This document shows, piece after piece, positions 1-64,000 of a DNA stretch of 64,000 nt. Every line of letters begins with the position of its first letter. Positions within the stretch are counted from its first letter, which is position 1. A program made the translations under genes and the position numbers. The notes under the pieces were generated by a model, which worked only from the letters and a program-made list of their open reading frames with translations, did not search any database and had not been told where the DNA came from. Source of the DNA: Acidilobus sp. 7A (GTDB lineage: Archaea; Thermoproteota; Thermoprotei_A; Sulfolobales; Acidilobaceae); assembly GCF_003431325.1 (NCBI RefSeq), contig NZ_CP010515.1, positions 868,001 through 932,000 on the forward strand. Reading direction: 5' to 3'.

Positions 1-1196
1 ACCACCTTGCCAATTATGTTCTGTGAGCTGATGAAGGCGTAGAGCCTCTCGTCAAGCTTTATGACGAGCTCGTCTGCACTGGCTATAGCGTGGCCGACCG
101 CCCTTGCCGGCCCGTGGGAGCTTGAGCTCAGGTTCCCTGCAAGGCCCAGGCTCTTGTTAGCTAGCACTATTGACTGGTTAAGCATAACAAGGGAGCCCGT
201 GTCGTTGCCCCTGGCGAACAGGAGCACGGCCGTGTAGGTGTCGTTCAGCGCCTCCTCGAGCAGGTTGAGGGCCCTCTCAGCTGTCTGGTTCTCGCTGCCG
301 CTTAGCTGCTGGAGCAGCGGCTGTACGGCCTGGATGCTCTCGTTAATGCCCCTAATTACGTGGGCCTGGGCCTCAACGACCATCACGCGGCCTGAGGCGT
401 TGGGGAATGGCATCAGCTCAGGGGCCTCGGACTCCAGCTCCTCAGCCGTCCTTGCCATCTCAACCAGCTGGGCAGGGGTCGCGTTGACAGCTGACCTGTT
501 GAGGAGCCCCTCGATTGCCCCGAAGACCTCCTCCGCCTCGTCTGACGGGCTCACGTTGGCCTGCTGCAGGAAGGCCCAGGCCTGCTCGGCCTCGTGCTTT
601 GCATGCGCTATGTGCTCCGCTATCCTCCCTATCATCGCCTTCTTGGCGTACTCTGAGACGTTTATTGAGAGGTTGGAGAGCTGTTGCTTAAGCTGGGAGA
701 GAACCTGGGCGGCGGCGCTGGCGTTGCCCTGCGCCGCGTACCTAAGCCCCTGCTCCACCATTGAAATTAGCTGCTCCCTCTCCGTGCTGTTGAGGGCTGG
801 GTTTGATGACACGAAGGCCTCTATCGCCCTGAGCTGGGCCTCAACGCCTATGGCCTGAGGCATTGGGGCCGGCCTTGCCTTCTTGAGCTGCGTCGCCAGG
901 ACCTTCATAATGCCTATGGCGACCCCTATGCACTGGCTGTAGTTCCCTTGCCTGTAGTAGGAGAGGGCCTCAGAGTAGAGCTCCTCGGCCTCCGTCACGT
1001 TAACACCCTGGGCCTTGGCAACAGCTATGGCCCTCTGGGTTATGTTAAGTAGCACCTCAGCTGACGTTGCCGTGGCGTTAGCGCCGCCCTGCTGCCCCTG
1101 GGTCGTCTGAGCCGCCGCCTTTATCAAAGATAGAGGGGAGAGCAGCGCCAGGCCAACCATAAGGGCCAGCGCAGCTGCCATCAAGCCGCTCCTCAC
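1..1196 (-). CDS. secreted helical protein of unknown function (C-terminus beyond window)
   Basis: Reading frame open from a GTG at 1196 to the left edge. The N-terminus is a signal peptide (short basic start, then MAAALALMVGLALLSPLSL). The mature part is almost entirely helical, rich in Ala, Gln, Leu and Glu, with many N-x-S/T sequons (for example NAT, NLS, NVS, NGT-like sites), as expected of an exported, N-glycosylated crenarchaeal protein. In-frame GTGs at 1202 and 1205 are alternative starts. No catalytic motif or known domain was recognised; an extracellular coiled or helical-repeat protein is all that can be inferred. It is divergent from the DUF4382 gene at 1344. Confidence 0.75.
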   Translation of the reverse strand, partial: MRSGLMAAALALMVGLALLSPLSLIKAAAQTTQGQQGGANATATSAEVLLNITQRAIAVAKAQGVNVTEAEELYSEALSYYRQGNYSQCIGVAIGIMKVLATQLKKARPAPMPQAIGVEAQLRAIEAFVSSNPALNSTEREQLISMVEQGLRYAAQGNASAAAQVLSQLKQQLSNLSINVSEYAKKAMIGRIAEHIAHAKHEAEQAWAFLQQANVSPSDEAEEVFGAIEGLLNRSAVNATPAQLVEMARTAEELESEAPELMPFPNASGRVMVVEAQAHVIRGINESIQAVQPLLQQLSGSENQTAERALNLLEEALNDTYTAVLLFARGNDTGSLVMLNQSIVLANKSLGLAGNLSSSSHGPARAVGHAIASADELVIKLDERLYAFISSQNIIGKV

Positions 1197-1343
1197 TTGC
1201 ACCACCGCTCGCGCTCACGCTGGCCTTGCGGCGCCTATTAGGGCCGCGGCGGGAGTCTGCTCCCGCCCCCTCCCGGGGCTTCCCGCTACCCGTCGCGAGC
1301 GGCTCCCTAAAAGGGGGTCCCTCAACTACTGGGGCGGGACTGC

Positions 1344-1928
1344 GTGATGAGAAGGTCCGTCTCAGCGGCAGTGGCGGCGGCCGTGGTGGTAGTGGTAGTT
1401 GCAGTTGCGGCCGTTGGGGCCTACTACTATTACACCAGCAGGGGAGGCACCGTCTACTTCTACATGACTGACCCAGGAGGCCACTCCAGCTCAGGCTCCG
1501 GCGCCTCCAACAACACCTCCTTCGCCATCTACCTCACAGTTACGTCAATAATGATACACAGCGCCTCCAAGGGGTGGATGACCGTCTCTAACAAGACTAT
1601 AACCGTCCAGCTGAGCTCATCACTGTCACTGATAACATCGAAGAGCCTGCCGCCCGGCAACTACACTGAGATAAGGTTCGTGGTGTCCTCCGTCACGGTC
1701 CAGGTGGGGGGCGTCAACGTCTCAGCCAGCCTGCCGAGCGGCGTGCTGAAGGCGCCCATAATCAACGGCGGCCTCCAGGTGACCAGCGGCAAGAGCGCCT
1801 ACCTAGTGATATATATGGGGCCGCACCTGGTGCTGACCGGCAACGGGCAGTACGTGCTGAGGCCAGTTATAACTGTCGAGGCCTACTACTCGCCGCTCAC
1901 GTCTAACGCCACAACTACCACGTCGTGA
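1344..1928 (+). CDS. secreted DUF4382-like protein
   Basis: 194 residues. One N-terminal transmembrane or signal segment (VAAAVVVVVVAVAAVGAYYYY, residues about 9-30) is followed by an extracellular beta-rich domain. The pattern YFYMTDPGG, a Trp-Met-Thr-Val segment, LPPGNYTEIRF near the middle, and the closing VLRPVITVEAYY match the DUF4382 layout (family recalled, not searched). It ends in an NATTTTS tail with sequons. A GTG at 1344 directly followed by ATG at 1347 are equivalent starts; a TATA-like CCTAAAA lies about 30 nt upstream, so the message is probably leaderless or nearly so. Function unknown; it is followed 55 bp later by another membrane protein gene on the same strand. Confidence 0.75.
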   Translation: MMRRSVSAAVAAAVVVVVVAVAAVGAYYYYTSRGGTVYFYMTDPGGHSSSGSGASNNTSFAIYLTVTSIMIHSASKGWMTVSNKTITVQLSSSLSLITSKSLPPGNYTEIRFVVSSVTVQVGGVNVSASLPSGVLKAPIINGGLQVTSGKSAYLVIYMGPHLVLTGNGQYVLRPVITVEAYYSPLTSNATTTTS

Positions 1929-1983
1929 GAAGCCTTAAATTGCATGAGTTTCGCTTTTTTATTAGAAACCCCTCACAGGTGAA

Positions 1984-2889
1984 GTGATGGCATTGAGGAG
2001 GGCCGTGGCGGTAGCGACACTTGCGGTTGCGCTGCTGGCACTGCTGGCGGTCGCCAGGGCCCAGGCGACATCGATTTCAGCCACTGCTAGGATAGATGAG
2101 GCCGGCGACCTGGAGCTCTACGCCGTCTACAACGTGACGAGCGCCCCGGCCCTCCTGGTGGTCCCAGCTAAGTCGCCTGCAGCCTACTTCGCCGTCGAGA
2201 ACGGCACCACCGAGCTGCCAGTGCAGTACAACGGCACCGACCTCCTGGTGGCGGTTGACCAGCCAGGCATCGTTAACGTCTCCTACCTGACGCTCCAGGC
2301 GACCTCAAAGGAGGGGGCCCTCTGGGAGGCCAACTTCACCATGCCGTGCCCTGGCGACGTCTTCCTGCCGCCCCAGTCGACGCCAATATACGTGAGCCCC
2401 GTGCCTCAGCAGGTGTTCTACGTCAACGGGTCGCCGGCCCTCGTGATGCCCTCGGGCCCAGTTACCATAGAGTACATGATGTCGCCGCCCGTGAGCACCA
2501 CGACTACAGTGGTTGCACACAGCGTCACGACGACCAGCAGCATAACCCCAACAACGACCACGACGCGCGCCCCCTCACCCTCGTACCTGTTGCCTCTCAT
2601 AATAGTTGTGGTGATTGTTGCTGCAGGGGGAGCCGGCGCCGCCCTAGTTATGCGCAGGAGGGGAGGTGGCGGCCCGGCCGAGGCCCTGGACGACAGGGAC
2701 AGGGCAATACTGTCAGCTATATCAAAGCTTGGGGGTGAGGCCACGGCCTCCCAGGTGATGGGCGAGACAAACATACCCAGGAGCCCCCTGTACAGGAGGC
2801 TTGACAAGCTGGTCAGGCTGGGCTACCTTGAGGAGGGCGTCAGGGGGAACACAAAGGTCTACAGGTGCAGGAGGCCGGGCTGCTCCTAG
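1984..2889 (+). CDS. membrane-anchored winged-helix transcription regulator
   Basis: 301 residues with three parts: a signal peptide (about 1-26), an extracellular beta domain with several sequons and a Thr/Ser/Pro stalk (about 165-195), and one transmembrane helix (YLLPLIIVVVIVAAGGAGAA, about 200-220). A cytoplasmic C-terminal domain follows, in which DRAILSAISKLGGEATASQV, SPLYRRLDKLVRLGYLEE and a wing ending in KVYRC form a MarR/ArsR-like winged helix. The topology suggests an outside sensor coupled directly to DNA binding. GTG at 1984 and ATG at 1987 are equivalent starts behind a GGTGA ribosome site. The last four bases overlap the convergent mannosidase gene. Target genes cannot be read from the sequence; the co-oriented DUF4382 gene is a candidate. 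Confidence 0.8.
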   Translation: MMALRRAVAVATLAVALLALLAVARAQATSISATARIDEAGDLELYAVYNVTSAPALLVVPAKSPAAYFAVENGTTELPVQYNGTDLLVAVDQPGIVNVSYLTLQATSKEGALWEANFTMPCPGDVFLPPQSTPIYVSPVPQQVFYVNGSPALVMPSGPVTIEYMMSPPVSTTTTVVAHSVTTTSSITPTTTTTRAPSPSYLLPLIIVVVIVAAGGAGAALVMRRRGGGGPAEALDDRDRAILSAISKLGGEATASQVMGETNIPRSPLYRRLDKLVRLGYLEEGVRGNTKVYRCRRPGCS

Positions 2890-5882
2890 CGGGCCGGCCT
2901 GAGGAGCAGCGTTATTATCTCCCTGGGCCTGTAGGAGAACCTCACAGCGTCGCCCTCAACCTGTATTGTCCTTGGCACCTCTTCCTCCTCAAGTATGTTG
3001 ACGCTCCTGGCCTCGGCGACCCTGAAGGGGGCCCTCAGCACGCCGACGCCGGAGGAGTTGTGGGTCTCAAACATCCTGACCACTAGGCCGTCGCCGTCCT
3101 CAGGCGCCTTAACGGCCTCAAGCACCAGGTTCTCCGGGGAGAGCTCCATAAGCGACGCCTCCCTGTTACCGCTGGCCACGACCAGCGGGAAGGCGTACTC
3201 GTAGGCAGCTCTCGGCACCCCTGCCTGCCTCCAGTCGCCGGCGTGCGCCATCAGCGCGTAGGTGAAGTCCTGGGCCTCAAGGTCGGTGGCCGGGTCAGGG
3301 AACATGGGGGTCCTGAGGAGCGTCAGCCCAACTCTGTTGCCCTCAACGCTCGCGCCGTACTTCTTGGGTGAGAGCAGCGCAACGCCCCTGCCGGAGTCGT
3401 AGAGGTCTATGAACTTCTGGAAAGGCACCTCAAACATGGCCTTCTCCCAGCTTGTGTTCTTGAAGGCGGGCTCCTCCAGCACCCCCATGGGGGCGCCGTA
3501 GGCGTAGCGGTCAGCGTTCGTGTTGAAGGAGTGCCACGCCTTCACCATGAGCTCCCTGTCGACGAACTCGGCGTGCACCTTGAACTCAAGCAGGGGGAGG
3601 CCGGCGTAGAGCCTGACCTCCTGGACCAGCCTGTTCCTGCCGAGGCTGTAGCTTATGAGGGCCGACGCCATGAGCGGGCCGCTGTACTTCACGGCGACGG
3701 AGTCGGCCCTCAGCCTCAGCTCGCCGGCCCTGTAGCCGGGCTCTATGTCCCAGGCGTCAGCCCAGCCTGGGGAGTTCTGGTAGACGGCGACCTCGTTGGC
3801 GGTCCCGCTCACGAGCTCCTCGCCAGCGGCCTTAAGAACCAACGACGTTATAGTGCCATCCCTGGATATCACTGCCCTGACGGCGGAGTTCTCAAGGACT
3901 GCCGAGTCCCCCTCGGCCCTCGCCGAGGCCCTGTCGCCGGGGTCCAGGGGCCTGAGCGGGGCGAAGCCCATGGCTGGGGCGCTCACGTAGGCCAGGTAGC
4001 CCTCGTCTATGCGCTGTGACCCCTTGATCGGCCTGTCAGTTATAATATAGCCGTGCCTGCGCCACGGCAGGGAGTTGAAGACCGCAAGCCCCTCGCCGCC
4101 GGCCGCTGAGGCCATCGCCTTCAGCGCGTCCGCCCTGAGCTCGTCAGTCAGGGACCTCAGCTCCCTGTAGACCTCCTCGTAGACCTCCCTGACCGCCGAG
4201 CCCGGCAGCACGTCGTGGAACTCGTCCCTCATTATGACCTTCCAGCGCGCCTGGACCCTCTCCCTGTCGTACGTGCCCGAGAGGGCCTGCCAGGCCTCAA
4301 GCTCCCTCATCCACCTCTCAGCCTCGAAGTGCAGCGCCTTCATGAGCGAGTGGCTCGTGTAGGTCCCCCTGTGGGTCTCAACGTATAGCCTCCCCCTCCA
4401 CCTTCCCGCCGAGCTGAAGTCCACCGCCTTGAAGTACTCCGAGGGGGTGGCGTGCACGAGCCTTGGGAGCCCGGGGAGCTCGTTTACTATGTTGAACTTC
4501 AGCTCCATGTCCTCGTTGGGCCCGCCTCCCCCGTCGCCGTAGCCGTAGGACAGGAGCGCCGGGCGCTCCTTGGTTGGCCAGCTCTCCCACTGCTCAAGCA
4601 CAGCTGAGGCCGTCAGGGGGCTGTTGTAGCCCCCGCCACCGAAGCCGTAGACCACGGCGGGGAGCGGCTCGCCGTCGCCGCCGTCCCAGAGGAAGGGGCC
4701 GTAGGGGAACCTGTTGGTGTCGTTCCAGGTCAGCTTGTGGGTGGCGAAGTACTTTATGCCCCCGAGCCTGGCTATCTGCGCCAGCGTCGCCTGGAAGCCG
4801 AAGCTGTCGGGCAGCCACAGCACCTCGGCCCTCCTGCCGAAGAGCCTCTCGAAGTACCTCTGCGAGTAGAGCAGCTGCCTCGCCATAGACTCCCCTGAGG
4901 TCACGTTGGGGTCAAACTCAACGTAGCTAGCCCCCAGCTCCCACCTGCCCTCCCTGACGAGCTGGGCGACCCTGTCAAGCAGCTCGGGCGCGTCCTGGGA
5001 GAGCCACTCGTAGTAGAGGGCTGAGGACTGGACGTACTTCATCTCCTTGAACTTCTCCATGAGGCTGACCACGGTCGCCGTGGTCCTCAGCACCTTCCTC
5101 CTCGACTCGCTGAAGGGCCAGAGCCACGCTGCGTCTATGTGGGCGTGGCCAACCGCGTAGATCACGCCTGGCCTGCCGTACCTGCCCTCAAGCGACCTCA
5201 GGCCCTCCTTGAGCTCCCTGAGGGCCTCCTCAACCCCGGCTGGCCGCTGCTCCACGTACACCTTCTCAGCGAGGCCGGGGTCTATGGAGATCAGTAGCCT
5301 GTTGACGTCATAGCTTGTCCTGTAAACGGCCGAGGCCAGCAGCACCTGCGTCGGCGAGACAGCGTTCACCCTCACGCGCGAGAGGGCCCTGGAGAGCAGC
5401 GAGCTGAGGTCGTCCCTCAGCTGCGCGTCCCTCGTGGCCCTGGCCAGCTCCAGGGCGGAGGAGGCGTAGAGGTAGAGCTCGTAGCCGACGGGGTCCCTCT
5501 CAACTATGAAGGCCTCGGGCGGCATGGGCTGGGCGGGCTCCCCGAAGTCGCCGTAAGCCGTGGGCTCAGCCATAACTTCGTGGCTGCCGGGCGGCAGGGG
5601 GACCTGGACGTGCTCGGCGTCGACCTCGTAGTAGGGCCTGCCGTCAAGCCTTATGAGGGCCGGCGACTGCCTCAAGGTCACGATCATGTAGAGGTTCTGC
5701 CCGACCTCGTTGTAGAGGAACCTGTAGTCAAGGCCTCCGGCCGGAGACCAGCTGACGGCCCTGGGCCTCCTGAAGGAGGAGGCCAGCACGAGCAGCGTCC
5801 TCAGCTCGATGGCCTGTTGGCTCAGCCTGTCCATCTGGGCACCCAGCTCAGCGTTGCCGGCCCAGAAAAATAGAGGTCCCAA
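2886..5882 (-). CDS. alpha-mannosidase, glycoside hydrolase family 38
   Basis: 998 residues, usual length for the family. GH38 signatures are present in order: GHAHIDAAWLWPFSESRRK (zinc His and Asp, about residue 246), LWLPDSFGFQ with the nucleophile Asp (about 360), and RDEFHDVLPGSAV with another zinc His (about 555). The C-terminal half is the beta-sandwich part. The enzyme removes alpha-mannose from glycans; without a signal peptide it should act inside the cell, on imported or recycled N-glycans. The frame opens with TTG at 5882; an internal Met at about residue 17 is an alternative. AT-rich promoter-like sequence (TTAAAGG, TTTTAATAA) lies at 5895-5930. Confidence 0.93.
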   Translation of the reverse strand: MGPLFFWAGNAELGAQMDRLSQQAIELRTLLVLASSFRRPRAVSWSPAGGLDYRFLYNEVGQNLYMIVTLRQSPALIRLDGRPYYEVDAEHVQVPLPPGSHEVMAEPTAYGDFGEPAQPMPPEAFIVERDPVGYELYLYASSALELARATRDAQLRDDLSSLLSRALSRVRVNAVSPTQVLLASAVYRTSYDVNRLLISIDPGLAEKVYVEQRPAGVEEALRELKEGLRSLEGRYGRPGVIYAVGHAHIDAAWLWPFSESRRKVLRTTATVVSLMEKFKEMKYVQSSALYYEWLSQDAPELLDRVAQLVREGRWELGASYVEFDPNVTSGESMARQLLYSQRYFERLFGRRAEVLWLPDSFGFQATLAQIARLGGIKYFATHKLTWNDTNRFPYGPFLWDGGDGEPLPAVVYGFGGGGYNSPLTASAVLEQWESWPTKERPALLSYGYGDGGGGPNEDMELKFNIVNELPGLPRLVHATPSEYFKAVDFSSAGRWRGRLYVETHRGTYTSHSLMKALHFEAERWMRELEAWQALSGTYDRERVQARWKVIMRDEFHDVLPGSAVREVYEEVYRELRSLTDELRADALKAMASAAGGEGLAVFNSLPWRRHGYIITDRPIKGSQRIDEGYLAYVSAPAMGFAPLRPLDPGDRASARAEGDSAVLENSAVRAVISRDGTITSLVLKAAGEELVSGTANEVAVYQNSPGWADAWDIEPGYRAGELRLRADSVAVKYSGPLMASALISYSLGRNRLVQEVRLYAGLPLLEFKVHAEFVDRELMVKAWHSFNTNADRYAYGAPMGVLEEPAFKNTSWEKAMFEVPFQKFIDLYDSGRGVALLSPKKYGASVEGNRVGLTLLRTPMFPDPATDLEAQDFTYALMAHAGDWRQAGVPRAAYEYAFPLVVASGNREASLMELSPENLVLEAVKAPEDGDGLVVRMFETHNSSGVGVLRAPFRVAEARSVNILEEEEVPRTIQVEGDAVRFSYRPREIITLLLRPAR

Positions 5883-6030
5883 GCCGCCTAGGCCTTTAAC
5901 ATAATAATCTTATTAAAAGAAATATATTTCCCTAGGCAACTGATTTTCAAGGTCAATAGTGATTTTTAAGAAATGCTATTTCTTATCTCTATAAAGGGGA
6001 TGTCATGGGACATTATCATAAGGGTAAATA

Positions 6031-6165
6031 AGGACTGTTGGGCCTTGTTCGTCTTTCTTCGGCCTGACTTGAGCCTGTTAGGCTCTGCTTGGTTTAGTTA
6101 GACCTTGTTCGGCTTGGCTCGGGCCTGTTCGGTCCTGTCCTAAGCTGTTCGGCTTTTTCTAAGTT
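6031..6165. repeat. degenerate A-poor short tandem repeat in intergenic DNA
   Basis: The gap 5883-6253 holds no gene that I can support. Within it, variants of CCTGTTCGGC / CTTGTTCGGC / CCTGTTAGGC recur roughly every 10-20 nt, and the top strand has very little A. The stretch is flanked by AT-rich DNA (5890-5990 and 6165-6190). It lies just upstream of the recombinase gene and looks like accessory DNA. No function assigned. Confidence 0.55.
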
Positions 6166-6253
6166 TTTTAAGCTAAAAATAACATATATGCTGCAGCTCT
6201 GTGCAGCCCGCCCCTGCGCCCTCGCTTGGCCCCCCGAGCGGGCCTGACCCCCT

Positions 6254-6277
6254 GTTACCTTAGCTCAGTAAGGTAAC
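6254..6277. promoter_or_regulatory. inverted repeat ahead of recombinase gene
   Basis: Perfect 8-bp arms GTTACCTT / AAGGTAAC separated by 8 nt, ending 16 nt before the TTG start of the recombinase. It could be an operator for that gene or a recombinase-related site. Only the symmetry is seen directly. Confidence 0.5.
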
Positions 6278-6292
6278 CGCCAGGACCTCGCC

Positions 6293-6844
6293 TTGGTCAG
6301 GAGGGGCTGGGACTCAGGGCTGGACTTCGAGGAGGCGTATAGGCGAATACTAAACCACATGCTGAGCTCCAGGAGCCCCTATGACGTGGTCCTTCTGGTT
6401 CAACTGCGCAACGGCAGCCGTGTAGGGGAGGCAGTTGAGGCCGTCAGGCAGTTCTGCGAGACTGGCCAGGACCTCGTGCTGGTCAGGGTCGAGAAGCACA
6501 AGGACAATGATGTGCGCCTAATGGTCCTCCCCGAGGAGCTCAGGTCAGGCGAGGGCAGGCAGCTGCTGAGCGAGGCCTGCGCCGCGCTCTCAGCCCTCAG
6601 GAACCCAAAGGCAGCCGTCAAGGTGTACTGCTGCAGGGCCTACGGCTTTAACACTCACGCCCTGAGGTACGCCTTCGTTTCGTACCTTCTGAAGAGGGAC
6701 GTGTCGCCCTCGATAGTCGCCAAGATAACTGGCCACAGGTCCCTCGACCACATCCTTCACTACACAGAGGTCAGGCTCGCTGAGGAGGTCCTGGCTGGCC
6801 TAAGGGGCTGGGGCGCCTCGCCAGCTGAGGGCCAGGCGCCTTGA
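6293..6844 (+). CDS. tyrosine recombinase / integrase, catalytic domain only
   Basis: 183 residues covering just the catalytic half of an XerC/archaeal-integrase protein. The catalytic set is visible: Arg in NGSRVGEAVEA (about 42), HALRYAF (H-x-x-R, about 122-125), GHRSLDHILHYTEV with the third His and the Tyr nucleophile (about 148-157). No N-terminal core-binding domain is present, and the frame is closed by a stop at 6269, so this is either a stand-alone catalytic protein or the int(C) remnant of a split integrase. TTG at 6293 is the first usable start. The 3' two thirds recur, frame-shifted, at 54.4-54.7 kb. A secreted-protein gene follows 63 bp downstream. Confidence 0.85.
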   Translation: MVRRGWDSGLDFEEAYRRILNHMLSSRSPYDVVLLVQLRNGSRVGEAVEAVRQFCETGQDLVLVRVEKHKDNDVRLMVLPEELRSGEGRQLLSEACAALSALRNPKAAVKVYCCRAYGFNTHALRYAFVSYLLKRDVSPSIVAKITGHRSLDHILHYTEVRLAEEVLAGLRGWGASPAEGQAP

Positions 6845-6907
6845 CCTTAGGCTGCAAAACTATATTAACATTTTCATACACAGAAAGTAGCTCGAGGTGC
6901 GGTTCTC

Positions 6908-8557
6908 TTGAGGGCGGCCAGGGCCCTGGCCCTCGTCATTGCCGTCGTTGTATCGGCCTCCCTGCTCGCCGGGCTGTCCTACCTGGTGCCTAGCCTGTTC
7001 CACAGGGGGAGAATCATAATAAGGGCATACGCTATGGGGGGCGACGGAGACCCGACCCAGCTCACCAACGCCTCGTTCTCAGTCTGGGCCTGGGCCCCAG
7101 CGCCCAACGGGACAGAGTTCATCCCAGTCTTCAACGGGACTGGGGCCCAGGCCGTGATAGACCTGAGCAGGTTAGTCAGCTGGGCCGAGGACTGGATACA
7201 TGCTTATGGCAGGGCAGCCATAAGGTCATTTGAGCCATCGATAATCATGTGGGTCTCGTACCCCATAGCCCTGCCCAACGGAAGCGTTGAGCTTTTGACC
7301 CAGCCCTCCTTCCAGCCCCTTAACCTGAGCCTCCCGCTCAGCGGCAACGGGACCATAGCAGTAAACGTGATGGTGAACCACCCCTTCAGGACTCTCCTGA
7401 AGGCAAATGGCAAGGGAGCTGGGATAGCTGTAAGGGGCCTTGGTGAGGCATCGCCAGAGCAGGGCACCGTCACCGTCCCAATAACTACGAGCTTCACGTA
7501 CTGCGGTATGCCTTGCTACCTAGTACCTCACGTCATGTTTTGGTACCCCAACGACACGGGCACGGCCCCCATAAGCCTCGCCGTGGCCCTGGGGCAGCCC
7601 AGCTCTGTTGGTGGAGCAGACGTGGTCATAAGTATAACGGAGTTCTCTCAAGTGGTCAATCAATCCGTTATAAACGGCCTCATGACACCTGGCAGCGCGG
7701 TCGAGGCCGCTACAGGGGAGTACGAAGAGACGGGGAATTTGCCCCAGGTTCTCAGTCAGTTTTCCGTAGAGCTGGAGACCACTTTCACGTTCACGAGTGA
7801 AGGGGAGGTCCAAGAAGGTAACTCCATAGAGGCCTACGTCCCATGGAATAAAGAGCCTGACATAGGCCAGCTCTACATAGTTGGCCAGGCCGCGCTGGTA
7901 AACTGGACTCTGCAGAGTCCTTCAGGCGCGACGGTGGGCTGGTACCTCGGCCTCCAGCTGACGGAGGTTGAGGTCGTGGGGATCGACAACGTCGAGGTCC
8001 CCGTGATCTATAATTGGTGGGCCTACGACCCATGCGTCAACCTGAACGAGTGGGCCTACGAGCAGCAGGTCCTCATGCAGGACCCAGGCGACTTCTATAG
8101 CAGTGAAATTAACTACTCGTGCCCTCTCCCCAACACGCCCGCGCCAGTCATATGGCAGTACTACGCCACGAACCTGACGTATTTTGATATAGTGAACCCC
8201 TACCAGGTATCCTATGCATCCTATGTGGACCTCTCCGTTGGCGTTAACGGGGCCAAGTCGCCCCTGGGCATAGCCATAGACCTTGGCTCGGCCATAGTGA
8301 AGTCTGCAGAACCTGTGGTCTCTCTGGCCTCCTCAGAGGTAGGCGACATTCTAAAGGTGATAGGGGCGCTCCTAGGCTCCTTCCAGTACCAGAGCAACTC
8401 AGTGGCGGTGAGTGTAAACACTATTACAATAAGCAACCCCTACACGAATTATTACGTTAACGTGTACTACAGCGGCCTGACGCCCGTGTACTATACCGTC
8501 GGCGGCCAGAGCTTCACCCTGCCCAGGGAGCTGATACTTATAAACGTGACCTCATAG
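6908..8557 (+). CDS. secreted surface protein of the duplicated element, unknown family
   Basis: 549 residues beginning with TTG. A strong N-terminal signal or anchor (ALALVIAVVVSASLLAGLSY) is followed by an all-beta, sequon-rich ectodomain with no recognised catalytic motif. Cys pairs occur at CGMPC (about residue 198-202) and in DPCVNLNEW and SCPLP, suggesting disulfides outside the cell. A hydrophobic stretch near residues 455-490 could be a second membrane contact. The paralogue at 52522-54278 is similar over its whole length except the segment around CGMPC. The gene follows a recombinase and ends before a terminator hairpin. Possibly a viral or plasmid surface or pilus-like protein, but that is only inference. 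Confidence 0.8.
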   Translation: MRAARALALVIAVVVSASLLAGLSYLVPSLFHRGRIIIRAYAMGGDGDPTQLTNASFSVWAWAPAPNGTEFIPVFNGTGAQAVIDLSRLVSWAEDWIHAYGRAAIRSFEPSIIMWVSYPIALPNGSVELLTQPSFQPLNLSLPLSGNGTIAVNVMVNHPFRTLLKANGKGAGIAVRGLGEASPEQGTVTVPITTSFTYCGMPCYLVPHVMFWYPNDTGTAPISLAVALGQPSSVGGADVVISITEFSQVVNQSVINGLMTPGSAVEAATGEYEETGNLPQVLSQFSVELETTFTFTSEGEVQEGNSIEAYVPWNKEPDIGQLYIVGQAALVNWTLQSPSGATVGWYLGLQLTEVEVVGIDNVEVPVIYNWWAYDPCVNLNEWAYEQQVLMQDPGDFYSSEINYSCPLPNTPAPVIWQYYATNLTYFDIVNPYQVSYASYVDLSVGVNGAKSPLGIAIDLGSAIVKSAEPVVSLASSEVGDILKVIGALLGSFQYQSNSVAVSVNTITISNPYTNYYVNVYYSGLTPVYYTVGGQSFTLPRELILINVTS

Positions 8558-8565
8558 CCTGAAGG

Positions 8566-8620
8566 CTAAGGGGCGCCTAAGCGCCTTAGTGAAACTCTTT
8601 TTCTTCGCTTTCCCCTTTTC
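8566..8620 (+). terminator. hairpin plus T-rich tract after the surface-protein gene
   Basis: Arms CTAAGGGGCGC and GCGCCTTAG around a CTAA loop, followed by CTCTTTTTCTTCG and further pyrimidine runs. The same arrangement is kept in the inverted copy (52480-52515). Confidence 0.6.
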
Positions 8621-8639
8621 GGCGTGAACCTCTAAACCT

Positions 8640-8800
8640 CGTGGCCTCAGCCCGCAGAGACAGAAGTGCCAGGAATCTTACGCATGGGGAGCGCCGTGAA
8701 TGGGGCCCTTGGGCGAGGCGGAGGTCCCTGGGCGCAACTAGTGATCGTAAGCTGACGAGAATGAGCGCCCAGGGACAGACGGCTGGGCGGGCCCTCGAGG
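8640..8800 (+). ncRNA. candidate structured RNA in the tail of the duplicated element
   Basis: This segment is about 90 percent or more identical by eye to 52282-52445 (minus) although it has no conserved reading frame: a +1 and a -1 indel between copies break any frame. Its core is a perfect 12-bp stem, GTCCCTGGGCGC at 8724-8735 with GCGCCCAGGGAC at 8765-8776. The 29-nt loop contains GTGATC and CTGACGAG, which resembles a kink-turn or box C/D-like arrangement, and in this copy ACA follows the stem directly. An H/ACA-like or other guide RNA is conceivable but unproven; no clear promoter of its own was seen. Confidence 0.4.
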
Positions 8801-8854
8801 CGCCTGTTGAGTTCTACGCACGCTTTTGTGCGTACGGCGTAGGGCTCGAGGCGC

Positions 8855-9390
8855 CTAGCGAGCGCCCTGGGCCCTCCTGAACTCCCCCTTCACCGTCTCC
8901 TGGGTCCTCTTGACCTCTCTGTCTATGTCCTCAGGCGTCAGCTGGGCCTGCGTGGTTACTTGGGGCGCCTCGAGGGGCTGGGCCTTGGCGACAGTCTCGT
9001 TAGGGGCAGCCAGGGCGGCAGCCCCCGCCTCCTGGGCCTCGAGCTGCCTCACGTAGCCCTCTAGCCTGTCGGCCAGGGACTGAAGCCTCGCCGCAGCCTC
9101 CCTCACGGCCCTCAGCCAGCCCCTGGCCCGCTCAAGGTCTAGGGAGCCGCTCTCAACCTCAGCGCCTAGCTTGCTGGCGAGGCCGTTGATGTAGTCTATG
9201 AGCCTCGAGCCTGGGCTCCCAGCCTCATAGGCCATGCCCTTCAGCTCTATGCCCATGTCGCTGTGGGTCTTGGTGGCGTACGTGTACTTATCAGGGCCAA
9301 GGTAGCACTTGGTTATCTTCCTCCTGCCGTCCTCCACCTCACGTGGGCGGCGTAGATGTAGGCGCGGCCGTTCACGACCCTGTGTTACCC
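8855..9390 (-). pseudogene. decayed plasmid or integrase-like gene remnant
   Basis: The frame closing at 8855 encodes VEDGRRKITKCYLGPDKYTY followed by TKTHSDMGIELKGM, then a helical, Glu/Ala/Arg-rich C-terminus with a coiled-coil look. The residues just upstream in sequence (GRAYIYAAHV) are in another frame, separated by what looks like a single missing G near 9340, so the gene is broken. The CYLGP segment recalls the N-terminal region of some crenarchaeal integrases or plasmid proteins, from memory only. It abuts the right end of element copy 1, which supports an accessory origin. Confidence 0.5.
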
Positions 9391-9399
9391 CAGCCCGCC

Positions 9400-9790
9400 G
9401 CCTGAGGCTTGCCCTGGTGCTCGTGGGCCCCCACCTCCTGCCCGTCATAGTGCTAGGCGGCGGCTCCGTCTACTTTGTCCCCATGGGCGTCGGAGGCGGC
9501 GCCAAGTCCACCTTCCCCTGCCTTCGCTACCCCAGCGGCAAGTACCTCTGCGCTGGCTCCCCTAGGCTCATTCAGGAGCTCATGGCCTCCACGGGCGGCA
9601 GCCCTCCGAGACCGTGGCCTTCGGCGGCTACGACACCCAGCTAGTTGTAGACATCCCAGGCAGGGGCCTCAGCCCCTATGAGACTGCCCTAGACTTCGCC
9701 CCGCGCCTCGAGCCTGGCGTGCAGCTCTTCGGCAGCGCCCTGCAGTCCTGCCTACGCAGGTGGCACATTACTGATCACGGCAGGCCATAA
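9400..9790 (+). pseudogene. frameshifted remnant of unknown gene
   Basis: One frame gives GGGSVYFVPMGVGGG and AKSTFPCLRYPSGKYLCAG up to about 9600; the continuation, ETVAFGGYDTQLVVDIPGRG and further to a TAA at 9788-9790, is in a different frame. Both parts look coding in composition. I recognise no family. It sits between the element and the S53 protease in a stretch of decayed genes. Confidence 0.4.
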
Positions 9791-9873
9791 GCTGCCCCAG
9801 GAGCTCAAGGGCTGGCCCTCCCTGATTTAAGCTTAAGCCCACCGGCCGCAGAGATACTGCTTGGCGACAGGCT

Positions 9874-12800
9874 CTGAACGCTAAGACCATATCATTAGTT
9901 CTCCTGGCGCTCATCATCGCGTCTGCTGCCCTGCCCGTGAGCCACGTTAAGGCAGTGGCCGGGCCCGCCAGCCCTAATGATATACTATCAAGCTACGTTG
10001 GGGACCTGAGGGGCTTCAGGTACGTGGGTCCCCTACCGGGTAACATCAATGTAACTGGCGTCCTCTACGTGCCCCTAAGGGACGTGCCCCTGATATTCTA
10101 CTACGCCCAGGCAGTCAGCGTCCCGGGCTCCCCGCTCTATGGCATGTTCCTCAGCCCTTCCCAGGCCTCCAGGCTCTTCATACCCAGCAAAGAGCTCAGG
10201 GAGGCCGAGGAGTACCTCAGCTCCCACGGCATCAGCGTCCTCCTGGTCGCCGGCTCAATGATAGTGTTCAGCGGGCCTGCCTCCAGGGTGGAGAAGGCCC
10301 TGGGGGTCTCCATAGGGGTATTCAGTAACGGAACCGAGAGCTACTACGCCGTCACCGAGTATGGGGGCCAGTTCCCGTGGCCCGTGCCATACATATCCAA
10401 TATTACAGGAGTAGTGCTGCGCACCCCTAAGTTCCTGCTCACGTCGCAGGACCTTGTCAGGCTCAGGTCCCTCTACGGCGTTAACATCTCTTACCCCGAG
10501 GAGGTGTACCCCATGACATCACTTGCAGGGGCCTACAACGCCACGTGCCTGTACTCGCTTGGCGACGAGGGCCAGCGGGTCAACGTGGGAATTGTCGACT
10601 TCTACGGCGACCCAACGCTGTCCCAGGACATAGCTTACTATGACTCCCTTGTCGGCCTCCCACGGGCCAACATCACGGTAGTCCCCATAGGGCCCTACGA
10701 CCCCAACCTGGGCGTGCTCACTGGCTGGAACGTTGAGGTTGACCTGGACGTCGAGGCTGTGCACTCCATGGCGCCCATGGCGCACATATACCTCTATGTG
10801 GCGGGCGGCGTCCTCCCCCTCTCCGCTGTAATAGCCTACATAGACCAGCGTGACAACGTGTCTATAGTGAGCCAGAGCTTCGGAATACCCGAGTCCGAGT
10901 TCTCCTACTATGGCTTCAGCTTCTACTACTATAACGTCTACCTGGCTGACGTCTACTACGCGCTGGGTGCAGCCGAGGGCATAACGTTCGTGGCCGCCAG
11001 CGGCGACGGCGGGGGCATGGGGTACAGCGCGGGCCCAGTGGGGGACGTCAGCTACCCCGCCTCCTCGCCCTGGGTGCTAGCGGTCGGGGGGACCACGACT
11101 TACCTGAACCTCTACCCAAACGGCAGCGTAAGCTCATATTACAGCACCGCCTGGTCGTCAGCAGGCTTCGTGCCTTACATGCAGAACTTCGGCGGCAGCA
11201 CGGGGGGCTACAGCGCCTACGAGCCCATGCCCTGGTGGCAGCAGGGCGTGGTACCGACGCCTCCCCAGGGCTTCCCCTACGGCAGGGCAGTGCCTGACGT
11301 CTCAGCCAACGCCAACATATTCCCAGGCGCCATTATGGTCACAGAGGACAATGAGACTGTTCTGGCCGGCGGCACGAGCGAGGCGTCGCAGCTGACCGCG
11401 GGCCTCCTAGCCCTGGTCGAGGAGTACGTGGGCCACAGGCTCGGCCTCGTGGCGCCGACACTCTACAGCTTATACTCAAACTCATCTACCAGGAACGCGT
11501 TCATACCGATCACATTCGGCTACAACATACCCTGGGCCGCGTCCAACGGCTACAACCTCGTCACAGGGCTTGGGGCTATAAACGCTGGGAACCTGGCCAG
11601 GTACCTCTCAAGGAGCGGCAGGCAGGGGCTCTCAATAGAGGTGCTCCTGGGCAACGTGTCCCAGTTCATAGCGTCGGGCACCACAGTTAACGTGAGCGCT
11701 AACATAACTTACAGGGACTCCGAGGTTGTCAGTGGCTCCTTCACGGCCAGCCTGGAGCTTATGAACGGCACGGCGGCCGAGGAGCCCATGTACTTTAACT
11801 CCACGAGGGGGTTGTGGGAGGCGTCCCTCCACGTGCCCCTGAACTCCTCAGGCCCCGCCTTCATTGAGGTCAGCGGCAGCTACAATGGCTCCCGGGCCTC
11901 ATATGACGTCGAGGTCTTCGTGGGCTACTTCGGCAACATGCCCCTCCCGACCCCCATGTATCCATACCTGCCGTACCTCGGCGTGCCTCTGGCGGCCTTC
12001 GCCACCTCGCCTGCGGGGGCTCCAGGCAACGTCAGCATGAGGGTGGACGTCCTCAAGTATAACCCGCTCAACAACACCTACACGGAGGTCTACTCGCAGC
12101 CCATAGGCCTGGGGACGTCAAGCGTGAACTTCACCGCCTCGCCGGGCTACTACATAATCAAGGTGTCCGGCCAGGCCTACGGACTGACACCCATATACGT
12201 GGGCTACCTCATGCAGCTCTTCATCCTAGCCCCCCAGGTGCTCTCAATGCCGGGCGCCGTGCCCGAGGGAGGCTTCTTTGCAGTTGAAGGGGTCCCGGTG
12301 CCGCCCATAGAGACGACGGCCATGGTGTCCTCCCAGACGGGGTTTGACCTCTTCGATACCATGCTTTACGGCTCCAACGTCACCGTCAGCCTGGTGAGCC
12401 CGGCCGGCGGCAGCGTGGCGTCATCGCAGGTGCCGTTGACAGCCTCAGGCCTCTACTACGGGCTCCTCCAGGTCCCCAGGCAGGTCCGACCAGGCCTTTA
12501 CTGGGTGCTGCTCAACGCCTCCTACAACTCCACCACGCTTGGCGGCCTGGTTAAAGGCTACGGGGTTGACATGATCTACGTGGGGCAGCCCCTGAGCGCC
12601 CAGGTCGCCGCGCTCCCGCCCATAGTCGAGGAGGGCGGGAGGGTCACCGTGGAGGCCAGGATTACATACCAGAACGGCACCCCGGTCAGGTGCGGCCTCT
12701 TCTCGGCCACTATACTCCCGGCCAGCCTCAGGCAGCTCTACGAGAACGCCAGCCAACAGGTTGAGGTCCCCCTCTACTACAACTCAACCCTCGGCCTCTG

Positions 12801-13431
12801 GGTCGGCCAGGCCTACCTCCCCGGGCCGAGCTCCATAGGTAACGCGAGCCCGTTCGAGGTCGGCAAGGGCGAGGAGTGGTACATAGTGGTGACCGGGGTC
12901 AGCCCCTTCGGCGACGTGCTGGCCTACTCGCAGGCGTCCGTCGTGGAGGGCAGGGTTGTCTACTACGCCAACGAGGTCCTGAGCCCCCCGTTCGAGGCCG
13001 CGGGCGCCATGTTTAACAACGTCACCATAGAGGGCTACAGTGGTAACATAACCTGGAGCTACTTCAAGGGCGTGAACCACATAGACAATGGCACCCTTGG
13101 CCTTGAATTCGACGACGTGGAGGGGGAGCTCATAATATATGACAGCGTGGTCACTATGAGCTACGTCAGCGCTAACGAGGTTGTGCTCATCGACAGCAGG
13201 CTCTACCTCAGGTACTCAAGCGTGGGCAGGCTTATACTTGGGCCAGGCTCCAACTACACCTCGAGCTACTCCACGGTGGGCTCCGTGGGCGGCCAGTACC
13301 AGATAGCAAGGATAACAGGCTGGGTGCCGCAGCGCTCCGCGGCGTTGCCATCGTCAAGGCCCTACATTATATCGATACAGCAGGTCCAGGCCTCCCAGCC
13401 CAGAGGGGGAGAGCCACGGCGAGCTACGTGA
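9874..13431 (+). CDS. secreted S53 (sedolisin/kumamolisin) acid peptidase
   Basis: About 1185 residues. An N-terminal pro-kumamolisin domain is followed by the S53 catalytic domain: NVEVDLDVEAVHSMAP with the Glu and Asp of the triad (about 10735), VAASGDGGG with the oxyanion Asp (about 10995), and AGGTSEASQ with the Ser (about 11375). About 600 residues of beta-sandwich stalk follow, rich in sequons. The first standard start is GTG 9937, but in-frame codons from CTG 9874 encode a good signal peptide (NAKTISLVLLALIIASAALP), with a TATA-like TTTAAGCTTAA at 9826-9836; I therefore start at CTG. The frame stops at 13431, yet the -1 frame continues with a membrane anchor to a stop at 13508. It would digest protein outside the cell at low pH. 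Confidence 0.85.
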   Translation: MNAKTISLVLLALIIASAALPVSHVKAVAGPASPNDILSSYVGDLRGFRYVGPLPGNINVTGVLYVPLRDVPLIFYYAQAVSVPGSPLYGMFLSPSQASRLFIPSKELREAEEYLSSHGISVLLVAGSMIVFSGPASRVEKALGVSIGVFSNGTESYYAVTEYGGQFPWPVPYISNITGVVLRTPKFLLTSQDLVRLRSLYGVNISYPEEVYPMTSLAGAYNATCLYSLGDEGQRVNVGIVDFYGDPTLSQDIAYYDSLVGLPRANITVVPIGPYDPNLGVLTGWNVEVDLDVEAVHSMAPMAHIYLYVAGGVLPLSAVIAYIDQRDNVSIVSQSFGIPESEFSYYGFSFYYYNVYLADVYYALGAAEGITFVAASGDGGGMGYSAGPVGDVSYPASSPWVLAVGGTTTYLNLYPNGSVSSYYSTAWSSAGFVPYMQNFGGSTGGYSAYEPMPWWQQGVVPTPPQGFPYGRAVPDVSANANIFPGAIMVTEDNETVLAGGTSEASQLTAGLLALVEEYVGHRLGLVAPTLYSLYSNSSTRNAFIPITFGYNIPWAASNGYNLVTGLGAINAGNLARYLSRSGRQGLSIEVLLGNVSQFIASGTTVNVSANITYRDSEVVSGSFTASLELMNGTAAEEPMYFNSTRGLWEASLHVPLNSSGPAFIEVSGSYNGSRASYDVEVFVGYFGNMPLPTPMYPYLPYLGVPLAAFATSPAGAPGNVSMRVDVLKYNPLNNTYTEVYSQPIGLGTSSVNFTASPGYYIIKVSGQAYGLTPIYVGYLMQLFILAPQVLSMPGAVPEGGFFAVEGVPVPPIETTAMVSSQTGFDLFDTMLYGSNVTVSLVSPAGGSVASSQVPLTASGLYYGLLQVPRQVRPGLYWVLLNASYNSTTLGGLVKGYGVDMIYVGQPLSAQVAALPPIVEEGGRVTVEARITYQNGTPVRCGLFSATILPASLRQLYENASQQVEVPLYYNSTLGLWVGQAYLPGPSSIGNASPFEVGKGEEWYIVVTGVSPFGDVLAYSQASVVEGRVVYYANEVLSPPFEAAGAMFNNVTIEGYSGNITWSYFKGVNHIDNGTLGLEFDDVEGELIIYDSVVTMSYVSANEVVLIDSRLYLRYSSVGRLILGPGSNYTSSYSTVGSVGGQYQIARITGWVPQRSAALPSSRPYIISIQQVQASQPRGGEPRRAT

Positions 13432-13504
13432 ACCTGGCGGTGGCCGCGACTGCAGCGGTCGTCCTCGCGGTGACCGTGCTCCTCCTGATGAGGCGCTCTA
13501 GCTG

Positions 13505-13535
13505 CTGACCTCCTCCCCGCCCTGAGCCCCCTCGA
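13505..13535 (-). repeat. TnpB-type transposon end hairpin (scar)
   Basis: On the minus strand the word CAGGGCGGGGAGGAGGTCAG lies directly after the protease anchor stop. Closely related hairpins occur at 19600, 42251 and 46438, always with the GGCGGGGAG core. I recall this as typical of IS200/IS605-like ends in thermophilic archaea; an actual tnpB remnant lies 230 bp away. Confidence 0.5.
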
Positions 13536-13650
13536 GACCAGTATTGGTACGCGGCCAGGCGTCTGAAACTCCTTCCTGAGCTTCCTCCTGGCCCCCTCCC
13601 TGTCCCCACTCAAGTACACGGAGACCACGTTATAGAGCCCCTCACAGTCA
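13536..13650 (-). pseudogene. short coding remnant of unknown gene
   Basis: The minus strand reads CEGLYNVVSVYLSGDREGAR, KLRKEF and then QTPGRVPILVSRG without any start codon upstream (a stop precedes the Cys-Glu). Its composition looks protein-coding and unlike noise. Family not recognised. Confidence 0.25.
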
Positions 13651-13756
13651 AGGCTTCATGAGCATACATAGTGACAGTGCCTGGGTCCATCATCAGCCTC
13701 TGCGGGGCGCTAAGCTCGCCGTACGTAGCTGTTTCAACTTTCATATAGTTTTATGA

Positions 13757-13921
13757 GTTGTCACCGCAATCAGCATATACAACAGGAGGTACGTAACCGA
13801 GCACTCAAGATGTGGGGCCCCTGGGGTGGCCCTGAACGCCCCCAAGCCCGATGAAATCCCGAGCGGGGTGCGGGGGAACAGGGATGAGGCGATGACCGTA
13901 AGGCATCATGAACCTGAATGA
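13757..13921 (+). pseudogene. tnpB: C-terminal remnant of an IS605-family TnpB
   Basis: The frame gives VVTAISIYNRRYVTEHSR, then CGAPGVALNAPKPDE, then SGVRGNRDEAMT and a stop at 13919-13921. The first piece matches the D-x-x-A-A-x-N-I region of the TnpB RuvC domain; the rest is the proline-rich tail I remember from crenarchaeal OrfB/TnpB proteins. Everything upstream is gone. DNA after the stop (13922-14000) would be the former right end or guide-RNA region. Confidence 0.6.
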
Positions 13922-14261
13922 GAGCTGAACCCCTGTGCTAAATCCTGAGCTTCTTTTCTTAAGAGCGCTTACAGTTATGCAAATATAGGTTATCTAGACT
14001 ATAATAACGCGATTCCCGTCATATTTTAAGTAAAGAGCCCAAGAGGACAAGGGTTAGGCGTGAACCCTCAGCTGATGCAAAGTCCTAGCCTGAGCCTCAT
14101 TATGACGTCAAGTAGATAATATTGCCTATATTCTTATCCACGTCAGCCTCGTAGAGGCATAGGCTTGCGACCCGTTAAGCCAGCGCGCTAACTCTCAGGT
14201 CGGTCGGGCCGAGAGCACAGAGGCCTGGCCCCATCCTGAGGGGCGAAAGCCTCTAACCCCA
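13922..14261. other. intergenic, nothing confidently assigned
   Basis: AT-rich DNA at 13960-14035 contains TATA-like words; several GATGA and CTGA words occur around 13880-13930 and 14070-14100, but spacing does not fit a box C/D RNA. No tRNA, repeat or long frame was found. Confidence 0.4.
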
Positions 14262-14292
14262 TAACGGGTTTTTGAGAAAAAAGCAAGAAAGG
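14262..14292 (-). terminator. T-rich terminator of ppdK
   Basis: Immediately after the ppdK stop the minus strand runs CTTTCTTGCTTTTTTCTC then CAAAAACCC, the oligo-T type of archaeal terminator. Confidence 0.55.
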
Positions 14293-14296
14293 GCTG

Positions 14297-17218
14297 TCAC
14301 TCGCCTACTGGGCCCTTTATGCCGAGCTTCTCCCTCACGGCCGCCTGGGCCGCCGCCAGCCTTGCGACGGGCACCCTGAAGGGCGATGCGCTCACGTAGT
14401 CGACGCCGGCGCCGTGGAAGAATATCACTGAGGCCGGGTCTCCGCCGTGCTCGCCGCAGACGCCGACCTCAAGCCTCGGGTTGGCCTCCTTGCCCTCCTC
14501 GGTGGCTATCTTTACAAGCCTCCCGACGCCCTTGGGGTCTACGGTGTCGAACGGGTCGCTTGGCAGTATGCCCTTCTCAAGGTACTGGGCCATGAACTTG
14601 TTCTCAACGTCATCCCTGCTGAAGCTGAAGGTTGCCTGCGTCAGGTCGTTGGTGCCGAAGCTGAAGAAGTCCACCTCCTTGGCGATCTCGCTCGCCGTCA
14701 GGGCGGCCCTCACGGTCTCTATCATGGTGCCTATCTTTACGTTGAGCTTGACGCCGTACTCCTTCTCCACGTCCTCCAGGGCGGGCACTATGGCGTTGTT
14801 CTTAACGAACCTTATCTCATTGACGTCAGCGACCTGCGGCACCATTATCTCGAGCACCGGGTGCTTGCCCTCCCTTAAGAGCTCGGCGGCCGCCTCGGCC
14901 ATGGCCCTCGTCAGGTAGTAGTAGATCACCGGGTAGGTGACTCCAACCCTCACGCCCCTGTGTCCCATCATTGGGTTGGCCTCCTGCAGCGCCTTAACCC
15001 TGTTGTAGAGATCCTGGAGCTCAGCTATCTTCTGGTCCAGCTGCTTTGCCTCAGCGGAGTTGCCGGAGGCCTCCGCCTTCCCCTTCTGCTCCCTCAGCTC
15101 GTAGATCTGGGTCAGCAGCTCCTCGCCTGAGGGCAGGAACTCGTGGAGCGGCGGGTCTATGAGCCTTATCACCACTGGCTTGCCGTCCATTATATCGAGC
15201 ATCTCCTTGAAGTCAGGCTTTATCATGTCAGCGAGCTCCTTCATGTGGGCCTCCCTCTCCTTGTCGTCGACGGCCAGGATCACCTTCCTGAGGGCCTCGA
15301 GCCTCTCCGGCTTCCTGAACATCCTCTCTATCCTCAGCAGCCCTATGCCCTCAGCCCCGAACTTCCTGGCCATCATGGCGTCCTCAGGGACGTCGGCGTT
15401 GGCCCTGACGCCAAGCCTCCTCTCCTCGTCAGCCCACCTCAGCAGCTCGTCGAGCCAGCCGCCTATCTCAGGGGTCACTGTGGGCAGCTGGCCCAGGTAG
15501 ACGTTGCCGCTGTTGCCGTCAATTGTCACCCAGTCGCCCTCCCTAACGGTGGTCCCGTTGACCGTGAAAGCCTTCGTCTCGTAGTCTATCTTTATGGCCT
15601 CAGCGCCCACGACTGCGGGCTTACCTATGGCCCTCGCAACTATGGCCGCGTGTGATGTGAACCCTCCCCTCGAGGTCAGCACGCCCTGGGCAGCGTAGAA
15701 GCCGTGGACGTCGTCCGGCTTCGTCTCAACCCTAACAAGTATTACCTTCTTGCCCTGCCTCGCCCACTCAACCGCCGTGTCAGGGTCGAAGACCACCTGG
15801 CCGCTGGCTGCACCGGGCGAGGCCGCCAGGCCCTTGGTTATGGGGTTCGCCTTGACCTTGGGGTCTATCGTCGGGTAGAGGAGCCTCCTGACCTGCTCGG
15901 GGTCGACCTTCAGCAGGGCCTCCTCCTTGGTCAGCAGGCCCTCCTTCACCATCTCAACGGCGGTCCTGACCCTTGCAAGTGGCGTCATCTTGGCGGGCCT
16001 GTTCTGAAGGAAGTACAGCTTGCCCCTCTCCACCGTGAACTCTATGTCCATTACGTCCTTGTTCACCTGCTCGAGCTTCTTGCCGGCCTCTATGAGCTGG
16101 CTGTAGACCTCAGGCATCCTCTTCTTCAGCTCCTCAAGCCCCAGGGGGGTCCTTATGCCTGCAACGACGTCCTCACCCTGGGCGTTTGGCAGGAACTCGC
16201 CGTAGGGCCTGTCCTCGCCGGTGGCCTGGTCCCTGGTGAAGTAGACGCCCGTGCCCGAGTCCCAGCCCATGTTGCCGAAGACCATGGTGACCACGTTTAC
16301 TGCCGTGCAGTCAGCCATCTCAGGGGTTATTTCGTTGGCAATCCTGTAGAAGATGGCCCTCGGGTTCATCCATGACCTGAAGACTGCCCTTATGGCGAGC
16401 TCGAGCTGCACGTAGGGGTCCTGCGGGAAGTCCTGGCCCCAGAGCCTCCTCACGAGCCCCTTGTACTCGCCCACCAGCTCCTTTATGAGCTCAAGGGAGC
16501 GGGCCCAGAGCCTGGGGGCCACATCCCTGGGAGGCTGGGCGTCAAGCCTTGGGGTGTACTCAGGGTAGAGCCTCCTTATGGCGTCAAGCTCGTCCTTATA
16601 GGTGGTCTCCGCCTCCCTGGCCAGCTGCTCGCTCCTCCTGTCGAAGGCCTCGTTGAAGGGCTTCTCGTCGAGGGCGAGGACTATCCTGGCGAACATCTGT
16701 ATGAACCTCCTGTAGGCATCATAGGCGAACCACTCGTTGTTGGTGGCCCTCGCGAGGGCTACCACGCTCCTGTCGTTAAGGCCGAGGTTGAGCACAGTGT
16801 CCATCATGCCGGGCATTGAGAGGGCCGCCCCTGACCTGACTGAGACCAGGAGCGGTATGCCCTCCTCGGAGCCGAACCTCTTGCCCGTCCTCCTCTCGAG
16901 CTCGCGCACGTGCTCCTTGACGTCCTCCATGAGGCCCTGCGGCAGGTCGCACTGGTCTATGAGGCCCCATATCCTCTTTACGACCTCGTCCCTCACGGAG
17001 GGCGGCGGGTTGCTCCTCAGCGTCCTCTCGAGCTCATCGATCTCAGCCCTCCTCGAGGCGTAGAACCTCCTGCACGCCTCCGTGGTTATTATGAACCCTG
17101 GGGGCACCGGGAGGCCTATCTGGGTCATCTGGGCAAGCGAGGCGCCCTTGCCGCCAAGCAGTTTCTTGTCCTTCCAGTCGGCCTCCTCAAACCACAGCAC
17201 AAGGCCTGTTCTAGGCAA
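14297..17218 (-). CDS. ppdK: pyruvate, phosphate dikinase
   Basis: 973 residues. N-terminal nucleotide-binding domain (LGGKGASLAQMTQIGLPVPP near residue 22), central phosphohistidine domain with LTSRGGFTSHAAIVARA (His near 525), and a C-terminal PEP-binding barrel with GVCGEHGGDPASV (catalytic Cys near 920). It interconverts pyruvate, ATP and Pi with PEP, AMP and PPi in the cytoplasm, linking glycolysis and gluconeogenesis. A Lys/Glu-rich helical insert (EQKGKAEASGNSAEAKQLDQ, about 720-740) contributes to its length, about 100 residues more than bacterial enzymes. TTG start; CTTTTAAAAAG at about 17245-17255 is the TATA box. Confidence 0.96.
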   Translation of the reverse strand: MPRTGLVLWFEEADWKDKKLLGGKGASLAQMTQIGLPVPPGFIITTEACRRFYASRRAEIDELERTLRSNPPPSVRDEVVKRIWGLIDQCDLPQGLMEDVKEHVRELERRTGKRFGSEEGIPLLVSVRSGAALSMPGMMDTVLNLGLNDRSVVALARATNNEWFAYDAYRRFIQMFARIVLALDEKPFNEAFDRRSEQLAREAETTYKDELDAIRRLYPEYTPRLDAQPPRDVAPRLWARSLELIKELVGEYKGLVRRLWGQDFPQDPYVQLELAIRAVFRSWMNPRAIFYRIANEITPEMADCTAVNVVTMVFGNMGWDSGTGVYFTRDQATGEDRPYGEFLPNAQGEDVVAGIRTPLGLEELKKRMPEVYSQLIEAGKKLEQVNKDVMDIEFTVERGKLYFLQNRPAKMTPLARVRTAVEMVKEGLLTKEEALLKVDPEQVRRLLYPTIDPKVKANPITKGLAASPGAASGQVVFDPDTAVEWARQGKKVILVRVETKPDDVHGFYAAQGVLTSRGGFTSHAAIVARAIGKPAVVGAEAIKIDYETKAFTVNGTTVREGDWVTIDGNSGNVYLGQLPTVTPEIGGWLDELLRWADEERRLGVRANADVPEDAMMARKFGAEGIGLLRIERMFRKPERLEALRKVILAVDDKEREAHMKELADMIKPDFKEMLDIMDGKPVVIRLIDPPLHEFLPSGEELLTQIYELREQKGKAEASGNSAEAKQLDQKIAELQDLYNRVKALQEANPMMGHRGVRVGVTYPVIYYYLTRAMAEAAAELLREGKHPVLEIMVPQVADVNEIRFVKNNAIVPALEDVEKEYGVKLNVKIGTMIETVRAALTASEIAKEVDFFSFGTNDLTQATFSFSRDDVENKFMAQYLEKGILPSDPFDTVDPKGVGRLVKIATEEGKEANPRLEVGVCGEHGGDPASVIFFHGAGVDYVSASPFRVPVARLAAAQAAVREKLGIKGPVGE

Positions 17219-17270
17219 CTCAGCCCACTTCCGACTGGGCAGTGTACGCGTCTTTTTAAAAGCTCAGCTT

Positions 17271-17546
17271 TCAGATGCTTAAACTTCCGCCGTGAACGGG
17301 AGGCAGGATGGAGACGAAGTCGCCGTCTGAGAGCTTAACCTGGGAGGCCGCCGAGGGGCTCACCGACCTGCCGTTGACAAGCACTAGGAGCTTCTCGCCG
17401 GCGACCTCGAACAGCCTCCTGCCGTGGGCGGCCTTAAGCCTTGATAGCAGGTCCTCGAGCGTTGAGCCCTCAGCCAGCTCCACGGCCTCCTTTGATGCAC
17501 CAGCTATTGAGACCAGCTCGCCGCCGTAGAGCACGGTGACCCTCAA
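17271..17546 (-). CDS. MoaD/ThiS-like ubiquitin-fold sulfur carrier
   Basis: 91 residues, TTG start. The beta-grasp pattern is clear: MRVTVLYGG start, EGSTLEDLLSRL helix, LVLVNGRSV strand, LSDGDFVSILPPVHGG end. Such proteins carry sulfur as a thiocarboxylate on the terminal Gly-Gly for molybdopterin, thiamine or tRNA thiolation, or act as protein modifiers. Here Gly-Gly is followed by SLSI, so it must be trimmed or work differently. It lies upstream of ppdK on the same strand with 52 bp between them, and shares a divergent promoter region (CCCTTAAAGG at about 17578) with the peptidase at 17639. Confidence 0.85.
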   Translation of the reverse strand: MRVTVLYGGELVSIAGASKEAVELAEGSTLEDLLSRLKAAHGRRLFEVAGEKLLVLVNGRSVSPSAASQVKLSDGDFVSILPPVHGGSLSI

Positions 17547-17638
17547 GCTTCCCGGCCCGCCTGAGGGAAGCGCCTAGGGCCTTTAAGGGCCAGCACGTAG
17601 GCCGCGGACCTTGAAGGCCTTGGCTTAAGGTTTTTAAC

Positions 17639-19168
17639 ATGTCGCTCAACCCACGCCAGGGGGTGCCCTTGCCTAAGTTTGAGAACCCCGTGATAAGGGA
17701 GCTCCTTGACAGGTACAGGAGGCTCTGGGCCCTCAACCACGCCATGGCCCTCATGGGCTGGGACGAGGAGACCTACATGCCCCAGAGGGGCGTTGAGGAG
17801 AGGGCCGTGGCCACCGCCGAGCTCAGGGCCCTCTACCAGGAGCTGCTCCTTAGCGATCAGTTCTCCTCTCTCGTGGAGAAGGCCAAGGCCCAGGAGAACC
17901 TCAACGACTACGAGAGGGGCGTCGTGAGGGTAGTCGACAGGGAGCTGAGGATAGCCAGGAGGGTGCCGCCGAGCCTGACCTATGAGATGGCCAAGACGTC
18001 CTCGGAGGCCTTCGTGGCCTGGAGCGAGGCGAAGAAGAGGTCCGACTTCAGCGCGTTCAGGCCGTACCTGCAGAAGCTCATAGACCTGAACAGGCAGATG
18101 GCCGAGAAGCTGGGCTACGAGGAGGTCCCATACGACGCCCTCCTTGACCTCTACGAGGAGGGCCTGAGGACCAGGGACGTGAAGGCCATATTTGACGTCC
18201 TGGGCCCAGGCCTCAGGGGGCTGCTCGACAAGGTAATTAGCGACGGCTACTACACAAAGCCCAGCCCCCTGGAGGAGGCCAGGTATGATGAGCAGGCCAT
18301 GAGGAGGGTCAACGCTAAAGTCCTTGAGCTCCTCAGTTTCCCTCAGGACAGGGCGAGGCTTGACGTCAGCCCACACCCGTTCACCACAAACATGGGGGTC
18401 AACGACGTCAGGATAACGACGAGGTACGAGGGCTTCGACTTCAAGAGGAGCCTCTTCAGCGTTGTCCACGAGTTCGGCCACGCGACCTACGAGCTCCAGG
18501 TAGACCCTGAGCTCGCAATGACTCCCATAGGGGGAGGGGTGAGCCTCGGGGTCCACGAGGGGCAGAGCAGGTTCTGGGAGAACGTCGTGGGCAGGAGCAG
18601 GGCCTTCGCCTCCCTGATCAAGCCCGCCCTTGACCAGGAGCTGGGGCTGACCAAGGACCTGAGCGAGGAGGACGTCTACCGCTACTTCGCGACAGTGAGG
18701 CCCAGCCTCATAAGGACGGAGGCTGACGAGGTGACATACAACCTCCACATACTCCTCAGGTTCGAGCTCGAGCAGCTGATGATAAACGGCGAGGTCAGGG
18801 TTGACGACCTGCCCGAGATGTGGAACGAGGAGAGCGAGAAGCTGATAGGGGTCAGGCCCAGGAACCACGCCGAGGGCATACTACAGGACATCCACTGGGC
18901 CCACGGCACGATAGGCTACTTCCCGACCTACACCCTTGGGAACATAGTGGCTGCAATGATGTACTTCGCCTTCAGGTCAAGGGTTGGCGACATCTACGAG
19001 CGCGTCGCAAAGGGTGACTTTGAGTCCATAAAGGCCTTCCAGAGGGAGCTGATACACAGGTACGGCGGCACCTACGCCCCCAAGGAGCTGCTCAGGAGGC
19101 AGCTGGGCGAGGAGTACAACGCGAGCAGGCTCCTGGACTACCTGAGCTCCAAGTACTTGACGCGCTAG
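17639..19168 (+). CDS. thermostable carboxypeptidase, family M32 (Taq type)
   Basis: 509 residues, the normal length for M32. The zinc motif is VHEFGHATYEL (HExxH, about residues 276-281) with the third ligand expected in VHEGQSRFWEN about 30 residues later. HPFTTNMGVNDVRITTRY and the C-terminal GTIGYFPTYTLGN are family signatures. It releases C-terminal amino acids from peptides in the cytoplasm, fitting a peptide-degrading lifestyle. ATG at 17639; TTTTTAAC lies immediately before it and TTAAGG a little further upstream. Confidence 0.95.
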   Translation: MSLNPRQGVPLPKFENPVIRELLDRYRRLWALNHAMALMGWDEETYMPQRGVEERAVATAELRALYQELLLSDQFSSLVEKAKAQENLNDYERGVVRVVDRELRIARRVPPSLTYEMAKTSSEAFVAWSEAKKRSDFSAFRPYLQKLIDLNRQMAEKLGYEEVPYDALLDLYEEGLRTRDVKAIFDVLGPGLRGLLDKVISDGYYTKPSPLEEARYDEQAMRRVNAKVLELLSFPQDRARLDVSPHPFTTNMGVNDVRITTRYEGFDFKRSLFSVVHEFGHATYELQVDPELAMTPIGGGVSLGVHEGQSRFWENVVGRSRAFASLIKPALDQELGLTKDLSEEDVYRYFATVRPSLIRTEADEVTYNLHILLRFELEQLMINGEVRVDDLPEMWNEESEKLIGVRPRNHAEGILQDIHWAHGTIGYFPTYTLGNIVAAMMYFAFRSRVGDIYERVAKGDFESIKAFQRELIHRYGGTYAPKELLRRQLGEEYNASRLLDYLSSKYLTR

Positions 19169-19202
19169 CCCTAAGCCCTTTTACCTTCCCCCCTCTATCC
19201 TC

Positions 19203-19525
19203 TTGCGGCGCGCGGGTAGGGCCGGAGGGGCCGCCGCCCTCCCTCTGCCCGAGGGCGCAAGGCGGGGGCCAGTAACCTCGCCGCGGGCCAGGGGGCGGGC
19301 CGAGGCTCCCGCAGGCACGGTGAGCGCCCAGCCCGCGGGGTCAGCGGTGGCCGAGCGCCCGCCGGAGGACGGGCGTCGACGGCCTCAGCCGGGCTAACCT
19401 GGCCAGGCCCGGAAGGGAGCAACCTAGCCCGGCCGCTGTCGTTCGCGGTGCCTGGGCGCAAGGGGCGGCGGGGTCAAAGCCCGGCCCGTCCCCGAGGAAC
19501 GCGGCGGGGGTCCGCGCGCCGTAGC
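19203..19525 (+). ncRNA. ffs: signal recognition particle 7S RNA
   Basis: Very GC-rich region of about 320 nt. The helix 8 signature is clear at about 19397-19435: AACCTGGCCAGG, then CCCGGAAGGGAGCAACC. The ends pair as expected for archaeal helix 1: GGCGCGCGG at 19207-19215 with CCGCGCGCC at 19512-19520. It forms the SRP core with SRP19 and SRP54 for co-translational membrane targeting. Exact termini uncertain by a few nucleotides. Confidence 0.9.
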
Positions 19526-19599
19526 CGGCTTATGTCTTCGTCAAACATGGCAGCCATGGAGGCTGTAGGAGGTCCATGGGGTGACATAACGAGCGATAG

Positions 19600-19634
19600 A
19601 CCTCACCCCTCAGGGCGGGGAGGAGGCCAGCCCC
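19600..19634 (+). repeat. TnpB-type end hairpin (scar)
   Basis: CCTCACCCCTCAGGGCGGGG followed by AGGAGGCCAG; same family as the hairpins at 13505, 42251 and 46438. The remaining DNA between the SRP RNA and glmM holds no recognised gene. Confidence 0.45.
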
Positions 19635-19742
19635 CAAGTTACAATCACTGTTTGTGATGCTGCCATCTTACACGCCTGCGCGGCCGCGCTACACGCTATC
19701 AAACAATTTAACGCGGCCCGCACCTAGGCCCTGGGAGGCCGC

Positions 19743-21137
19743 TTGGCCAAGCTGTTCGGCACTGACGGCGTCAGGGGAGTAGTTGGGGACCTCATGACCC
19801 CCACCTTTGCCCTCAGGATGGGGCACGCCATAGGGGCATACTTCGGCAGCGGCTCAAGGGTGCTCCTTGCCAGGGACGCCAGGGCCGCCGGGGACGCCCT
19901 TGCCAGGGCCGTGGCCGCGGGCCTCATGGCAGAGGGCGTCAAGGTCTACTACGCTGGCATGGTACCAACGCCCACCCTGCAGTACGGCGTCAAGGCGCTT
20001 GGCTTTGACGGCGGGGTTATGATAACCGCCAGCCACAACCCGAGGGAGTACAACGGGATAAAGGTCATAGAGCACGACGGCGTCGAGATACCGCACGAGA
20101 AGGAGGCTATAGTTGAGGACTACTACTTCAAGGGTCACGAGGCCAACCTGCCCTGGAGGTCAATGGTCTACGACGTGGCCGACGTGACTCAAGCAGTGAT
20201 AGACACCTACGTGAGGGCCGTGGTCTCGCAGGTTGACGCCGAGCTCATAGCGAGGAAGGAGTTCAGGGTCCTGGTTGACTGCGCCAACAGCGTGGGGGCG
20301 GTGACGACGCCGCTGATACTTAGGGAGCTCGGGGCCAGGGCGCTCACGCTGAACTGCAACCTCGACCCAGGCTTCCCGGGCAGGAACCCCGAGCCGAACG
20401 AGGAGAACCTGGCGCTCACCCTCAGGTTTGTGAGGGAGGCCGGGGTTAACATGGGGGTGGCACACGACGGGGACGCCGACAGGGCCATACTTATTGACGA
20501 GAGGGGCAGGCTTATATGGGGCGACAGGGCCGGGTCGCTGCTCACCAGGTTCGTAGCTGGGAGCGGCAGGTGGAAGGGCTACCCGCCCAAGACTTACACA
20601 GCGGTGTCAAGCAGCCAGCTCGTGGAGGAGTACCTTAAGCCGGTTGGCATAAGCGTCGTCTGGACCCCCGTGGGGAGCGTGACCATAGCAAGGAGCATAC
20701 TGAGGGACGGGGGGGCCATAAGCGGGTTTGAGGACAACGGCGGCTACATGCACGTGCCACACCACCCCGTGAGGGACGGAGGCATGACGACGGCCCTGGC
20801 CCTCCACATGCTGGCCAGCGAGGGCAGGAGCCTGGGGGAGCTCTACGACTCGCTGCCCCAGTACTACGCCGTGAAGACTAAGGTGGAGGCCACGAGGGAG
20901 CAGGCCGCGTGCGGCGTTGAGGCGGTCAAGGAGGCCTTCTCCGGCTACAGGCAGATAACCATAGACGGCGTCAAGGTGATAGGCGACGACTTCTGGGTGC
21001 TCGTGAGGCCCAGCGGCACGGAGCCCATAATGAGGATATCAGCGGAGGCCAGGACGAGGGAGAGGGCTGAGGCCATAGCTGAGCAGGTGAAGGAGCTCTT
21101 CATGGCTAAGTGCAGGGGCGAGGGGAGGAGCCCTTGA
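19743..21137 (+). CDS. glmM: phosphoglucosamine mutase / phosphohexomutase
   Basis: 464 residues. Start MAKLFGTDGVRGVVG, active-site ITASHNPREYNG with the phospho-Ser (about residue 98), metal loop DGDADRAI (about 242) and phosphate-binding RPSGTEP (about 422). It interconverts glucosamine-1-P and -6-P, or mannose phosphates, feeding UDP-GlcNAc or GDP-mannose for N-glycans. TTG start; AACAATTTAAC at about 19702-19712 is the promoter. The last codons overlap the next gene (TTGA at 21134), so the two are translationally coupled. Confidence 0.93.
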   Translation: MAKLFGTDGVRGVVGDLMTPTFALRMGHAIGAYFGSGSRVLLARDARAAGDALARAVAAGLMAEGVKVYYAGMVPTPTLQYGVKALGFDGGVMITASHNPREYNGIKVIEHDGVEIPHEKEAIVEDYYFKGHEANLPWRSMVYDVADVTQAVIDTYVRAVVSQVDAELIARKEFRVLVDCANSVGAVTTPLILRELGARALTLNCNLDPGFPGRNPEPNEENLALTLRFVREAGVNMGVAHDGDADRAILIDERGRLIWGDRAGSLLTRFVAGSGRWKGYPPKTYTAVSSSQLVEEYLKPVGISVVWTPVGSVTIARSILRDGGAISGFEDNGGYMHVPHHPVRDGGMTTALALHMLASEGRSLGELYDSLPQYYAVKTKVEATREQAACGVEAVKEAFSGYRQITIDGVKVIGDDFWVLVRPSGTEPIMRISAEARTRERAEAIAEQVKELFMAKCRGEGRSP

Positions 21138-21523
21138 GGTACTACTTCTTTGAGCTGTTGGCGTGCCCAGTCTGCAAGAGCCCTGACCTGGTGCTGGTGG
21201 AGTTCAGGGTCGACGAGGTCAAGGCCAACGTTGACCCAGCGAAGGTCAGGTGCAGGGACACCTGCTACTTCCTCAGGAAGCCCGCCTCGCAGGTGCCGCT
21301 GGAGACCTGCGCCCAGTGCGTCAACAAGGACGTGGTTGAGGGGGTCCTCGTGTGCAGGAACTGCGGCAGGTGGTACCCAATAATTGACGGCATACCTAGG
21401 ATGCTGGACGACAAGTTCAGGAAGGTCAAGGAGGACGTCGCGTGGCTGACCTCCCACATAGACAAGGTGCCCGAGGACGTGAGGAAGCTTATGAAGTGGC
21501 CTCCCCTTTCCCAGGGTGGTTAG
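21134..21523 (+). CDS. Trm112-like zinc protein, methyltransferase activator
   Basis: About 129 residues. It begins RYYFFELLACPVCKSPDL, has CAQCVNKDV and VCRNCGRWYPIIDGIPRML, the Trm112/UPF0434 pattern with four or more zinc Cys. In archaea Trm112 binds and stabilises several tRNA, rRNA and protein methyltransferases. I chose TTG 21134, which overlaps the glmM TGA and follows GGGGAGGA; GTG 21110 in the same frame is less likely. Confidence 0.85.
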   Translation: MRYYFFELLACPVCKSPDLVLVEFRVDEVKANVDPAKVRCRDTCYFLRKPASQVPLETCAQCVNKDVVEGVLVCRNCGRWYPIIDGIPRMLDDKFRKVKEDVAWLTSHIDKVPEDVRKLMKWPPLSQGG

Positions 21524-21704
21524 GGGGCAGCCCTCTCATCTCCCTCCAGCTTCATCCTCGCCTTAACAAACAACCGCTGGTGGGGCCTCAGCGCGAGGCA
21601 GCCGGTGAGGGGTGCCTCGCCGCTGGGCGCCCCGCAAGACCATGGCACAAAGGTTATGATAGAACGCATTTAATTGCGCCCATTAATTACGCCGTGGTGT
21701 AACC

Positions 21705-22696
21705 TTGGGATCGGACGTCGACGCGCTGTTTGAAGCGATAGACAGGGGCGACGTGGAGGAGGTGCGGAGGCTGCTGAAGGTCCTGGGCCCAAACGCAAGG
21801 GGCAGGGATGGCACCACCCCGCTCCACGAGGCGGCGCTAAACGGCCTTGCGAACGTCGTCAAGCTGTTGCTCGACTCCGGCGCAGACCCGAACGCCAGGG
21901 ACAGGCACAGGGTGACCCCGCTCCACGTAGCCGCGTACCACGGCCATGTGGAAGTTGTGAGGCTGCTCCTTGAGAGGGGGCGGACCCCAAAGCCAAGGAC
22001 GCCTTCGGCGTAACCCCCCTTCACGACGCCGTGCTCGGCAATAATAAGGGCAGCGCTGACGTCGTCAGGCTGCTCATAGACAGGGGAGCAGACCCAAACT
22101 GTAAGGGCAGGGACGGCGATACGCCCCTTCACATCGCTGCGTCCATAGATAACGCGGAGGCAGCTAGGGCGCTGCTTGATAGAGGGGCTGACCCGAACTC
22201 AAGGAATATGCACGGTCAGACGCCCCTTCACATCGCCGCGTCGGCGGGCAGCGTGAACGTCGCCAGGGCGCTTATTGAGAAGGGCGCTGACCTCAACGCC
22301 AGGGGCAGGGACGGCGAGACCCCGCTCCACGTCGCCGCGCTCAGCAGCAACAGGGGCAGCTCTGAGGTCGCCAGGGCCCTCCTCGGCGCCGGCGCAGACC
22401 CGAACGCCAGGGACAGGTATGGTGAGACGCCCCTCCACATAGCTGCATATAACGGCAACGTGGACGTGGCAAAGGCCCTCCTCGACGCCGGGGCCGACCC
22501 AAACTCAAGGAAGGAGCGCGGCGTAACGCCCCTCCACATGGCCGCATACCACGGCCATTTGGAAGTTGTGAGGCTGCTCCTCAGCGCTGGGGCCGACCCC
22601 GGCCTGGCCGACGAGGAGGGCCTGACGCCCCTGGACGTCGCGGACGAGGAGGTCAGGGAGCTGATGGAGCGGATGGTTAACCGCAAGGCCAGCTAA
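21705..22696 (+). pseudogene. ankyrin-repeat protein, interrupted by a -1 frameshift
   Basis: About nine ankyrin repeats of 33-36 residues (TPLHxAAxxGxxxVVxLLLxxGADPNARD). The first three read from 21705 to a stop at 22013; the rest read in the -1 frame to 22696. The break is in a five-G run at 21976-21980: one more G would give RGADPKAKDAFGVTPLHDA without interruption. It would bind partner proteins; no signal peptide or enzymatic domain. Ankyrin arrays are uncommon in archaea, and repeats sharing nearly identical DNA (HGHxEVVRLLL twice) point to recent duplication. Either a pseudogene, a frameshifted gene or a base-calling error. Confidence 0.75.
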
Positions 22697-22719
22697 CGGC
22701 CCACGCCGTCACTGCGCCT

Positions 22720-23961
22720 TCACTGGGCCCCCTTCGGCCTCCCGCCGCGGCCCAGGCCCTGGACGACGCCGCCCAGCGTCGGGTCCTCGGACAGGGCGTT
22801 TATCACGGTGTCAGGGCTAACCGCGAGCTCAACAACCCTCGTCTTGCCGTACCTGCCCCTGCTTATCACCCTGCTGCTTATTATGCCGAGCATGTCAAGC
22901 TCCCCGAGCACACCAGAGGCCCTCCTGAGCGTCACCTCCTCAAGGCCGAGGGAGGAGGCCAGCTGCCTGTAGGCGTCGTATATCTCCCCTGTGGTGGCCC
23001 TGCCCTCCGGCGACGACTCCGAGGCCCTAAGTATGGCAGCAAGTATGAGCTTGCCGTGCAGGGGCAGGGTCCTTATGACGTCGGTCGCCCTGTCCCTCTC
23101 TATCTCGAGCCTCGCCCTCCTGACGTGGTCCTCCGTGACCTTCGGCGCCCCCTCCCTCTCAGCTATCTCGCCCGCGACCCTGAGCACGTCGAGGGCCCTC
23201 CTGGCGTCCCCGTGCTCCCTCGCGGCCAGCGCCGCCACCAGCGGTATGACCCCCTCCTCAAGGGCCCCCTCGTTGAAGGCGGCCGAAGCCCTCTGGGAGA
23301 GTATGTCCCTCAGCTGCTCGGCGTTGTAGGGCGAGAACACCAGCTGCTCCTCGCCCAGGCTGCTCTTGACCCTCGGGTCGAGGGAGTCGAGGAGCTTGAC
23401 GCTGTTCGTTATGCCTATGAGCGACACCCTGGCCCTCTGCAGGTACTCGTTCACCCTGGTGAGGTCGTACAGGACGTCGTCGCCCCTCCTGACGAGGAAG
23501 TCTATCTCGTCAAGCACAACTATGTAGACGCCCTCTAGCCTTGAGAGCCTTCTCACGACCCTTGAGAACAGCTCGCCTATGGAGAGCCCGGTGAAGGGCA
23601 CCCTGAGGCCCAGTTGCTCCCCCATGTCTGCCAGAACCTTGTAGGGCGTCTCCCTCTGCCTGACGTTGACGTAGAGCCAGGAGACGCTGGCGCCCCTGGC
23701 CTTGGCCATCTCCTGCAGGCGCCTGAGCACGTACTTAGTGACGGCGGTCTTGCCGGTGCCTGTCAGGCCGTAGATGAAGGCGTTGCTGGGCCTCTCCCCC
23801 CTCAGCGCTGGGGCGACGACCTCTGCAAGCCTCTTTATCTCGGCCTCCCTGTGAGGCAGCTCGAGGGGCACGTAGTCAGGCAGCAGCACCTCCCTGTTCT
23901 TGAACAGCCTGCTCCTCGAGGCGGCCTCGAATATGTTGTCGATCTCGTCCAAGTGAAACAC
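22720..23961 (-). CDS. cdc6: Orc1/Cdc6 replication initiator
   Basis: About 413 residues. AAA+ ATPase with Walker A YGLTGTGKTAVTKYVL, Walker B VIVLDEIDFLV-like segment (YIVVLDEIDF), sensor motifs GITNSVKLLDSLDPRVKSSL and a C-terminal winged helix. It binds origin repeats and loads MCM. The open frame continues upstream through the tRNA-Ala gene, so I chose GTG 23961 (VFHLDEIDNIFEA), which gives the usual length; TTG 23952 is possible. I saw no convincing ORB repeats next to it. Confidence 0.92.
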   Translation of the reverse strand: MFHLDEIDNIFEAASRSRLFKNREVLLPDYVPLELPHREAEIKRLAEVVAPALRGERPSNAFIYGLTGTGKTAVTKYVLRRLQEMAKARGASVSWLYVNVRQRETPYKVLADMGEQLGLRVPFTGLSIGELFSRVVRRLSRLEGVYIVVLDEIDFLVRRGDDVLYDLTRVNEYLQRARVSLIGITNSVKLLDSLDPRVKSSLGEEQLVFSPYNAEQLRDILSQRASAAFNEGALEEGVIPLVAALAAREHGDARRALDVLRVAGEIAEREGAPKVTEDHVRRARLEIERDRATDVIRTLPLHGKLILAAILRASESSPEGRATTGEIYDAYRQLASSLGLEEVTLRRASGVLGELDMLGIISSRVISRGRYGKTRVVELAVSPDTVINALSEDPTLGGVVQGLGRGGRPKGAQ

Positions 23962-24045
23962 CGGCTCCAGAGGAAAACTTGGCCTAAGGGGGTGAGCGGG
24001 CCTCAGGGCCGGTAACACTGGGCGCGCACCTCTAGAAGTGGCCCC

Positions 24046-24121
24046 TGGTGGACCGGCCGGGACTTGAACCCGGGACCTCTCGGATGCCAACCGAGCGCTC
24101 TTCCAGCTGAGCTACCGGCCC
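24046..24121 (-). tRNA. tRNA-Ala (anticodon GGC)
   Basis: Acceptor GGGCCGG pairs with CCGGTCC and contains the G3:U70 pair that marks tRNA-Ala. D arm AGCTCAGCTGGAAGAGC, anticodon stem CTCGG/CCGAG with loop TTGGCAT, T arm GGTTCAAGTCC. CCA is encoded. No intron. Confidence 0.95.
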
Positions 24122-24152
24122 ACAGGGACCAGGGTTGAAGTGAATGGGTAGG

Positions 24153-24162
24153 GCATATAAAG
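24153..24162 (-). promoter_or_regulatory. TATA box of tRNA-Ala
   Basis: Minus strand CTTTATATGC about 32-41 nt before the tRNA 5' end. An AT-rich stretch at 24230-24345 then leads into the YeeE gene. Confidence 0.5.
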
Positions 24163-24349
24163 GTTTAGCAGCTGCGCCCCGTGTCCGGCGAGCTAAGCCA
24201 TGCCGTGAGCCTTAGGGCGTGGGACGTTAACTTTTTATCTTTAATAATATGATATTGTAGTACCATATGTGTTTTTCCAAAATATTTAATTAAGAGCTAT
24301 AAGCGTATAAGTGTTATATTTAACTCCTAAAAACTTTGAGGTGTATGCA

Positions 24350-25759
24350 ATGGCGAACCCAACTGTCCCGCAGGAGTCGGCCGAGGAGAGGAGGGACAGG
24401 GAAGCCTACTGGGCCATGTCGGGCCTGCTGCTGGTGCTGGCCTTCATAATGCTCGGCCTCGGCCTCTACTTCCAGCTCTACAAGGACCATGAGCCTGCCC
24501 CCCTGCTCCTCGGCATCCTAGCGGGGTTCACATTGGCCACCCCGCTGGAGATCTGGAACTGGGGGGACCCTGACATAGTTTGGAGGGTCATGGCGTTCCA
24601 GGACAGGTTCCTGATAGTCTGCTTCGGCTTCGCCATAGGCCTCGGCGCCCTGCTGCTCTACGGCCTCTACCTGATACCTGGCACCGCGCCCCACTTCGGC
24701 ATAAAGGACTTCTTCGTGCCAGGCATCGTAGTTGGGGGCCTGCTATTCGGCATAGGCGTTGGCCTCAGCGGCTACTTCCCAGGGCTGATATGGATAGCCC
24801 TCGGCCAGGGCAGGAGGGACGCCGTCTACGCAGTGATAGGAGGCCTCCTGGGCGCCCTCACCTGGTCGCTCATATTCGGGGCCGCAAGGGGCTTCTTCTG
24901 GAACACCCTTAACTTCGGCCCCATAACCTGGGCCACGCTGGCCGGCTTCAGCCTGTCTGACAGGCTAGGGTACTTCATCGTCGCGGTTGTGTTCTTCATA
25001 ATAATGTTCAGCATGTTCCTGTTCCTGCCGAGGTACCCAGGGCAGCCCGTCAGGCAGTCCTGCGCCTATCACATAGCGGGCGTCAGCAAGGAGAGCATGG
25101 TCTGGGAAGAGGTCGTGGCTGAGGAGATGAGGAAGTACCCGAAGGCAAACAAGTTCATAACCAGGCTCACAAACGAGAGCAGCATAAGGAACTCAAGGTC
25201 CATAATTGCGCTTGGCATAGCCTTCACTGTAACTGCCGTGGCAGTGATATACCTGAGGCAGATATTCGGCGAGTCAACTACCTACTCCTGGATAGGCGCC
25301 CAGATAGCTTACGCCATAAACCCGAGGTGGGCGGCCGCCAACCCGTACTGGCAGCTCTTCGGAGGCCTCGGCTTCCACAACGGTGTGCCCTATAACAAGC
25401 CCTTCAGTGAGATAGGCTGGGAGCCCTTCAGCGACCTCGGCACCTTCCTAGGGGCGCTCATAAGCTCCCTGTTCGTCAGCAGGAGGTTCCTGACCTACAG
25501 GAGGCAGGTGCCGAGCCTCTGGGCCAGGAGGTTCGGCAACAGCGAGGCCAAGAGGGCGCTGGGCAGCTTCTTCGGCGCCTACCTGGTGCTCTTCGGCGCC
25601 AGGATGGCCAACGGCTGCGCCAGCGGGCACATACTCAGCGGCAACACGCAGATGGCCATCTCCAGCTTCGTCTTCATGATATTCGTGATGATAGGCGCCT
25701 GGATAACCCTCTACGGCGTGCTCGGCCTCAAGATAAACAAGTGGGGCTTCAGGAAGTAA
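24350..25759 (+). CDS. YeeE/YedE-family membrane transporter (sulfur compounds)
   Basis: About 469 residues with roughly ten membrane segments, made of two related halves. The second half carries ARMANGCASGHILSGNTQMA, the Cys-containing motif of YeeE/YedE (DUF395) proteins, which move thiosulfate or persulfide sulfur. The first half lacks a matching Cys. Cytoplasmic loop with Arg/Lys at about residues 220-270. ATG 24350 is chosen because GTTATATTTAAC at 24313-24324 places transcription start close to it; GTG 24311 would lie inside the promoter. Confidence 0.82.
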   Translation: MANPTVPQESAEERRDREAYWAMSGLLLVLAFIMLGLGLYFQLYKDHEPAPLLLGILAGFTLATPLEIWNWGDPDIVWRVMAFQDRFLIVCFGFAIGLGALLLYGLYLIPGTAPHFGIKDFFVPGIVVGGLLFGIGVGLSGYFPGLIWIALGQGRRDAVYAVIGGLLGALTWSLIFGAARGFFWNTLNFGPITWATLAGFSLSDRLGYFIVAVVFFIIMFSMFLFLPRYPGQPVRQSCAYHIAGVSKESMVWEEVVAEEMRKYPKANKFITRLTNESSIRNSRSIIALGIAFTVTAVAVIYLRQIFGESTTYSWIGAQIAYAINPRWAAANPYWQLFGGLGFHNGVPYNKPFSEIGWEPFSDLGTFLGALISSLFVSRRFLTYRRQVPSLWARRFGNSEAKRALGSFFGAYLVLFGARMANGCASGHILSGNTQMAISSFVFMIFVMIGAWITLYGVLGLKINKWGFRK

Positions 25760-25856
25760 GGGGCTTAATCACTCCCTATAACTTTTAATTTTCTTTTTCT
25801 TCCTTTTACTATAAAAATGTGTATAGGTCCCTTCGCCCAGCAGCGACAGGGGAGCC

Positions 25857-26942
25857 ATGGAGGACATAAGCGTCAACACTAAGGTGCTGAGGGTTGACCC
25901 CCAGAACATAGACATAGACATCATAAGGGAGGCTGCCGAGGCCATAAGGAGGGGGGGCACGGTGGCCTTCCCCACGGAGACGGTCTACGGCCTCGGCGCC
26001 GACACTTATAACCCGGAAGCCGTGAAGAAGGTCTTCATAGCCAAGAGGAGGCCCATGGATAACCCGCTCATAGTGCACATACACTCAATGGAACAGCTCT
26101 ACGAGATTGCAGTGAAGGTCCCGCCGGAGGCGGAGAGGCTGGCCAGGAGGTTCTGGCCGGGCCCCATGACCCTGCTCCTGTGGAAGGCCGAGAGGGTCCC
26201 CCCAGAGGTCACCGCCGGGAGGCCCACGGTCGCCGTCAGGATGCCGGCTCACCCCGTGGCCCTGGCCCTCATAAGGGAGAGCGGGGTCCCCATAGCGGCC
26301 CCGAGCGCCAACCTGGCCGGGAGGCCGTCGCCAACCACGGGGGAGCACGTCGTTAGGGACCTCTTCGGGAGGGTCGACGTCATACTTGACGCCGGCGAGA
26401 CGGTCTACGGCGTTGAGTCCACGATAGTTGACTTGACCAGGGACCCGCCGGTGCTCCTGAGGCCGGGGGGCCTGCCTGTTGAGGAGGTGGAGAGGGAGCT
26501 TGGCAAGAGGGTTGAGGTGCCCCCGTTCGCCAGGGGCCTCGGGCAGGCCGACGTGGCCCTGGCCCCAGGCATGAAGTACAGGCACTACGCTCCCCTCAAG
26601 AGGCTTGTGATAGTTGAGGGCGACTACGGTGACCTGAGGGCGTACGCCTCAAAGGTAATTGATGTAGTCAGGCGGGAGGCGGCCAAGGGAGTTAGGCCCG
26701 TTGTGCTGTGCTCATCGGAGACCGCCCCCTACTACGAGGCCCAGGGCATAAGGTACGTAGAGCTCGGCCCCAGGGGCAACATATTCATAGTAGCCAGGAA
26801 CCTGTTTAAGACGTTCAGGCTGATAGACGAGCTGCCTGACGTTGACGCGGCCTTCATGGAGGGCTTTGAGGAGAGGGGGCTCGGCCTCGCAGTAATGAAC
26901 AGGGCCAGGAAGGCCAGCGGCTTCAGTATTATTCGCGTGTAA
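25857..26942 (+). CDS. sua5: threonylcarbamoyl-AMP synthase
   Basis: 361 residues: YrdC domain (RGGTVAFPTETVYGLGADTY about 35-55, RRPMDNPLIVH, PSANLAGRPSPT, STIVDLT) followed by the C-terminal Sua5 domain (PGMKYRHYAP, then the Rossmann-like part). It makes threonylcarbamoyl-AMP from Thr, bicarbonate and ATP for t6A37 of ANN-decoding tRNAs. ATG start with TTACTATAAAAATG promoter at about 25807-25820. Confidence 0.95.
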   Translation: MEDISVNTKVLRVDPQNIDIDIIREAAEAIRRGGTVAFPTETVYGLGADTYNPEAVKKVFIAKRRPMDNPLIVHIHSMEQLYEIAVKVPPEAERLARRFWPGPMTLLLWKAERVPPEVTAGRPTVAVRMPAHPVALALIRESGVPIAAPSANLAGRPSPTTGEHVVRDLFGRVDVILDAGETVYGVESTIVDLTRDPPVLLRPGGLPVEEVERELGKRVEVPPFARGLGQADVALAPGMKYRHYAPLKRLVIVEGDYGDLRAYASKVIDVVRREAAKGVRPVVLCSSETAPYYEAQGIRYVELGPRGNIFIVARNLFKTFRLIDELPDVDAAFMEGFEERGLGLAVMNRARKASGFSIIRV

Positions 26943-27008
26943 ATAGTTCCTTAGGATGCCGCGATGGAGTGATGCCTTCACTTTTAAGGAGCCGGGCGCA
27001 AGATTTAC

Positions 27009-27338
27009 TTGGTGCGAGTTTTGGGCGAGGCCCTTAGGAGGCGGCTCGCTGTTGAGCGCGGCCTTACGAAGGTTGCAGCTGGCCTCATAGCTGACCTTGA
27101 AGTCTTCTTCAGGGAAAGCACCGGCAAGGGCTTCGTGCAGAGCCTCCTTGAGGACCCTGCGGCAACGTACAGGCTGGCCACCTCTAGGTACCCTAGGAGC
27201 GTCATAAGGGCCGCCCTGAGGGCCGCCCTGAGGCTTGCTTTTGGCGCCCCCTCCGAGGACATTGATAGGGCCTTGGACGCCCTTGAGGCCGGCCTGCCCT
27301 CTGAGTTCCTAAGGCTCCTCAGGATGAGCGCCAGCTGA
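27009..27338 (+). CDS. small helical protein, unknown
   Basis: 109 residues, TTG (27009) or GTG (27012) start, with CACTTTTAAGG promoter at about 26978-26988. All-helical, rich in Arg, Ala and Leu, with RAALRAALRLAFGAP and LEAGLPSEFLRLL. No known domain recognised. Composition and promoter support a real gene; it is convergent with the large secreted protein. Confidence 0.6.
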   Translation: MVRVLGEALRRRLAVERGLTKVAAGLIADLEVFFRESTGKGFVQSLLEDPAATYRLATSRYPRSVIRAALRAALRLAFGAPSEDIDRALDALEAGLPSEFLRLLRMSAS

Positions 27339-27351
27339 GGGCCTCCCAGGC

Positions 27352-30258
27352 TCAGACCTCCTGCTCGCCGCCAGGGGCCTGCCCCGGCCTGTAGTACCTC
27401 ATGCCAAGGTAGATCGCCACGACCGTGGCGGCGACGGCAGCCCCTATAACGTAGTAACTCAGGTTAACGCTGACGCGCCTAACGGCTTTAACCGGGGCGA
27501 GGCCGATGCTGACGTTAACCGTCTGCCCAGCGCTCACGCTGACGGTCCTGTTGACCTGCCTATAGCCGGCGGCCCTGGCGCTCACCACATACGCGCCGGG
27601 GGCCACCCCCACGGCGACCCTGCCTACACCTATAGCGACGGGCGTGCCGTTTGGGAATGCCACCTCTACTGAGGCGTCGCTCACGTTTGTGTAAACCTCT
27701 ATGGTGCCCCTCGTCGGCCTTGGAGGCGCGGTGGGCGTGACGTTGTAGCTGTAGAGGGCTGGCCTCGTGGCGTTGACCAGGGCCGAGAACGTCATGCCGT
27801 TAGCTGACGCCGTTATGTTATAGCTCCCTGGGGCCACGGGCATGTAGACCTCCTGGCCGGCCCCTATGACGCCGCTGAAGACAGTTACCCCGTACTTGGT
27901 CAGAGAGAGGCTGGCCTCGACGGCGCTGAAGAGCCTGAGCACGGGCATTGTAAGGGAGCAGCTCAAGTCGATTGTCGCGTTGGAGCTCAGGGCTATGGTC
28001 TCGGAGACGGGGGCGCAGACGTTGTAGGGGTAGAAGCCGACAACGTCAACTCTGTAGGGCACCCTGGAGAGGAGCCTAACGCTGCCGTTGACAGCCCATG
28101 TCAAGGGGGTGCCGTTGACGTAGGCCTCGACGTAGTTGACTGGCACGGGGGAGCTGACCGAGAGCCTGGCGTAGACGAAGGCGGGGCTTAGGGAAAGCCT
28201 CACGCTGGTGTCCGCCAGGGGCACCACCACATATGAGAGGGGCGCGTAGCCAGGCGCCTCGGCTGTAACGTTAACGGGCATAGCGCTGTCGTAGAAGTAG
28301 GCGGAGCCAACCCCTATTGGGGTGCCGTTCAGGTATATTGTGGCGTCGCTGGGGCTCGCGCTCACGTTGACCCTCCACTCGCCGCCCACCATGTCGCTGT
28401 AGCTCACGACCTCGGCCGTGAAGCTGGTCTCATTATAGATTAACAGCTCGCCGCCCCAGAGGGGCAGGAACTTGAGGCTCCCCTGGGGCGCCGTTATCAT
28501 GATGTACTCCTCCGAGGAGCTGAGGTTGACTATGTAAAGGTCGCCGTTGGCCCCTGCGAAGGCGGCGGAGAGGCCGTTGACGGAGGCCGTCTGGACGTCG
28601 ACTGGGATCGTCAGGTTGACCCCTGGGCCCTCCAGGCCGGAGGGGGTCACCTCAAGGCCCGTCATGGGGTCCAGGGCCACGGGCCACGGGAGGCTGAGGC
28701 TGGAGGCGCCGCCCGGGCCGTAGATTGTGAGCTTGCAGCCGCTTAGAGTCTCCTCCTCAACCATGACGTAGTAGCCGCCGTAGGCCACGTAGACCCCCAT
28801 GTATGTTGGCACATATGATATGTTAGCCCTGTAGTAGGCCACGGGCCTACCGGCGTAGTTGAAGACTATAATGGTGTTGTTAGTTGAGTAGAGGGCAACG
28901 CCCCCCGGGCCGACGCCGCCGAAGAGCCACTCGCCTGGTATCTCAACTGGCCTCGGCGGCAGGCCCTGGCCGCCGGCCTGGGTGAGCACTATCGCCTCAG
29001 CTGGCACGACCAGGAGCGCTGCCCCGGCGCCGGAGGAGGCGTAGGTGACCGGGTAGAAGGTCTCAATTGGCACCAGTGCCCTGGGCCTTACGAAGTAGGC
29101 CGTGAGCCTTGGAGCGCCGTACCTGGGCGGGTACTCCACGGCGCCGCCGAGCGCCTCAAGCTGAGTGCCGTTGACGTAAAGCGTCGAGGGCGTTGGTACC
29201 TCGTAGGAGCCCGGCGGTAGCCTGAGCGAGACCAGGAGGCCGCTGACGTTGACAAGGACCTGGGCCCTGGCGCTGAGGTCGAGGGCTGTCGGCAGGGCGG
29301 GCGCCAGGGCTGACGCCCCCGCGTAGTTCACCACGAAGGCTATGTTGCCAAGGGAGCCAACGACCTCGCCTGGAACGGGCTCCCAGGAGCCCCTGTAGAG
29401 GATGTAGCTGTAGCCCGTGAGGGGCATGTAGTAGCCCCCTGGCACAGGCACGGCAGAGCCTATGGGCTGGTAGCTGGCGCCCGTCAGCGAGGCCTTTATG
29501 AGCACCAGGCCGGCCCCGCTCAGCGCCATGACGTAGCTGCCAGAGGCCCAGTAGACCCTGAGGGGCACGAGGCTCACTGGGACAGCTGACAGCAGCTGGG
29601 CCGAGAGGGGACTGCCGCTCACCCTATATATTAACAGGTAGGGCCCGGCCCCGCCCATGTAGCCGAAGACGTATGCGGTGGAGCCGTTAAGGTAGCCCGA
29701 GGGCGCGGGCGAGGTGACGTTGAGGCCCAGTAGGCCCTGGGGCGACTGAATGTAGAAGGCCCCGCCCGGGGCCCTCTCGAGGAGGACGGGGGAGTCGACG
29801 TAGCTGAAGGACACAACGCTGAAGTTAGCTGGGAGCTCAAGGGTCGCCTCGAGCCCCCTCGGGCCCTCCACGTAAACGGAGCCGCTCACGTTGTAGGCTA
29901 TGAGATCACTATAGATGCCCACCACGTCGCTGGCCGGCAGGGCGACCACGCTGGAGACGCTGGCGTTGCTCATGTAGAGGAAGTACGCGCCGTCCTCCCC
30001 TACTACGGCCATGTAGCCTTCCCCACATGATGCATTGACAGCCACGTCGCCGGGCCAGGGGCTGTAGGACTGGCCGCTCGCCAGGTTGATAACGCCGCTC
30101 GCAGTTATGAGGTAGGGGTAACAGAGGGCCACGGGCGTAGAGTTTGACAGCAGGGGCAGCGACGCGCCGCCTGCGGCCCTCGCCCCGTGGCCGCCCGCGG
30201 GCATCAGGGCTACTAGCAGGAGCGCTAGGAGCAGCGTCAGGGCCAGGCGCCTGGCCAA
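27352..30258 (-). CDS. large secreted PEGA-domain surface protein with C-terminal anchor
   Basis: 968 residues. Signal peptide (LALTLLLALLLVALMPAGG), a beta-propeller-like N-terminal half, then PEGA-type repeats (NVSASPSDATIYLNGTPIGV near 650; NVSDASVEVAFPNGTPVAIG near 870) that are short beta domains of cell-surface proteins. Near the C-terminus there is one membrane helix (YYVIGAAVAATVVAIYLGM) and a short cytoplasmic tail. Very many sequons. It likely sits in the S-layer lattice or binds extracellular ligands. TTG start just after a small palindrome at 30263. Confidence 0.8.
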   Translation of the reverse strand: MARRLALTLLLALLLVALMPAGGHGARAAGGASLPLLSNSTPVALCYPYLITASGVINLASGQSYSPWPGDVAVNASCGEGYMAVVGEDGAYFLYMSNASVSSVVALPASDVVGIYSDLIAYNVSGSVYVEGPRGLEATLELPANFSVVSFSYVDSPVLLERAPGGAFYIQSPQGLLGLNVTSPAPSGYLNGSTAYVFGYMGGAGPYLLIYRVSGSPLSAQLLSAVPVSLVPLRVYWASGSYVMALSGAGLVLIKASLTGASYQPIGSAVPVPGGYYMPLTGYSYILYRGSWEPVPGEVVGSLGNIAFVVNYAGASALAPALPTALDLSARAQVLVNVSGLLVSLRLPPGSYEVPTPSTLYVNGTQLEALGGAVEYPPRYGAPRLTAYFVRPRALVPIETFYPVTYASSGAGAALLVVPAEAIVLTQAGGQGLPPRPVEIPGEWLFGGVGPGGVALYSTNNTIIVFNYAGRPVAYYRANISYVPTYMGVYVAYGGYYVMVEEETLSGCKLTIYGPGGASSLSLPWPVALDPMTGLEVTPSGLEGPGVNLTIPVDVQTASVNGLSAAFAGANGDLYIVNLSSSEEYIMITAPQGSLKFLPLWGGELLIYNETSFTAEVVSYSDMVGGEWRVNVSASPSDATIYLNGTPIGVGSAYFYDSAMPVNVTAEAPGYAPLSYVVVPLADTSVRLSLSPAFVYARLSVSSPVPVNYVEAYVNGTPLTWAVNGSVRLLSRVPYRVDVVGFYPYNVCAPVSETIALSSNATIDLSCSLTMPVLRLFSAVEASLSLTKYGVTVFSGVIGAGQEVYMPVAPGSYNITASANGMTFSALVNATRPALYSYNVTPTAPPRPTRGTIEVYTNVSDASVEVAFPNGTPVAIGVGRVAVGVAPGAYVVSARAAGYRQVNRTVSVSAGQTVNVSIGLAPVKAVRRVSVNLSYYVIGAAVAATVVAIYLGMRYYRPGQAPGGEQEV

Positions 30259-30262
30259 CGTA

Positions 30263-30275
30263 ACACCTTAGGTGT
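30263..30275. promoter_or_regulatory. 13-bp palindrome at the start of the surface-protein gene
   Basis: ACACCT-T-AGGTGT is perfectly symmetric and ends 5 bp before the TTG start codon of the minus-strand gene, where an operator would block transcription start or translation. Confidence 0.4.
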
Positions 30276-30409
30276 ACACATAAACTCTGGAGCTAATCAG
30301 CGTTAACCTCTTCCAGGCTGGTCGTCCCACGTGAAGCCTTGGCTGGTGGTAGCACCGGGCCCTCAGCCTTAAAGCCTTGGGGCCTAACAGAGAGGCAGGT
30401 GAAAAAACT

Positions 30410-30760
30410 GTGTCACTGCTCAGCGCCCTGGGCATAAACCTCTCCTCGCCTGCCTCTATAGCAGTAACAGTGATAGAGTTCCTGCTGGGCCTTGGCGTGG
30501 GCTACGTGCTGGCCAAGGGCCTCAAGTACGTCCTCGCGTTCTTCCTGCTGCTCATAGTGGGCGACCTTCTCAACGTGTGGAGCCTGAGGGGCCTTAACGT
30601 CAGCTCGCTGGCAAGTAGCGTAAGCTCAGGAAACGTGACGGCCATTGAGCAGGGCTTCAGGGCACTCTACCCGTTCCTTGCTGTAATAGAGCCCATATTC
30701 ACGAGCATCGTCATAGTGCTGGGCTTCATAGTGGGGGCCGCCATAGCCTTCTTCAGGTAA
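30410..30760 (+). CDS. small membrane protein, unknown
   Basis: About 116 residues from GTG 30410, which follows GGCAGGTGA and a TATA-like CCTTAAAGC at 30367-30375. Three hydrophobic helices (SIAVTVIEFLLGLGVGYVLA, YVLAFFLLLIVGDLL, IFTSIVIVLGFIVGAAIAFF) with an outside loop carrying sequons (NVSS, NVT). No family recognised. Lies upstream of aglB on the same strand, 90 bp before its first possible ATG. Confidence 0.65.
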   Translation: MSLLSALGINLSSPASIAVTVIEFLLGLGVGYVLAKGLKYVLAFFLLLIVGDLLNVWSLRGLNVSSLASSVSSGNVTAIEQGFRALYPFLAVIEPIFTSIVIVLGFIVGAAIAFFR

Positions 30761-30987
30761 GCGACGGCTGCCTGGAATAAAGTAATTTAATTATGATATA
30801 AACTATTTAACGCTCCTCGCCTTTTGACGGCGCGGGGTCATCCCTGAGGGTCAATGGCTTCAGGCAAGGGGCGCGCCGCTCGGGGCGCGAGCAGGAAGGC
30901 TACTCGGTCAAGGGGGTCTTCAGGGCCCTGGCTGCGGCTTGGCCTTACCTCTCAATAGCCGCCCTCCTGGCCCTGCTAGCCGTCACG

Positions 30988-33276
30988 GTGTACCTCAGGC
31001 TCATACCTTACTTCAGGTACGGCCCGACCCTTAACGAGGTGGACCCCTACGAGTACCTCTGGCTCGCCAACTACTTCTACAGCCACGACCTCGGCGGCCT
31101 CAGCGGCCTCTCCAGGGTCGCCTTCTGGTGGTACCCCTGGGGCAGGGACTTCCTTAGGAGTGAGTACCTCGGCCTCCCGTGGCTCGCCGCTGCCATAGCG
31201 AAGCTCACCGGGGGCAGGGTCTCAACAGAGCTGGCGCTCTCTATGTCGCCAGTTGCCTTCACGGCGCTGGGCGTGGTCGGGGCTTACCTGGCCGTTAAGG
31301 CGGCCACGGACTCGAGGGCCGGCGGCCTTGTGGCGGCCCTCGGCGTCGCGTTTATGCCGACCCTGGCCCTAGACCACGGCTTCGCCAGCGACCCGGCCAA
31401 GGTCTACATGGGCCTCATGATAATGCCTTACCCGCTCTACTTCCTTGCCCTCTCCACTAGGGCCAAGGAAAGGGCGAGGGCCCTAGCGCTGGCCGTCGCC
31501 TCAGGCGCCTCCGGGGGCCTCATAGCGTGGTTCTGGGGAGGCTACCAGTACTACGCCCTAATCATCTCCCTGGCGGCCCTCCTGGAGCCCTTCATAATAA
31601 GGCCAACGCCGTCGAGGCTCCTCATCTACCTAACCGCGTGGGCCTCCTTTGCCGCCGTCTCACTTACATCACCTGCCACGCCTCTGAGCCTCTTCTACAG
31701 GGGCGTTGGACTTGCCCCTGAGGCAACGCTCATAGTGTACGCCCTGGAGGCCTGGTACGACAGGCTCGGCCTTGCAAGGCTCAGGCTGAGCAGCTCCTAC
31801 AGCGTCAGGGTCCACGTCTTTATGCTGTTGCTGCTCGCGCCGCTGGCCATTGACGTGCTCCTGAGCGGCCTCATAAGCGCCAGCTCAAGGATGCTCATGG
31901 GCCTCGGCCTCTCCCCGCCGCCCACATCAGTAGTGCCCTTAACGGTCCAAGAGTACATGGGCGTCCCGGCCTCTCAGGTGCTGGCAGACCTGGGGCCCTT
32001 CTTCATAACGACGGTCATAGGCCTAGTGGCCCTGGTGGCCGCAGCTGCCTCAAGGTCGTGGAGGCCCTCGGGGCCAGAGGTGGTCTTCCTGACAGCGTTC
32101 GTCCTCTCAGTAATCTTCACCTACGGTGGGGCCAACCAGGCCTACTACATACCGTCGGCCGCTATCTTCACGGCAATCTCAGCCGGCATGGCAGTGGCCT
32201 TCCTGGCCTCGCAGAGGTCCAGGACCTACGTGAAGAAGGAGAGGAGGACTGTTGAGAGCCCCAACTGGCTCGCTGTTGGCGTTGCAGCGACGCTAGTTGT
32301 AGCGGTGGTGGCCTTCTCAGGCCTCTACGCGGTGCAGGACGCCGAGGCCCTCAGGCTCCAGGCGCCGGCCCTTGAGACCGGCTGGACGCCTGCCATGACA
32401 GTGCCCAGCGGCAGCGGCTCAAGGACCGTGGTGCCAATAAACAGCGCCTGGACCGACGCCCTTAGCTACATTAAGGAGAACACGAGCCCTGGCTCAGCTG
32501 TAGTGTCGTGGTGGGACTACGGCTACTGGATAGGGGTCCTAGCGAACAGGACCACGGTCGTCGACGGATCAACCATAAACGGCACCCAGATAGGCCTCGT
32601 GGCCAACGCCTTCACGGCCCCCGTGAACCAGAGCCCCGCCTACCTTGAGATGATGAGGCTGAGGCCCAACAGCACCTACATATTGGTCTATGATGTCTTC
32701 ATCGGAATCTACAGCAACAGGACGGGCTCCGTCATAATGTTCCCCTACCCCAGCTTCTACCCAGTCAACCCGCAGGCCGGGGTCTACGCCATAACCTACG
32801 GCCTCGGCGACATGGCTAAGTCATACCAGATGCTGAGGATAGCGCTTAGGGTCAACCCGTACGCTGGCAGCCCGTTCTTCTCAAACTACACGTCTGTGAC
32901 CACCTACGGCAACTACGAGTTCTACCAGTTCCCCGCCCTCGCGGGCGGGCCGCAGGCAAACGTGTCTGAGACCCTTGACACCACCATCTACGACCTAATG
33001 ATGTACGGGGTGAGCGCGCTAAAGCAGTGCGGCAACATAACTGGGGCCCCGTTCCTGGCCAACGCAACCTCCTTCACCCCAGCGGCGGTGCAGTACATTG
33101 ACCCCACCACTGGCGCCATAGTGCCCCAGCCCATAACCCCGCCCAGCCCCCTGCCCTACTACCAGCCTGTGAAGGTGTTCGCCTCTGTCTACTACGCCTG
33201 GAGCCCCGCGGGCTCAGGCGTCACCTACTTCTACAGTGTCGTTGTGTTCCTCTACAGGTGGACGGGGGTCGTGTAA
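30988..33276 (+). CDS. aglB: archaeal oligosaccharyltransferase (STT3/AglB)
   Basis: 762 residues from GTG 30988. N-terminal multi-helix membrane part with the outside-loop Asp (NEVDPYEYLW), then a soluble domain holding SWWDYGYWIGVL, the WWDYG acceptor-recognition motif (about residue 507). It transfers the lipid-linked glycan to N-x-S/T sequons on exported proteins, which abound in this window. The GTG start cuts the first membrane helix: codons upstream in the same frame (WPYLSIAALLALLAVTVYLR) complete it but lack a standard start. An ATG at 30854 in the adjacent frame, MASGKGRAARGASRKATR, fits as N-terminus if a -1 shift occurs at the five-G run 30912-30916. Confidence 0.92.
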   Translation: MYLRLIPYFRYGPTLNEVDPYEYLWLANYFYSHDLGGLSGLSRVAFWWYPWGRDFLRSEYLGLPWLAAAIAKLTGGRVSTELALSMSPVAFTALGVVGAYLAVKAATDSRAGGLVAALGVAFMPTLALDHGFASDPAKVYMGLMIMPYPLYFLALSTRAKERARALALAVASGASGGLIAWFWGGYQYYALIISLAALLEPFIIRPTPSRLLIYLTAWASFAAVSLTSPATPLSLFYRGVGLAPEATLIVYALEAWYDRLGLARLRLSSSYSVRVHVFMLLLLAPLAIDVLLSGLISASSRMLMGLGLSPPPTSVVPLTVQEYMGVPASQVLADLGPFFITTVIGLVALVAAAASRSWRPSGPEVVFLTAFVLSVIFTYGGANQAYYIPSAAIFTAISAGMAVAFLASQRSRTYVKKERRTVESPNWLAVGVAATLVVAVVAFSGLYAVQDAEALRLQAPALETGWTPAMTVPSGSGSRTVVPINSAWTDALSYIKENTSPGSAVVSWWDYGYWIGVLANRTTVVDGSTINGTQIGLVANAFTAPVNQSPAYLEMMRLRPNSTYILVYDVFIGIYSNRTGSVIMFPYPSFYPVNPQAGVYAITYGLGDMAKSYQMLRIALRVNPYAGSPFFSNYTSVTTYGNYEFYQFPALAGGPQANVSETLDTTIYDLMMYGVSALKQCGNITGAPFLANATSFTPAAVQYIDPTTGAIVPQPITPPSPLPYYQPVKVFASVYYAWSPAGSGVTYFYSVVVFLYRWTGVV

Positions 33277-33354
33277 TCTAATAGGCCAAAGCCCCAGGCA
33301 GTGGGCCCTTGGCTGCAGCTGAAGGGGGCCCTCGCTTTTCCTCCACCTTAAAGT

Positions 33355-34341
33355 CTAGGCGCCGCCCATAGCTCTAAGCCCTAGGTACTGGAGGGCGCAC
33401 GGGACGTACCTTATGGACCTCAGGTTGCCGTACTCCCTCCCCCACGCAGTTACGAACTTTGAGCTCGCCCTGTCGAGCAGCTCAACGTCCTCAGGGCTCA
33501 GCTTGACGTCAGCTGACCCCGCGAGCTCCCTGGCCCTGTCGGGCTTAGTGGTCCCTGGTATGGGCACGGCGCCCTTAGATATTAGCCACGCCAGGGAGAC
33601 CTGGGCTGTCGTTGCCCCTAGGCGGCCCGCGACCCCCTTGAGGGCATCCATGAGCTCCCTGTCGGAGGCGGCCGCCTTGAAGCGCGGGTCAACCCTCTGC
33701 ACGGCCCTTGAGGCAGTGACCCCAGCTAGGGCTCCCTTGGCGAGGGGCGAGTAGGCAATGATGCCAATTCCTTTGGCCCTGGCCACTTTAGCTACGTCGA
33801 GCTCAGGGGTCCTGTAGGCCAGGCTGTACTCGACCTGGTCGCTCACGGGCTCCAGGGAGCTGAAGCAGTAAAGCGCCTCCTCGAGCAGCCTCCCCGAGAA
33901 GTTCGAGAGCCCCACGTACTCCGCAAGGCCAGCCTTCACCGCCCTCTCAAGGCCTCTCAGGGGCTGGCAGAGGGGTATCCAGGCCGGCGGGGGCCAGTGG
34001 AGCTGCAGCAGGGCGGGGGCGAAGCCGAGGCGCCTCCTCACGCCCTCAGCGCCCTTGAGTATGAAGTAGGGGGTGGGCCTGAAGCCGCCCACTTTACTAG
34101 CAACAACAACGTGCTCCCTTATGCCGAGCCTCCTCACGGCCTCCCCGAGGGCCTCCTCGCTCCTCCCCATGCCGTAGACCTCGGCCGTGTCGAAGAAGTT
34201 TATGCCCTCCTCGTGGGCGGCCCTGACTATGGCCTCAGCGACCTCAGGGCTGCCCCTCCAGGTCCTTGAGCCCACCTCCCAGAAGCCAAGGCCCACGGCG
34301 CTCACCTGAGGGCCGTCCCTTCCAAGCCTCGTGTATATCAA
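33355..34341 (-). CDS. aldo/keto reductase
   Basis: 328 residues, TTG start. Family motifs: GLGFWEVG, INFFDTAEVYGMGRSEEALG (Asp and Tyr of the tetrad, about 50-56), VVASKVGG (Lys about 81), LLQLHWPP (His about 114), GLSNFSG, IAYSPLAKGALAG, and PIPGTTKPDRA for NADPH. Cytoplasmic carbonyl reductase or sugar oxidoreductase; substrate not predictable. Divergent from the acetyltransferase-racemase pair. Confidence 0.9.
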   Translation of the reverse strand: MIYTRLGRDGPQVSAVGLGFWEVGSRTWRGSPEVAEAIVRAAHEEGINFFDTAEVYGMGRSEEALGEAVRRLGIREHVVVASKVGGFRPTPYFILKGAEGVRRRLGFAPALLQLHWPPPAWIPLCQPLRGLERAVKAGLAEYVGLSNFSGRLLEEALYCFSSLEPVSDQVEYSLAYRTPELDVAKVARAKGIGIIAYSPLAKGALAGVTASRAVQRVDPRFKAAASDRELMDALKGVAGRLGATTAQVSLAWLISKGAVPIPGTTKPDRARELAGSADVKLSPEDVELLDRASSKFVTAWGREYGNLRSIRYVPCALQYLGLRAMGGA

Positions 34342-34412
34342 GTCCGCAGCCCAGGTGTGGGAATATGAGCCGGTTTTAAGCTCGCGCTAATGCCCCTGGG
34401 CAGGTGGCCTGA

Positions 34413-35276
34413 GTGGAGATAAGGCGCCTCCTCGAGCCCTCGGAGCTCTCCCAGGTGGTTGACGTTCAGCGCTCGGCCTGGGGCATGGACAGGTCGAGCT
34501 GCGAGGCAGTGCCGCTCCACATGCTCAGGGCCCTGGTGGAGAACGGCGGCATAGTGCTTGGGGCCATAGACAGTGGCAGGGTGGTGGGCTTCTCCTTCGG
34601 CTGGTTCGTCGAGGCCCCCGAGGGCACCTACTTCTACAGCCACATGACTGGGGTCGTAGAGGGGGCCAAGTACAGGGGCCTGGGGACCCAGCTCAAGCTT
34701 GCCCAGAGGCGCGAGGCGCTGGCCGCAGGTGTCAGGCTCATAAAGTGGACCTTCGACCCCCTGCAGAGCCTCAACGCCCACTTCAACCTCGGCAAGCTTG
34801 GGGCCATATTCAGGCAGTACAGGGTGAGGTACTACGGCGAGATAAGGGACTCCATAAACGCCGGCCTTGAGACCGACAGGGCCATAGCGGAGTGGCACCT
34901 GGACAGCAGGAACGTAAACTTGAAGGTGTCGGGGGAGGCCAGGGTGCCCAAGGCCGAGGAGCTGGTCAGCATGGGTGCCCACGTGGCCGTGAGGCCGAGG
35001 AGCCAGGCCGGCCTTGAGGTCCCCGAGGGGCCGGACCTCTCTAGGTCGCCTGACGTTGTCCTCGTTGGCCTGCCCAGGTCAATATCTAAGGTGAGGGACG
35101 CCGACCCGGGCCTCGCCTCAAGGTGGAGGGGGGCCACGAGGGAGGCCTACACCTATTACCTCTCCCAGGGATACATAGCCTCGGACTTCACCTGGGGCGC
35201 CGAGGGGCACGGCTACGTGGTCATGGTAAGGGAGCCGCTGGGCGAGGTCCTTGACGGGGTGAGACCGTGGAGCTGA
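34413..35276 (+). CDS. GNAT-type N-acyltransferase (COG3375-like)
   Basis: 287 residues, GTG start. GNAT fold: GIVLGAIDSGRVVGFSFGW (beta strands), SHMTGVVEGAKYRGLGTQLK with the acyl-CoA loop (R-x-x-G, about 95), KWTFDPLQSLNAHFNLGKLG and the C-terminal extension typical of the COG3375 group. It overlaps the start of the next gene by 10 bp, so the pair is co-translated. Similar acyltransferases adjoin N-acylamino-acid racemase genes in some bacteria; see the next entry. Substrate unproven. Confidence 0.8.
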   Translation: MEIRRLLEPSELSQVVDVQRSAWGMDRSSCEAVPLHMLRALVENGGIVLGAIDSGRVVGFSFGWFVEAPEGTYFYSHMTGVVEGAKYRGLGTQLKLAQRREALAAGVRLIKWTFDPLQSLNAHFNLGKLGAIFRQYRVRYYGEIRDSINAGLETDRAIAEWHLDSRNVNLKVSGEARVPKAEELVSMGAHVAVRPRSQAGLEVPEGPDLSRSPDVVLVGLPRSISKVRDADPGLASRWRGATREAYTYYLSQGYIASDFTWGAEGHGYVVMVREPLGEVLDGVRPWS

Positions 35277-36379
35277 GGAGGGTTGAGCTCCTGGAGGTCT
35301 GGGTCAGGCTTAAGTCACCCTTTGAGACCAGCTTCGGCAAGACGCTGGAGAGGCCTGCGATACTTGTGAGGGCGGAGGAGAGGGGTGGGGAGGTCGGCTG
35401 GGGCGAGGTGGTCGCGGACTCAGGCCCTTGGTACAGCTATGAGACGAATGAGACAGCTTGGCACGTTATAAGGGACTTCATACTGCCCCAGCTGAAGGGC
35501 GACGTGGGCCCGAGGGGCTTCCCTGCCCTGGTCTCAAGGATAAGGGGCCACAACATGGCTAAGGCCGGCGTTGAGATGGCCCTCTGGGACCTCGCCGCAA
35601 AGCTCGAGGGGAGGCCCCTGTGGCAGTACATAGGGGGAGTGAGGGACAGGATAGCCAGCGGTGTAAGCGTCGGCATCCAGCCCTCCCTCGAGGACCTCGT
35701 GAGGGTGGTTGACAGCTACGTCCAGGAGGGCTACCAGAGGGTGAAGATAAAGATAAGGCCGGGCTACGACGTGGAGCCCGTCAGGAGGCTCAGGGAGGTC
35801 CTCGGCCCCTCCCTTAAGCTTCAGGTTGACGCCAACGCCGCCTACACGCTGAGCGACGTGGAGGTCTTCAGGAGGCTCGATGACTTCGGCCTGCTCATGA
35901 TAGAGCAGCCGCTGGGCTGGAGGGACCTCGTGGACCACGCCGAGCTCGCAAGGCACATAAGGACCCCAATATGCCTTGACGAGAGCGTAGCTGACGCTGA
36001 CGACGCGAGGAAGGCCTACCAGCTGGGCTCAGCCATGATAATAAACGTCAAGCCTGCGAGGGTGGGAGGCCTCGGCGAGACGCTCAGGATCCATGACCTC
36101 TGGTACCGCCAGCTGGGGAGGCCCATCTGGATAGGCGGCATGCTTGAGACGGGGGTCGGCAGGGGCCACCTGGTGGCCGCCGCTACCCTGGAGGGTGTCA
36201 GGTACCCTAACGACATAAGCGCCAGCTCAAGGTACTACGAGGAGGACATAGTTGAGCCCCCCTGGGAGCTCAACAGGGACGGCACCATATCCGCGCCCAG
36301 GGCCAGCGGGATAGGGGCTGAGGTGCTCGAGGACAAGGTCCGCTCAGCTGCTAAAAGAGCCTATGAGTTCAGGCCTTAG
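35267..36379 (+). CDS. enolase-superfamily N-acylamino acid racemase / o-succinylbenzoate synthase-like
   Basis: 370 residues. Muconate-lactonizing subgroup features: RVKIKIRPG with the catalytic K-x-K (about 160-162), metal ligands in QVDANAAY (Asp), MIEQPLGW (Glu) and CLDESVAD (Asp), and INVKPARVGG (second catalytic Lys). Members either make o-succinylbenzoate for menaquinone or racemise N-succinylamino acids. No other men genes are near, and the gene is coupled to a GNAT acyltransferase, so I favour amino-acid racemisation. Start GTG at 35267. Confidence 0.85.
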   Translation: MELRRVELLEVWVRLKSPFETSFGKTLERPAILVRAEERGGEVGWGEVVADSGPWYSYETNETAWHVIRDFILPQLKGDVGPRGFPALVSRIRGHNMAKAGVEMALWDLAAKLEGRPLWQYIGGVRDRIASGVSVGIQPSLEDLVRVVDSYVQEGYQRVKIKIRPGYDVEPVRRLREVLGPSLKLQVDANAAYTLSDVEVFRRLDDFGLLMIEQPLGWRDLVDHAELARHIRTPICLDESVADADDARKAYQLGSAMIINVKPARVGGLGETLRIHDLWYRQLGRPIWIGGMLETGVGRGHLVAAATLEGVRYPNDISASSRYYEEDIVEPPWELNRDGTISAPRASGIGAEVLEDKVRSAAKRAYEFRP

Positions 36380-37016
36380 GGGCGGCCTCCCTGAGCCTCC
36401 TCTCGACCTCGCCGAGGCCGACATAGCTTATGATGAGGCCTATGAAGCTGGTTATGACGAGCGGTATGGCTGTCAGTATGCCGCCCGCCTCCAGCAGTGC
36501 GTCGTTGTAATATGAGCCCACCTCGAAGAGGCCGACGCCTATAAGTATGAAACCCACGACGGCTATTATGAAGCTCAGGTCCACTGCTATGAAGCCGCCG
36601 AACATGAAGGTCGCCGCGCCCACCAGGGCAACTATCACGGCAGCTATGATGAGCCAGACCCCCGCGACCCCGGCCCAGCCTCCCTTGCCGGCCGCCTCAA
36701 GGGCCTTGAAGCCCGCGCTGAGCCTCCCAAGGGCCAGAAATGAAACCACCAGCAGCACCGCGGCTATAGCGGCGACGCCTACGGCAGCCCCTAGCGAGGC
36801 AGCTAGCGGCAGGGGAGCAGGCCCCATGTGGACCACATACCTGGTGGCGCCGTTAACACTAACGACTGCCCCCACAGCCGGCCTTGTGGCAAGGAACGCG
36901 CCTATGCCTATCACAATTGATGCAGCGAGCAGGAGCAGCGGCACCACTATTAGCAGCAGGGTACCGCTCCTCAGCTTATCTATGCCCTCAAGCTCGTACT
37001 GGAGCTGGGACGCCAA
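36369..37016 (-). CDS. DUF996-like membrane protein
   Basis: 215 residues, TTG start, five or six hydrophobic helices. The beginning YELEGIDKLRSGTLLLIVVP and the Gly-rich helices with GIGLFEVGSYYND-like segment (GVGLFEVGSYYNDALLEAGG) match the archaeal DUF996 pattern as I recall it. Function unknown. Its 3' end overlaps the racemase gene on the other strand by 11 bp. Confidence 0.7.
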   Translation of the reverse strand: MASQLQYELEGIDKLRSGTLLLIVVPLLLLAASIVIGIGAFLATRPAVGAVVSVNGATRYVVHMGPAPLPLAASLGAAVGVAAIAAVLLVVSFLALGRLSAGFKALEAAGKGGWAGVAGVWLIIAAVIVALVGAATFMFGGFIAVDLSFIIAVVGFILIGVGLFEVGSYYNDALLEAGGILTAIPLVITSFIGLIISYVGLGEVERRLREAAPKA

Positions 37017-37104
37017 AGTCCCTCCTCACAGCTTAACGGGCGTCGCGCGCACTTAAAATTAACGATAAAATAATTAAGCGCTCCTAGGGAAAAGGGTCTC
37101 GGGG

Positions 37105-37641
37105 TCACTGCACTTCTATGCGCCTGACCAGCTGGCACCTCTTGGCAAGCTGGAGGACTGGCACCCCCTTGGGCACCACGAGCTCGTTCACGACCTTTAT
37201 TGACCTAACCTTGGAGTTTATTGTGTCCCAGTCCACGTCGGGCGCGAAGACGAGCCTCTTTATGTTTGAGAACACTATGGGCTTGTCCGCCGCCTGAAGG
37301 TCGGCCTTCGTCACCGTGAGCTCGTCAATGTTGCTTATGAGGTCGAAGTCAGCCACCGCCCCCACAACGGTCTTCATCGCGCTCGCCTGGGCCTCCTTGA
37401 GCTTATCAACTATCCTTGACAGGGCGCTCGACACCCTCTGGCCCACGTCCTTGGTGGCCTCTATGCTGACCAGCAGGTTACTCATGGCCATGTTCATCAG
37501 GTCCCCAACCGTGACGCCTAGGTCCTTGGCGGTCCTGCTAAACCTCTCGTAGAGCTCGGGGTCAAGGCCCCTTATCGTGTACGCCTTCCCCTTCTCCTCG
37601 CCCTCGCCGCCGCTGCCCTCCTGGGAGCTCACACCTGTCAC
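37105..37641 (-). CDS. ribbon-helix-helix regulator with unknown C-terminal domain
   Basis: 178 residues. A Gly/Glu-rich start is followed by a ribbon-helix-helix segment (YTIRGLDPELYERFSRTAKD then GVTVGDLMNMAMSNLL, about 22-58). A helical linker and a C-terminal domain with repeating beta elements (ISNIDELTVTKADLQAADKP, IVFSNIKRLVF, SIKVVNELVVPKG) that looks like stacked short strands come next. The GTG at 37641 lies inside a perfect 23-bp palindrome; GTG 37632 is an alternative start. TATA box CTTATAAG at 37670-37677. Gene plus operator suggest self-repression; targets unknown. Confidence 0.75.
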   Translation of the reverse strand: MTGVSSQEGSGGEGEEKGKAYTIRGLDPELYERFSRTAKDLGVTVGDLMNMAMSNLLVSIEATKDVGQRVSSALSRIVDKLKEAQASAMKTVVGAVADFDLISNIDELTVTKADLQAADKPIVFSNIKRLVFAPDVDWDTINSKVRSIKVVNELVVPKGVPVLQLAKRCQLVRRIEVQ

Positions 37642-37660
37642 CTCTGTATTACAGAGGTGA
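37638..37660. promoter_or_regulatory. perfect 23-bp palindromic operator of the RHH gene
   Basis: Arms TCACCTCTGTA and TACAGAGGTGA around one central T. The centre (37649) lies 21-28 nt downstream of the TATA box, so it covers the expected transcription start and the first start codon. Confidence 0.75.
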
Positions 37661-37857
37661 CAGAGAGGACTTATAAGCTTTGCCTTCTTAATTTTATGCT
37701 AAATATTAATTAAGGTCAGTTAAGCCTTTTAAGTGACTTTCTCTATATAAGAAATGGTGAGTTCGTTGCGCAACCCCGCGCGATAGCCATCACGGGCAGC
37801 GACGAGAGAGTCCTCGGGGCAACCAAGGCGACGCCCTACGTCGGCCTAACAGGCATT

Positions 37858-38007
37858 GTGCTGGGCGCCGACTGCGTCCTAGCGTGGATGATAACTGACG
37901 GCCTCGGCCAGGTCCTGGCCGCCGGCCTAGCTATAGTTGTCCTCACGCTCTTCATAGTAGTTTACGCCATGGCTGTGGCAGCCCGCGGCAGGACGGGCAG
38001 CAACTGA
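37858..38007 (+). CDS. possible small membrane protein
   Basis: From GTG 37858: a 49-residue frame with a hydrophobic core (VLAAGLAIVVLTLFIVVYAM) and a basic tail ending RGRTGSN. Coding-like sequence continues upstream in frame (ITGSDERVLGATKATPYVGL) without a standard start, while ATG 37754 just after TATATAAG reads a different frame and stops quickly. Possibly a frame-broken or unusually started gene. No family recognised. Confidence 0.35.
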   Translation: MLGADCVLAWMITDGLGQVLAAGLAIVVLTLFIVVYAMAVAARGRTGSN

Positions 38008-38228
38008 GCTCTACTTAGTTCCTCCTACCTTTTTAAGCCACTGATGAACCCTTTAACAGGGTTATGCCGACATGGCTGCGCCGCCAGTACCTCGAGGCGT
38101 AGGCTCCCGAGCCTCGGAGGCCCTGCTCCCTGAGCCCCTTGAAGTAGTGCAGCGACCCTTGAAATTTTAAGAAAACTGTATATATTTATATTTTAAAGTT
38201 GAGTGCCTTAACGTTTAGGGGAGGCGGC

Positions 38229-39182
38229 TTGAAGCAGGTAGTAGTTGGAGGCGTCGGCTTCGTCGGGGCTAACCTGGTGGCTGAGCTGAGGAAGAGGCAC
38301 GAGGTGCTCGTCGTAGCTAGGCCCTCCTCAATAAAGAAGAGGCCCAGGATAGCTGAGGACATAAGGAGGATGGGGGCTGATATCCTGTTGCTGGACAGCA
38401 TAACCCCAGAGGCCCTTGCAAGGGTCGGGGGAGACGCCTACCATCACGTGGCCGGCGTGCTCACGGGCAGCAGGGAGGCCTTAGAGGAGGCACACGTCAA
38501 CCTCCTGAGGAGGGTTATATCAGCTGCCTCCCAGGTGAAGGCGAGGGTCGTGTACGTGAGCTCGACGGGCGTCTCCACAGAGATAAGGGGGATGCCCCCC
38601 GGCTCAAAGGTCTCGGAGGAGGAGAGGCACCTCGACCCAGCAACCTTCGTGCACAGGACGCCCTACGAGATCACCAAGGCCGAGGGCGAGAGGCTCCTCC
38701 TCTCAAGCGACGAGGCACTTGGGGGCAGGTGGGCCATACTGAGGCCCTCGGTGATCTTCGGCCCCTGGGGCTACGAGCCGCAGTGGAGGGCCACCCTCTG
38801 GGCTGCTAGGAGGGGCCTGACGCTCTTCACGGGCTCAAGGAACGCCGTCTACGCGGGCGACGTGGCGAGGGTCGCCGAGATGGCCAGCTCCGGCTCCCTT
38901 GACAGGTCCTGGGTCTACGTCAACTGGCCCTTCGAGGTGGACATAGGCGACATAGGCATGGAGATCTGCAGGCAAATGGGCAGGAGGTGCCGCAGGCTCA
39001 GCCTCAGGTGGGCCGCGAGGCTGGCCTACCTGGCCCCCAGCTCGTCGCTCAAGCTGCTGTACAGGACGCTGAAGTACAACTACTTCTACGTGAGCAGAAG
39101 GCTCGAGGGCTTCAGCTACACCTCCCTCCAGGAGGCGGTCTCAAGGTTCCTGGAGTGGGCCTCAGGCGGCACCTCAGCTTAA
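38229..39182 (+). CDS. NAD-dependent sugar epimerase/dehydratase
   Basis: About 317 residues. Short-chain dehydrogenase extended type: VVVGGVGFVGANLVAEL (G-x-x-G-x-x-G), VVYVSSTGVST, and PYEITKAEGERLLL in place of the usual YxxxK. TTG 38229 is chosen because AGGGGAGGCGG precedes it and the Rossmann strand starts at once; TTG 38199 in the same frame would lie within the AT-rich promoter (TATATTTATATTTTAAAG). Acts on nucleotide sugars or sterol-like substrates; exact reaction unknown. It precedes pyrF on the same strand. Confidence 0.85.
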   Translation: MKQVVVGGVGFVGANLVAELRKRHEVLVVARPSSIKKRPRIAEDIRRMGADILLLDSITPEALARVGGDAYHHVAGVLTGSREALEEAHVNLLRRVISAASQVKARVVYVSSTGVSTEIRGMPPGSKVSEEERHLDPATFVHRTPYEITKAEGERLLLSSDEALGGRWAILRPSVIFGPWGYEPQWRATLWAARRGLTLFTGSRNAVYAGDVARVAEMASSGSLDRSWVYVNWPFEVDIGDIGMEICRQMGRRCRRLSLRWAARLAYLAPSSSLKLLYRTLKYNYFYVSRRLEGFSYTSLQEAVSRFLEWASGGTSA

Positions 39183-39213
39183 AACGCCGAGGCGACCCAT
39201 CCCAGGGGGCTTT

Positions 39214-39903
39214 ATGGCTGGAAGTCCCATAATATTGGCTATAGACGGCCCCCTGTCGGGCTCGTGCGAGGCAGCGGCCAGGCTCCCGTTGCAGCTTGAT
39301 GACATAGTGAGCGGCGCCAAGGTGGGGGTGCCGTTCCTGCTCAGGTGCGGCGTGGGCTCCCTGGCAGCCATGAGGTCGAGCTACGGGGGCTTGATTGTGG
39401 CTGACCTTAAGCTTGCCGACGTGGGGGACGTGATGCTAAGCACGGTCTCAGCCGTGAAGGACTTTGTTGATGCTGTCATAGCGCACTCCTTCATAGGCTA
39501 CTCAGGCGCCCTGGACGAGCTCTCGGAGGGGCTCAGGGGGTGGGGCCTGAAGCTGGTCCTCGTGGCCTCCATGAGTCACCCCGGCTCGCAGGAGGTCTAC
39601 GACGGCAGCCTGGGGCAGCTGCTGAAGGTCATATCAAAGGCTAGGCCGTGGGGGGTGGTAGCCCCGGCGACGAGGCCTAACGTTATATCAGCCGTGAGGG
39701 CCGCCCTAGGCAGCGAGGTCAAGGTGCTCTCCCCGGGCGTGGGGACCCAGGGGGCCAGGCCGGGGGACGCCCTCTGCGCCGGGGCAGACTACGAGATAGT
39801 CGGGAGGAGCATAACGTCAGGCCCTGACCCCAGGGCTGCGGCTGAGGAGGTTGCCAGGCAGCAGGCAGAGGCCCTGAGGGTGTGCCGCCGTGGGATGGCT
39901 TGA
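39214..39903 (+). CDS. pyrF: orotidine 5'-phosphate decarboxylase
   Basis: 229 residues, archaeal size. ILAIDGPLS, catalytic array VADLKLADVGD (D-x-K-x-x-x-D, about 60-68), ASMSHPGS loop, SPGVGTQGARPGDAL and IVGRSITSG phosphate-binding motifs. Last step of UMP synthesis. Its end overlaps the pyrE start by 14 bp. ATG start. Confidence 0.95.
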   Translation: MAGSPIILAIDGPLSGSCEAAARLPLQLDDIVSGAKVGVPFLLRCGVGSLAAMRSSYGGLIVADLKLADVGDVMLSTVSAVKDFVDAVIAHSFIGYSGALDELSEGLRGWGLKLVLVASMSHPGSQEVYDGSLGQLLKVISKARPWGVVAPATRPNVISAVRAALGSEVKVLSPGVGTQGARPGDALCAGADYEIVGRSITSGPDPRAAAEEVARQQAEALRVCRRGMA

Positions 39904-40489
39904 GGGGGAGCTCATAAGGTCGGGGGCCGTGCTCTTCGGCGAGTTCAGGCTGACCTCAGGCGGAGTGAGCCACGTCTACGTCGACATGAGGAAGGTCATA
40001 GGGGACCCCAGGCTCTTCAGGCTGATATCCCTTGAGCTCTCCCACAGGCTCCTTGATATTGGCTGCGGCGACTGCGTCGCAGTGGGCGTGGCCACCGGAG
40101 GGGTCCCATGGGCGTCAGCCATAGCCCTTGAGCTCGGCCTTCCCCTGGCGTACGCCCGCCACCCCAAGGGGCACGGCACTGAGAGGGACCTTGAGGGGGC
40201 CGAAGTCTCAAGTAGAGGGGCCGTGGTCATAGACGACGTTGCCACGACCGGGGGCAGCCTGGCCTTCGCTGCGAAGGTGGCCAAGTCGCACGGGGCCAGG
40301 GAGGTCATAGCTGAGGTCATAGTTGACAGGGGCCAGGGGGCGAGGGAGGCCCTTGAGCAGATGGGCGTCAGGCTGCTGTCACTCACCACGCTCAGGGATA
40401 TACTCAGCGAGGCGCTGAGGCTGAAAGTCATAGACGAGGCCCGCCTGAGGTCAATAGAGGAGGAGCTGTGGGGCCAGGCTAGGCCCTAG
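39890..40489 (+). CDS. pyrE: orotate phosphoribosyltransferase
   Basis: 199 residues, GTG start. LFGEFRLTSGGVSHVYVDMR orotate site, PRPP-binding VVIDDVATTGGS (about 112-123), and KGHGTERDLEGA flexible loop. Converts orotate and PRPP to OMP, the substrate of PyrF. Overlaps pyrF upstream and the 3' end of the convergent pyrC by 11 bp. Confidence 0.95.
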   Translation: MGWLEGELIRSGAVLFGEFRLTSGGVSHVYVDMRKVIGDPRLFRLISLELSHRLLDIGCGDCVAVGVATGGVPWASAIALELGLPLAYARHPKGHGTERDLEGAEVSSRGAVVIDDVATTGGSLAFAAKVAKSHGAREVIAEVIVDRGQGAREALEQMGVRLLSLTTLRDILSEALRLKVIDEARLRSIEEELWGQARP

Positions 40490-41732
40490 ACGGCATGCCC
40501 CCCTCAAAGGGGTTTATAGTCTTAGGCCTGCCCAGTACCTCCATGTCCTCCGCGACCAGCCTTCCGCCTACTACCACGGCCTTTGGCGCGGCGTAGAGGT
40601 CGCCCATGAAGTAGTGCCAGTAGGGGGCCTTGCTGTAGGTGCCCGCGAACCTCCGAGGCCGCTCTTCAACCACAACGAGGTTGGCCCTGTGGCCTGGCTC
40701 CAGGAGGCCGTAGAGGTTGCCGAGGCCGAGCACCCTAGCTGGCCCCGTCGTTAAGAGCCGGAGGAACTCGCCCCTGCCCATCGCCCCTGAGCTCACGAGC
40801 CTGTAGAGTGCCCAGGGCCACAGGCCGAGCCACGGTATGCCCGCCGGGCAGTGGGGCCACGACGACTTCTCCTGCGGGGAGTGAGGGGCGTGGTCGCTGG
40901 CCAGCGCGTCGACCTGGCCCTCCACCACAGCCTTAAGCATGAGGGACCTGGTGACCTCGTCCCTGAGGGGCGGGTTGACCCTGAAGTGACAGCCGCCCAG
41001 CAGGTGGCTGTAGAGCAGGTAGTGCGGCGTGGTGTCAGTCGTGAGCCCCATCGACTTTGCCAGCCTGAGGGTGCCCGGGCAGGAGACGTGGGTTATGTGA
41101 ACCCTGGCCCTGGCTGAGGCCACGTAGTAGAGGCTCGCCCCCTCGGCCCAGCAGCCCCTCAGCTCGTCCCTCTCGTAGTTCTCCTCCGCCCACGCCCTCT
41201 CGGCCTCGGGGAGCTCCGGGTGAAGTACGACCAGGAGGTCCCTCATGTTTAGGATGACTTCGACGCTCCCCCACCTGCTGGCGAGGTCCTCGGGGAACAC
41301 TTTGAAGCCGGCTATAGGCATTGAGGCCAGCCGCCCCACGAGCTCAGGGGAGTCGGGCACGCCGGCGTAGACGGCGTGGTCAACGTATGAGGCGCCCCTG
41401 AGCGCCTCAAGCTTAGCCCTAAGTGCCTCTGGCGTCGAGAGCCTGGGCCTCGTGTTAGGCATGTCAGTCACGAGGGTTACGCCTGATGCCAGGGCCGCCA
41501 TGGTGCCGCTTGCCTCGTCCTCCTTGTAGGAGAGCTCGAGTCCCCTGAGGTGCACGTGCAGGTCTATGAGCCCTGGGGCTACGTAGAGGCCGTCGCCGTG
41601 GTAGCTGTGCACCTCCTCGCCCCTGGGCCCGGAGCTTATGGACTCTATGATGCCGTTACTGACGTTGACGCAGCCCTCCCCCAGAGGCCCCCTGGCGTCG
41701 TAAAGCCTGCCGCAGAAGGAGGCGTCGGCCAT
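40479..41732 (-). CDS. pyrC: dihydroorotase
   Basis: 417 residues. GLIDLHVHLRG (metal His pair, about 55-63), VTDMPNTRP, GFKVFPED in place of the usual carboxylated-Lys context, ITHVSCPGTLRLAK, TTDTTPHYLL, SDHAPHSPQEK (metal Asp, about 280). Closes carbamoyl aspartate to dihydroorotate. ATG overlaps the pyrI stop (TGATG). Third gene of the minus-strand pyrB-pyrI-pyrC operon. Confidence 0.93.
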   Translation of the reverse strand: MADASFCGRLYDARGPLGEGCVNVSNGIIESISSGPRGEEVHSYHGDGLYVAPGLIDLHVHLRGLELSYKEDEASGTMAALASGVTLVTDMPNTRPRLSTPEALRAKLEALRGASYVDHAVYAGVPDSPELVGRLASMPIAGFKVFPEDLASRWGSVEVILNMRDLLVVLHPELPEAERAWAEENYERDELRGCWAEGASLYYVASARARVHITHVSCPGTLRLAKSMGLTTDTTPHYLLYSHLLGGCHFRVNPPLRDEVTRSLMLKAVVEGQVDALASDHAPHSPQEKSSWPHCPAGIPWLGLWPWALYRLVSSGAMGRGEFLRLLTTGPARVLGLGNLYGLLEPGHRANLVVVEERPRRFAGTYSKAPYWHYFMGDLYAAPKAVVVGGRLVAEDMEVLGRPKTINPFEGGMPSRA

Positions 41733-42229
41733 CAGCTACCTCCCACCAGCTGAGATATCACCTCGCGCTCCCCGAGCTCGGTGCCGCAGTAGTAGCACCT
41801 CAGCCTCAGGGGGGAGCTGCTGATTACCTCAAACCTGCTGACGACGGGCTCGCCCGACTTACGCGATATGCACGTTGGGTTAGGGCACCTCAGCACGCCC
41901 TCTATGACCTTCGGCACCTCGACCCTCCTCTTCTCCACGACATTGTAGTCCCTCACTATGTTCACCGTGGCCTCCGGGGCGACAAGGGAGACCTTCATTA
42001 TGTCCTCCATCCTCGGGTAGTAGCCCTCGAGCTTCACTATGTCCTTGACCTTCATCCTGGCGCTGTCTACGTTCATTACCACTGCCACCCTGAAGCCCTC
42101 AGAGCCTGTGACGCCCAGTATCCTGAGCACAACAAGGGCCCTGCCCGCGGGTATGTGGTCGATGACAGTGCCGTCCCTTATCTTGCTCACGAGCAGCTTC
42201 CTCCCCTCGCCGCCTGTCCCCTGGCTCAT
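41732..42229 (-). CDS. pyrI: aspartate carbamoyltransferase regulatory chain
   Basis: 165 residues, slightly long at the N-terminus. VSKIRDGTVIDHIPAGRAL allosteric nucleotide domain, then the zinc domain with RCPNPTCISRK and LRCYYCGTEL (four Cys). Binds nucleotides and the PyrB trimers. Lies 30 bp after pyrB and overlaps pyrC. Confidence 0.95.
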   Translation of the reverse strand: MSQGTGGEGRKLLVSKIRDGTVIDHIPAGRALVVLRILGVTGSEGFRVAVVMNVDSARMKVKDIVKLEGYYPRMEDIMKVSLVAPEATVNIVRDYNVVEKRRVEVPKVIEGVLRCPNPTCISRKSGEPVVSRFEVISSSPLRLRCYYCGTELGEREVISQLVGGS

Positions 42230-42250
42230 GCCCCATCACCTTGTTGGAGG

Positions 42251-42272
42251 CTTCGCCCTTTAGGGCGGGGAG
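42251..42272 (+). repeat. TnpB-type end hairpin at the pyrB 3' end
   Basis: CTTCGCCCTT TAGGGCGGGGAG: arms CGCCCT/AGGGCG. It overlaps the pyrB stop codon and belongs to the four-member hairpin family (13505, 19600, 46438). It could also act in transcript ending between pyrB and pyrI. Confidence 0.45.
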
Positions 42273-43210
42273 CCGTCAGCTCCAAGCACAAGGGAGAGGA
42301 GGGCCATCCTGAGCGGCACCCCCAGCCTCGCCTGAGTGAAGTAGGCCTGGAACTCAGTGTTGTCAACGTCGGGCGTGAGCTCATCAACCCTGGGCAGCGG
42401 GTGGAGCACCTTAGCCCCCCTCCTGGCGTAGGCCTCGAGGAGCCTCCTGGTGACCCTGTAGCTCCCCCTAACCTTCTCATACTCCTGCAGGTCCGGGAAC
42501 CTCTCCCTCTGTATCCTCGTCACGTATATCACGTCCGCCCTCGAGAGTCCCTCCTCGAGGGGCACCTCAATAAGCTTGAGGCCCCTCGACTCAACGTCCT
42601 CCCTCACCTCGTCCCTCAGCCTCAGCTGGGGCGGCGACGAGAGCATGACGGAGGCGGGCCTGAACGCAGTGAGCATCCTGAGCAGGCTGGCGACCGTCCT
42701 CGCGTACCTGAGGTCGCCGAGCAGGAGGAAGTTCAGGCCGTCAACAGAGCCGAAGAGGGTCCTCACTGTGTAGAGGTCAAGCATGGCCTGCGTGGGGTGG
42801 TGCTGGCTCCCGTCGCCCCCGTTTATCACTGGGGCCTGGGCGACCTCAGCTGCCAGCATTGCGGCCCCCTCGTACTTGTGTCTGACAACTATCAGGTCCG
42901 AGTAGCCGTCCAGCATCCTTATGGTGTCAACGAAGCTCTCGCCCTTTGCGACGCTGGTGCCCTCCTCCGCCGAGAACCCTATGACGTCAGCCCCCAGCCT
43001 CTTGGCGGCCGCCTCAAAGCTCAGCCTTGTCCTAGTTGATGGCTCAAAGAATGCGGTGGCCACTATTCTGCCATCGAGCCTCCTCTTGACTGAGCCCGCG
43101 GAGAGCTCCTTCCTCATCTCATCAGCCCTCTCAAAGAGAGCCTCCAGGTCCTCCCTGGAGAACTCCCTCGGATCTATTACGTCTCGACCGCGCCAGGGCA
43201 AAATGCCCAC
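42260..43210 (-). CDS. pyrB: aspartate carbamoyltransferase catalytic chain
   Basis: 316 residues, GTG start. [12 protein letters not shown] carbamoyl-phosphate motif (about 55-62), [17 protein letters not shown] (about 130), [24 protein letters not shown] (about 265). Catalyses the first committed step of pyrimidine synthesis. The last codons read SPP-stop within the hairpin at 42251-42272. Confidence 0.96.
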
Positions 43211-43452
43211 CTCAGCTTTGCCTGGCCTCCCTTTTAACCTGTTCTGGGCCTCCTGCCGCGCCGTTGGGCTCCAGGGGCCCCATTACCCACCTGACACAGT
43301 GGAGGCGGCCGAGGGCCAAGCCCCTGCGCTCTACAATGAGTAAAGGTAAGGTGACTGAAGTTATGGTATAGGGGCAAAAGGTTGCCGAGGCATACCAGGG
43401 GCTTGAGAGGGCCAGGGCGCCTGGCCTTGACGCGCCCTCCAGCAGGCCTAGC

Positions 43453-43476
43453 GTAAACCGGGGAGTTAACACGGCG
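43453..43476. repeat. 24-nt exact repeat, copy 1
   Basis: The word starting GTAAACCGGGGAGTTAAC and ending ACGGCG is identical at 48797-48820; a shortened inverted relative is at 58708. It lies 17 bp past the stop of the CBS gene on the minus strand. The surrounding gap 43211-43493 holds no supportable gene. Confidence 0.7.
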
Positions 43477-43493
43477 ACGCGCAGGACCGCCGC

Positions 43494-43922
43494 TCAGCCG
43501 ACCTGCGACCTGAGGACGTAGACGAGCGTTATGTAGTGGGGCGCAAGCCTGATTATGTCCCTCTTGGAGACCACGCCAACGGGCCTCATGTTCTCCCTTG
43601 AGAGCACGGGGAGGTGACCTATGGTGTGGCTGCCCATGAGCTCAGCGGCCTCCTTAACGGTGTAGTCCTCAAAGACGAAGTAGGGGTTCCTTGTCATTAT
43701 GTTGCCTATGGGCACGCTGCGCGGGAGCCCCCTTGCAACCACCTCCCTCACTATGTCCGTCTTGGTGACTATCCCCATGAGGCTGCCGCTGTCGTCAACA
43801 ACTAGGAGGGAGCCGACGCCCCTGTCTATCATTAGCTGGGCGGCATCGTTCACAGGGGTTATTGGAGTCACCGTTATGGGGGGAGAGTGCATTATGTCCC
43901 TGACAAGGGGCTCAGCCGTCAT
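43494..43922 (-). CDS. CBS-pair domain protein
   Basis: About 142 residues from ATG 43922, which follows GGTGAG and a TATA-like CTTTTAAC at about 43957. Two CBS domains fill the protein: RDIMHSPPITVTPITPVNDA to GIVTKTDIVREVV, and NIMTRNPYFVFEDYTVKEAA to GVVSKRDIIRL. Such pairs bind adenosine nucleotides and regulate partner enzymes or channels; the partner is not evident here. Confidence 0.88.
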   Translation of the reverse strand: MTAEPLVRDIMHSPPITVTPITPVNDAAQLMIDRGVGSLLVVDDSGSLMGIVTKTDIVREVVARGLPRSVPIGNIMTRNPYFVFEDYTVKEAAELMGSHTIGHLPVLSRENMRPVGVVSKRDIIRLAPHYITLVYVLRSQVG

Positions 43923-44038
43923 AAGCTCACCGGGACTCTTGAGGCCCGGCAAGTTAAAAGCGCTCCTCCCTGCGCGCCGCAGCGGGCAGGGGCTAAGCGA
44001 TTTTACTCGCCAGGCCTGGGCAGGCGCTAGGAACTAGC

Positions 44039-45301
44039 TTGAGCCGCTGGGCCTCCCTGCTAGGAGTCCTCATACCCTTCATGCTGTCGGCCTACGCTGT
44101 CTTCTCAATATCCCTAGCCGCTGACCAGCTCTCGGCCTCCCTCAGGGTCCCCAAGGCCCTTGTGCTGGTCGCCATACCGGTGGACTTCATAGGAGGGGCG
44201 ATAGGCGGCGTCGCAATTGGCTACCTGGCTGACAGGGCCGGCAGGAGGGCGGCGCTCTACGTCGCGGAGGCCGTGTTCAGCGTCGCCGTTGCCCTGGCCT
44301 CCCAGCTCAGGGGCCTTGCCCAGCTCTACGCCGCCTGGTTCTTCGTCGGCTTCGGCGTCAACGCCCAGAACGGGGTCTCATACCCAGTGGTGGTGGAGCT
44401 GCTGAGGAGCTCAAGGGGGCTAGTGGGGGGCATCATGCAGGGCCTCTACTTCATAGGCTTCTTCCTGGACGCGCTCACCTTCCAGCTCGTGCCCCACTGG
44501 AGGACCTACTTCCTGGTGGTTGGCCTTGTTAGTCTCATCCTCACCGTGGCGCTTAACTCCCTGGTAGCTGAGACGGCCGCGAGAAGCTACAGGGGCCTCG
44601 GCCTCAGGGCCTTCGACAGGAGGCTGGCGCTGCTCACAGCTGGCCTCTCCGCGATATCCGTTGGGGCCTTCATGTTCACAATACCGCTGCTCTCAGTGGT
44701 GCCCTCATTCATAACGTCAATGGGGCTCAGCAGGTCGTGGGTTGAGCCGCTCTCAATAGTTGGCTTCATTGGCTTTATTGTTGCGGGCTGGGCCTCCGAC
44801 GTAGCCGGCAGGCTGAAGACCGCCCTGGCGTTCATAGCGGTTAGCCTCGCGTCCGCGGCCGCCCTCGTGGCCCTTGCAAGGGGCTACGCCGGCCTAGCTG
44901 CACTCTCCCTCATGTTCTTCGCCTCCGGCTACTTCTCCTTCCTAGGGGTGTGGGCGAGTGAGACATACCCTGCAGAGCTCAGGGCCACCGGCACCAACGT
45001 TGTCTTCCTGGTGGCAAGGGTCGTCGGGGGCTTCTCAACTGCGATAGCCGCCTTCATATACCCCCCTTCGCTCAGGGTCGGCACAGCCCTCACGGGCATA
45101 ATTGCAGGGGCAATAGCGCTGGCGGGCGCGGCCGCATTTTACCTTGCAGCTAGGCCTGCGCCTGCCGCCCGCCCCCTCGCTGACGCCCTGGACGAGGAGC
45201 CTGGCCTCGCTGACGATCCTCCTTATGTTGACCCAGTGTCCTCCCTCCCAGTAGACGTGGCCGCACCTCGTGCAGACGTAGAACTTGTCATACTTGGCTA
45301 G
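44039..45301 (+). CDS. major facilitator superfamily transporter
   Basis: 420 residues, TTG start, twelve predicted membrane helices. MFS signatures GYLADRAGRRAALYVAE between helices 2 and 3 and GWASDVAGRLKTAL between 8 and 9; WASETYPAELRATGTN resembles sugar/organic-acid porters. The membrane part ends near 45160; the last 40 residues are antisense to the conserved zinc domain of the convergent gene, with no earlier stop. Substrate unknown. Confidence 0.85.
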   Translation: MSRWASLLGVLIPFMLSAYAVFSISLAADQLSASLRVPKALVLVAIPVDFIGGAIGGVAIGYLADRAGRRAALYVAEAVFSVAVALASQLRGLAQLYAAWFFVGFGVNAQNGVSYPVVVELLRSSRGLVGGIMQGLYFIGFFLDALTFQLVPHWRTYFLVVGLVSLILTVALNSLVAETAARSYRGLGLRAFDRRLALLTAGLSAISVGAFMFTIPLLSVVPSFITSMGLSRSWVEPLSIVGFIGFIVAGWASDVAGRLKTALAFIAVSLASAAALVALARGYAGLAALSLMFFASGYFSFLGVWASETYPAELRATGTNVVFLVARVVGGFSTAIAAFIYPPSLRVGTALTGIIAGAIALAGAAAFYLAARPAPAARPLADALDEEPGLADDPPYVDPVSSLPVDVAAPRADVELVILG

Positions 45302-45667
45302 GGCGCCCGGGGGCACCCTGCCCCTCACGGCGTTCCTGTCTGTGACCTCCCTCAGCTTGCCGTTGCATATGGGGCACCTGCTGAGGGAGGGGTCGACCCT
45401 CAGCTCTATGAGGCCCTCCGAGGCGAGCCTGGCAAGGTTGCTGGCCACGTTGGCCTCAGGCAGGAGGACGGCCCTCAGCTCGGCCCTCTGGGCCCTCGCG
45501 TACAGGCCCCTGTCGCTTGTAACTATCACCCTGCCCGTCCTCGCGGCTATGCTGATTATCTGGGCGTCGTTGTAGGACCTAGAGTATAAGGTGTCGTAGC
45601 CCAGCATCCTAAGCCACTTGGCCAGCGTGCCAAGCATGGCGTCTACTATGAACCCTCGCTCCGCCAC
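45035..45667 (-). CDS. Mut7-C RNase-domain protein with zinc ribbon
   Basis: 210 residues, GTG start. FIVDAMLGTLAKWLRMLGYD and VIVTSDRGLYARA are the PIN-like Mut7-C motifs (Asp residues about 9 and 52); CPICNGKL and VCTRCGHVYWEG form a zinc ribbon, HWVNIRRIV ends the conserved domain near residue 155. The last 55 residues look like antisense of the transporter helices. Probable RNA-processing nuclease. Confidence 0.82.
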   Translation of the reverse strand: MAERGFIVDAMLGTLAKWLRMLGYDTLYSRSYNDAQIISIAARTGRVIVTSDRGLYARAQRAELRAVLLPEANVASNLARLASEGLIELRVDPSLSRCPICNGKLREVTDRNAVRGRVPPGALAKYDKFYVCTRCGHVYWEGGHWVNIRRIVSEARLLVQGVSEGAGGRRRPSCKVKCGRARQRYCPCNYAREGCADPERRGVYEGGYRS

Positions 45668-45703
45668 TTCTCTTCCTCCTCCCAGCGAGCGGCCGGGGCT
45701 TTA

Positions 45704-46381
45704 TTAGTTAGGCCTGAGCCTGAGGGGCCTCGCCAGCCCGAACGTCCTATTGTATATGTAGACCCAGGCCCTCTCGCCGACGCCGTCAACGAGGGAGCAG
45801 GACCACAGGCCCACCACCACGCCGCCTACTATGTCCCAGAGCCAGTGGACCTGCAGGAGGAGCCTGCTCACCATTATTGCAATAGCGTAGGCGGAGGCTG
45901 CGTAGCCGAGGCCCTTCCTCCTGGTGGAGGGCGTGGTCATCATGTAGTAGGCCAGGACAGTGACCCTCACCGTGTGGCCTGACGGGAAGCCGTAGTAATC
46001 AGCGTTCACCAGGTTGCCCAGGAGGCCGAAGTAGATAAGGGGCTCGTGGGGGCGGGGCTCCATGACGTACGCCTTGAGCAGGGCGGTCACTATCATTGAG
46101 AGTATTATGGCTACCGCAAAGGAGACCAGCCTCCTTGAGGCGCTTCTATGGAGGCCGACGTCCAGGAAGTAGGCTATTGCCGTGACGGCAGCGAACGCCT
46201 CCAGGCTCGCCGTGTAGGAGAAGTAGTAGATGGCCGGCGACCTCAGGTCAAGGTAGCTTAGAACTGCCTGGTCAAGGGCCTGGACCCCATCGTACTCCCT
46301 GAGGACGGCGGCTATCACGACGGCCGCCAGGACCACTGACAGGGCTGCTAGTGCCTTGACGCTGGTCAGCCTTGAGCTCAA
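45704..46381 (-). CDS. PAP2-family membrane phosphatase
   Basis: 225 residues, TTG start, about six membrane helices. The three phosphatase motifs are present: KAYVMEPRPHEP, FPSGHTVRVTV and SRLLLQVHWLWDIVGG (catalytic His). Likely dephosphorylates a lipid phosphate such as dolichyl or polyprenyl pyrophosphate at the outer membrane face, which would recycle carriers for AglB; that role is inference. CTTTAATATG upstream (about 46412) is the promoter. Confidence 0.88.
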   Translation of the reverse strand: MSSRLTSVKALAALSVVLAAVVIAAVLREYDGVQALDQAVLSYLDLRSPAIYYFSYTASLEAFAAVTAIAYFLDVGLHRSASRRLVSFAVAIILSMIVTALLKAYVMEPRPHEPLIYFGLLGNLVNADYYGFPSGHTVRVTVLAYYMMTTPSTRRKGLGYAASAYAIAIMVSRLLLQVHWLWDIVGGVVVGLWSCSLVDGVGERAWVYIYNRTFGLARPLRLRPN

Positions 46382-46421
46382 AGTCGAGCCTTGGTGTACG
46401 GTGAAAGGTTCATATTAAAGC

Positions 46422-46460
<39 letters not shown>

Positions 46461-46467
46461 GGTCAGA

Positions 46468-47379
46468 TCAGTCCCTGTTGGCGGCCCCAGCCATGTCTGA
46501 AATAGACCTGAAGCCCATGTAGTCCATGTACTCCGAGAGCCCCCTCCTGACCTCGCCTATTACCTGCAGCCCCCTCCTCACTAGCCCTGAGCCCACCTGA
46601 ACAGCCCTCGCCCCTGCCAGGATCAGCTCGGCCGCATCCTCCCACCTCTCCACTCCCCCAGCCCCCACTATGTCAGGCCTCAGCTCCCTGTAGACCTCGT
46701 AGACCGCCCTGACCGCTATGGGGTGTACTGCGGGCCCCGAGAGCCCGCCTATCCCGTGGCCCAGGGACGGCCTGATGTTGTAGATGTCAATCCTCATAGC
46801 CCTCACGGTGTTTATGAGCGTCAGCCCCCTGGCCCCGGCCTCCAGGGAGGACTCGGCTACCTCAAGCAGCCTGTCCGAGACCCCCAGCTTGGCTATCACC
46901 GGCACCTTAACTGTTGAGGCGACAGCGCTGACCACCCTCCTGCTCATGTCAGGGTCCATACCTATGTCGAGGCCCATCCTCTCCACGTGGGGGCAGCTGA
47001 GGTTCAGCTCAACGGCTGAGGCCCCAGACTCCTCTGCCGCCGCGGCGACCCTAGCGAAGTCGTCAGGCGTGGAGCCGGCCACGCTCACTATAATGGGCAG
47101 CCTGAGCTCCCTCAGCGCCCTCATGTGCTCCCTCAGGCCCTCTATGCCAGGGTTGGCGAGGCCTACCGCGTTCAGTGAGCCAACGTCAAAGTGCACGACC
47201 CTCGGCATTGGGTAGGGCTGCCTGGGGGAGGGCGTGTAGGACTTCGTCACGAGCGCGCTGACCCCTGACCTAGCTATAGCTATCAGGCCGTCCAGGCTCT
47301 CGCCCATTATGCCGCTAGCATTCATAACGGGGTGCTGAAGCTCGAGGCCAGCAACCCTCACCCTTAGGTCAACCCTCAA
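46468..47379 (-). CDS. pyrD: dihydroorotate dehydrogenase (class 1)
   Basis: 303 residues, TTG start. PVMNASGIMG start, SVAGSTPDDFAR, ELNLSCPHVERMG (catalytic Cys in NLSCPH, about 130), VIAKLG, LINTVRAM, GGLSGPAVHPIAVRAV, GAGGVERWEDA and VQVGSGLV FMN-binding motifs. Oxidises dihydroorotate to orotate. An NAD-linked partner (PyrK) is not in the window. Separate transcript from the pyrBIC genes. Confidence 0.94.
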   Translation of the reverse strand: MRVDLRVRVAGLELQHPVMNASGIMGESLDGLIAIARSGVSALVTKSYTPSPRQPYPMPRVVHFDVGSLNAVGLANPGIEGLREHMRALRELRLPIIVSVAGSTPDDFARVAAAAEESGASAVELNLSCPHVERMGLDIGMDPDMSRRVVSAVASTVKVPVIAKLGVSDRLLEVAESSLEAGARGLTLINTVRAMRIDIYNIRPSLGHGIGGLSGPAVHPIAVRAVYEVYRELRPDIVGAGGVERWEDAAELILAGARAVQVGSGLVRRGLQVIGEVRRGLSEYMDYMGFRSISDMAGAANRD

Positions 47380-47474
47380 CCCAAGCCCAAGGTAGGGCGG
47401 ACGCCTTCTCTTTTAAGCGCAGCGGCCGGCGTCCGTGCTCCTCCATAATATTCTCAGCGCCCTCCTCCAGGTCG

Positions 47475-48800
47475 GTGGCTGGCTTGAGCTACGCGGAGAG
47501 TTCCAGGGAGTACTACCTTGAGACTGGCACCAGGTTCCCGAGGCTCATAATATGGGCCATGGGGCTCATAAAGGCCTCAGCGGCCAAGGCCAACTCCCAG
47601 CTGGGCCTCCTGGACGAGCGCGCGGCCTCATGCATATACGAGGAGGCCCTGAGGCTCTCCCAGGGCGCTTACGACCCTGAGGTAACAGTTGACGTGTTCC
47701 AGACGGGCTCAGGGACCGGCCTCAACATGAACGTGAACGAGGTCATAGCCCTCCACGCGGGTGAGAGGTGCGGCGCCAGGGTGCACCCGAACGACCACGT
47801 CAACATGGGGCAGTCCAGCAACGACGTTGTCCCCACGGCGATAAGGCTTGCAGCCTACAGGGCCATCACAGAGCTGGTGCTGCCGGCGGCCAGGGGGCTC
47901 GCGACCTCGCTGAGGTCAAGGGCCTCGGAGTACACGGGCCTCGTCAAGCCAGGCAGGACGCACCTGAGGGACGCCATGCCTGTCACCTTCGGCATGGAGC
48001 TGGAGGCCTACGCTGACGCAATAGAGGGCGACGCGTCAGCCCTTGAGGCCGCCTCTGCTAGGCTGCTCGAGGTCCCCCTGGGCGGCACCGCCGTGGGCAC
48101 CGGCGTCAACTCCCACCCGAGGTTCGCCGAGCTGGCCCTGGGGGAGCTGTCGTCCCTCACGGGGCTCAGGCTGAGGCAGGCCAACAGGATGAGGGCCATG
48201 AGGAGCCTCGCCGACCTGGCCGCCGTCAGCGGCGTCATGAGGTCCCTGGCCTTAGACCTTCACAGGCTGAGCCAGGACCTGAGGCTCCTCAACTCGGGCC
48301 CCAACACGGGCCTGGGGGAGATAGAGGTACCTGAGGAGATAGCTGGCAGCAGCATAATGCCTGGCAAGAAGAACCCCGTGACCCTTGAGGCGGCGATGCA
48401 GGCGGTGGCCCAGGTCGTTGGCCTCGACGCGGCCGTCGCCTGGGCCTCCTCCCTCGGCGAGCTCGAGCTTAACATGGGCGTCCCCCTGGTCGGCTACGAC
48501 GTCCAGCTTGAGGCGTCCCTGCTCTCGGAAGCACTGAGGAAGGTTGACGCCATGGTCGTCAGGAGGCTGAGGGCCAACGCGGAGAGGATGAGGGCCCTGG
48601 CCGAGGCCAGCCAGGCCCTGGTCACCGTGTTCTCCCCCATAATAGGCTACGACGCCGCCACGAGCGTCGCCGAGGAGGTCAGCAGGGGGGCAAGGCTTGA
48701 GGACGCGCTGAGGAGGCGCGGTGTGCCTGAGGACAAGGTGGCTGTGCTCAGGGACCTCTCCAGGCTGGTGAGGCCTGGCTACCCGGCTAAGGAGGTGTAA
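47475..48800 (+). CDS. fumC: class II fumarate hydratase
   Basis: 441 residues, GTG start. QTGSGTGLNMNVNEVIA (about 75-90), MGQSSNDVVPTA (about 113), GRTHLRDAMPVTFG (about 158) and the signature GSSIMPGKKNPV (about 290), where the common Val is Lys. Interconverts fumarate and malate. Aspartase is the alternative; the motif set favours fumarase. Its TAA lies in the 24-nt repeat at 48797. Confidence 0.88.
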   Translation: MAGLSYAESSREYYLETGTRFPRLIIWAMGLIKASAAKANSQLGLLDERAASCIYEEALRLSQGAYDPEVTVDVFQTGSGTGLNMNVNEVIALHAGERCGARVHPNDHVNMGQSSNDVVPTAIRLAAYRAITELVLPAARGLATSLRSRASEYTGLVKPGRTHLRDAMPVTFGMELEAYADAIEGDASALEAASARLLEVPLGGTAVGTGVNSHPRFAELALGELSSLTGLRLRQANRMRAMRSLADLAAVSGVMRSLALDLHRLSQDLRLLNSGPNTGLGEIEVPEEIAGSSIMPGKKNPVTLEAAMQAVAQVVGLDAAVAWASSLGELELNMGVPLVGYDVQLEASLLSEALRKVDAMVVRRLRANAERMRALAEASQALVTVFSPIIGYDAATSVAEEVSRGARLEDALRRRGVPEDKVAVLRDLSRLVRPGYPAKEV

Positions 48801-48820
48801 ACCGGGGAGTTAACACGGCG
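48797..48820. repeat. 24-nt exact repeat, copy 2
   Basis: Identical to 43453-43476 and, like it, within 20 bp of the end of a minus-strand gene. Here it overlaps the fumC stop codon. Confidence 0.7.
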
Positions 48821-48829
48821 TCAGCTGAG

Positions 48830-50104
48830 CTAGTCGAGGCCAGGTATCCTGGCCTTCTCGAACCTCTCGCCGCCGTTTATCGGCCTCGTGGCATCTATGC
48901 CAACCTTGGATGTCATGCCGTCGACCTCGCTGCTCGGGTCAAGGGTTGAGCCCCTGGCGCGGGTTATCACCACAAGGCCCCTGTCGGCCTGGAACCTGGT
49001 GGCTATGGCCCACTCCACGTCCCTCGGGTCGTCAACGTTTATGTCGTCATCAACCACTACGACGTGCTTCAGGCTTGGGTGGGCGGCGAAGGCCGCCATT
49101 ATCGCGTTCTTCGGGTCGCCGTCGTGGCTCTTCCTGACGGATATGACTGCGTGGAGCCAAGTGCCGCTGGCCGGCGTGAGCCTCACAGCAACCACCTCAG
49201 GCACGACCTTTGAGACGGCGTCGTAGATCGCCGCCTCCCTCGGGAAGCCCATTATCATGCCGTGCTCGAGGCCGCCCGGCAGGATCACGTGGGAGACCTC
49301 GTCAGGGTTTATGAGGACCTGCCTCACCTCCAGCACGGGCTGCCTCCTGACCCTGTCGTAGCCGGCCATGGCCTCCACGAAGGGGCCCTCGTCCGCCTGC
49401 TCAGCGGTGAGGTAGCCCTCTATGACGGCAGAGGCCCCCGCGGGCACAGGGTTGCCGTGCACTGGAGTCCTGAAGACCTCAATGCCGCCCACCACGGCGG
49501 CCGCCCCCCTCAGCTCGAAGAAGCCCAGGGGAGGCGAGGAGGCGGCGGCGAGCATCACGGCCGGGTGAACCCCAACTATAACTGTCACGGGCAGCGACTG
49601 GCCCCTGGATATGGCCTTGTTGTAGAGGTACCAGAGGTGCCTCGGCACGAGCCTCACGGCGGCCCTCCTCTCGCCGAGCAGCATTACCCTGTGGACGCTG
49701 GCGTTGCACGCGCCCTCGTAGCAGGCTATGAAGATGGCGCTGGTTAGGTAGAGGCCCCCGTCTCTCTCGTAGAACTTGACAGCGGGGAGGGACATGAGCC
49801 CCCTCGAGGCCTCCCTGAGCCTCGGCTGGCCGACCTCCCTCAGCTCGCCCTGCACGCTCATGGCCCTCAGTATCCTGTAGTAGGCGTCCCTGAGGTCGCT
49901 GGCCCCCAGGGCCCTGATCACCTTGTCCCTGCTGTCAATAACGTTACTAACGGCGTCCTGCTCTGAGCCCTCGACGCGGAACCTCAGCGCCCTCCCGGAG
50001 CCCTGCCTCCTCTTGATCTCAGCGGCGGCCTCGTACTCCCTCCTGACCTGGCCTATGTTCTCGTAGCCTACCTCCTCCACAAAGGAGCTCAGCGACCCCC
50101 TCAA
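48830..50104 (-). CDS. UbiD-family prenyl-FMN decarboxylase
   Basis: 424 residues. Recognisable blocks: KFYERDGGLYLTSAIFIACY, RHLWYLYNKAISRGQSLPVT, VHPAVMLAAASSPPLGFFEL, EGYLTAEQADEGPFVEAMAGY (catalytic Glu region), VLPGGLEHGMIMGFPREAA-like segment and DDDINVDDPRDVEWAIATRF, typical of UbiD. It needs prenylated FMN from UbiX. In Aeropyrum pernix a UbiD homologue decarboxylates anhydromevalonate phosphate in the archaeal mevalonate route; the same role is plausible here. TTG start. Confidence 0.9.
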   Translation of the reverse strand: MRGSLSSFVEEVGYENIGQVRREYEAAAEIKRRQGSGRALRFRVEGSEQDAVSNVIDSRDKVIRALGASDLRDAYYRILRAMSVQGELREVGQPRLREASRGLMSLPAVKFYERDGGLYLTSAIFIACYEGACNASVHRVMLLGERRAAVRLVPRHLWYLYNKAISRGQSLPVTVIVGVHPAVMLAAASSPPLGFFELRGAAAVVGGIEVFRTPVHGNPVPAGASAVIEGYLTAEQADEGPFVEAMAGYDRVRRQPVLEVRQVLINPDEVSHVILPGGLEHGMIMGFPREAAIYDAVSKVVPEVVAVRLTPASGTWLHAVISVRKSHDGDPKNAIMAAFAAHPSLKHVVVVDDDINVDDPRDVEWAIATRFQADRGLVVITRARGSTLDPSSEVDGMTSKVGIDATRPINGGERFEKARIPGLD

Positions 50105-50137
50105 GCTGAGAGCCCAGGGGAGCTGAAGTCAAGGGAG

Positions 50138-50785
50138 TTAAAAGCTGAGAGGGGGAGTCATGGCCAGCCTCAGGGCGGCCCTGAGGTTCCTGTCCTTGAG
50201 CCTCACGGGCAGCTCCAGGCGGCTGCTGGTGGTGCCGTACTCATCGACAACCTCAAACTGCAGGCCTGCCTCAAGCAGGGACCCGGCGACCTCCTCCCAG
50301 CCCGTGCCCGAGCCCAGGAGCACCCTGTACCTCTCGCTGGGGGCTGCCCTGACGATCCTTGAGACCTCCCTCCCCACGTCGCCGCAGGCGGAGGGGGAGG
50401 CGTGGAAGACCAGGCCGTCAGCTATCGCTGCGACGCCGCAGGCCCTCCTACCTGGGTCGACACCTACCTGGAGGGAGCTGAAGGAGCCCGAGGGGTAGGC
50501 CAGGGCCAGCAGCAGGGCCCTCAGGGGGTCGGGCTCAAACACCTTCGGCCTGCCGTCAACGGCGCCAGCCAGGAGGGCGTACTCCGGCGAGCCGGCGAGG
50601 GGCATCACCGCAACCTCCCAGCTGGAGGAGGGGTCAAACGTGACCCTGACGCCCTGCTGCTGGAGCAGCCACAGCCTACACTTGAGCTCCCTTATGGCCT
50701 CAGGGTCCGCCCTGAGCCAGAGCAGGCTCCTGGCGACCAGCCGCTCACCGCGGCCGACAGGCAAGGGGAGCCTAATAAGGGACAC
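50138..50785 (-). CDS. putative RNase H-fold nuclease (RuvC/YqgF-like)
   Basis: 215 residues, GTG start. After an N-terminal domain, VGVDPGRRACGVAAIADG (first Asp of an RNase H fold), YRVLLGSGTGWEEVAGSLL, FEVVDEYGTTSSRLELP (acidic D-E followed by TT as in YqgF) and KDRNLRAALRLAM (last Asp and helix) come in RuvC/YqgF order. Possible Holliday junction or RNA nuclease. It overlaps the following upstream gene by 14 bp, so they form an operon. Assignment by motif only. Confidence 0.6.
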   Translation of the reverse strand: MSLIRLPLPVGRGERLVARSLLWLRADPEAIRELKCRLWLLQQQGVRVTFDPSSSWEVAVMPLAGSPEYALLAGAVDGRPKVFEPDPLRALLLALAYPSGSFSSLQVGVDPGRRACGVAAIADGLVFHASPSACGDVGREVSRIVRAAPSERYRVLLGSGTGWEEVAGSLLEAGLQFEVVDEYGTTSSRLELPVRLKDRNLRAALRLAMTPPLSF

Positions 50786-51062
50786 TGGAGGGACCTGTCG
50801 TGGCCTGGCTTAGTACGCCCCAATCTATGGCCTCCCTTATGGCAAGGGAGAGGCTTGTCCTGTTGCTCTTTGAGTACCCAAGGTAATCCCTGATGTCCCT
50901 TGAGCTTAAGACGAAGCGCTCCCTGTTCCTTTCCATCCTTGTCTTCTGCAATATCTTGGCAAGAACCCAGACCATGGGCGGGGGCCTTAGCCTACGCCAC
51001 TCCACCTGGGGCTGGAGGTAGCGTGACAGCGGCCCCTGGGGCTCCCCCTGGGGGCTGTACAA
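50772..51062 (-). CDS. small helix-turn-helix-like protein
   Basis: Up to 96 residues from TTG 51062; a later start at the ATG encoding MVWVLAKILQKTR is equally possible. The C-terminal part, RDIRDYLGYSKSN followed by LAIREAIDWGVL, looks like a short winged helix. It is the first gene of a two-gene operon with the RuvC/YqgF-like protein. Family not recognised. Confidence 0.5.
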   Translation of the reverse strand: MYSPQGEPQGPLSRYLQPQVEWRRLRPPPMVWVLAKILQKTRMERNRERFVLSSRDIRDYLGYSKSNRTSLSLAIREAIDWGVLSQATTGPSSVPY

Positions 51063-51187
51063 GAGTGACCGCGGGGGCTGGAGGGGGCCTGGGGCCCTGA
51101 GGAGGGTAATATGACATGCGCGGGCCCATTTATCTGTAGGGCTCCTTTTAGGTGGTAATGTTTAAAGTCCCTGTGTCTATAGCTTAT

Positions 51188-51272
51188 GTGGGAGTGCGTG
51201 GGGGAACGCCTCCGAGGGGCTAGGGGCCTTGCCTTGGGGGGCGCGGGCCCCTAGGAGCCCCTTTTACTTATC
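51188..51272 (+). ncRNA. candidate small RNA with strong hairpin
   Basis: A TATA-like ATGTTTAAAG at 51158-51167 is followed about 26 nt later by a GC-rich stretch. Arms GGGGCTAGGGGCC (about 51215-51227) and GGCCCCTAGGAGCCCC (about 51249-51264) fold into a long stem, followed by TTTTACTTA. No reading frame is convincing. Could be an sRNA or simply a terminator-like hairpin. Confidence 0.35.
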
Positions 51273-51419
51273 CTGCCTTCCTGAGGCGGTCAGGCCATAA
51301 ATGGATTACTTTCACTTTCCTCGCTGGCCTCCCGCAGTCCTCCTCCCCGCGGTCCTAGCACCCGAGCGGAGGTGAGCCGTGAGGGGCGAAGCTTAGCGCG
51401 AGGAAGAGCTGGGGGCTGT

Positions 51420-52150
51420 ATAACCTGTTCAGGAGACATAGAATGCGTCAGTGGAGACGTAAACGTTGTCTCCTGGAGACAGCGGCCCAATCGCCCGCTG
51501 TCTCTGGCATTTGTCCCAGAGACGATGTCCTGCTGAAGACGTCAGGCTCGCTGGGCCGCTGTCTCCGCTATTTGTCTCGGAGACAGAGCGCAGCGGCCCC
51601 AGGGGGCTAGGAGAGGCTACAGGCTGGGCCACAGCATGGCGTAGGAAGCTGTTGCGCCTGGCAGAGACGTAGAGGCAGAGACAGAACCCACATGACAGCC
51701 CTGCCCCGTGTCCCTGAGGCCTGGCCAGGCTGGGCGCAACAGAAAGCTGGGCCATCATATGGCCCAGGTAGGAGCTTCAGCCAGGGGCCTGCGGACACCT
51801 CAACGTGTCCGACGGACACATAGGGCGGACACGCGCCCAATCGGGAGGGTGTCCGTTACGGACACCGTTGTGTCCGCAGCGGACAAGGCGCAGGCTGCCC
51901 GTAGGGATTTGACGGACGGGCGAAGGCCTGCCCCGTGTCCCTGAGGGCCTGTCCCGCACGGGCGCAGCTGCTAGCCGCACCATCATATGGCCCAGCTTGG
52001 AGCCTCACCCAGCGTACAGGGGCCAAAGTGCTGTGTCCCTGGGACACATGCTGGGGACACGCCTCCAATGCGCCCATTTGGCCCTGGGGACAACGTTCTG
52101 TGTCCCCAAAACATGTTTTATGTCCCCAGAACGCTTTCTATGTACCTAAG
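51420..52150. repeat. array of palindromes in about 228-bp diverged repeat units
   Basis: Three related units. The words CCTGCCCCGTGTCCCTGAGG (51700 and 51927) and CATCATATGGCCCAG (51753 and 51981) mark a period near 228 bp. Perfect palindromes fill each unit. Block A uses GTCTC/GAGAC arms: 51467-51481, 51500-51523, 51560-51585. Block B uses GTGTCCG/CGGACAC: 51805-51819, 51849-51865, 51871-51885. Block C uses TGTCCC/GGGACA: 52032-52048, 52086-52107, followed by AAAACATGTTTT at 52108-52119. No convincing gene lies in it. It borders the tail of element copy 2. Either an operator/iteron array or a run of RNA hairpins. Confidence 0.8.
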
Positions 52151-52281
52151 AAAGGAAAGTGAGTATTTCCTATATAAGAAACCCGCGCGTGCCCCCTACG
52201 ACGTCCCTGGCCTAGCTGGGCAGGCCCTGAACCGCAGGGAGGCCTAGCGTCATACGCACAAATTTGGACGTTAAGCTCAAT

Positions 52282-52445
52282 AGGCGCCTCGAGGGCCCGC
52301 CCAGCCGTCCGTCCCTGGGCGCTCATTCTCGTCAGCTTATGATCACCCTCGCGCCCAGGGACCTCCGCCTCGCCCGCAGGGCCCCATTTATGGCGCTCCC
52401 CATGCGTAAGATTCCTGGCACTTCTGTCTCTGCGGGCTGAGGCCG
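52282..52445 (-). ncRNA. candidate structured RNA, second copy
   Basis: Counterpart of 8640-8800. The 12-bp stem is fully kept: GTCCCTGGGCGC at 52311-52322 and GCGCCCAGGGAC at 52351-52362. The loop keeps GTGATC and CTGACGAGAATGA on the minus strand; the base after the stem is changed from ACA to ACG. Differences from copy 1 fall mostly outside the stem. Confidence 0.4.
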
Positions 52446-52521
52446 AGGTTTAGAGGCTCATGCCGAAAAGCGAAGAAAAAGGGTTTCACTAAGGCGCTTA
52501 GGCGCCCCTTTGGCCTTCAGG

Positions 52522-54278
52522 CTATGAGGTCACGTTTATAAGTATCAGCGCCTTGGGCAGGGTGAAGCTCTGGCCGCCGATGGTATACACGGGTGTCAGG
52601 TTGCTGAAGTATACGTAAACGTAATAATTCGGGAGGGAGTTGGTTATTGTAATAGTGTTTACGGTCACTGCCACCGAGTTGCTCTGGTACTGGAAGGCGC
52701 CGAGGAGCGCCCCTATCACCTCTAAGACAGCGCCTGCCGCCTGTCCCCCTGGCAGCACCATAAGGCCCGTACCTATAATCGACGCTATGGCAGAGCCCAG
52801 GTCAAGGCCTATGCCCAGGGGCGACTCGCCCCCGTTAACGGAGAGGTCCACGTAGGATTTATAGAGTGACGTGTTAGGGTTCACCGTAGCGTAATACGTC
52901 AGCTTCGTGGCGTAGTCCTCCCATATGACTGGCGCTGGCGTGTTGGGGAGCGGGCACGTGGCGCCACCCCCACCACCCCCAGGGGGGTGCGCAATGAGGT
53001 CGCCTGAGAGCCCAGGGGGGTCGCCTGGGTCCTGCATGAGGGCCTGCTGCTCGATGGCCCACTCGCTCAGGTTAACGCACGGGTCGTAGGCCATCCAATA
53101 ATAGATCACGGGGGCCACTGCGCTGCTGTTCTCCACCGCCTTAAACTCCGTCAGCTGGAGGCCGAGGTACCAGCTCACTGGCGTGTTGGAAAGAATCAGA
53201 GGCAGCAAGTACGCCGTCCAGTTGACCAGCGCCACCTGGCCAACCATGTAGAGCTGGATTATGTCAGGCCCTTTCTCATTTTGCAATGGGATATAGGCCG
53301 TTGTGCCGTTACCTTCTGCGACCTCTCCTTCAGTCGTGAACGTGAACGTGGTCCCCAGCTGCGGGGAAAGCTGGCTGACGGCCTGGAACAGGTTCCCCGT
53401 CTCCTCATAATCGTCCGTAGCGGCGTCGAACGCGCTGCCAGCTATCATGAGGCCGTTTATAGTGAACTGCTTGATCTTTTCAGAGGCCACCGTTATATCT
53501 ATGGTCACAGTTGGACTGGTATAGCCTTCGCTAACACTGCTGGGCTGCCCCAGGGCCACTGCGAGGCTTATGGGGGCCATGCTCTCGTTGTTGGGGTACC
53601 AAGCAATGACGTGGGGTACCAGTAAGAGATCGATAGGCATATAGCAGATGGGGCAAGCGTATGGCGGGCGCGTGGATGAGGTTGTGGTTATATTAGTTAG
53701 CGTGGTGGTGACCGTCGTCGTTGTGGTCTGCTCTGGCGACGCCTTAGCGAGGCCCCTCACGGCCACCCCAGCGCCCCGCCGCTGGCCTTCACGAGGGTCC
53801 TGAAGGGGCTGCCCACCACCACGTCTATCACTGCCCCGCTGCCGCTGAGCGGGAGGCTCAGGTTAAGGGGCTGGAAGGAGGGCTGTGTCAAAAGCTCAAC
53901 GCTGCCGTTGGGCAGGGCTATGGGGTATGAGACCCAAATTGTTATCGAGGGCTCAAAGGAGAATATGGCCGCTTTGCCGTATGTGCTTATCCAGTCCTCG
54001 GCCCAGCCGACCAGCCCGCTCAGGTCTATCACGGCCTGGGCCCCAGTCCCGTTGAAGACAGGGATGAACTCAGTCCCGCTAGGCGTCGGGGCCCAGGCCC
54101 ACACTGAGAACGAGGCGTTGGTGAGCTGGGTCGAATCCCCGTCGCTCCCTATAACGTATGCCCTTATTATGATTCTCCCCCTGTGGAACAGGCCAGGCAC
54201 CAGGTAGGACAGCCCAGCGAGCAGGGAGGCCGATACAACGATGACGAGGACGAGGGCCAGGGCCCTGGCCGCCCTCAA
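52522..54278 (-). pseudogene. paralogue of the element surface protein, frame-broken
   Basis: The first 173 residues (TTG 54278, same signal peptide) stop at 53757; the remaining 414 residues continue in the -1 frame. Copy 1 has one more base at the equivalent place, so a G is missing in the run at about 53773-53776. The segment after the break differs strongly from copy 1: a Thr-rich linker, then CPICYMP instead of CGMPC. A proline/glycine insertion (HPPGGGGGGA) is also specific to this copy. Elsewhere similarity is high up to the shared LILINVTS end. Confidence 0.75.
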
Positions 54279-54379
54279 GAATGCCGCACCTCGAGCTAGT
54301 TTCTGTGCGAAAAGGGTTAATTATAGTTTTGCGGCCCTCTAAGTCAAGGCGCGTCCTGGCCTTCAACTGGCAAGGCGCC

Positions 54380-54666
54380 TCGAGCGAGCAGCCATCGTTT
54401 TCCACAAGCTTGTGGAAAACGGCGCCCCAGCCCCTTAGGCCAGCCAGGACCTCCTCAGCGAGCCTGACCTCTGTGTAGTGAAGGATGTAGTCGAGGGACC
54501 TGTGGCCAGTTATCTTGGCGACTATTGAGGGCGACACGCCCCTCTTCAGAAGGTACGAAACGAAGGCGTACCTCAGGCGTGAGTGTTAAAGCCGTAGGCC
54601 CTGCAGCAGTACACCTTGACGGCTGCCTTTGGGTTCCTGAGGGCTGAGAGCGCGGCGCAGGCCTAG
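54380..54666 (-). pseudogene. recombinase remnant in element copy 2
   Basis: Equivalent to codons from about 93 of the 6293 gene onward: the KVYCCRAYGFNTH part is in one frame; after a one-base deletion (CACGCC-TGAGG) the rest, SPSIVAKITGHRSLDYILHY, is in another. The normal C-terminus is replaced by sequence holding a 24-bp palindrome. DNA upstream of 54666 is unrelated. Confidence 0.75.
54397..54420. repeat. perfect 24-bp palindrome inside the copy 2 recombinase remnant
   Basis: Arms GTTTTCCACAAG and CTTGTGGAAAAC, no spacer. Absent from copy 1 at the same place, so it is an insertion or a recombination trace. Confidence 0.7.
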
Positions 54667-54757
54667 TGGATCGCACGAGCAACGACGCCAGGGCCTCAGC
54701 AGCCTCTCCAAGAGGGCCCTCCACAATTAGTTGATAATATAATACTATAAAAGAACT

Positions 54758-55138
54758 TCATTGATGTGAAAATGATTCAGCCCAGTTCCTGCCGCTCATG
54801 TGGCCTACCAGGAGGGTCACGAAGCCCGCCATGCCGTTGTCGCCGAGCCTGTCGAGCAGCCATCTCAGCCTCTCGAGCTGCTGACTTAAGTCGCCGCTGG
54901 CGCTCACGAAGTCCTGGCCAGCGAACAGCCTCACCGCCCTCGCCCCTATGGACTTCACGGCTCTTATGTCCAGTACGGCCCCCTCGTCCCAGCCCCTCCA
55001 CATCCTCACGTTAGTCTTCCTTGGCCAGCATTTGACCCCGAGGGGGAACTTGAAGGAGCCGTCAGTAAGCGCCAGGCCTCCCCTGGCCTCAGTCCTCAAG
55101 GCCTTCCCCAGGGACGTGGGAGCCCCAGCGTAAAACAC
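54758..55138 (-). pseudogene. truncated glycoside hydrolase N-terminus
   Basis: The frame gives FPLGVKCWPRKTNVRMWR, AVKSIGARAVRLF and MAGFVTLLVGHMSGRNW and then runs out at 54758. This is the N-terminal piece of a TIM-barrel glycosidase (GH5/GH2-like, recalled), with the catalytic barrel missing. The cut lies next to the end of element copy 2, so a rearrangement there probably destroyed the gene. Confidence 0.6.
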
Positions 55139-55147
55139 CTCCTTGGG

Positions 55148-55804
55148 CTACGCGTAGCGAATGCCAAGCTCGTCTACAACGGCGTCGAGCTCCCTGGTGA
55201 AGCCGCTGAGCTGCAGCACGGGCACCACTGCGGCCCCGTTGACGGCCCTGGGCAGGTCCTCCCTGAGCACCACAAGAGCCGGCAGGAGCCTCCTGGGTGG
55301 CCTTGGAAGGCCCAGGGAGCCCCACAGGGCCATGAGCCTCCTGACCCTCTCCGCGTGCCTTGAGGCGGCCTCGGCTACCCTTGAGGGGGAGCTGGACCTG
55401 TATGACCACCTCTTGCAGTCAACTACAACGCCGTAGTCGCTGGCCAGGCCAAGGACGTCGACCTCCAGCCCTCCCCTGCCCGGCACCCTCAGGTTCCTCC
55501 ACACCCTGAGACCTGCCTCCCCCAGGGCCTCGGCCACCAGGCCCTCGAAGTCCCTCCAGCTCAGCAGCCTCGAGACGACCTCCGGGTCTGCCCCGAGCCT
55601 TATGGCGGAGGCCGCCAGCAGTGCCCTGTTGGTGGGGCACGCCAGGCCGCCCTCGAGCCTAAGGCCCCCCAGGGCCTCAAGGCCATCAATGTAGCCCCTG
55701 GCGACCTCGACCCCTAGGCCCGCGCCTGAAAGAAGCTCCTGGAGGGTCACGCAGCCGTTGGAGTTGAGCAGGGCAACAGCGAGGTCAGTGGCAGGCCCCA
55801 GCAA
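55148..55804 (-). CDS. PD-(D/E)XK nuclease-like protein
   Basis: 218 residues, TTG start. An N-terminal helical, winged-helix-like part is followed by a restriction-endonuclease fold: SWRDFEGLVAEALGEAGLRV, then GGLEVDVLGL and VVVDCKRWSYRSS, giving the E-x-D...D-x-K active site (about 110-135). Similar to Mrr/RecB-like nucleases of archaea. Role in repair or defence cannot be decided; the neighbours do not form a known restriction system. Confidence 0.7.
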   Translation of the reverse strand: MLGPATDLAVALLNSNGCVTLQELLSGAGLGVEVARGYIDGLEALGGLRLEGGLACPTNRALLAASAIRLGADPEVVSRLLSWRDFEGLVAEALGEAGLRVWRNLRVPGRGGLEVDVLGLASDYGVVVDCKRWSYRSSSPSRVAEAASRHAERVRRLMALWGSLGLPRPPRRLLPALVVLREDLPRAVNGAAVVPVLQLSGFTRELDAVVDELGIRYA

Positions 55805-55888
55805 GCATCAGCCCCGCGACGCCGTTAAAGTCCAGCCCTTATAGCCATAGCCCTCGCTGGGGCATCAGCTCGTTGCAAGGCGATGCCT

Positions 55889-56809
55889 TCATGGGAGGCC
55901 CCCCACCAGCTTTTCCAGTGCCTCAGGCCCCATGGCCCTCAGGGTCGCCCTTATCACAGCCCTCAGGGCCTCGACCGGCCTCTTCATGGAGAAGTCCCTG
56001 AGGCCACCCTCGTACCACTCATAGCTTAAGCCCCTGACCAAGACCACGGGTATTGACTCGCTTGTCTGTCTGGCCAGGAGGGCCGCGGAGGCGCAGACCT
56101 CGTTAGCTATGTGGTCAACGCCGCCGTACTTCGGCACCCCGTTCCTGTCGGGCTTTCCGAAGCCCCTGTCCACAGGCCTTATGCCGTAGGAGCCTATGGC
56201 CCTGTCCATTGAGGCGCCGGCTATGCTGACCTCCGTGTCGCAGAGCACCACGGCCACTCTGACGCCGCACCTGGAGGCTATGTTACTGGAGAGCTCCCTG
56301 GCCTCGGCGTCTGGGTCAGGGGGCGGCACGGCGTAGAGGCCCCCAGGCACGTTGGAGGCGTCGATGCCGGCGTCTGTCCATATCATTCCAGACCGCCTCA
56401 CTATGAAGAGGTACGGGAACCTCTCGAGGGCCATCCTGGCGGCCTCAGCATCATAAGCTACGTCCTCAAGCCTCAGCGTCCCAGTGTCGTAGAGCTCCTT
56501 CACAGGTAGAACCCCTAGGACCTCGTCGCTCTGGCTGAGCACCAGCTCAACCCACCTTGGATCCATGCCTAGGGCCGAGGCCACCCTGAGGGACCTCTCG
56601 GTCGGCCTCACGGAGCTTATGTCGACCAGGTAGCCCTTTGCCTTTGAGACCACCTTGCTGGCCACAGCCACGACGTCGCGCTCCTGTAGCCTCGCGGAGG
56701 AGCATATGAGCGACGCCAGGTCGTCGCCCCTCCTTACCTCGGGCAGCTCGACCCCTATGAGGGAGACCTCCCTCAACCAGGCCACCGGGCCCGCAGTCCC
56801 TGGGAACAA
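55889..56809 (-). CDS. cofE: coenzyme F420-0:L-glutamate ligase family protein
   Basis: 306 residues. VRRGDDLASLI, DVVAVASKVVSKAKG (GTP/metal site), WTDAGIDASNVPGG, AVVLCDTEVSIAGASMDRAIGSYGIRP and KYGGVDHIANEVCASAALL are CofE motifs in order. Adds glutamate to F420-0 or to a related cofactor. The frame opens at TTG 56809; GTG 56785 or TTG 56776 (LREVSLIGVEL) fits the family start better. No other F420 genes are in the window. Confidence 0.88.
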   Translation of the reverse strand: MFPGTAGPVAWLREVSLIGVELPEVRRGDDLASLICSSARLQERDVVAVASKVVSKAKGYLVDISSVRPTERSLRVASALGMDPRWVELVLSQSDEVLGVLPVKELYDTGTLRLEDVAYDAEAARMALERFPYLFIVRRSGMIWTDAGIDASNVPGGLYAVPPPDPDAEARELSSNIASRCGVRVAVVLCDTEVSIAGASMDRAIGSYGIRPVDRGFGKPDRNGVPKYGGVDHIANEVCASAALLARQTSESIPVVLVRGLSYEWYEGGLRDFSMKRPVEALRAVIRATLRAMGPEALEKLVGGLP

Positions 56810-57031
56810 TTAAGGCGTTCAGCGTTCGGCTGAGGCGTTGCAATTTTAGGAGCAGCGCAGGCCGAGCGCTACGAGCCCAGCGGCCCAGCGCAGACAAATC
56901 ATGGCGGCGTTATTATGGCGCAGCCAAAGCCGTGTCCGAGCAGTGTAAGTATGGTGCTTCAGGCCATGAGTCTGCCTATTAGTGCTGCAATCCTTATTAC
57001 TCTAGCGACCCCCGTTTGCCCAGGTGAGAGG

Positions 57032-57382
57032 TTGAGCTTCGCCGAGGGCGACATAATAATTACCACAGCTAATGATATACCTGGCCGCAGGGTCGTTAAG
57101 GTCCTCGGCGTGGCCCTGGGCATAACTGTGAGGTCAAGGGGGCTCGGGGGCAACCTGCTCGCAAGCCTGAGGTCGCTGGTGGGGGGCGAGATCAAGGAGT
57201 ACACGGAGATGTCGGAGCAGGCCAGGGTGCAGGCAATACAGAGGATGGCCGAGCACGCAAAGAAGCTCGGCGCCAACGCAGTCATAGCCTTTAGGCTGGA
57301 CTCCAACGAGATAGGCGAGACCATGGACGAGATAATAGCCTACGGCACCGCTGTGCTGACGGCTCCCAGCCCTGAAGGGTGA
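57032..57382 (+). CDS. YbjQ/UPF0145-family protein
   Basis: About 116 residues from TTG 57032 after AGGTGAGAGG; a longer frame back to ATG 56915 exists but its extra 39 residues look non-homologous. IIITTANDIPGRRVVKVLG, GITVRSRGLGGNL, AEHAKKLGANAVIAFRLDS and the closing EIIAYGTAVL match the family, which forms pentameric beta-rich rings. Function unknown, perhaps metal-related. Confidence 0.85.
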   Translation: MSFAEGDIIITTANDIPGRRVVKVLGVALGITVRSRGLGGNLLASLRSLVGGEIKEYTEMSEQARVQAIQRMAEHAKKLGANAVIAFRLDSNEIGETMDEIIAYGTAVLTAPSPEG

Positions 57383-57437
57383 AGCCTCCTCCTTGGGGTG
57401 AAGTCCTTAGGCTTTCTTTCTCTTTACCCTGGCTTTC

Positions 57438-58493
57438 TTACCTGAGCCTCCTCGCGGCCTCCCTGTACACAGGGTCGAGGAACTCGTAGCCCTTAACTAT
57501 GCTCAGCCTCTCAAGGGTCCTCAGGACGTTGTCGAGGACGCTCGATGACACCGTGGCCCCCTCGCCCTCCTCAAAGCACCTCTTAAGCGACGACCACGAG
57601 TCCCTGCCCTCCGCTATGCATTTGAGGGCCAGCCTGTACCTCCTGCCGGCTGAGGGCGAGGCCCTAGACTTCTCCTCTACTAGGTTCTCCAGCTCCCTCA
57701 GGGCGACCCCTATGGCCCTCTCCCTGACCTCCTCAAGGCTCCTCGCGGCCAGGTACTGGTTGCCAGCGAAGGTGAGCCAGCCAGGGATGCCGTCGAAGAG
57801 CCTCACCATCTCGTCAATAACTTCCTCGTCGACCTTGAGCTTGGCCTCCTCGAAGCCCCTCCTGAGGAACTCTGCTGACTGCTCCTCGCTGAACCTGCCC
57901 AGCTGGACCTCGTGGTAGTACCTGCCGTAGAGGGGGGAGGACGGGTCGTCAACGCCTATGAGCTCGTGGAGGAGCCCGACCTCCGAGCCTGTGAGCACGA
58001 AGGTGAGGTTCCTGTCGTAGTCGTAGGCGTGGGCCAGGGCCTCCCTGAGCTCAGCCCCCATGGGACCCCTAAGCCTCTGGGCCTCGTCTATGGCCACTAT
58101 CAGCCTCCTCCTGTTGAGGGCGTCAAATAGCTCTGCCAGGCTTATGTAGTCCCTTCCCCTCCAGCTTATCTCTACGTAGTTGCCCATTATGTTAACGCCC
58201 CTGATCCCCTTAAGGACGTCGGCGAGCCTAGACAGCCTTGAGGAGAGGGCCTTGGACAGGAGGGAGTAGAGATCCCTCCTGCCGTAGTTGGCCTTGAGCT
58301 CCCTCGCGTCAATTAAAATGTAGTCGTGCCCCAGCTCGTTAAGGGCCACGAGGAGGAGCGAGGTCTTGCCTATCCTCCTCACGCCGCTCAGCACTAAGAG
58401 CGGCCTGTTGACGTTGTCCATTATTGCCGCCAGCTCGGCCTCCCTGTCGAAGAGGTCCTCCCTCCTCTCCTTGGGTCTCTCGTCAAAGAGCAT
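57438..58493 (-). CDS. archaeal ATPase (STAND/MNS-like P-loop protein)
   Basis: 351 residues, ATG start. FDREAELA entry motif, Walker A LSGVRRIGKTSLLL (about 36-48), RRRLIVAIDEAQRL Walker B (about 128-140), LTGSEVGLL sensor, then a winged-helix C-terminal region ending EFLDPVYREAARRL. These large crenarchaeal families are of uncertain role, perhaps regulatory or defence-linked. Twin operators lie directly before the start, and a TATA box GTATTTAAGG at about 58528-58538. Confidence 0.87.
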   Translation of the reverse strand: MLFDERPKERREDLFDREAELAAIMDNVNRPLLVLSGVRRIGKTSLLLVALNELGHDYILIDARELKANYGRRDLYSLLSKALSSRLSRLADVLKGIRGVNIMGNYVEISWRGRDYISLAELFDALNRRRLIVAIDEAQRLRGPMGAELREALAHAYDYDRNLTFVLTGSEVGLLHELIGVDDPSSPLYGRYYHEVQLGRFSEEQSAEFLRRGFEEAKLKVDEEVIDEMVRLFDGIPGWLTFAGNQYLAARSLEEVRERAIGVALRELENLVEEKSRASPSAGRRYRLALKCIAEGRDSWSSLKRCFEEGEGATVSSSVLDNVLRTLERLSIVKGYEFLDPVYREAARRLR

Positions 58494-58494
58494 G

Positions 58495-58527
58495 CTTCTG
58501 CCCCAGAAGTTAACTTCTGCCCCAGAA
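58495..58527. promoter_or_regulatory. two 14-bp direct repeats, each a palindrome, before the ATPase gene
   Basis: CTTCTGCCCCAGAA at 58495-58508 and again at 58514-58527. Each holds TTCTG/CAGAA arms, and GTTAA separates them. They cover the expected transcription start of the minus-strand gene. Confidence 0.75.
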
Positions 58528-58560
58528 CCTTAAATACGCTTAGACATCAAAAGTCTCGGT

Positions 58561-58660
58561 ATGAGGGGAGGGCCCTTGGAGGTCAGCTCGGAGTCCCTCC
58601 CAAAGGGCCTGTCGGTTGGGAGCCCGTAGATGAACCCATTTTGCGGGCACCCGCAAAACT
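58561..58660 (+). ncRNA. candidate structured RNA between ATPase and transporter genes
   Basis: Stem AGGGCCCTTGGAGG with CCTCCCAAAGGGCCT, about 14 bp with bulges, at 58568-58613. A second perfect hairpin follows at 58639-58658, arms TTTTGCGGG and CCCGCAAAA. CCTTAAATAC at 58528-58538 could serve as a plus-strand promoter. No gene fits the 300-bp gap 58494-58793. Confidence 0.35.
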
Positions 58661-58707
58661 AAGGCTTTCCGGCCGCCACTCATAAACGGCCTTCATGGAG
58701 GTGCTTT

Positions 58708-58725
58708 GTTAACTCCCCGGTTAAC
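58708..58725. repeat. shortened relative of the 24-nt repeat
   Basis: GTTAACTCCCCGGTTAAC; on the minus strand it contains TTAACCGGGGAGTTAAC, matching the core of the repeats at 43453 and 48797. GTTAAC flanks it on both sides. Confidence 0.5.
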
Positions 58726-58793
58726 GCCTGACAGGCAGCTCAGCGCAGCAGGTCACCTTTAATTCCGCCCTTGCACTCGCCACTTGATGTAAC

Positions 58794-59630
58794 TTGTTGA
58801 GCGGCGAGCTCGCTGCCCTGGGGGCCGCGGTGATATGGGCCTACGCCAGCGTCGCCTACAGGCCGTTCGTGGAGCGCCACGGGGCCGTCAGGGTTAACGT
58901 GATGAGGACGCTCTACGCCGCCATAGCTTCGGCGGTGCCTGCCGTGATACTTGGCATAATGAGGCCGGCCTCCCTCTGGGCCCTGGCGAGCGGGGCCCTG
59001 AGCCTCGGCGCGGGCGACACCATGTACCTGGCCTCCATAGGCTCCGTTGGGGTCTCCGTGGCCGCCCCGGTCTCCTACACCTTCATAATAATGGCCGAGG
59101 TCATGGCGTTAGCGGTGGGCGAGAGGCCGACCCTCCCGCTGCTCCTCGGCGGCATACTGGTGGTTGTAGGCGTCGCGCTCATCAGCAGGGGGCCCATGGG
59201 GAGGCTGAGGCCCTCAGGCGTCGCCCTGGCGCTTGGCGCCGCTGTGGCCTGGGCCTCCGGCTGGGTCATGATAAGGGTCGCTGACGTGGGCGGCCTGAGC
59301 CCCGTCTCAACAGCCTTCCTCAGGGTGAGCGCCGCCCTTGCAATACTTGCAGCTGTTAGTGCCGTCAGGGGAGGAGGGCTGAGGGGCACCCTAAAGGGCA
59401 CCGTGAGGACCAGGCTGCCCATAGTGGCGGCCGCCGACCTCGCGGGCGGCTCCGCGCTGTTCGCCCTTGCAATAGGCGTGACGGGCGTCGACAGATCCAT
59501 GGTCATAGTGGGCTCCATGCCCCTAATAGCGCAGGCGATAGCCTGGGCCTCAGGCTCTGAGAGGCCGTCGGCCTTTGAGGTGGCGGGGGCCGCCCTCGTG
59601 ACGTTAGCGGTGGCCCTGGCCTTTGCATGA
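58794..59630 (+). CDS. EamA/DMT-family transporter
   Basis: 278 residues, TTG start, ten membrane helices in two EamA halves (GAAVIWAYASVAYRPF; GAAVAWASGWVMIRVAD). Drug/metabolite transporter superfamily; exports amino acids or metabolites, substrate unknown. Its stop overlaps a small frame beginning at 59623. Confidence 0.85.
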   Translation: MLSGELAALGAAVIWAYASVAYRPFVERHGAVRVNVMRTLYAAIASAVPAVILGIMRPASLWALASGALSLGAGDTMYLASIGSVGVSVAAPVSYTFIIMAEVMALAVGERPTLPLLLGGILVVVGVALISRGPMGRLRPSGVALALGAAVAWASGWVMIRVADVGGLSPVSTAFLRVSAALAILAAVSAVRGGGLRGTLKGTVRTRLPIVAAADLAGGSALFALAIGVTGVDRSMVIVGSMPLIAQAIAWASGSERPSAFEVAGAALVTLAVALAFA

Positions 59631-59751
59631 GAGCATCGAGGTCAAAGTCCTGGTCGACCCTAAGGGCACCACTGACTCAGAGGAACACGACAGGGTCATT
59701 AGGGAGAGAGGGCTTACAGGCGCACGGTGTCGGCATGCCTGGTGGCGCTAA
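59623..59751 (+). CDS. possible 42-residue peptide or gene fragment
   Basis: TTG 59623 overlaps the transporter stop. The product, HESIEVKVLVDPKGTTDSEE and HDRVIRERGL, has protein-like composition but no recognised family; it may be a decayed gene start. Confidence 0.25.
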   Translation: MHESIEVKVLVDPKGTTDSEEHDRVIRERGLTGARCRHAWWR

Positions 59752-59908
59752 GGGGATTAGAGGTTATCAGAGGTGCACGGTTAGACGTGCAGAGGCGCTA
59801 CGGCGATCCAACGGCGCTGTTAACATGGCAGCTTCTCGGCCCTGGGCCTCTTTCATTTAAATATAAATACCACTATTTTACCTCCCCTCTAGTGGTCCTC
59901 ATTTGAAT

Positions 59909-60165
59909 ATGCCTGGAAGGAAACTTGTGGGCCTGGCGGCCCTCGCCCTGGCACTCATCGTCGTCCTGTCCTTCGCGGCGTCGCCTACAGGCGGGCTCCG
60001 TCCTACGCGGTCTTCCCGCCGGTTCACGGCAAGCACGTGGCTAAGGGCGCTTACATAGACCCATACCTCTGCTACACATCGCCGCCAGCCCCGACTGGCA
60101 TAGATGACTTCGGCCTCTACAACTACACCTCTGCACCCCTACGGGGGAAGATCTTACTATATTAA
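59909..60165 (+). pseudogene. truncated, frameshifted thermopsin gene
   Basis: ATG 59909 encodes a signal peptide (LVGLAALALALIVVLSFAA); the mature part continues in the -1 frame: FPPVHGKHVAKGAYIDPYLC, then SPPAPTGIDDFGLYNYT, the conserved start of thermopsin acid proteases (peptidase family A5). It stops at 60165 without the catalytic domain. TTTAAATATAAATACC at 59859-59874 is an intact promoter. Remnant of an extracellular acid protease. Confidence 0.75.
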
Positions 60166-60175
60166 CCATGCGTCC

Positions 60176-61339
60176 TTAAAGGCTTCCGCAGGTCACCTCG
60201 CCGTCAACTATCGACGCCACAACCTTCAGCTCCTTGTCAAGGACTATCACGTCGCCTCTCATGTTAGCCCTCAGCTCCCCGACCCTCTCCCTCACGTGGG
60301 CCCCTATGGATATAGCTGGGTTCTGGGTCGCAGCCCCCACGGCATCAGATAGGTTGATTCCAACCCTATACAAGTTGGCCATACCTATTTCCAGCGTGGA
60401 GGCGCTTCCGGCCAGCGTGCCAGAGCCCCTAATCCATACAGCCCCGCCTTTCGAAACCACGTCGATGCCCCAGAACGAGTACTCGCCCTCGGGCAGCCCA
60501 GCGGCTGGCGTGGCGTCTGAAACTAGGACTAGCCTGCGAGGTCCAATAACCCTGTACGCTAGGAGCACCGCCTCAGGAGAGACGTGAATCAAGTCGCCTA
60601 TGAGCTCGACGTAGGCGTCGCTGAGAAGCGCGGCGCCCACGGCCCCCGGCTCCCTGTGGTGGAAGGGCCTCATGGCGTCAAAGAGGTGCGTGAACTTGGT
60701 GGCCCCGGCCCTGAGGGCCTCCATGGCCTGAGAGAATGTGGCATCAGTGTGACCCAGCTGTACGGTGACCCCACTTGACGACAACAGCCTTACGGCGTCC
60801 ATGGCTCCTGGCAGCTCAGGCGCTATAGTAACCTCCCTTATCACGTCCCCGCATGCGGCCAACAGCCCCCTGAGCTCCTCAAGCTTTGGAGTCCTAAGGT
60901 TTTCCGCGAGGTGGGCGCCGCGCCTTAGAGGGCTTATGTAAGGCCCCTCAAGGTGAATCCCCAGGGCCCTCGCCGTACCCCTTGACCTGGACTTCATGAA
61001 GCTGGCCAGGGCCCTGCAGGCCCTCTTTATGTCCTCAGGCGGAAGGCTCACGGTGGTCGGCACAAAGGACGTTACGCCCCTGCACGCGAGAAACCTGGCC
61101 ATCCCCTCTAGGTCCCTTGAGGTCAGGCTCATAACGTCGTAGCCGCCGGCGCCATGTATATGTACGTCCACAAGGCCTGGGGACACCAGGCGGCCCCTTA
61201 CATTAATGTCGTCAGGTCCCTGCTCCGTTGGCTCAGGGCCAACATCAATTATCACGCCGTCGACTATCCTCACAAAGCCATCAGGTATCACCTCGCGCGG
61301 AGCTATTACTACTGCGTGCCTCAGGGTTAAGCTGCCCAT
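60176..61339 (-). CDS. nagA: N-acetylglucosamine-6-phosphate deacetylase
   Basis: 387 residues, ATG start. LVDVHIHGAGGYDVMSL (metal site, about 55-63), GIHLEGPYISPLRRGAH (Glu about 127), TVQLGHTDATFSQAM and KFTHLFDAMRPFHHREPG (His ligands), VLVSDATPAAGLPEG (catalytic Asp about 281). Makes glucosamine-6-P from GlcNAc-6-P. Divergent from the GlmS-like gene with a shared operator-bearing promoter. Confidence 0.95.
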   Translation of the reverse strand: MGSLTLRHAVVIAPREVIPDGFVRIVDGVIIDVGPEPTEQGPDDINVRGRLVSPGLVDVHIHGAGGYDVMSLTSRDLEGMARFLACRGVTSFVPTTVSLPPEDIKRACRALASFMKSRSRGTARALGIHLEGPYISPLRRGAHLAENLRTPKLEELRGLLAACGDVIREVTIAPELPGAMDAVRLLSSSGVTVQLGHTDATFSQAMEALRAGATKFTHLFDAMRPFHHREPGAVGAALLSDAYVELIGDLIHVSPEAVLLAYRVIGPRRLVLVSDATPAAGLPEGEYSFWGIDVVSKGGAVWIRGSGTLAGSASTLEIGMANLYRVGINLSDAVGAATQNPAISIGAHVRERVGELRANMRGDVIVLDKELKVVASIVDGEVTCGSL

Positions 61340-61357
61340 GGATGAGGCCTCCTTATG

Positions 61358-61403
61358 GTTTCCACGGGCTATAAATACCCTTTATAGTTTCCACGGGCTA
61401 TAA
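61358..61403. promoter_or_regulatory. divergent promoter with two copies of a 17-bp operator-like repeat
   Basis: GTTTCCACGGGCTATAA at 61358-61374 and 61387-61403, 29 bp apart. Each ends in a TATA box (CTATAAAT, CTATAATA). The pair fills the space between nagA and the GlmS-like gene, so one regulator could control both. Confidence 0.75.
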
Positions 61404-61417
61404 TATTTGGTGGAAGC

Positions 61418-63184
61418 TTGGGAGGAATATTTGCATTCGCCTGCAGGTCCCAGAGGGACGGCTCAGCGATATTTGAGGGGCTGAGGAGGTTAACCTACAG
61501 GGGCTATGATAGCGTCGGTGTTGCGTTTCTTGATGGTAAGATTGAAGTTAAGAAAGCTATGGGCTCCGCTGACAGGAACCCTGGGCTCTTCTCGTTCACC
61601 TCACGCGTGGCCGTGGGCCATACAAGGTATGCCACCAGGGGATGGCCAACACTTGAGAACGCCCACCCGATACTTGACTGCACGGGCAGCGTGGCCGTAG
61701 TGATGGACGGGGTCATAGATAACTATGAGCAGCTCCGTTCCTCCTTGATCTCCAGGGGGCACAAGCTCGTCACCACCACTGACACAGAGGTCATATCCCA
61801 CCTACTTGAGGAGGGCAAGGGGCCCAGAGATCTCCTGGCCACGCTTCGCGGCACGTTCTCGGCAGCCTATGTGAGGTCAGGTGACGAGAGGGTTTGGTTC
61901 ATACAGGACGGCCAGCCCCTGGTGATAGGCAAGGGACAGGAGTGCCTATACCTGGCCAGCGACCTTCCCAGCCTCTACGGCTTCGCCGACGAGGCTGTAA
62001 TAGTGCCTGAGGGCTCCTACGGCTACATCTCGGCCTCAGGTGAGTTCTCCATCTTCAGCGCGGAGGGAAGCCCATTACAGCAGCTCACCTCCAAGAGGGT
62101 TAAGTACGAGCCAGGATCCCTTGACAGGGCCGGCTACCCGCACTACATGCTTAAGGAGATCTATGAGATACCTGAGGCCCTCGAGAGGACCACGCACTCG
62201 CTGATGGATAAGTACCTAAGGCTCTCAGGCATGATACTTTACGGCGCCAGGAGAACCTTCATAATAGGCAACGGCACCAGCCTTCACGCAGGCATGGTGT
62301 CGGCCTACTACTTCTCGTCGCTCGGGGGCATGAGTATAGAGGTTGTCAGCGCCGCGGAGTTCCCCTACTACGCCCTTGACAACGTCGGCACGGGCACGGT
62401 TGTGCTGGCCGTCAGCCAGAGCGGCGAGACCAGCGACGTCATAAGGAGCATTAAGATGGCTAAGCAGAGGGGGGCCGTAATAGTTGGAGTTACTAACGTT
62501 TTGGGCTCAAGGCTTGCGCTAGAGTCCAACGTCTACCTTCCAATAGGCGCCGGACCGGAGCTCGCGGTGCCGGCCACCAAGACATTCACGTCAACACTAG
62601 CAGCCCTTATGCTTCTGGCAGCACATGTCGGTCTCACCGCAGGCAAGCTTTCTCAGGCAGAGCTTAACGAGCTTTACGACGACATAAGGTCCTTCTCCAA
62701 GTCCCTCGCCGAGAGCCTGCCAACGGTGGACGCGGCCGCATCAAAAATAGCAGGGGAGCTCAGGGACTCCAGGGACGCCTATGTTGTGAGCAGCGGCATA
62801 ACTTACCCTGTGGCCCTGGAGGGGGCGCTTAAGCTCAAGGAGGCAGCCATGCTTCACGCCGAAGGGGTTCAGCTCGGTGAGCTCAGGCATGGCCCTATGG
62901 TACTGACAAGGGACAACTACCCAATAATAGTAATTAAGCCCAGGGAGGAGGCGGCTGAGGAGCTCTACTCAAGGGTCATGTCAGAGCTGAGGGCTAGAGA
63001 GGCCAAGGTAATAGAAGTCTCGGACTCACCGCAGGCGTCACTGCAAGCTACCCGCGCAACTAGGCCAGAGCTTTACCCAATAGCCGCAGTCGTGCCGCTT
63101 CAGCTCCTCGCGTACAGGGTGGGCTTTGAGAGGGGACTGCCGATAGACTTGCCGCCCGGCTTAGCCAAGGCCATAACCACGTGA
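61418..63184 (+). CDS. GlmS-like sugar isomerase with dead glutaminase domain
   Basis: 588 residues, GlmS architecture: glutaminase domain, then two SIS domains. SIS motifs are intact: NGTSLHAGMVS, SQSGETSDVIRSIK, KTFTSTLAA, ALKLKEAAMLHAEG, ELRHGPMVL and a C-terminal LPPGLAKAIT. The glutaminase domain starts MGGIFAF: the essential Cys1 is Gly, and the oxyanion NG pair is DG (VVMDGVIDN, about 97). GHTRYAT and TDTEVISHL remain. It cannot use glutamine by the normal route; with nagA opposite, deamination of glucosamine-6-P to fructose-6-P is more likely. TTG start with TATAATATTTGG promoter. Confidence 0.9.
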   Translation: MGGIFAFACRSQRDGSAIFEGLRRLTYRGYDSVGVAFLDGKIEVKKAMGSADRNPGLFSFTSRVAVGHTRYATRGWPTLENAHPILDCTGSVAVVMDGVIDNYEQLRSSLISRGHKLVTTTDTEVISHLLEEGKGPRDLLATLRGTFSAAYVRSGDERVWFIQDGQPLVIGKGQECLYLASDLPSLYGFADEAVIVPEGSYGYISASGEFSIFSAEGSPLQQLTSKRVKYEPGSLDRAGYPHYMLKEIYEIPEALERTTHSLMDKYLRLSGMILYGARRTFIIGNGTSLHAGMVSAYYFSSLGGMSIEVVSAAEFPYYALDNVGTGTVVLAVSQSGETSDVIRSIKMAKQRGAVIVGVTNVLGSRLALESNVYLPIGAGPELAVPATKTFTSTLAALMLLAAHVGLTAGKLSQAELNELYDDIRSFSKSLAESLPTVDAAASKIAGELRDSRDAYVVSSGITYPVALEGALKLKEAAMLHAEGVQLGELRHGPMVLTRDNYPIIVIKPREEAAEELYSRVMSELRAREAKVIEVSDSPQASLQATRATRPELYPIAAVVPLQLLAYRVGFERGLPIDLPPGLAKAITT

Positions 63185-63209
63185 ACAGCCAGCTGTACAC
63201 ATCTTATTG

Positions 63210-63395
63210 TCAATCTATGGCCGGGTGCAGGTTCCCGTCGCCTATGTGGCCGCCTAGCGACGACGTTATGCCGTACTTTGAGTCAAGCGACCTCAGGGCC
63301 CTTATTGCATCAGGCACCCTGGAGGGCGGCACCACTATGTCCTCGATGAAGAGCTGGAAGGCGCGTTCAATGGCTTTCCCGCGCGCCATGGTCAT
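63210..63395 (-). pseudogene. fragment of FAD-linked oxidase (GlcD-type) C-terminus
   Basis: The minus strand reads AIERAFQLFIEDIVVPPSRV, then GITSSLGGHIGDGNLHPAID and a stop. GHIGDGNLHP is the signature of the C-terminal domain of glycolate/D-lactate dehydrogenases. Both ends are missing. Confidence 0.7.
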
Positions 63396-63433
63396 TAGGG
63401 CGTTTTAACTACGCCTTTGTCCTGCCAAAGCTA

Positions 63434-63455
63434 CGGCATATATAATATAAATATA
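63434..63455 (+). promoter_or_regulatory. AT-rich promoter of the solute-binding protein gene
   Basis: CATATATAATATAAATATAC, about 55-75 nt before the gene start; several TATA registers are possible, so a short leader is expected. It lacks the nagA-type 17-bp repeat. Confidence 0.45.
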
Positions 63456-63515
63456 CGTGCGTGTATACATGTCAGGCTTTTTAGCTCAAGTCTGTGGTTC
63501 AGAGGTGTGACTAAG

Positions 63516-64000
63516 ATGGGTTCAAGGTCTTTGAGCTCGGCGACCTTAGCGGCCATAGTTATAGTTATAGTGGTTGTCGCTGCTGTCGGGGGTTACTTGG
63601 CATTCGTGTCGACGAGACGCCACGTGACTACGACCACGCCTACCGTGACCACACCTATCACAACCACGTCATCTAACACAACGACAACCTCGATCACTAC
63701 CATAAACTTCTACACGTGGTGGGCCACAGCGGGGAAGATAGCGTTGAATCACGTCATCAACGCCTTCGAGGCGGCCTACCCGCAGTACGTGATAAGCCCC
63801 GAGATCATACCTGGTGCTTCAGGCACCAACGCTAAGTTCGTCGTGCTCGGCATGATGGCCGCTGGTAAGCCGCCTGCAGCCTTTCAGACTGACACGGGCC
63901 CCACGATAGTCTCCTACGTGCTAGCCGCCCCCAACGGGGTCAGGAGCTTCGTTAACTTCACGCCAATAATGATGAGCATGCACGGCCTCTGGGACAACGT
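63516..64000 (+). CDS. ABC-transporter extracellular sugar-binding protein (partial)
   Basis: Open at the right edge, 161 residues visible. ATG 63516 (GTG 63507 in frame). N-terminal membrane anchor (LAAIVIVIVVVAAVGGYLAF), a Thr-rich linker of about 30 residues, then a solute-binding fold: INFYTWWATAGKIALNHVIN, FEAAYPQYVI, then AAGKPPAAFQTDTGPTIVSY. This is the sugar-binding (family 1) type; together with nagA and the GlmS-like gene it suggests uptake of amino sugars. Confidence 0.88.
   Translation, partial: MGSRSLSSATLAAIVIVIVVVAAVGGYLAFVSTRRHVTTTTPTVTTPITTTSSNTTTTSITTINFYTWWATAGKIALNHVINAFEAAYPQYVISPEIIPGASGTNAKFVVLGMMAAGKPPAAFQTDTGPTIVSYVLAAPNGVRSFVNFTPIMMSMHGLWDN

Follow-up and report, generated by a model that had tools for sequence, protein, structure and literature searches.

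What kind of sequence keeps a crowd of palindromes whose arms change together from one block to the next? The question is raised by positions 51420-52150 of the window, that is, the whole stretch of 64,000 nucleotides of Acidilobus sp. 7A analysed here. The initial annotation had described several perfect palindromes per unit and one arm word for each block, and this observation held. Counting perfect inverted repeats with a minimum arm length of 7 bp and a spacer of no more than 12, we found 12 in these 731 bases, whereas 300 dinucleotide-preserving shuffles contained 0.73 on average and never more than 4; when the same count was slid along the whole 64 kb, the densest 731-bp intervals were those of the array region. 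A census of half-sites of the form GTC[C/T]N on both strands gave 29 of them, with GTCTC in 11 of 14 in block 1, GTCCG in all nine of block 2 and GTCCC in all six of block 3, and the observed mutual information between word and block was reached by 0 of 100,000 permutations of the words over the blocks.

The three blocks are as follows. Block 1 (51420-51690, minus strand) contains the palindromes TGTCTCCTGGAGACA (51467-51481), GAGACAGCGG..CCGCTGTCTC (51476-51504), GTCTCTGG..CCAGAGAC (51500-51523) and CTGTCTCCG..CGGAGACAG (51559-51586). In block 2 (51697-51925, plus strand) the word occurs mostly as GTGTCCG, and the dyads are GTGTCCGACGGACAC (51805-51819), GGTGTCCGTTACGGACACC (51848-51866) and TGTCCGCAGCGGACA (51871-51885). 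Block 3 (51924-52150, plus strand) holds the dyads TGTGTCCCTGGGACACA (52032-52048) and TGGGGACA..TGTCCCCA (52085-52108). In most of the tight dyads the spacer is 1 or 3 nt long, and single direct copies of the half-site are present beside them. The region had been described as three homologous units of about 228 bp. This is right for blocks 2 and 3, which are direct copies (51697-51841 against 51924-52069, 73% identity at a spacing of 227-228 bp), but block 1 is an inverted copy relative to both, since homologues match it on the opposite strand, so that the units are not three in head-to-tail order. Likewise, the arm words had been given as GTCTC, GTGTCCG and TGTCCC; one word for each block stands, but the core that switches is only five letters long and the remainder of the arm is more variable. 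In block 2 information is high across GTGTCCG and low in the flanks, a sharp boundary that is to be expected for a binding word. Outside the switching words, each unit has a conserved marker segment (CTGGGCCATCATATGGCCCAG, 51747-51767), with homologous segments in block 3 and in three related loci, L009, L010 and L011. At the downstream end of the unit there is an AT-rich stretch with TATATAAGAAACC (52128-52185); its lowest GC content over 50 bp is 32%, where the surroundings average about 61%. Stretches like it also come after the arrays of L009, L010 and L011, and the four loci range over 24-32% GC in 50 bp. A CRISPR array or simple tandem repeat was rejected, as the only tandem repeat detected has 2.5 imperfect copies of 20 bp. 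Short reading frames cross the array, and the indels between the aligned blocks probably make a conserved frame unlikely.

When the units are aligned, each of them has, after its dyad, a third half-site that is directly repeated and lies 13 bp past the right arm. The three slots read TGTGTCCC/GGGACACA/GGGACAC in block 3, GTGTCCG/CGGACAC/CGGACAC in block 2, TGTCTC/GAGACA/GAGACA in block 1 and TGCGTCCC/GGGACGCA/GGGACGC in the left copy of L009, where a fourth word, GCGTCCC, is changed at the three aligned half-sites; this word is also present in L011. Thus three distinct letter changes are each present at all three aligned slots. Exact permutations over seven units gave p=0.0008 for the co-variation of the left arm with the third half-site (a-c), p=0.03 for a-b and p=0.02 for b-c, values that are rough and indicative only, as the seven units are related sequences. 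The coordinated change of the arms claimed at the outset is real and includes the directly repeated half-site, but L010, L011 and the right copy of L009 mix GTCCC, GTCCG, GTCCT and GTCTC. Within the window the blocks are strongly uniform; the family as a whole does not follow this as a rule, and a constant enforcement of uniformity is less easily claimed. In the L009-L011 comparison, conservation was 94% in the half-sites and 93% in the rest of the array.

The array is followed by the body of a decayed element (52239-54664, minus strand), paralogous to positions 6573-8847 of the window (79%) and to 557.2-559.5 kb of the same genome (G000:C1; 82%). Its gene for a large protein, predicted to be secreted or membrane-bound (52522-54278, minus strand), is broken here into two frames (414 and 173 aa) and is a single frame of 549-575 aa in two paralogues; the protein matches no known family. 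Next to it lies what remains of a tyrosine-recombinase catalytic domain (54347-54662, minus strand), split by frameshifts into three pieces; its family was assigned from intact paralogues. The window contains the element a second time (6290-9448), there with no array but with the recombinase (6293-6844, plus strand), the secreted protein (6908-8557, plus strand) and a truncated zinc-ribbon gene (8855-9448, minus strand). The catalytic domain PF00589 was found above the cut-off (E 1.7e-7) in L021 and at 6293-6841 of the window; the recombinase also matches phrog_9208 (E 8e-29) and is 31-39% identical to the integrases of the viruses ATV, ATSV, SMV1 and STSV. At five loci of the genus the zinc-ribbon gene has recombinase fragments in its vicinity, and in L009 inverted copies of about 640 bp, 78% identical, lie one on each side of that gene. 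The 64-kb window has a single tRNA, at 24.0 kb, none adjoining the array, and no flanking direct repeat was found in 51000-52600. The array belongs to this decayed and repeatedly duplicated mobile element.

The small zinc-ribbon protein (motif CPRCG...YYYAVH...CYLGP) is encoded by the better copies of the element. At two loci, L009 and L011, the array stands directly upstream of the zinc-ribbon gene, with first the AT-rich stretch and then a palindrome in between; the gene is absent beside the array of the window and beside that of L010, and in L021 it is present without this array. Searches of Pfam, NCBIfam and PDB gave no match that shows DNA binding by the protein, which received no family assignment, and none of the plasmid and phage records encodes it. 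Between two divergent zinc-ribbon genes of L021 (5175-5510) there are three copies of a palindrome-like word (CTCTTAAAATTAGGCGTAAG, CACCTAATTTTAGGAGT and CTCCTAAAATTAGGCGTAAG), which may be another candidate gene-specific site.

The element also carries a second palindrome family, built of two arms of 8-10 bp around a 6-bp AANNTT-like centre and adjoining the recombinase and zinc-ribbon genes. The window contains the perfect 26-bp palindrome CGTTTTCCAC AAGCTT GTGGAAAACG (54396-54421), the only member with an 8/8 arm pairing in the 64 kb; other sites are found in L009 (7070 and 10472), in L010 (three sites) and in L011 (7195). The arms of this family, too, differ symmetrically between loci. When site 7070 of L009 was aligned with site 7195 of L011, the centre was AACCTT in the former and AAGGTT in the latter, with identical arms and otherwise identical flanks; such a flipped centre would fit either site-specific recombination or template switching, as a spacer inversion. 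In shape, the family resembles the core site of a tyrosine recombinase or the operator of a dimer. In several other genera and families, zinc-ribbon genes have AAATTT-centred palindromes nearby, sometimes on both sides, with arms that differ by genome: TTTCCMCAG-AAATTT-CTGKGGAAA in G045 (L076), TGCACCAC-AAATTT-GTGGTGCA in G178, GTCCAT-AAATTT-ATGGAC in G043 and G119, and TTTTCCACAT-AAATTT-ATGTGGAAAA in G068, while the congener G001 has the forms CTTTCTGC and CTTTCCGC. Across the order, palindromes of this kind, 16-26 bp long, lie by small CPRCG zinc-ribbon genes at 1143 and 1596 of L076 (G045:C6), 3550 and 4103 of L024, and 1826 and 2331 of L061; further positions by such genes are 1340 and 1455 of L064, 1238 of L066 and 6418 of L085. 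A zinc-ribbon gene with palindromes on both sides gives the impression of a cassette delimited by palindromic sites.

The distribution of the array units is narrow. DNA searches located homologous units in the same genome, at about 96.7-98.1 kb and 706.4 kb of G000:C1, and in the congener, at 41.4-41.6 kb of G001:C12. A sequence model of the unit recognised seven clear units in G000 (eight matches including a degenerate one, besides a weak overlapping match on the antisense strand within the array). The initial annotation had suggested a search for further blocks in other genomes: among 214 genomes of the order the congener did provide one unit, but otherwise there was one marginal match (E 0.008). 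Units with E below 1e-5 are thus found in two of the 214 genomes, both of which have the zinc-ribbon gene. It should be noted that the G001 assembly has gaps at related repeats, where array copies may be missed; an apparent recombination junction at a palindrome, between L010 and contig 10 of G001, was discarded as the break in homology is a run of N. The dyad GTGTCCNNNGGACAC, allowing one mismatch at most, occurs six times in the 1.54 Mb of G000, always inside these arrays, once in G003 and not at all in G001 or G002; this confinement implies that the sites serve no genome-wide regulator with the same strict site. The unit model found no array in the relatives G002 and G003, and the viral contigs searched with the unit pattern and the zinc-ribbon profile gave no match. 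G003 is the closer relative (82% at ubiD), yet it lacks the array, and its homologues of the flanking genes, ubiD and the Mrr-like gene, are located at 1.349 and 0.733 Mb, that is, 0.6 Mb apart, which identifies the array region (50772-54781 of the window) as a synteny breakpoint. Furthermore, the identity between G000 and G001 is 85% in the array and 91% in the zinc-ribbon gene, compared with 73% in ubiD and 75% in the Mrr-like gene. Such a difference between two species fits lateral movement, and the array and zinc-ribbon locus would have moved recently.

Taken as a whole, the region is probably, with a good deal of room for doubt, a cis-acting DNA-binding (docking) array of a family of small integrative elements of this archaeal genus, whose word evolves in concert. 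About 30 short half-sites, in tight dyads and single direct copies beside an AT-rich stretch, would be occupied together by a sequence-specific protein, with one dimeric protein for each word. We infer that the binder is most plausibly the zinc-ribbon protein of the element itself, which is the leading candidate in view of its position, its paralogy and its association with palindromes. Once occupied, the array could act as an operator in autoregulation, in a nucleoprotein complex controlling partition or replication, or in an accessory complex of recombination, functions that the data do not separate. If the preference of the protein shifted, the whole block would have to follow, as all its half-sites would be read by a single protein. 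Different words in neighbouring blocks would mark the sites of diverged copies joined by duplication and inversion; this best explains three adjacent words, and L009 directly shows such inverted copies. A change of DNA-binding specificity, one of the two explanations offered initially, is favoured. What speaks for the docking array is the density and block uniformity far beyond chance, the sharp limits of the block 2 word, the direct half-sites that change along with the inverted ones, the confinement of the units and of the dyad, the gene order of L009 and L011, the signs of lateral movement, and the recombinase fragments and other palindromes close to zinc-ribbon genes. Against it, the dyad spacing, 1 or 3 nt, is not fixed, several homologous blocks mix words, conservation between L009 and L011 is no higher in the half-sites than elsewhere in the array, array and zinc-ribbon gene each occur without the other at some loci, and no match of the zinc-ribbon protein shows DNA binding. 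In a bolder version, which we consider possible but rather unlikely, a zinc-ribbon family travelling on recombinase-associated elements would have a fast-shifting word, and each lineage would rewrite its own array symmetrically, leaving a fossil series in one genome, comparable to incompatibility types or to the fast-evolving DNA-binding specificities of eukaryotes.

Iteron arrays have many copies of one word beside an AT-rich stretch, and related plasmids differ by a word that is changed in all copies. The array is like them in its many short direct and inverted copies beside such a stretch, and unlike them in that its half-sites of 5-7 bp stand mostly in tight dyads, that three words share one locus and that no initiator gene was recognised. 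With the arm and core sites of tyrosine recombinases it shares the neighbouring catalytic domain, related to the integrases of bicaudaviruses and large spindle viruses (31-39%), and the second palindrome family, with its two inverted arms of 8-10 bp around a 6-bp centre, is shaped like a core site; in contrast, the recombinase copy of the window is broken, there is no adjacent tRNA target and the sites are far more numerous than the usual sets of arm sites. That L009 and L011 have the array ahead of the zinc-ribbon gene, and that paralogues have other palindromes upstream, recalls the autoregulatory operators of element repressors, the zinc-ribbon protein being the putative repressor, but a typical archaeal operator has far fewer sites. 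Centromere-like clusters (ParB-parS, archaeal SegB sites) are also palindromic sites grouped in non-coding DNA, unlike the array in that here the words switch between blocks.

The main rival, which the initial annotation had not named, does without selection. Polymerase template switching between nearby inverted copies could perfect palindromes and spread letters, so that words would drift and remain uniform within about 200 bp. This process is reported to make the arms of inverted repeats alike and to turn their spacers round (PMC8604942, PMC8794818). It predicts the local homogenisation that is seen, and the exchange of AACCTT for AAGGTT between L009 and L011 looks like a spacer inversion. 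Nevertheless, copied tracts should end variably, whereas the words of block 2 stop sharply at 7 bp within random flanks; the direct half-sites follow as well, for which several successive switches would be needed; and it leaves unexplained why the array is restricted to a single element family, why the spacers measure 1 or 3 nt and why an AT-rich stretch lies alongside. We give it a modest chance as the explanation, and it may well supply mutations even if selection keeps them. More doubtful is the origin of an integrated plasmid, a special form of the docking array in which the half-sites would be iterons, the AT-rich stretch the unwinding element and the zinc-ribbon protein the initiator. 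Repeated words beside a stretch of 24-32% GC at four loci, and multiple coordinated word variants that resemble iteron incompatibility types, speak for it, but no replication protein was recognised in the element, the zinc-ribbon protein is in no plasmid or phage record, and the AT-rich stretch may be simply a promoter.

RNA hairpins, the other explanation offered initially, fared poorly, and we regard a transcribed array whose arms form hairpins kept through compensatory changes as very unlikely. The array does fold better than its shuffles whichever strand is taken (z -4.5 and -4.8), and a TATA-like sequence adjoins it, but symmetry and folding are equal on both strands, with no strand preference, and the 1- or 3-nt spacers of most tight dyads are too short or barely enough for a loop. 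In addition, the mismatches of the imperfect palindromes (19 G.T against 20 A.C) show no G.U bias on either strand, no Rfam family matches the array (a single weak match in 48-56 kb lies elsewhere), and the third, direct half-site changes together with the dyad. A chromosomal replication origin was suggested by a cdc6/orc1 gene in the same window (about 22.8-23.1 kb); this gene is about 28 kb from the array, a second cdc6 gene is found at the start of the sequence, and the array is missing from the relatives G002 and G003 and sits at the synteny breakpoint. As it is neither next to cdc6/orc1 nor conserved in relatives, we rejected this highly improbable reading.

If the words are binding sites, as the docking array supposes, the locus would record several completed changes of specificity, one genome preserving the old words as well as the new; the candidate binders would be paralogues in the same genome, and the joint change of a protein and dozens of its sites could be tested by ordinary binding assays. 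If template switching alone were responsible, the array would show plainly, in nature, how motifs can evolve symmetrically without selection, and would caution against taking compensatory changes as proof of function.

Other repeats and gene pairs accompany these loci. A HEPN/nucleotidyltransferase gene pair lies beside the palindrome cluster of L010 (8290-9068), with two copies in L035, and is duplicated in G001. At 46422-46470 of the window, a dispersed repeat of 36-38 bp, TTTACAACTGAAAGCCTCGCCTTT.AAGGCGGGGAGGAGGTCAGATC, corresponds to the joined two ends of a TnpB-type element of L021 (6281-6316 and 7676-7716), and looks like a solo end or an internally deleted copy of such an element. When GTCCCNGGGAC was followed across the relatives, most of the other matches in the genus proved to be copies of an unrelated dispersed repeat about 225 bp long. 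In L025, L026, L027 and L028 (63.6, 68.1, 74.6 and 1096.5 kb of G000:C1), L029 and L031 we observed a dispersed repeat of this length, with 87-96% identity and hairpin-like sequence; there are at least four copies in G000 and two in G001.
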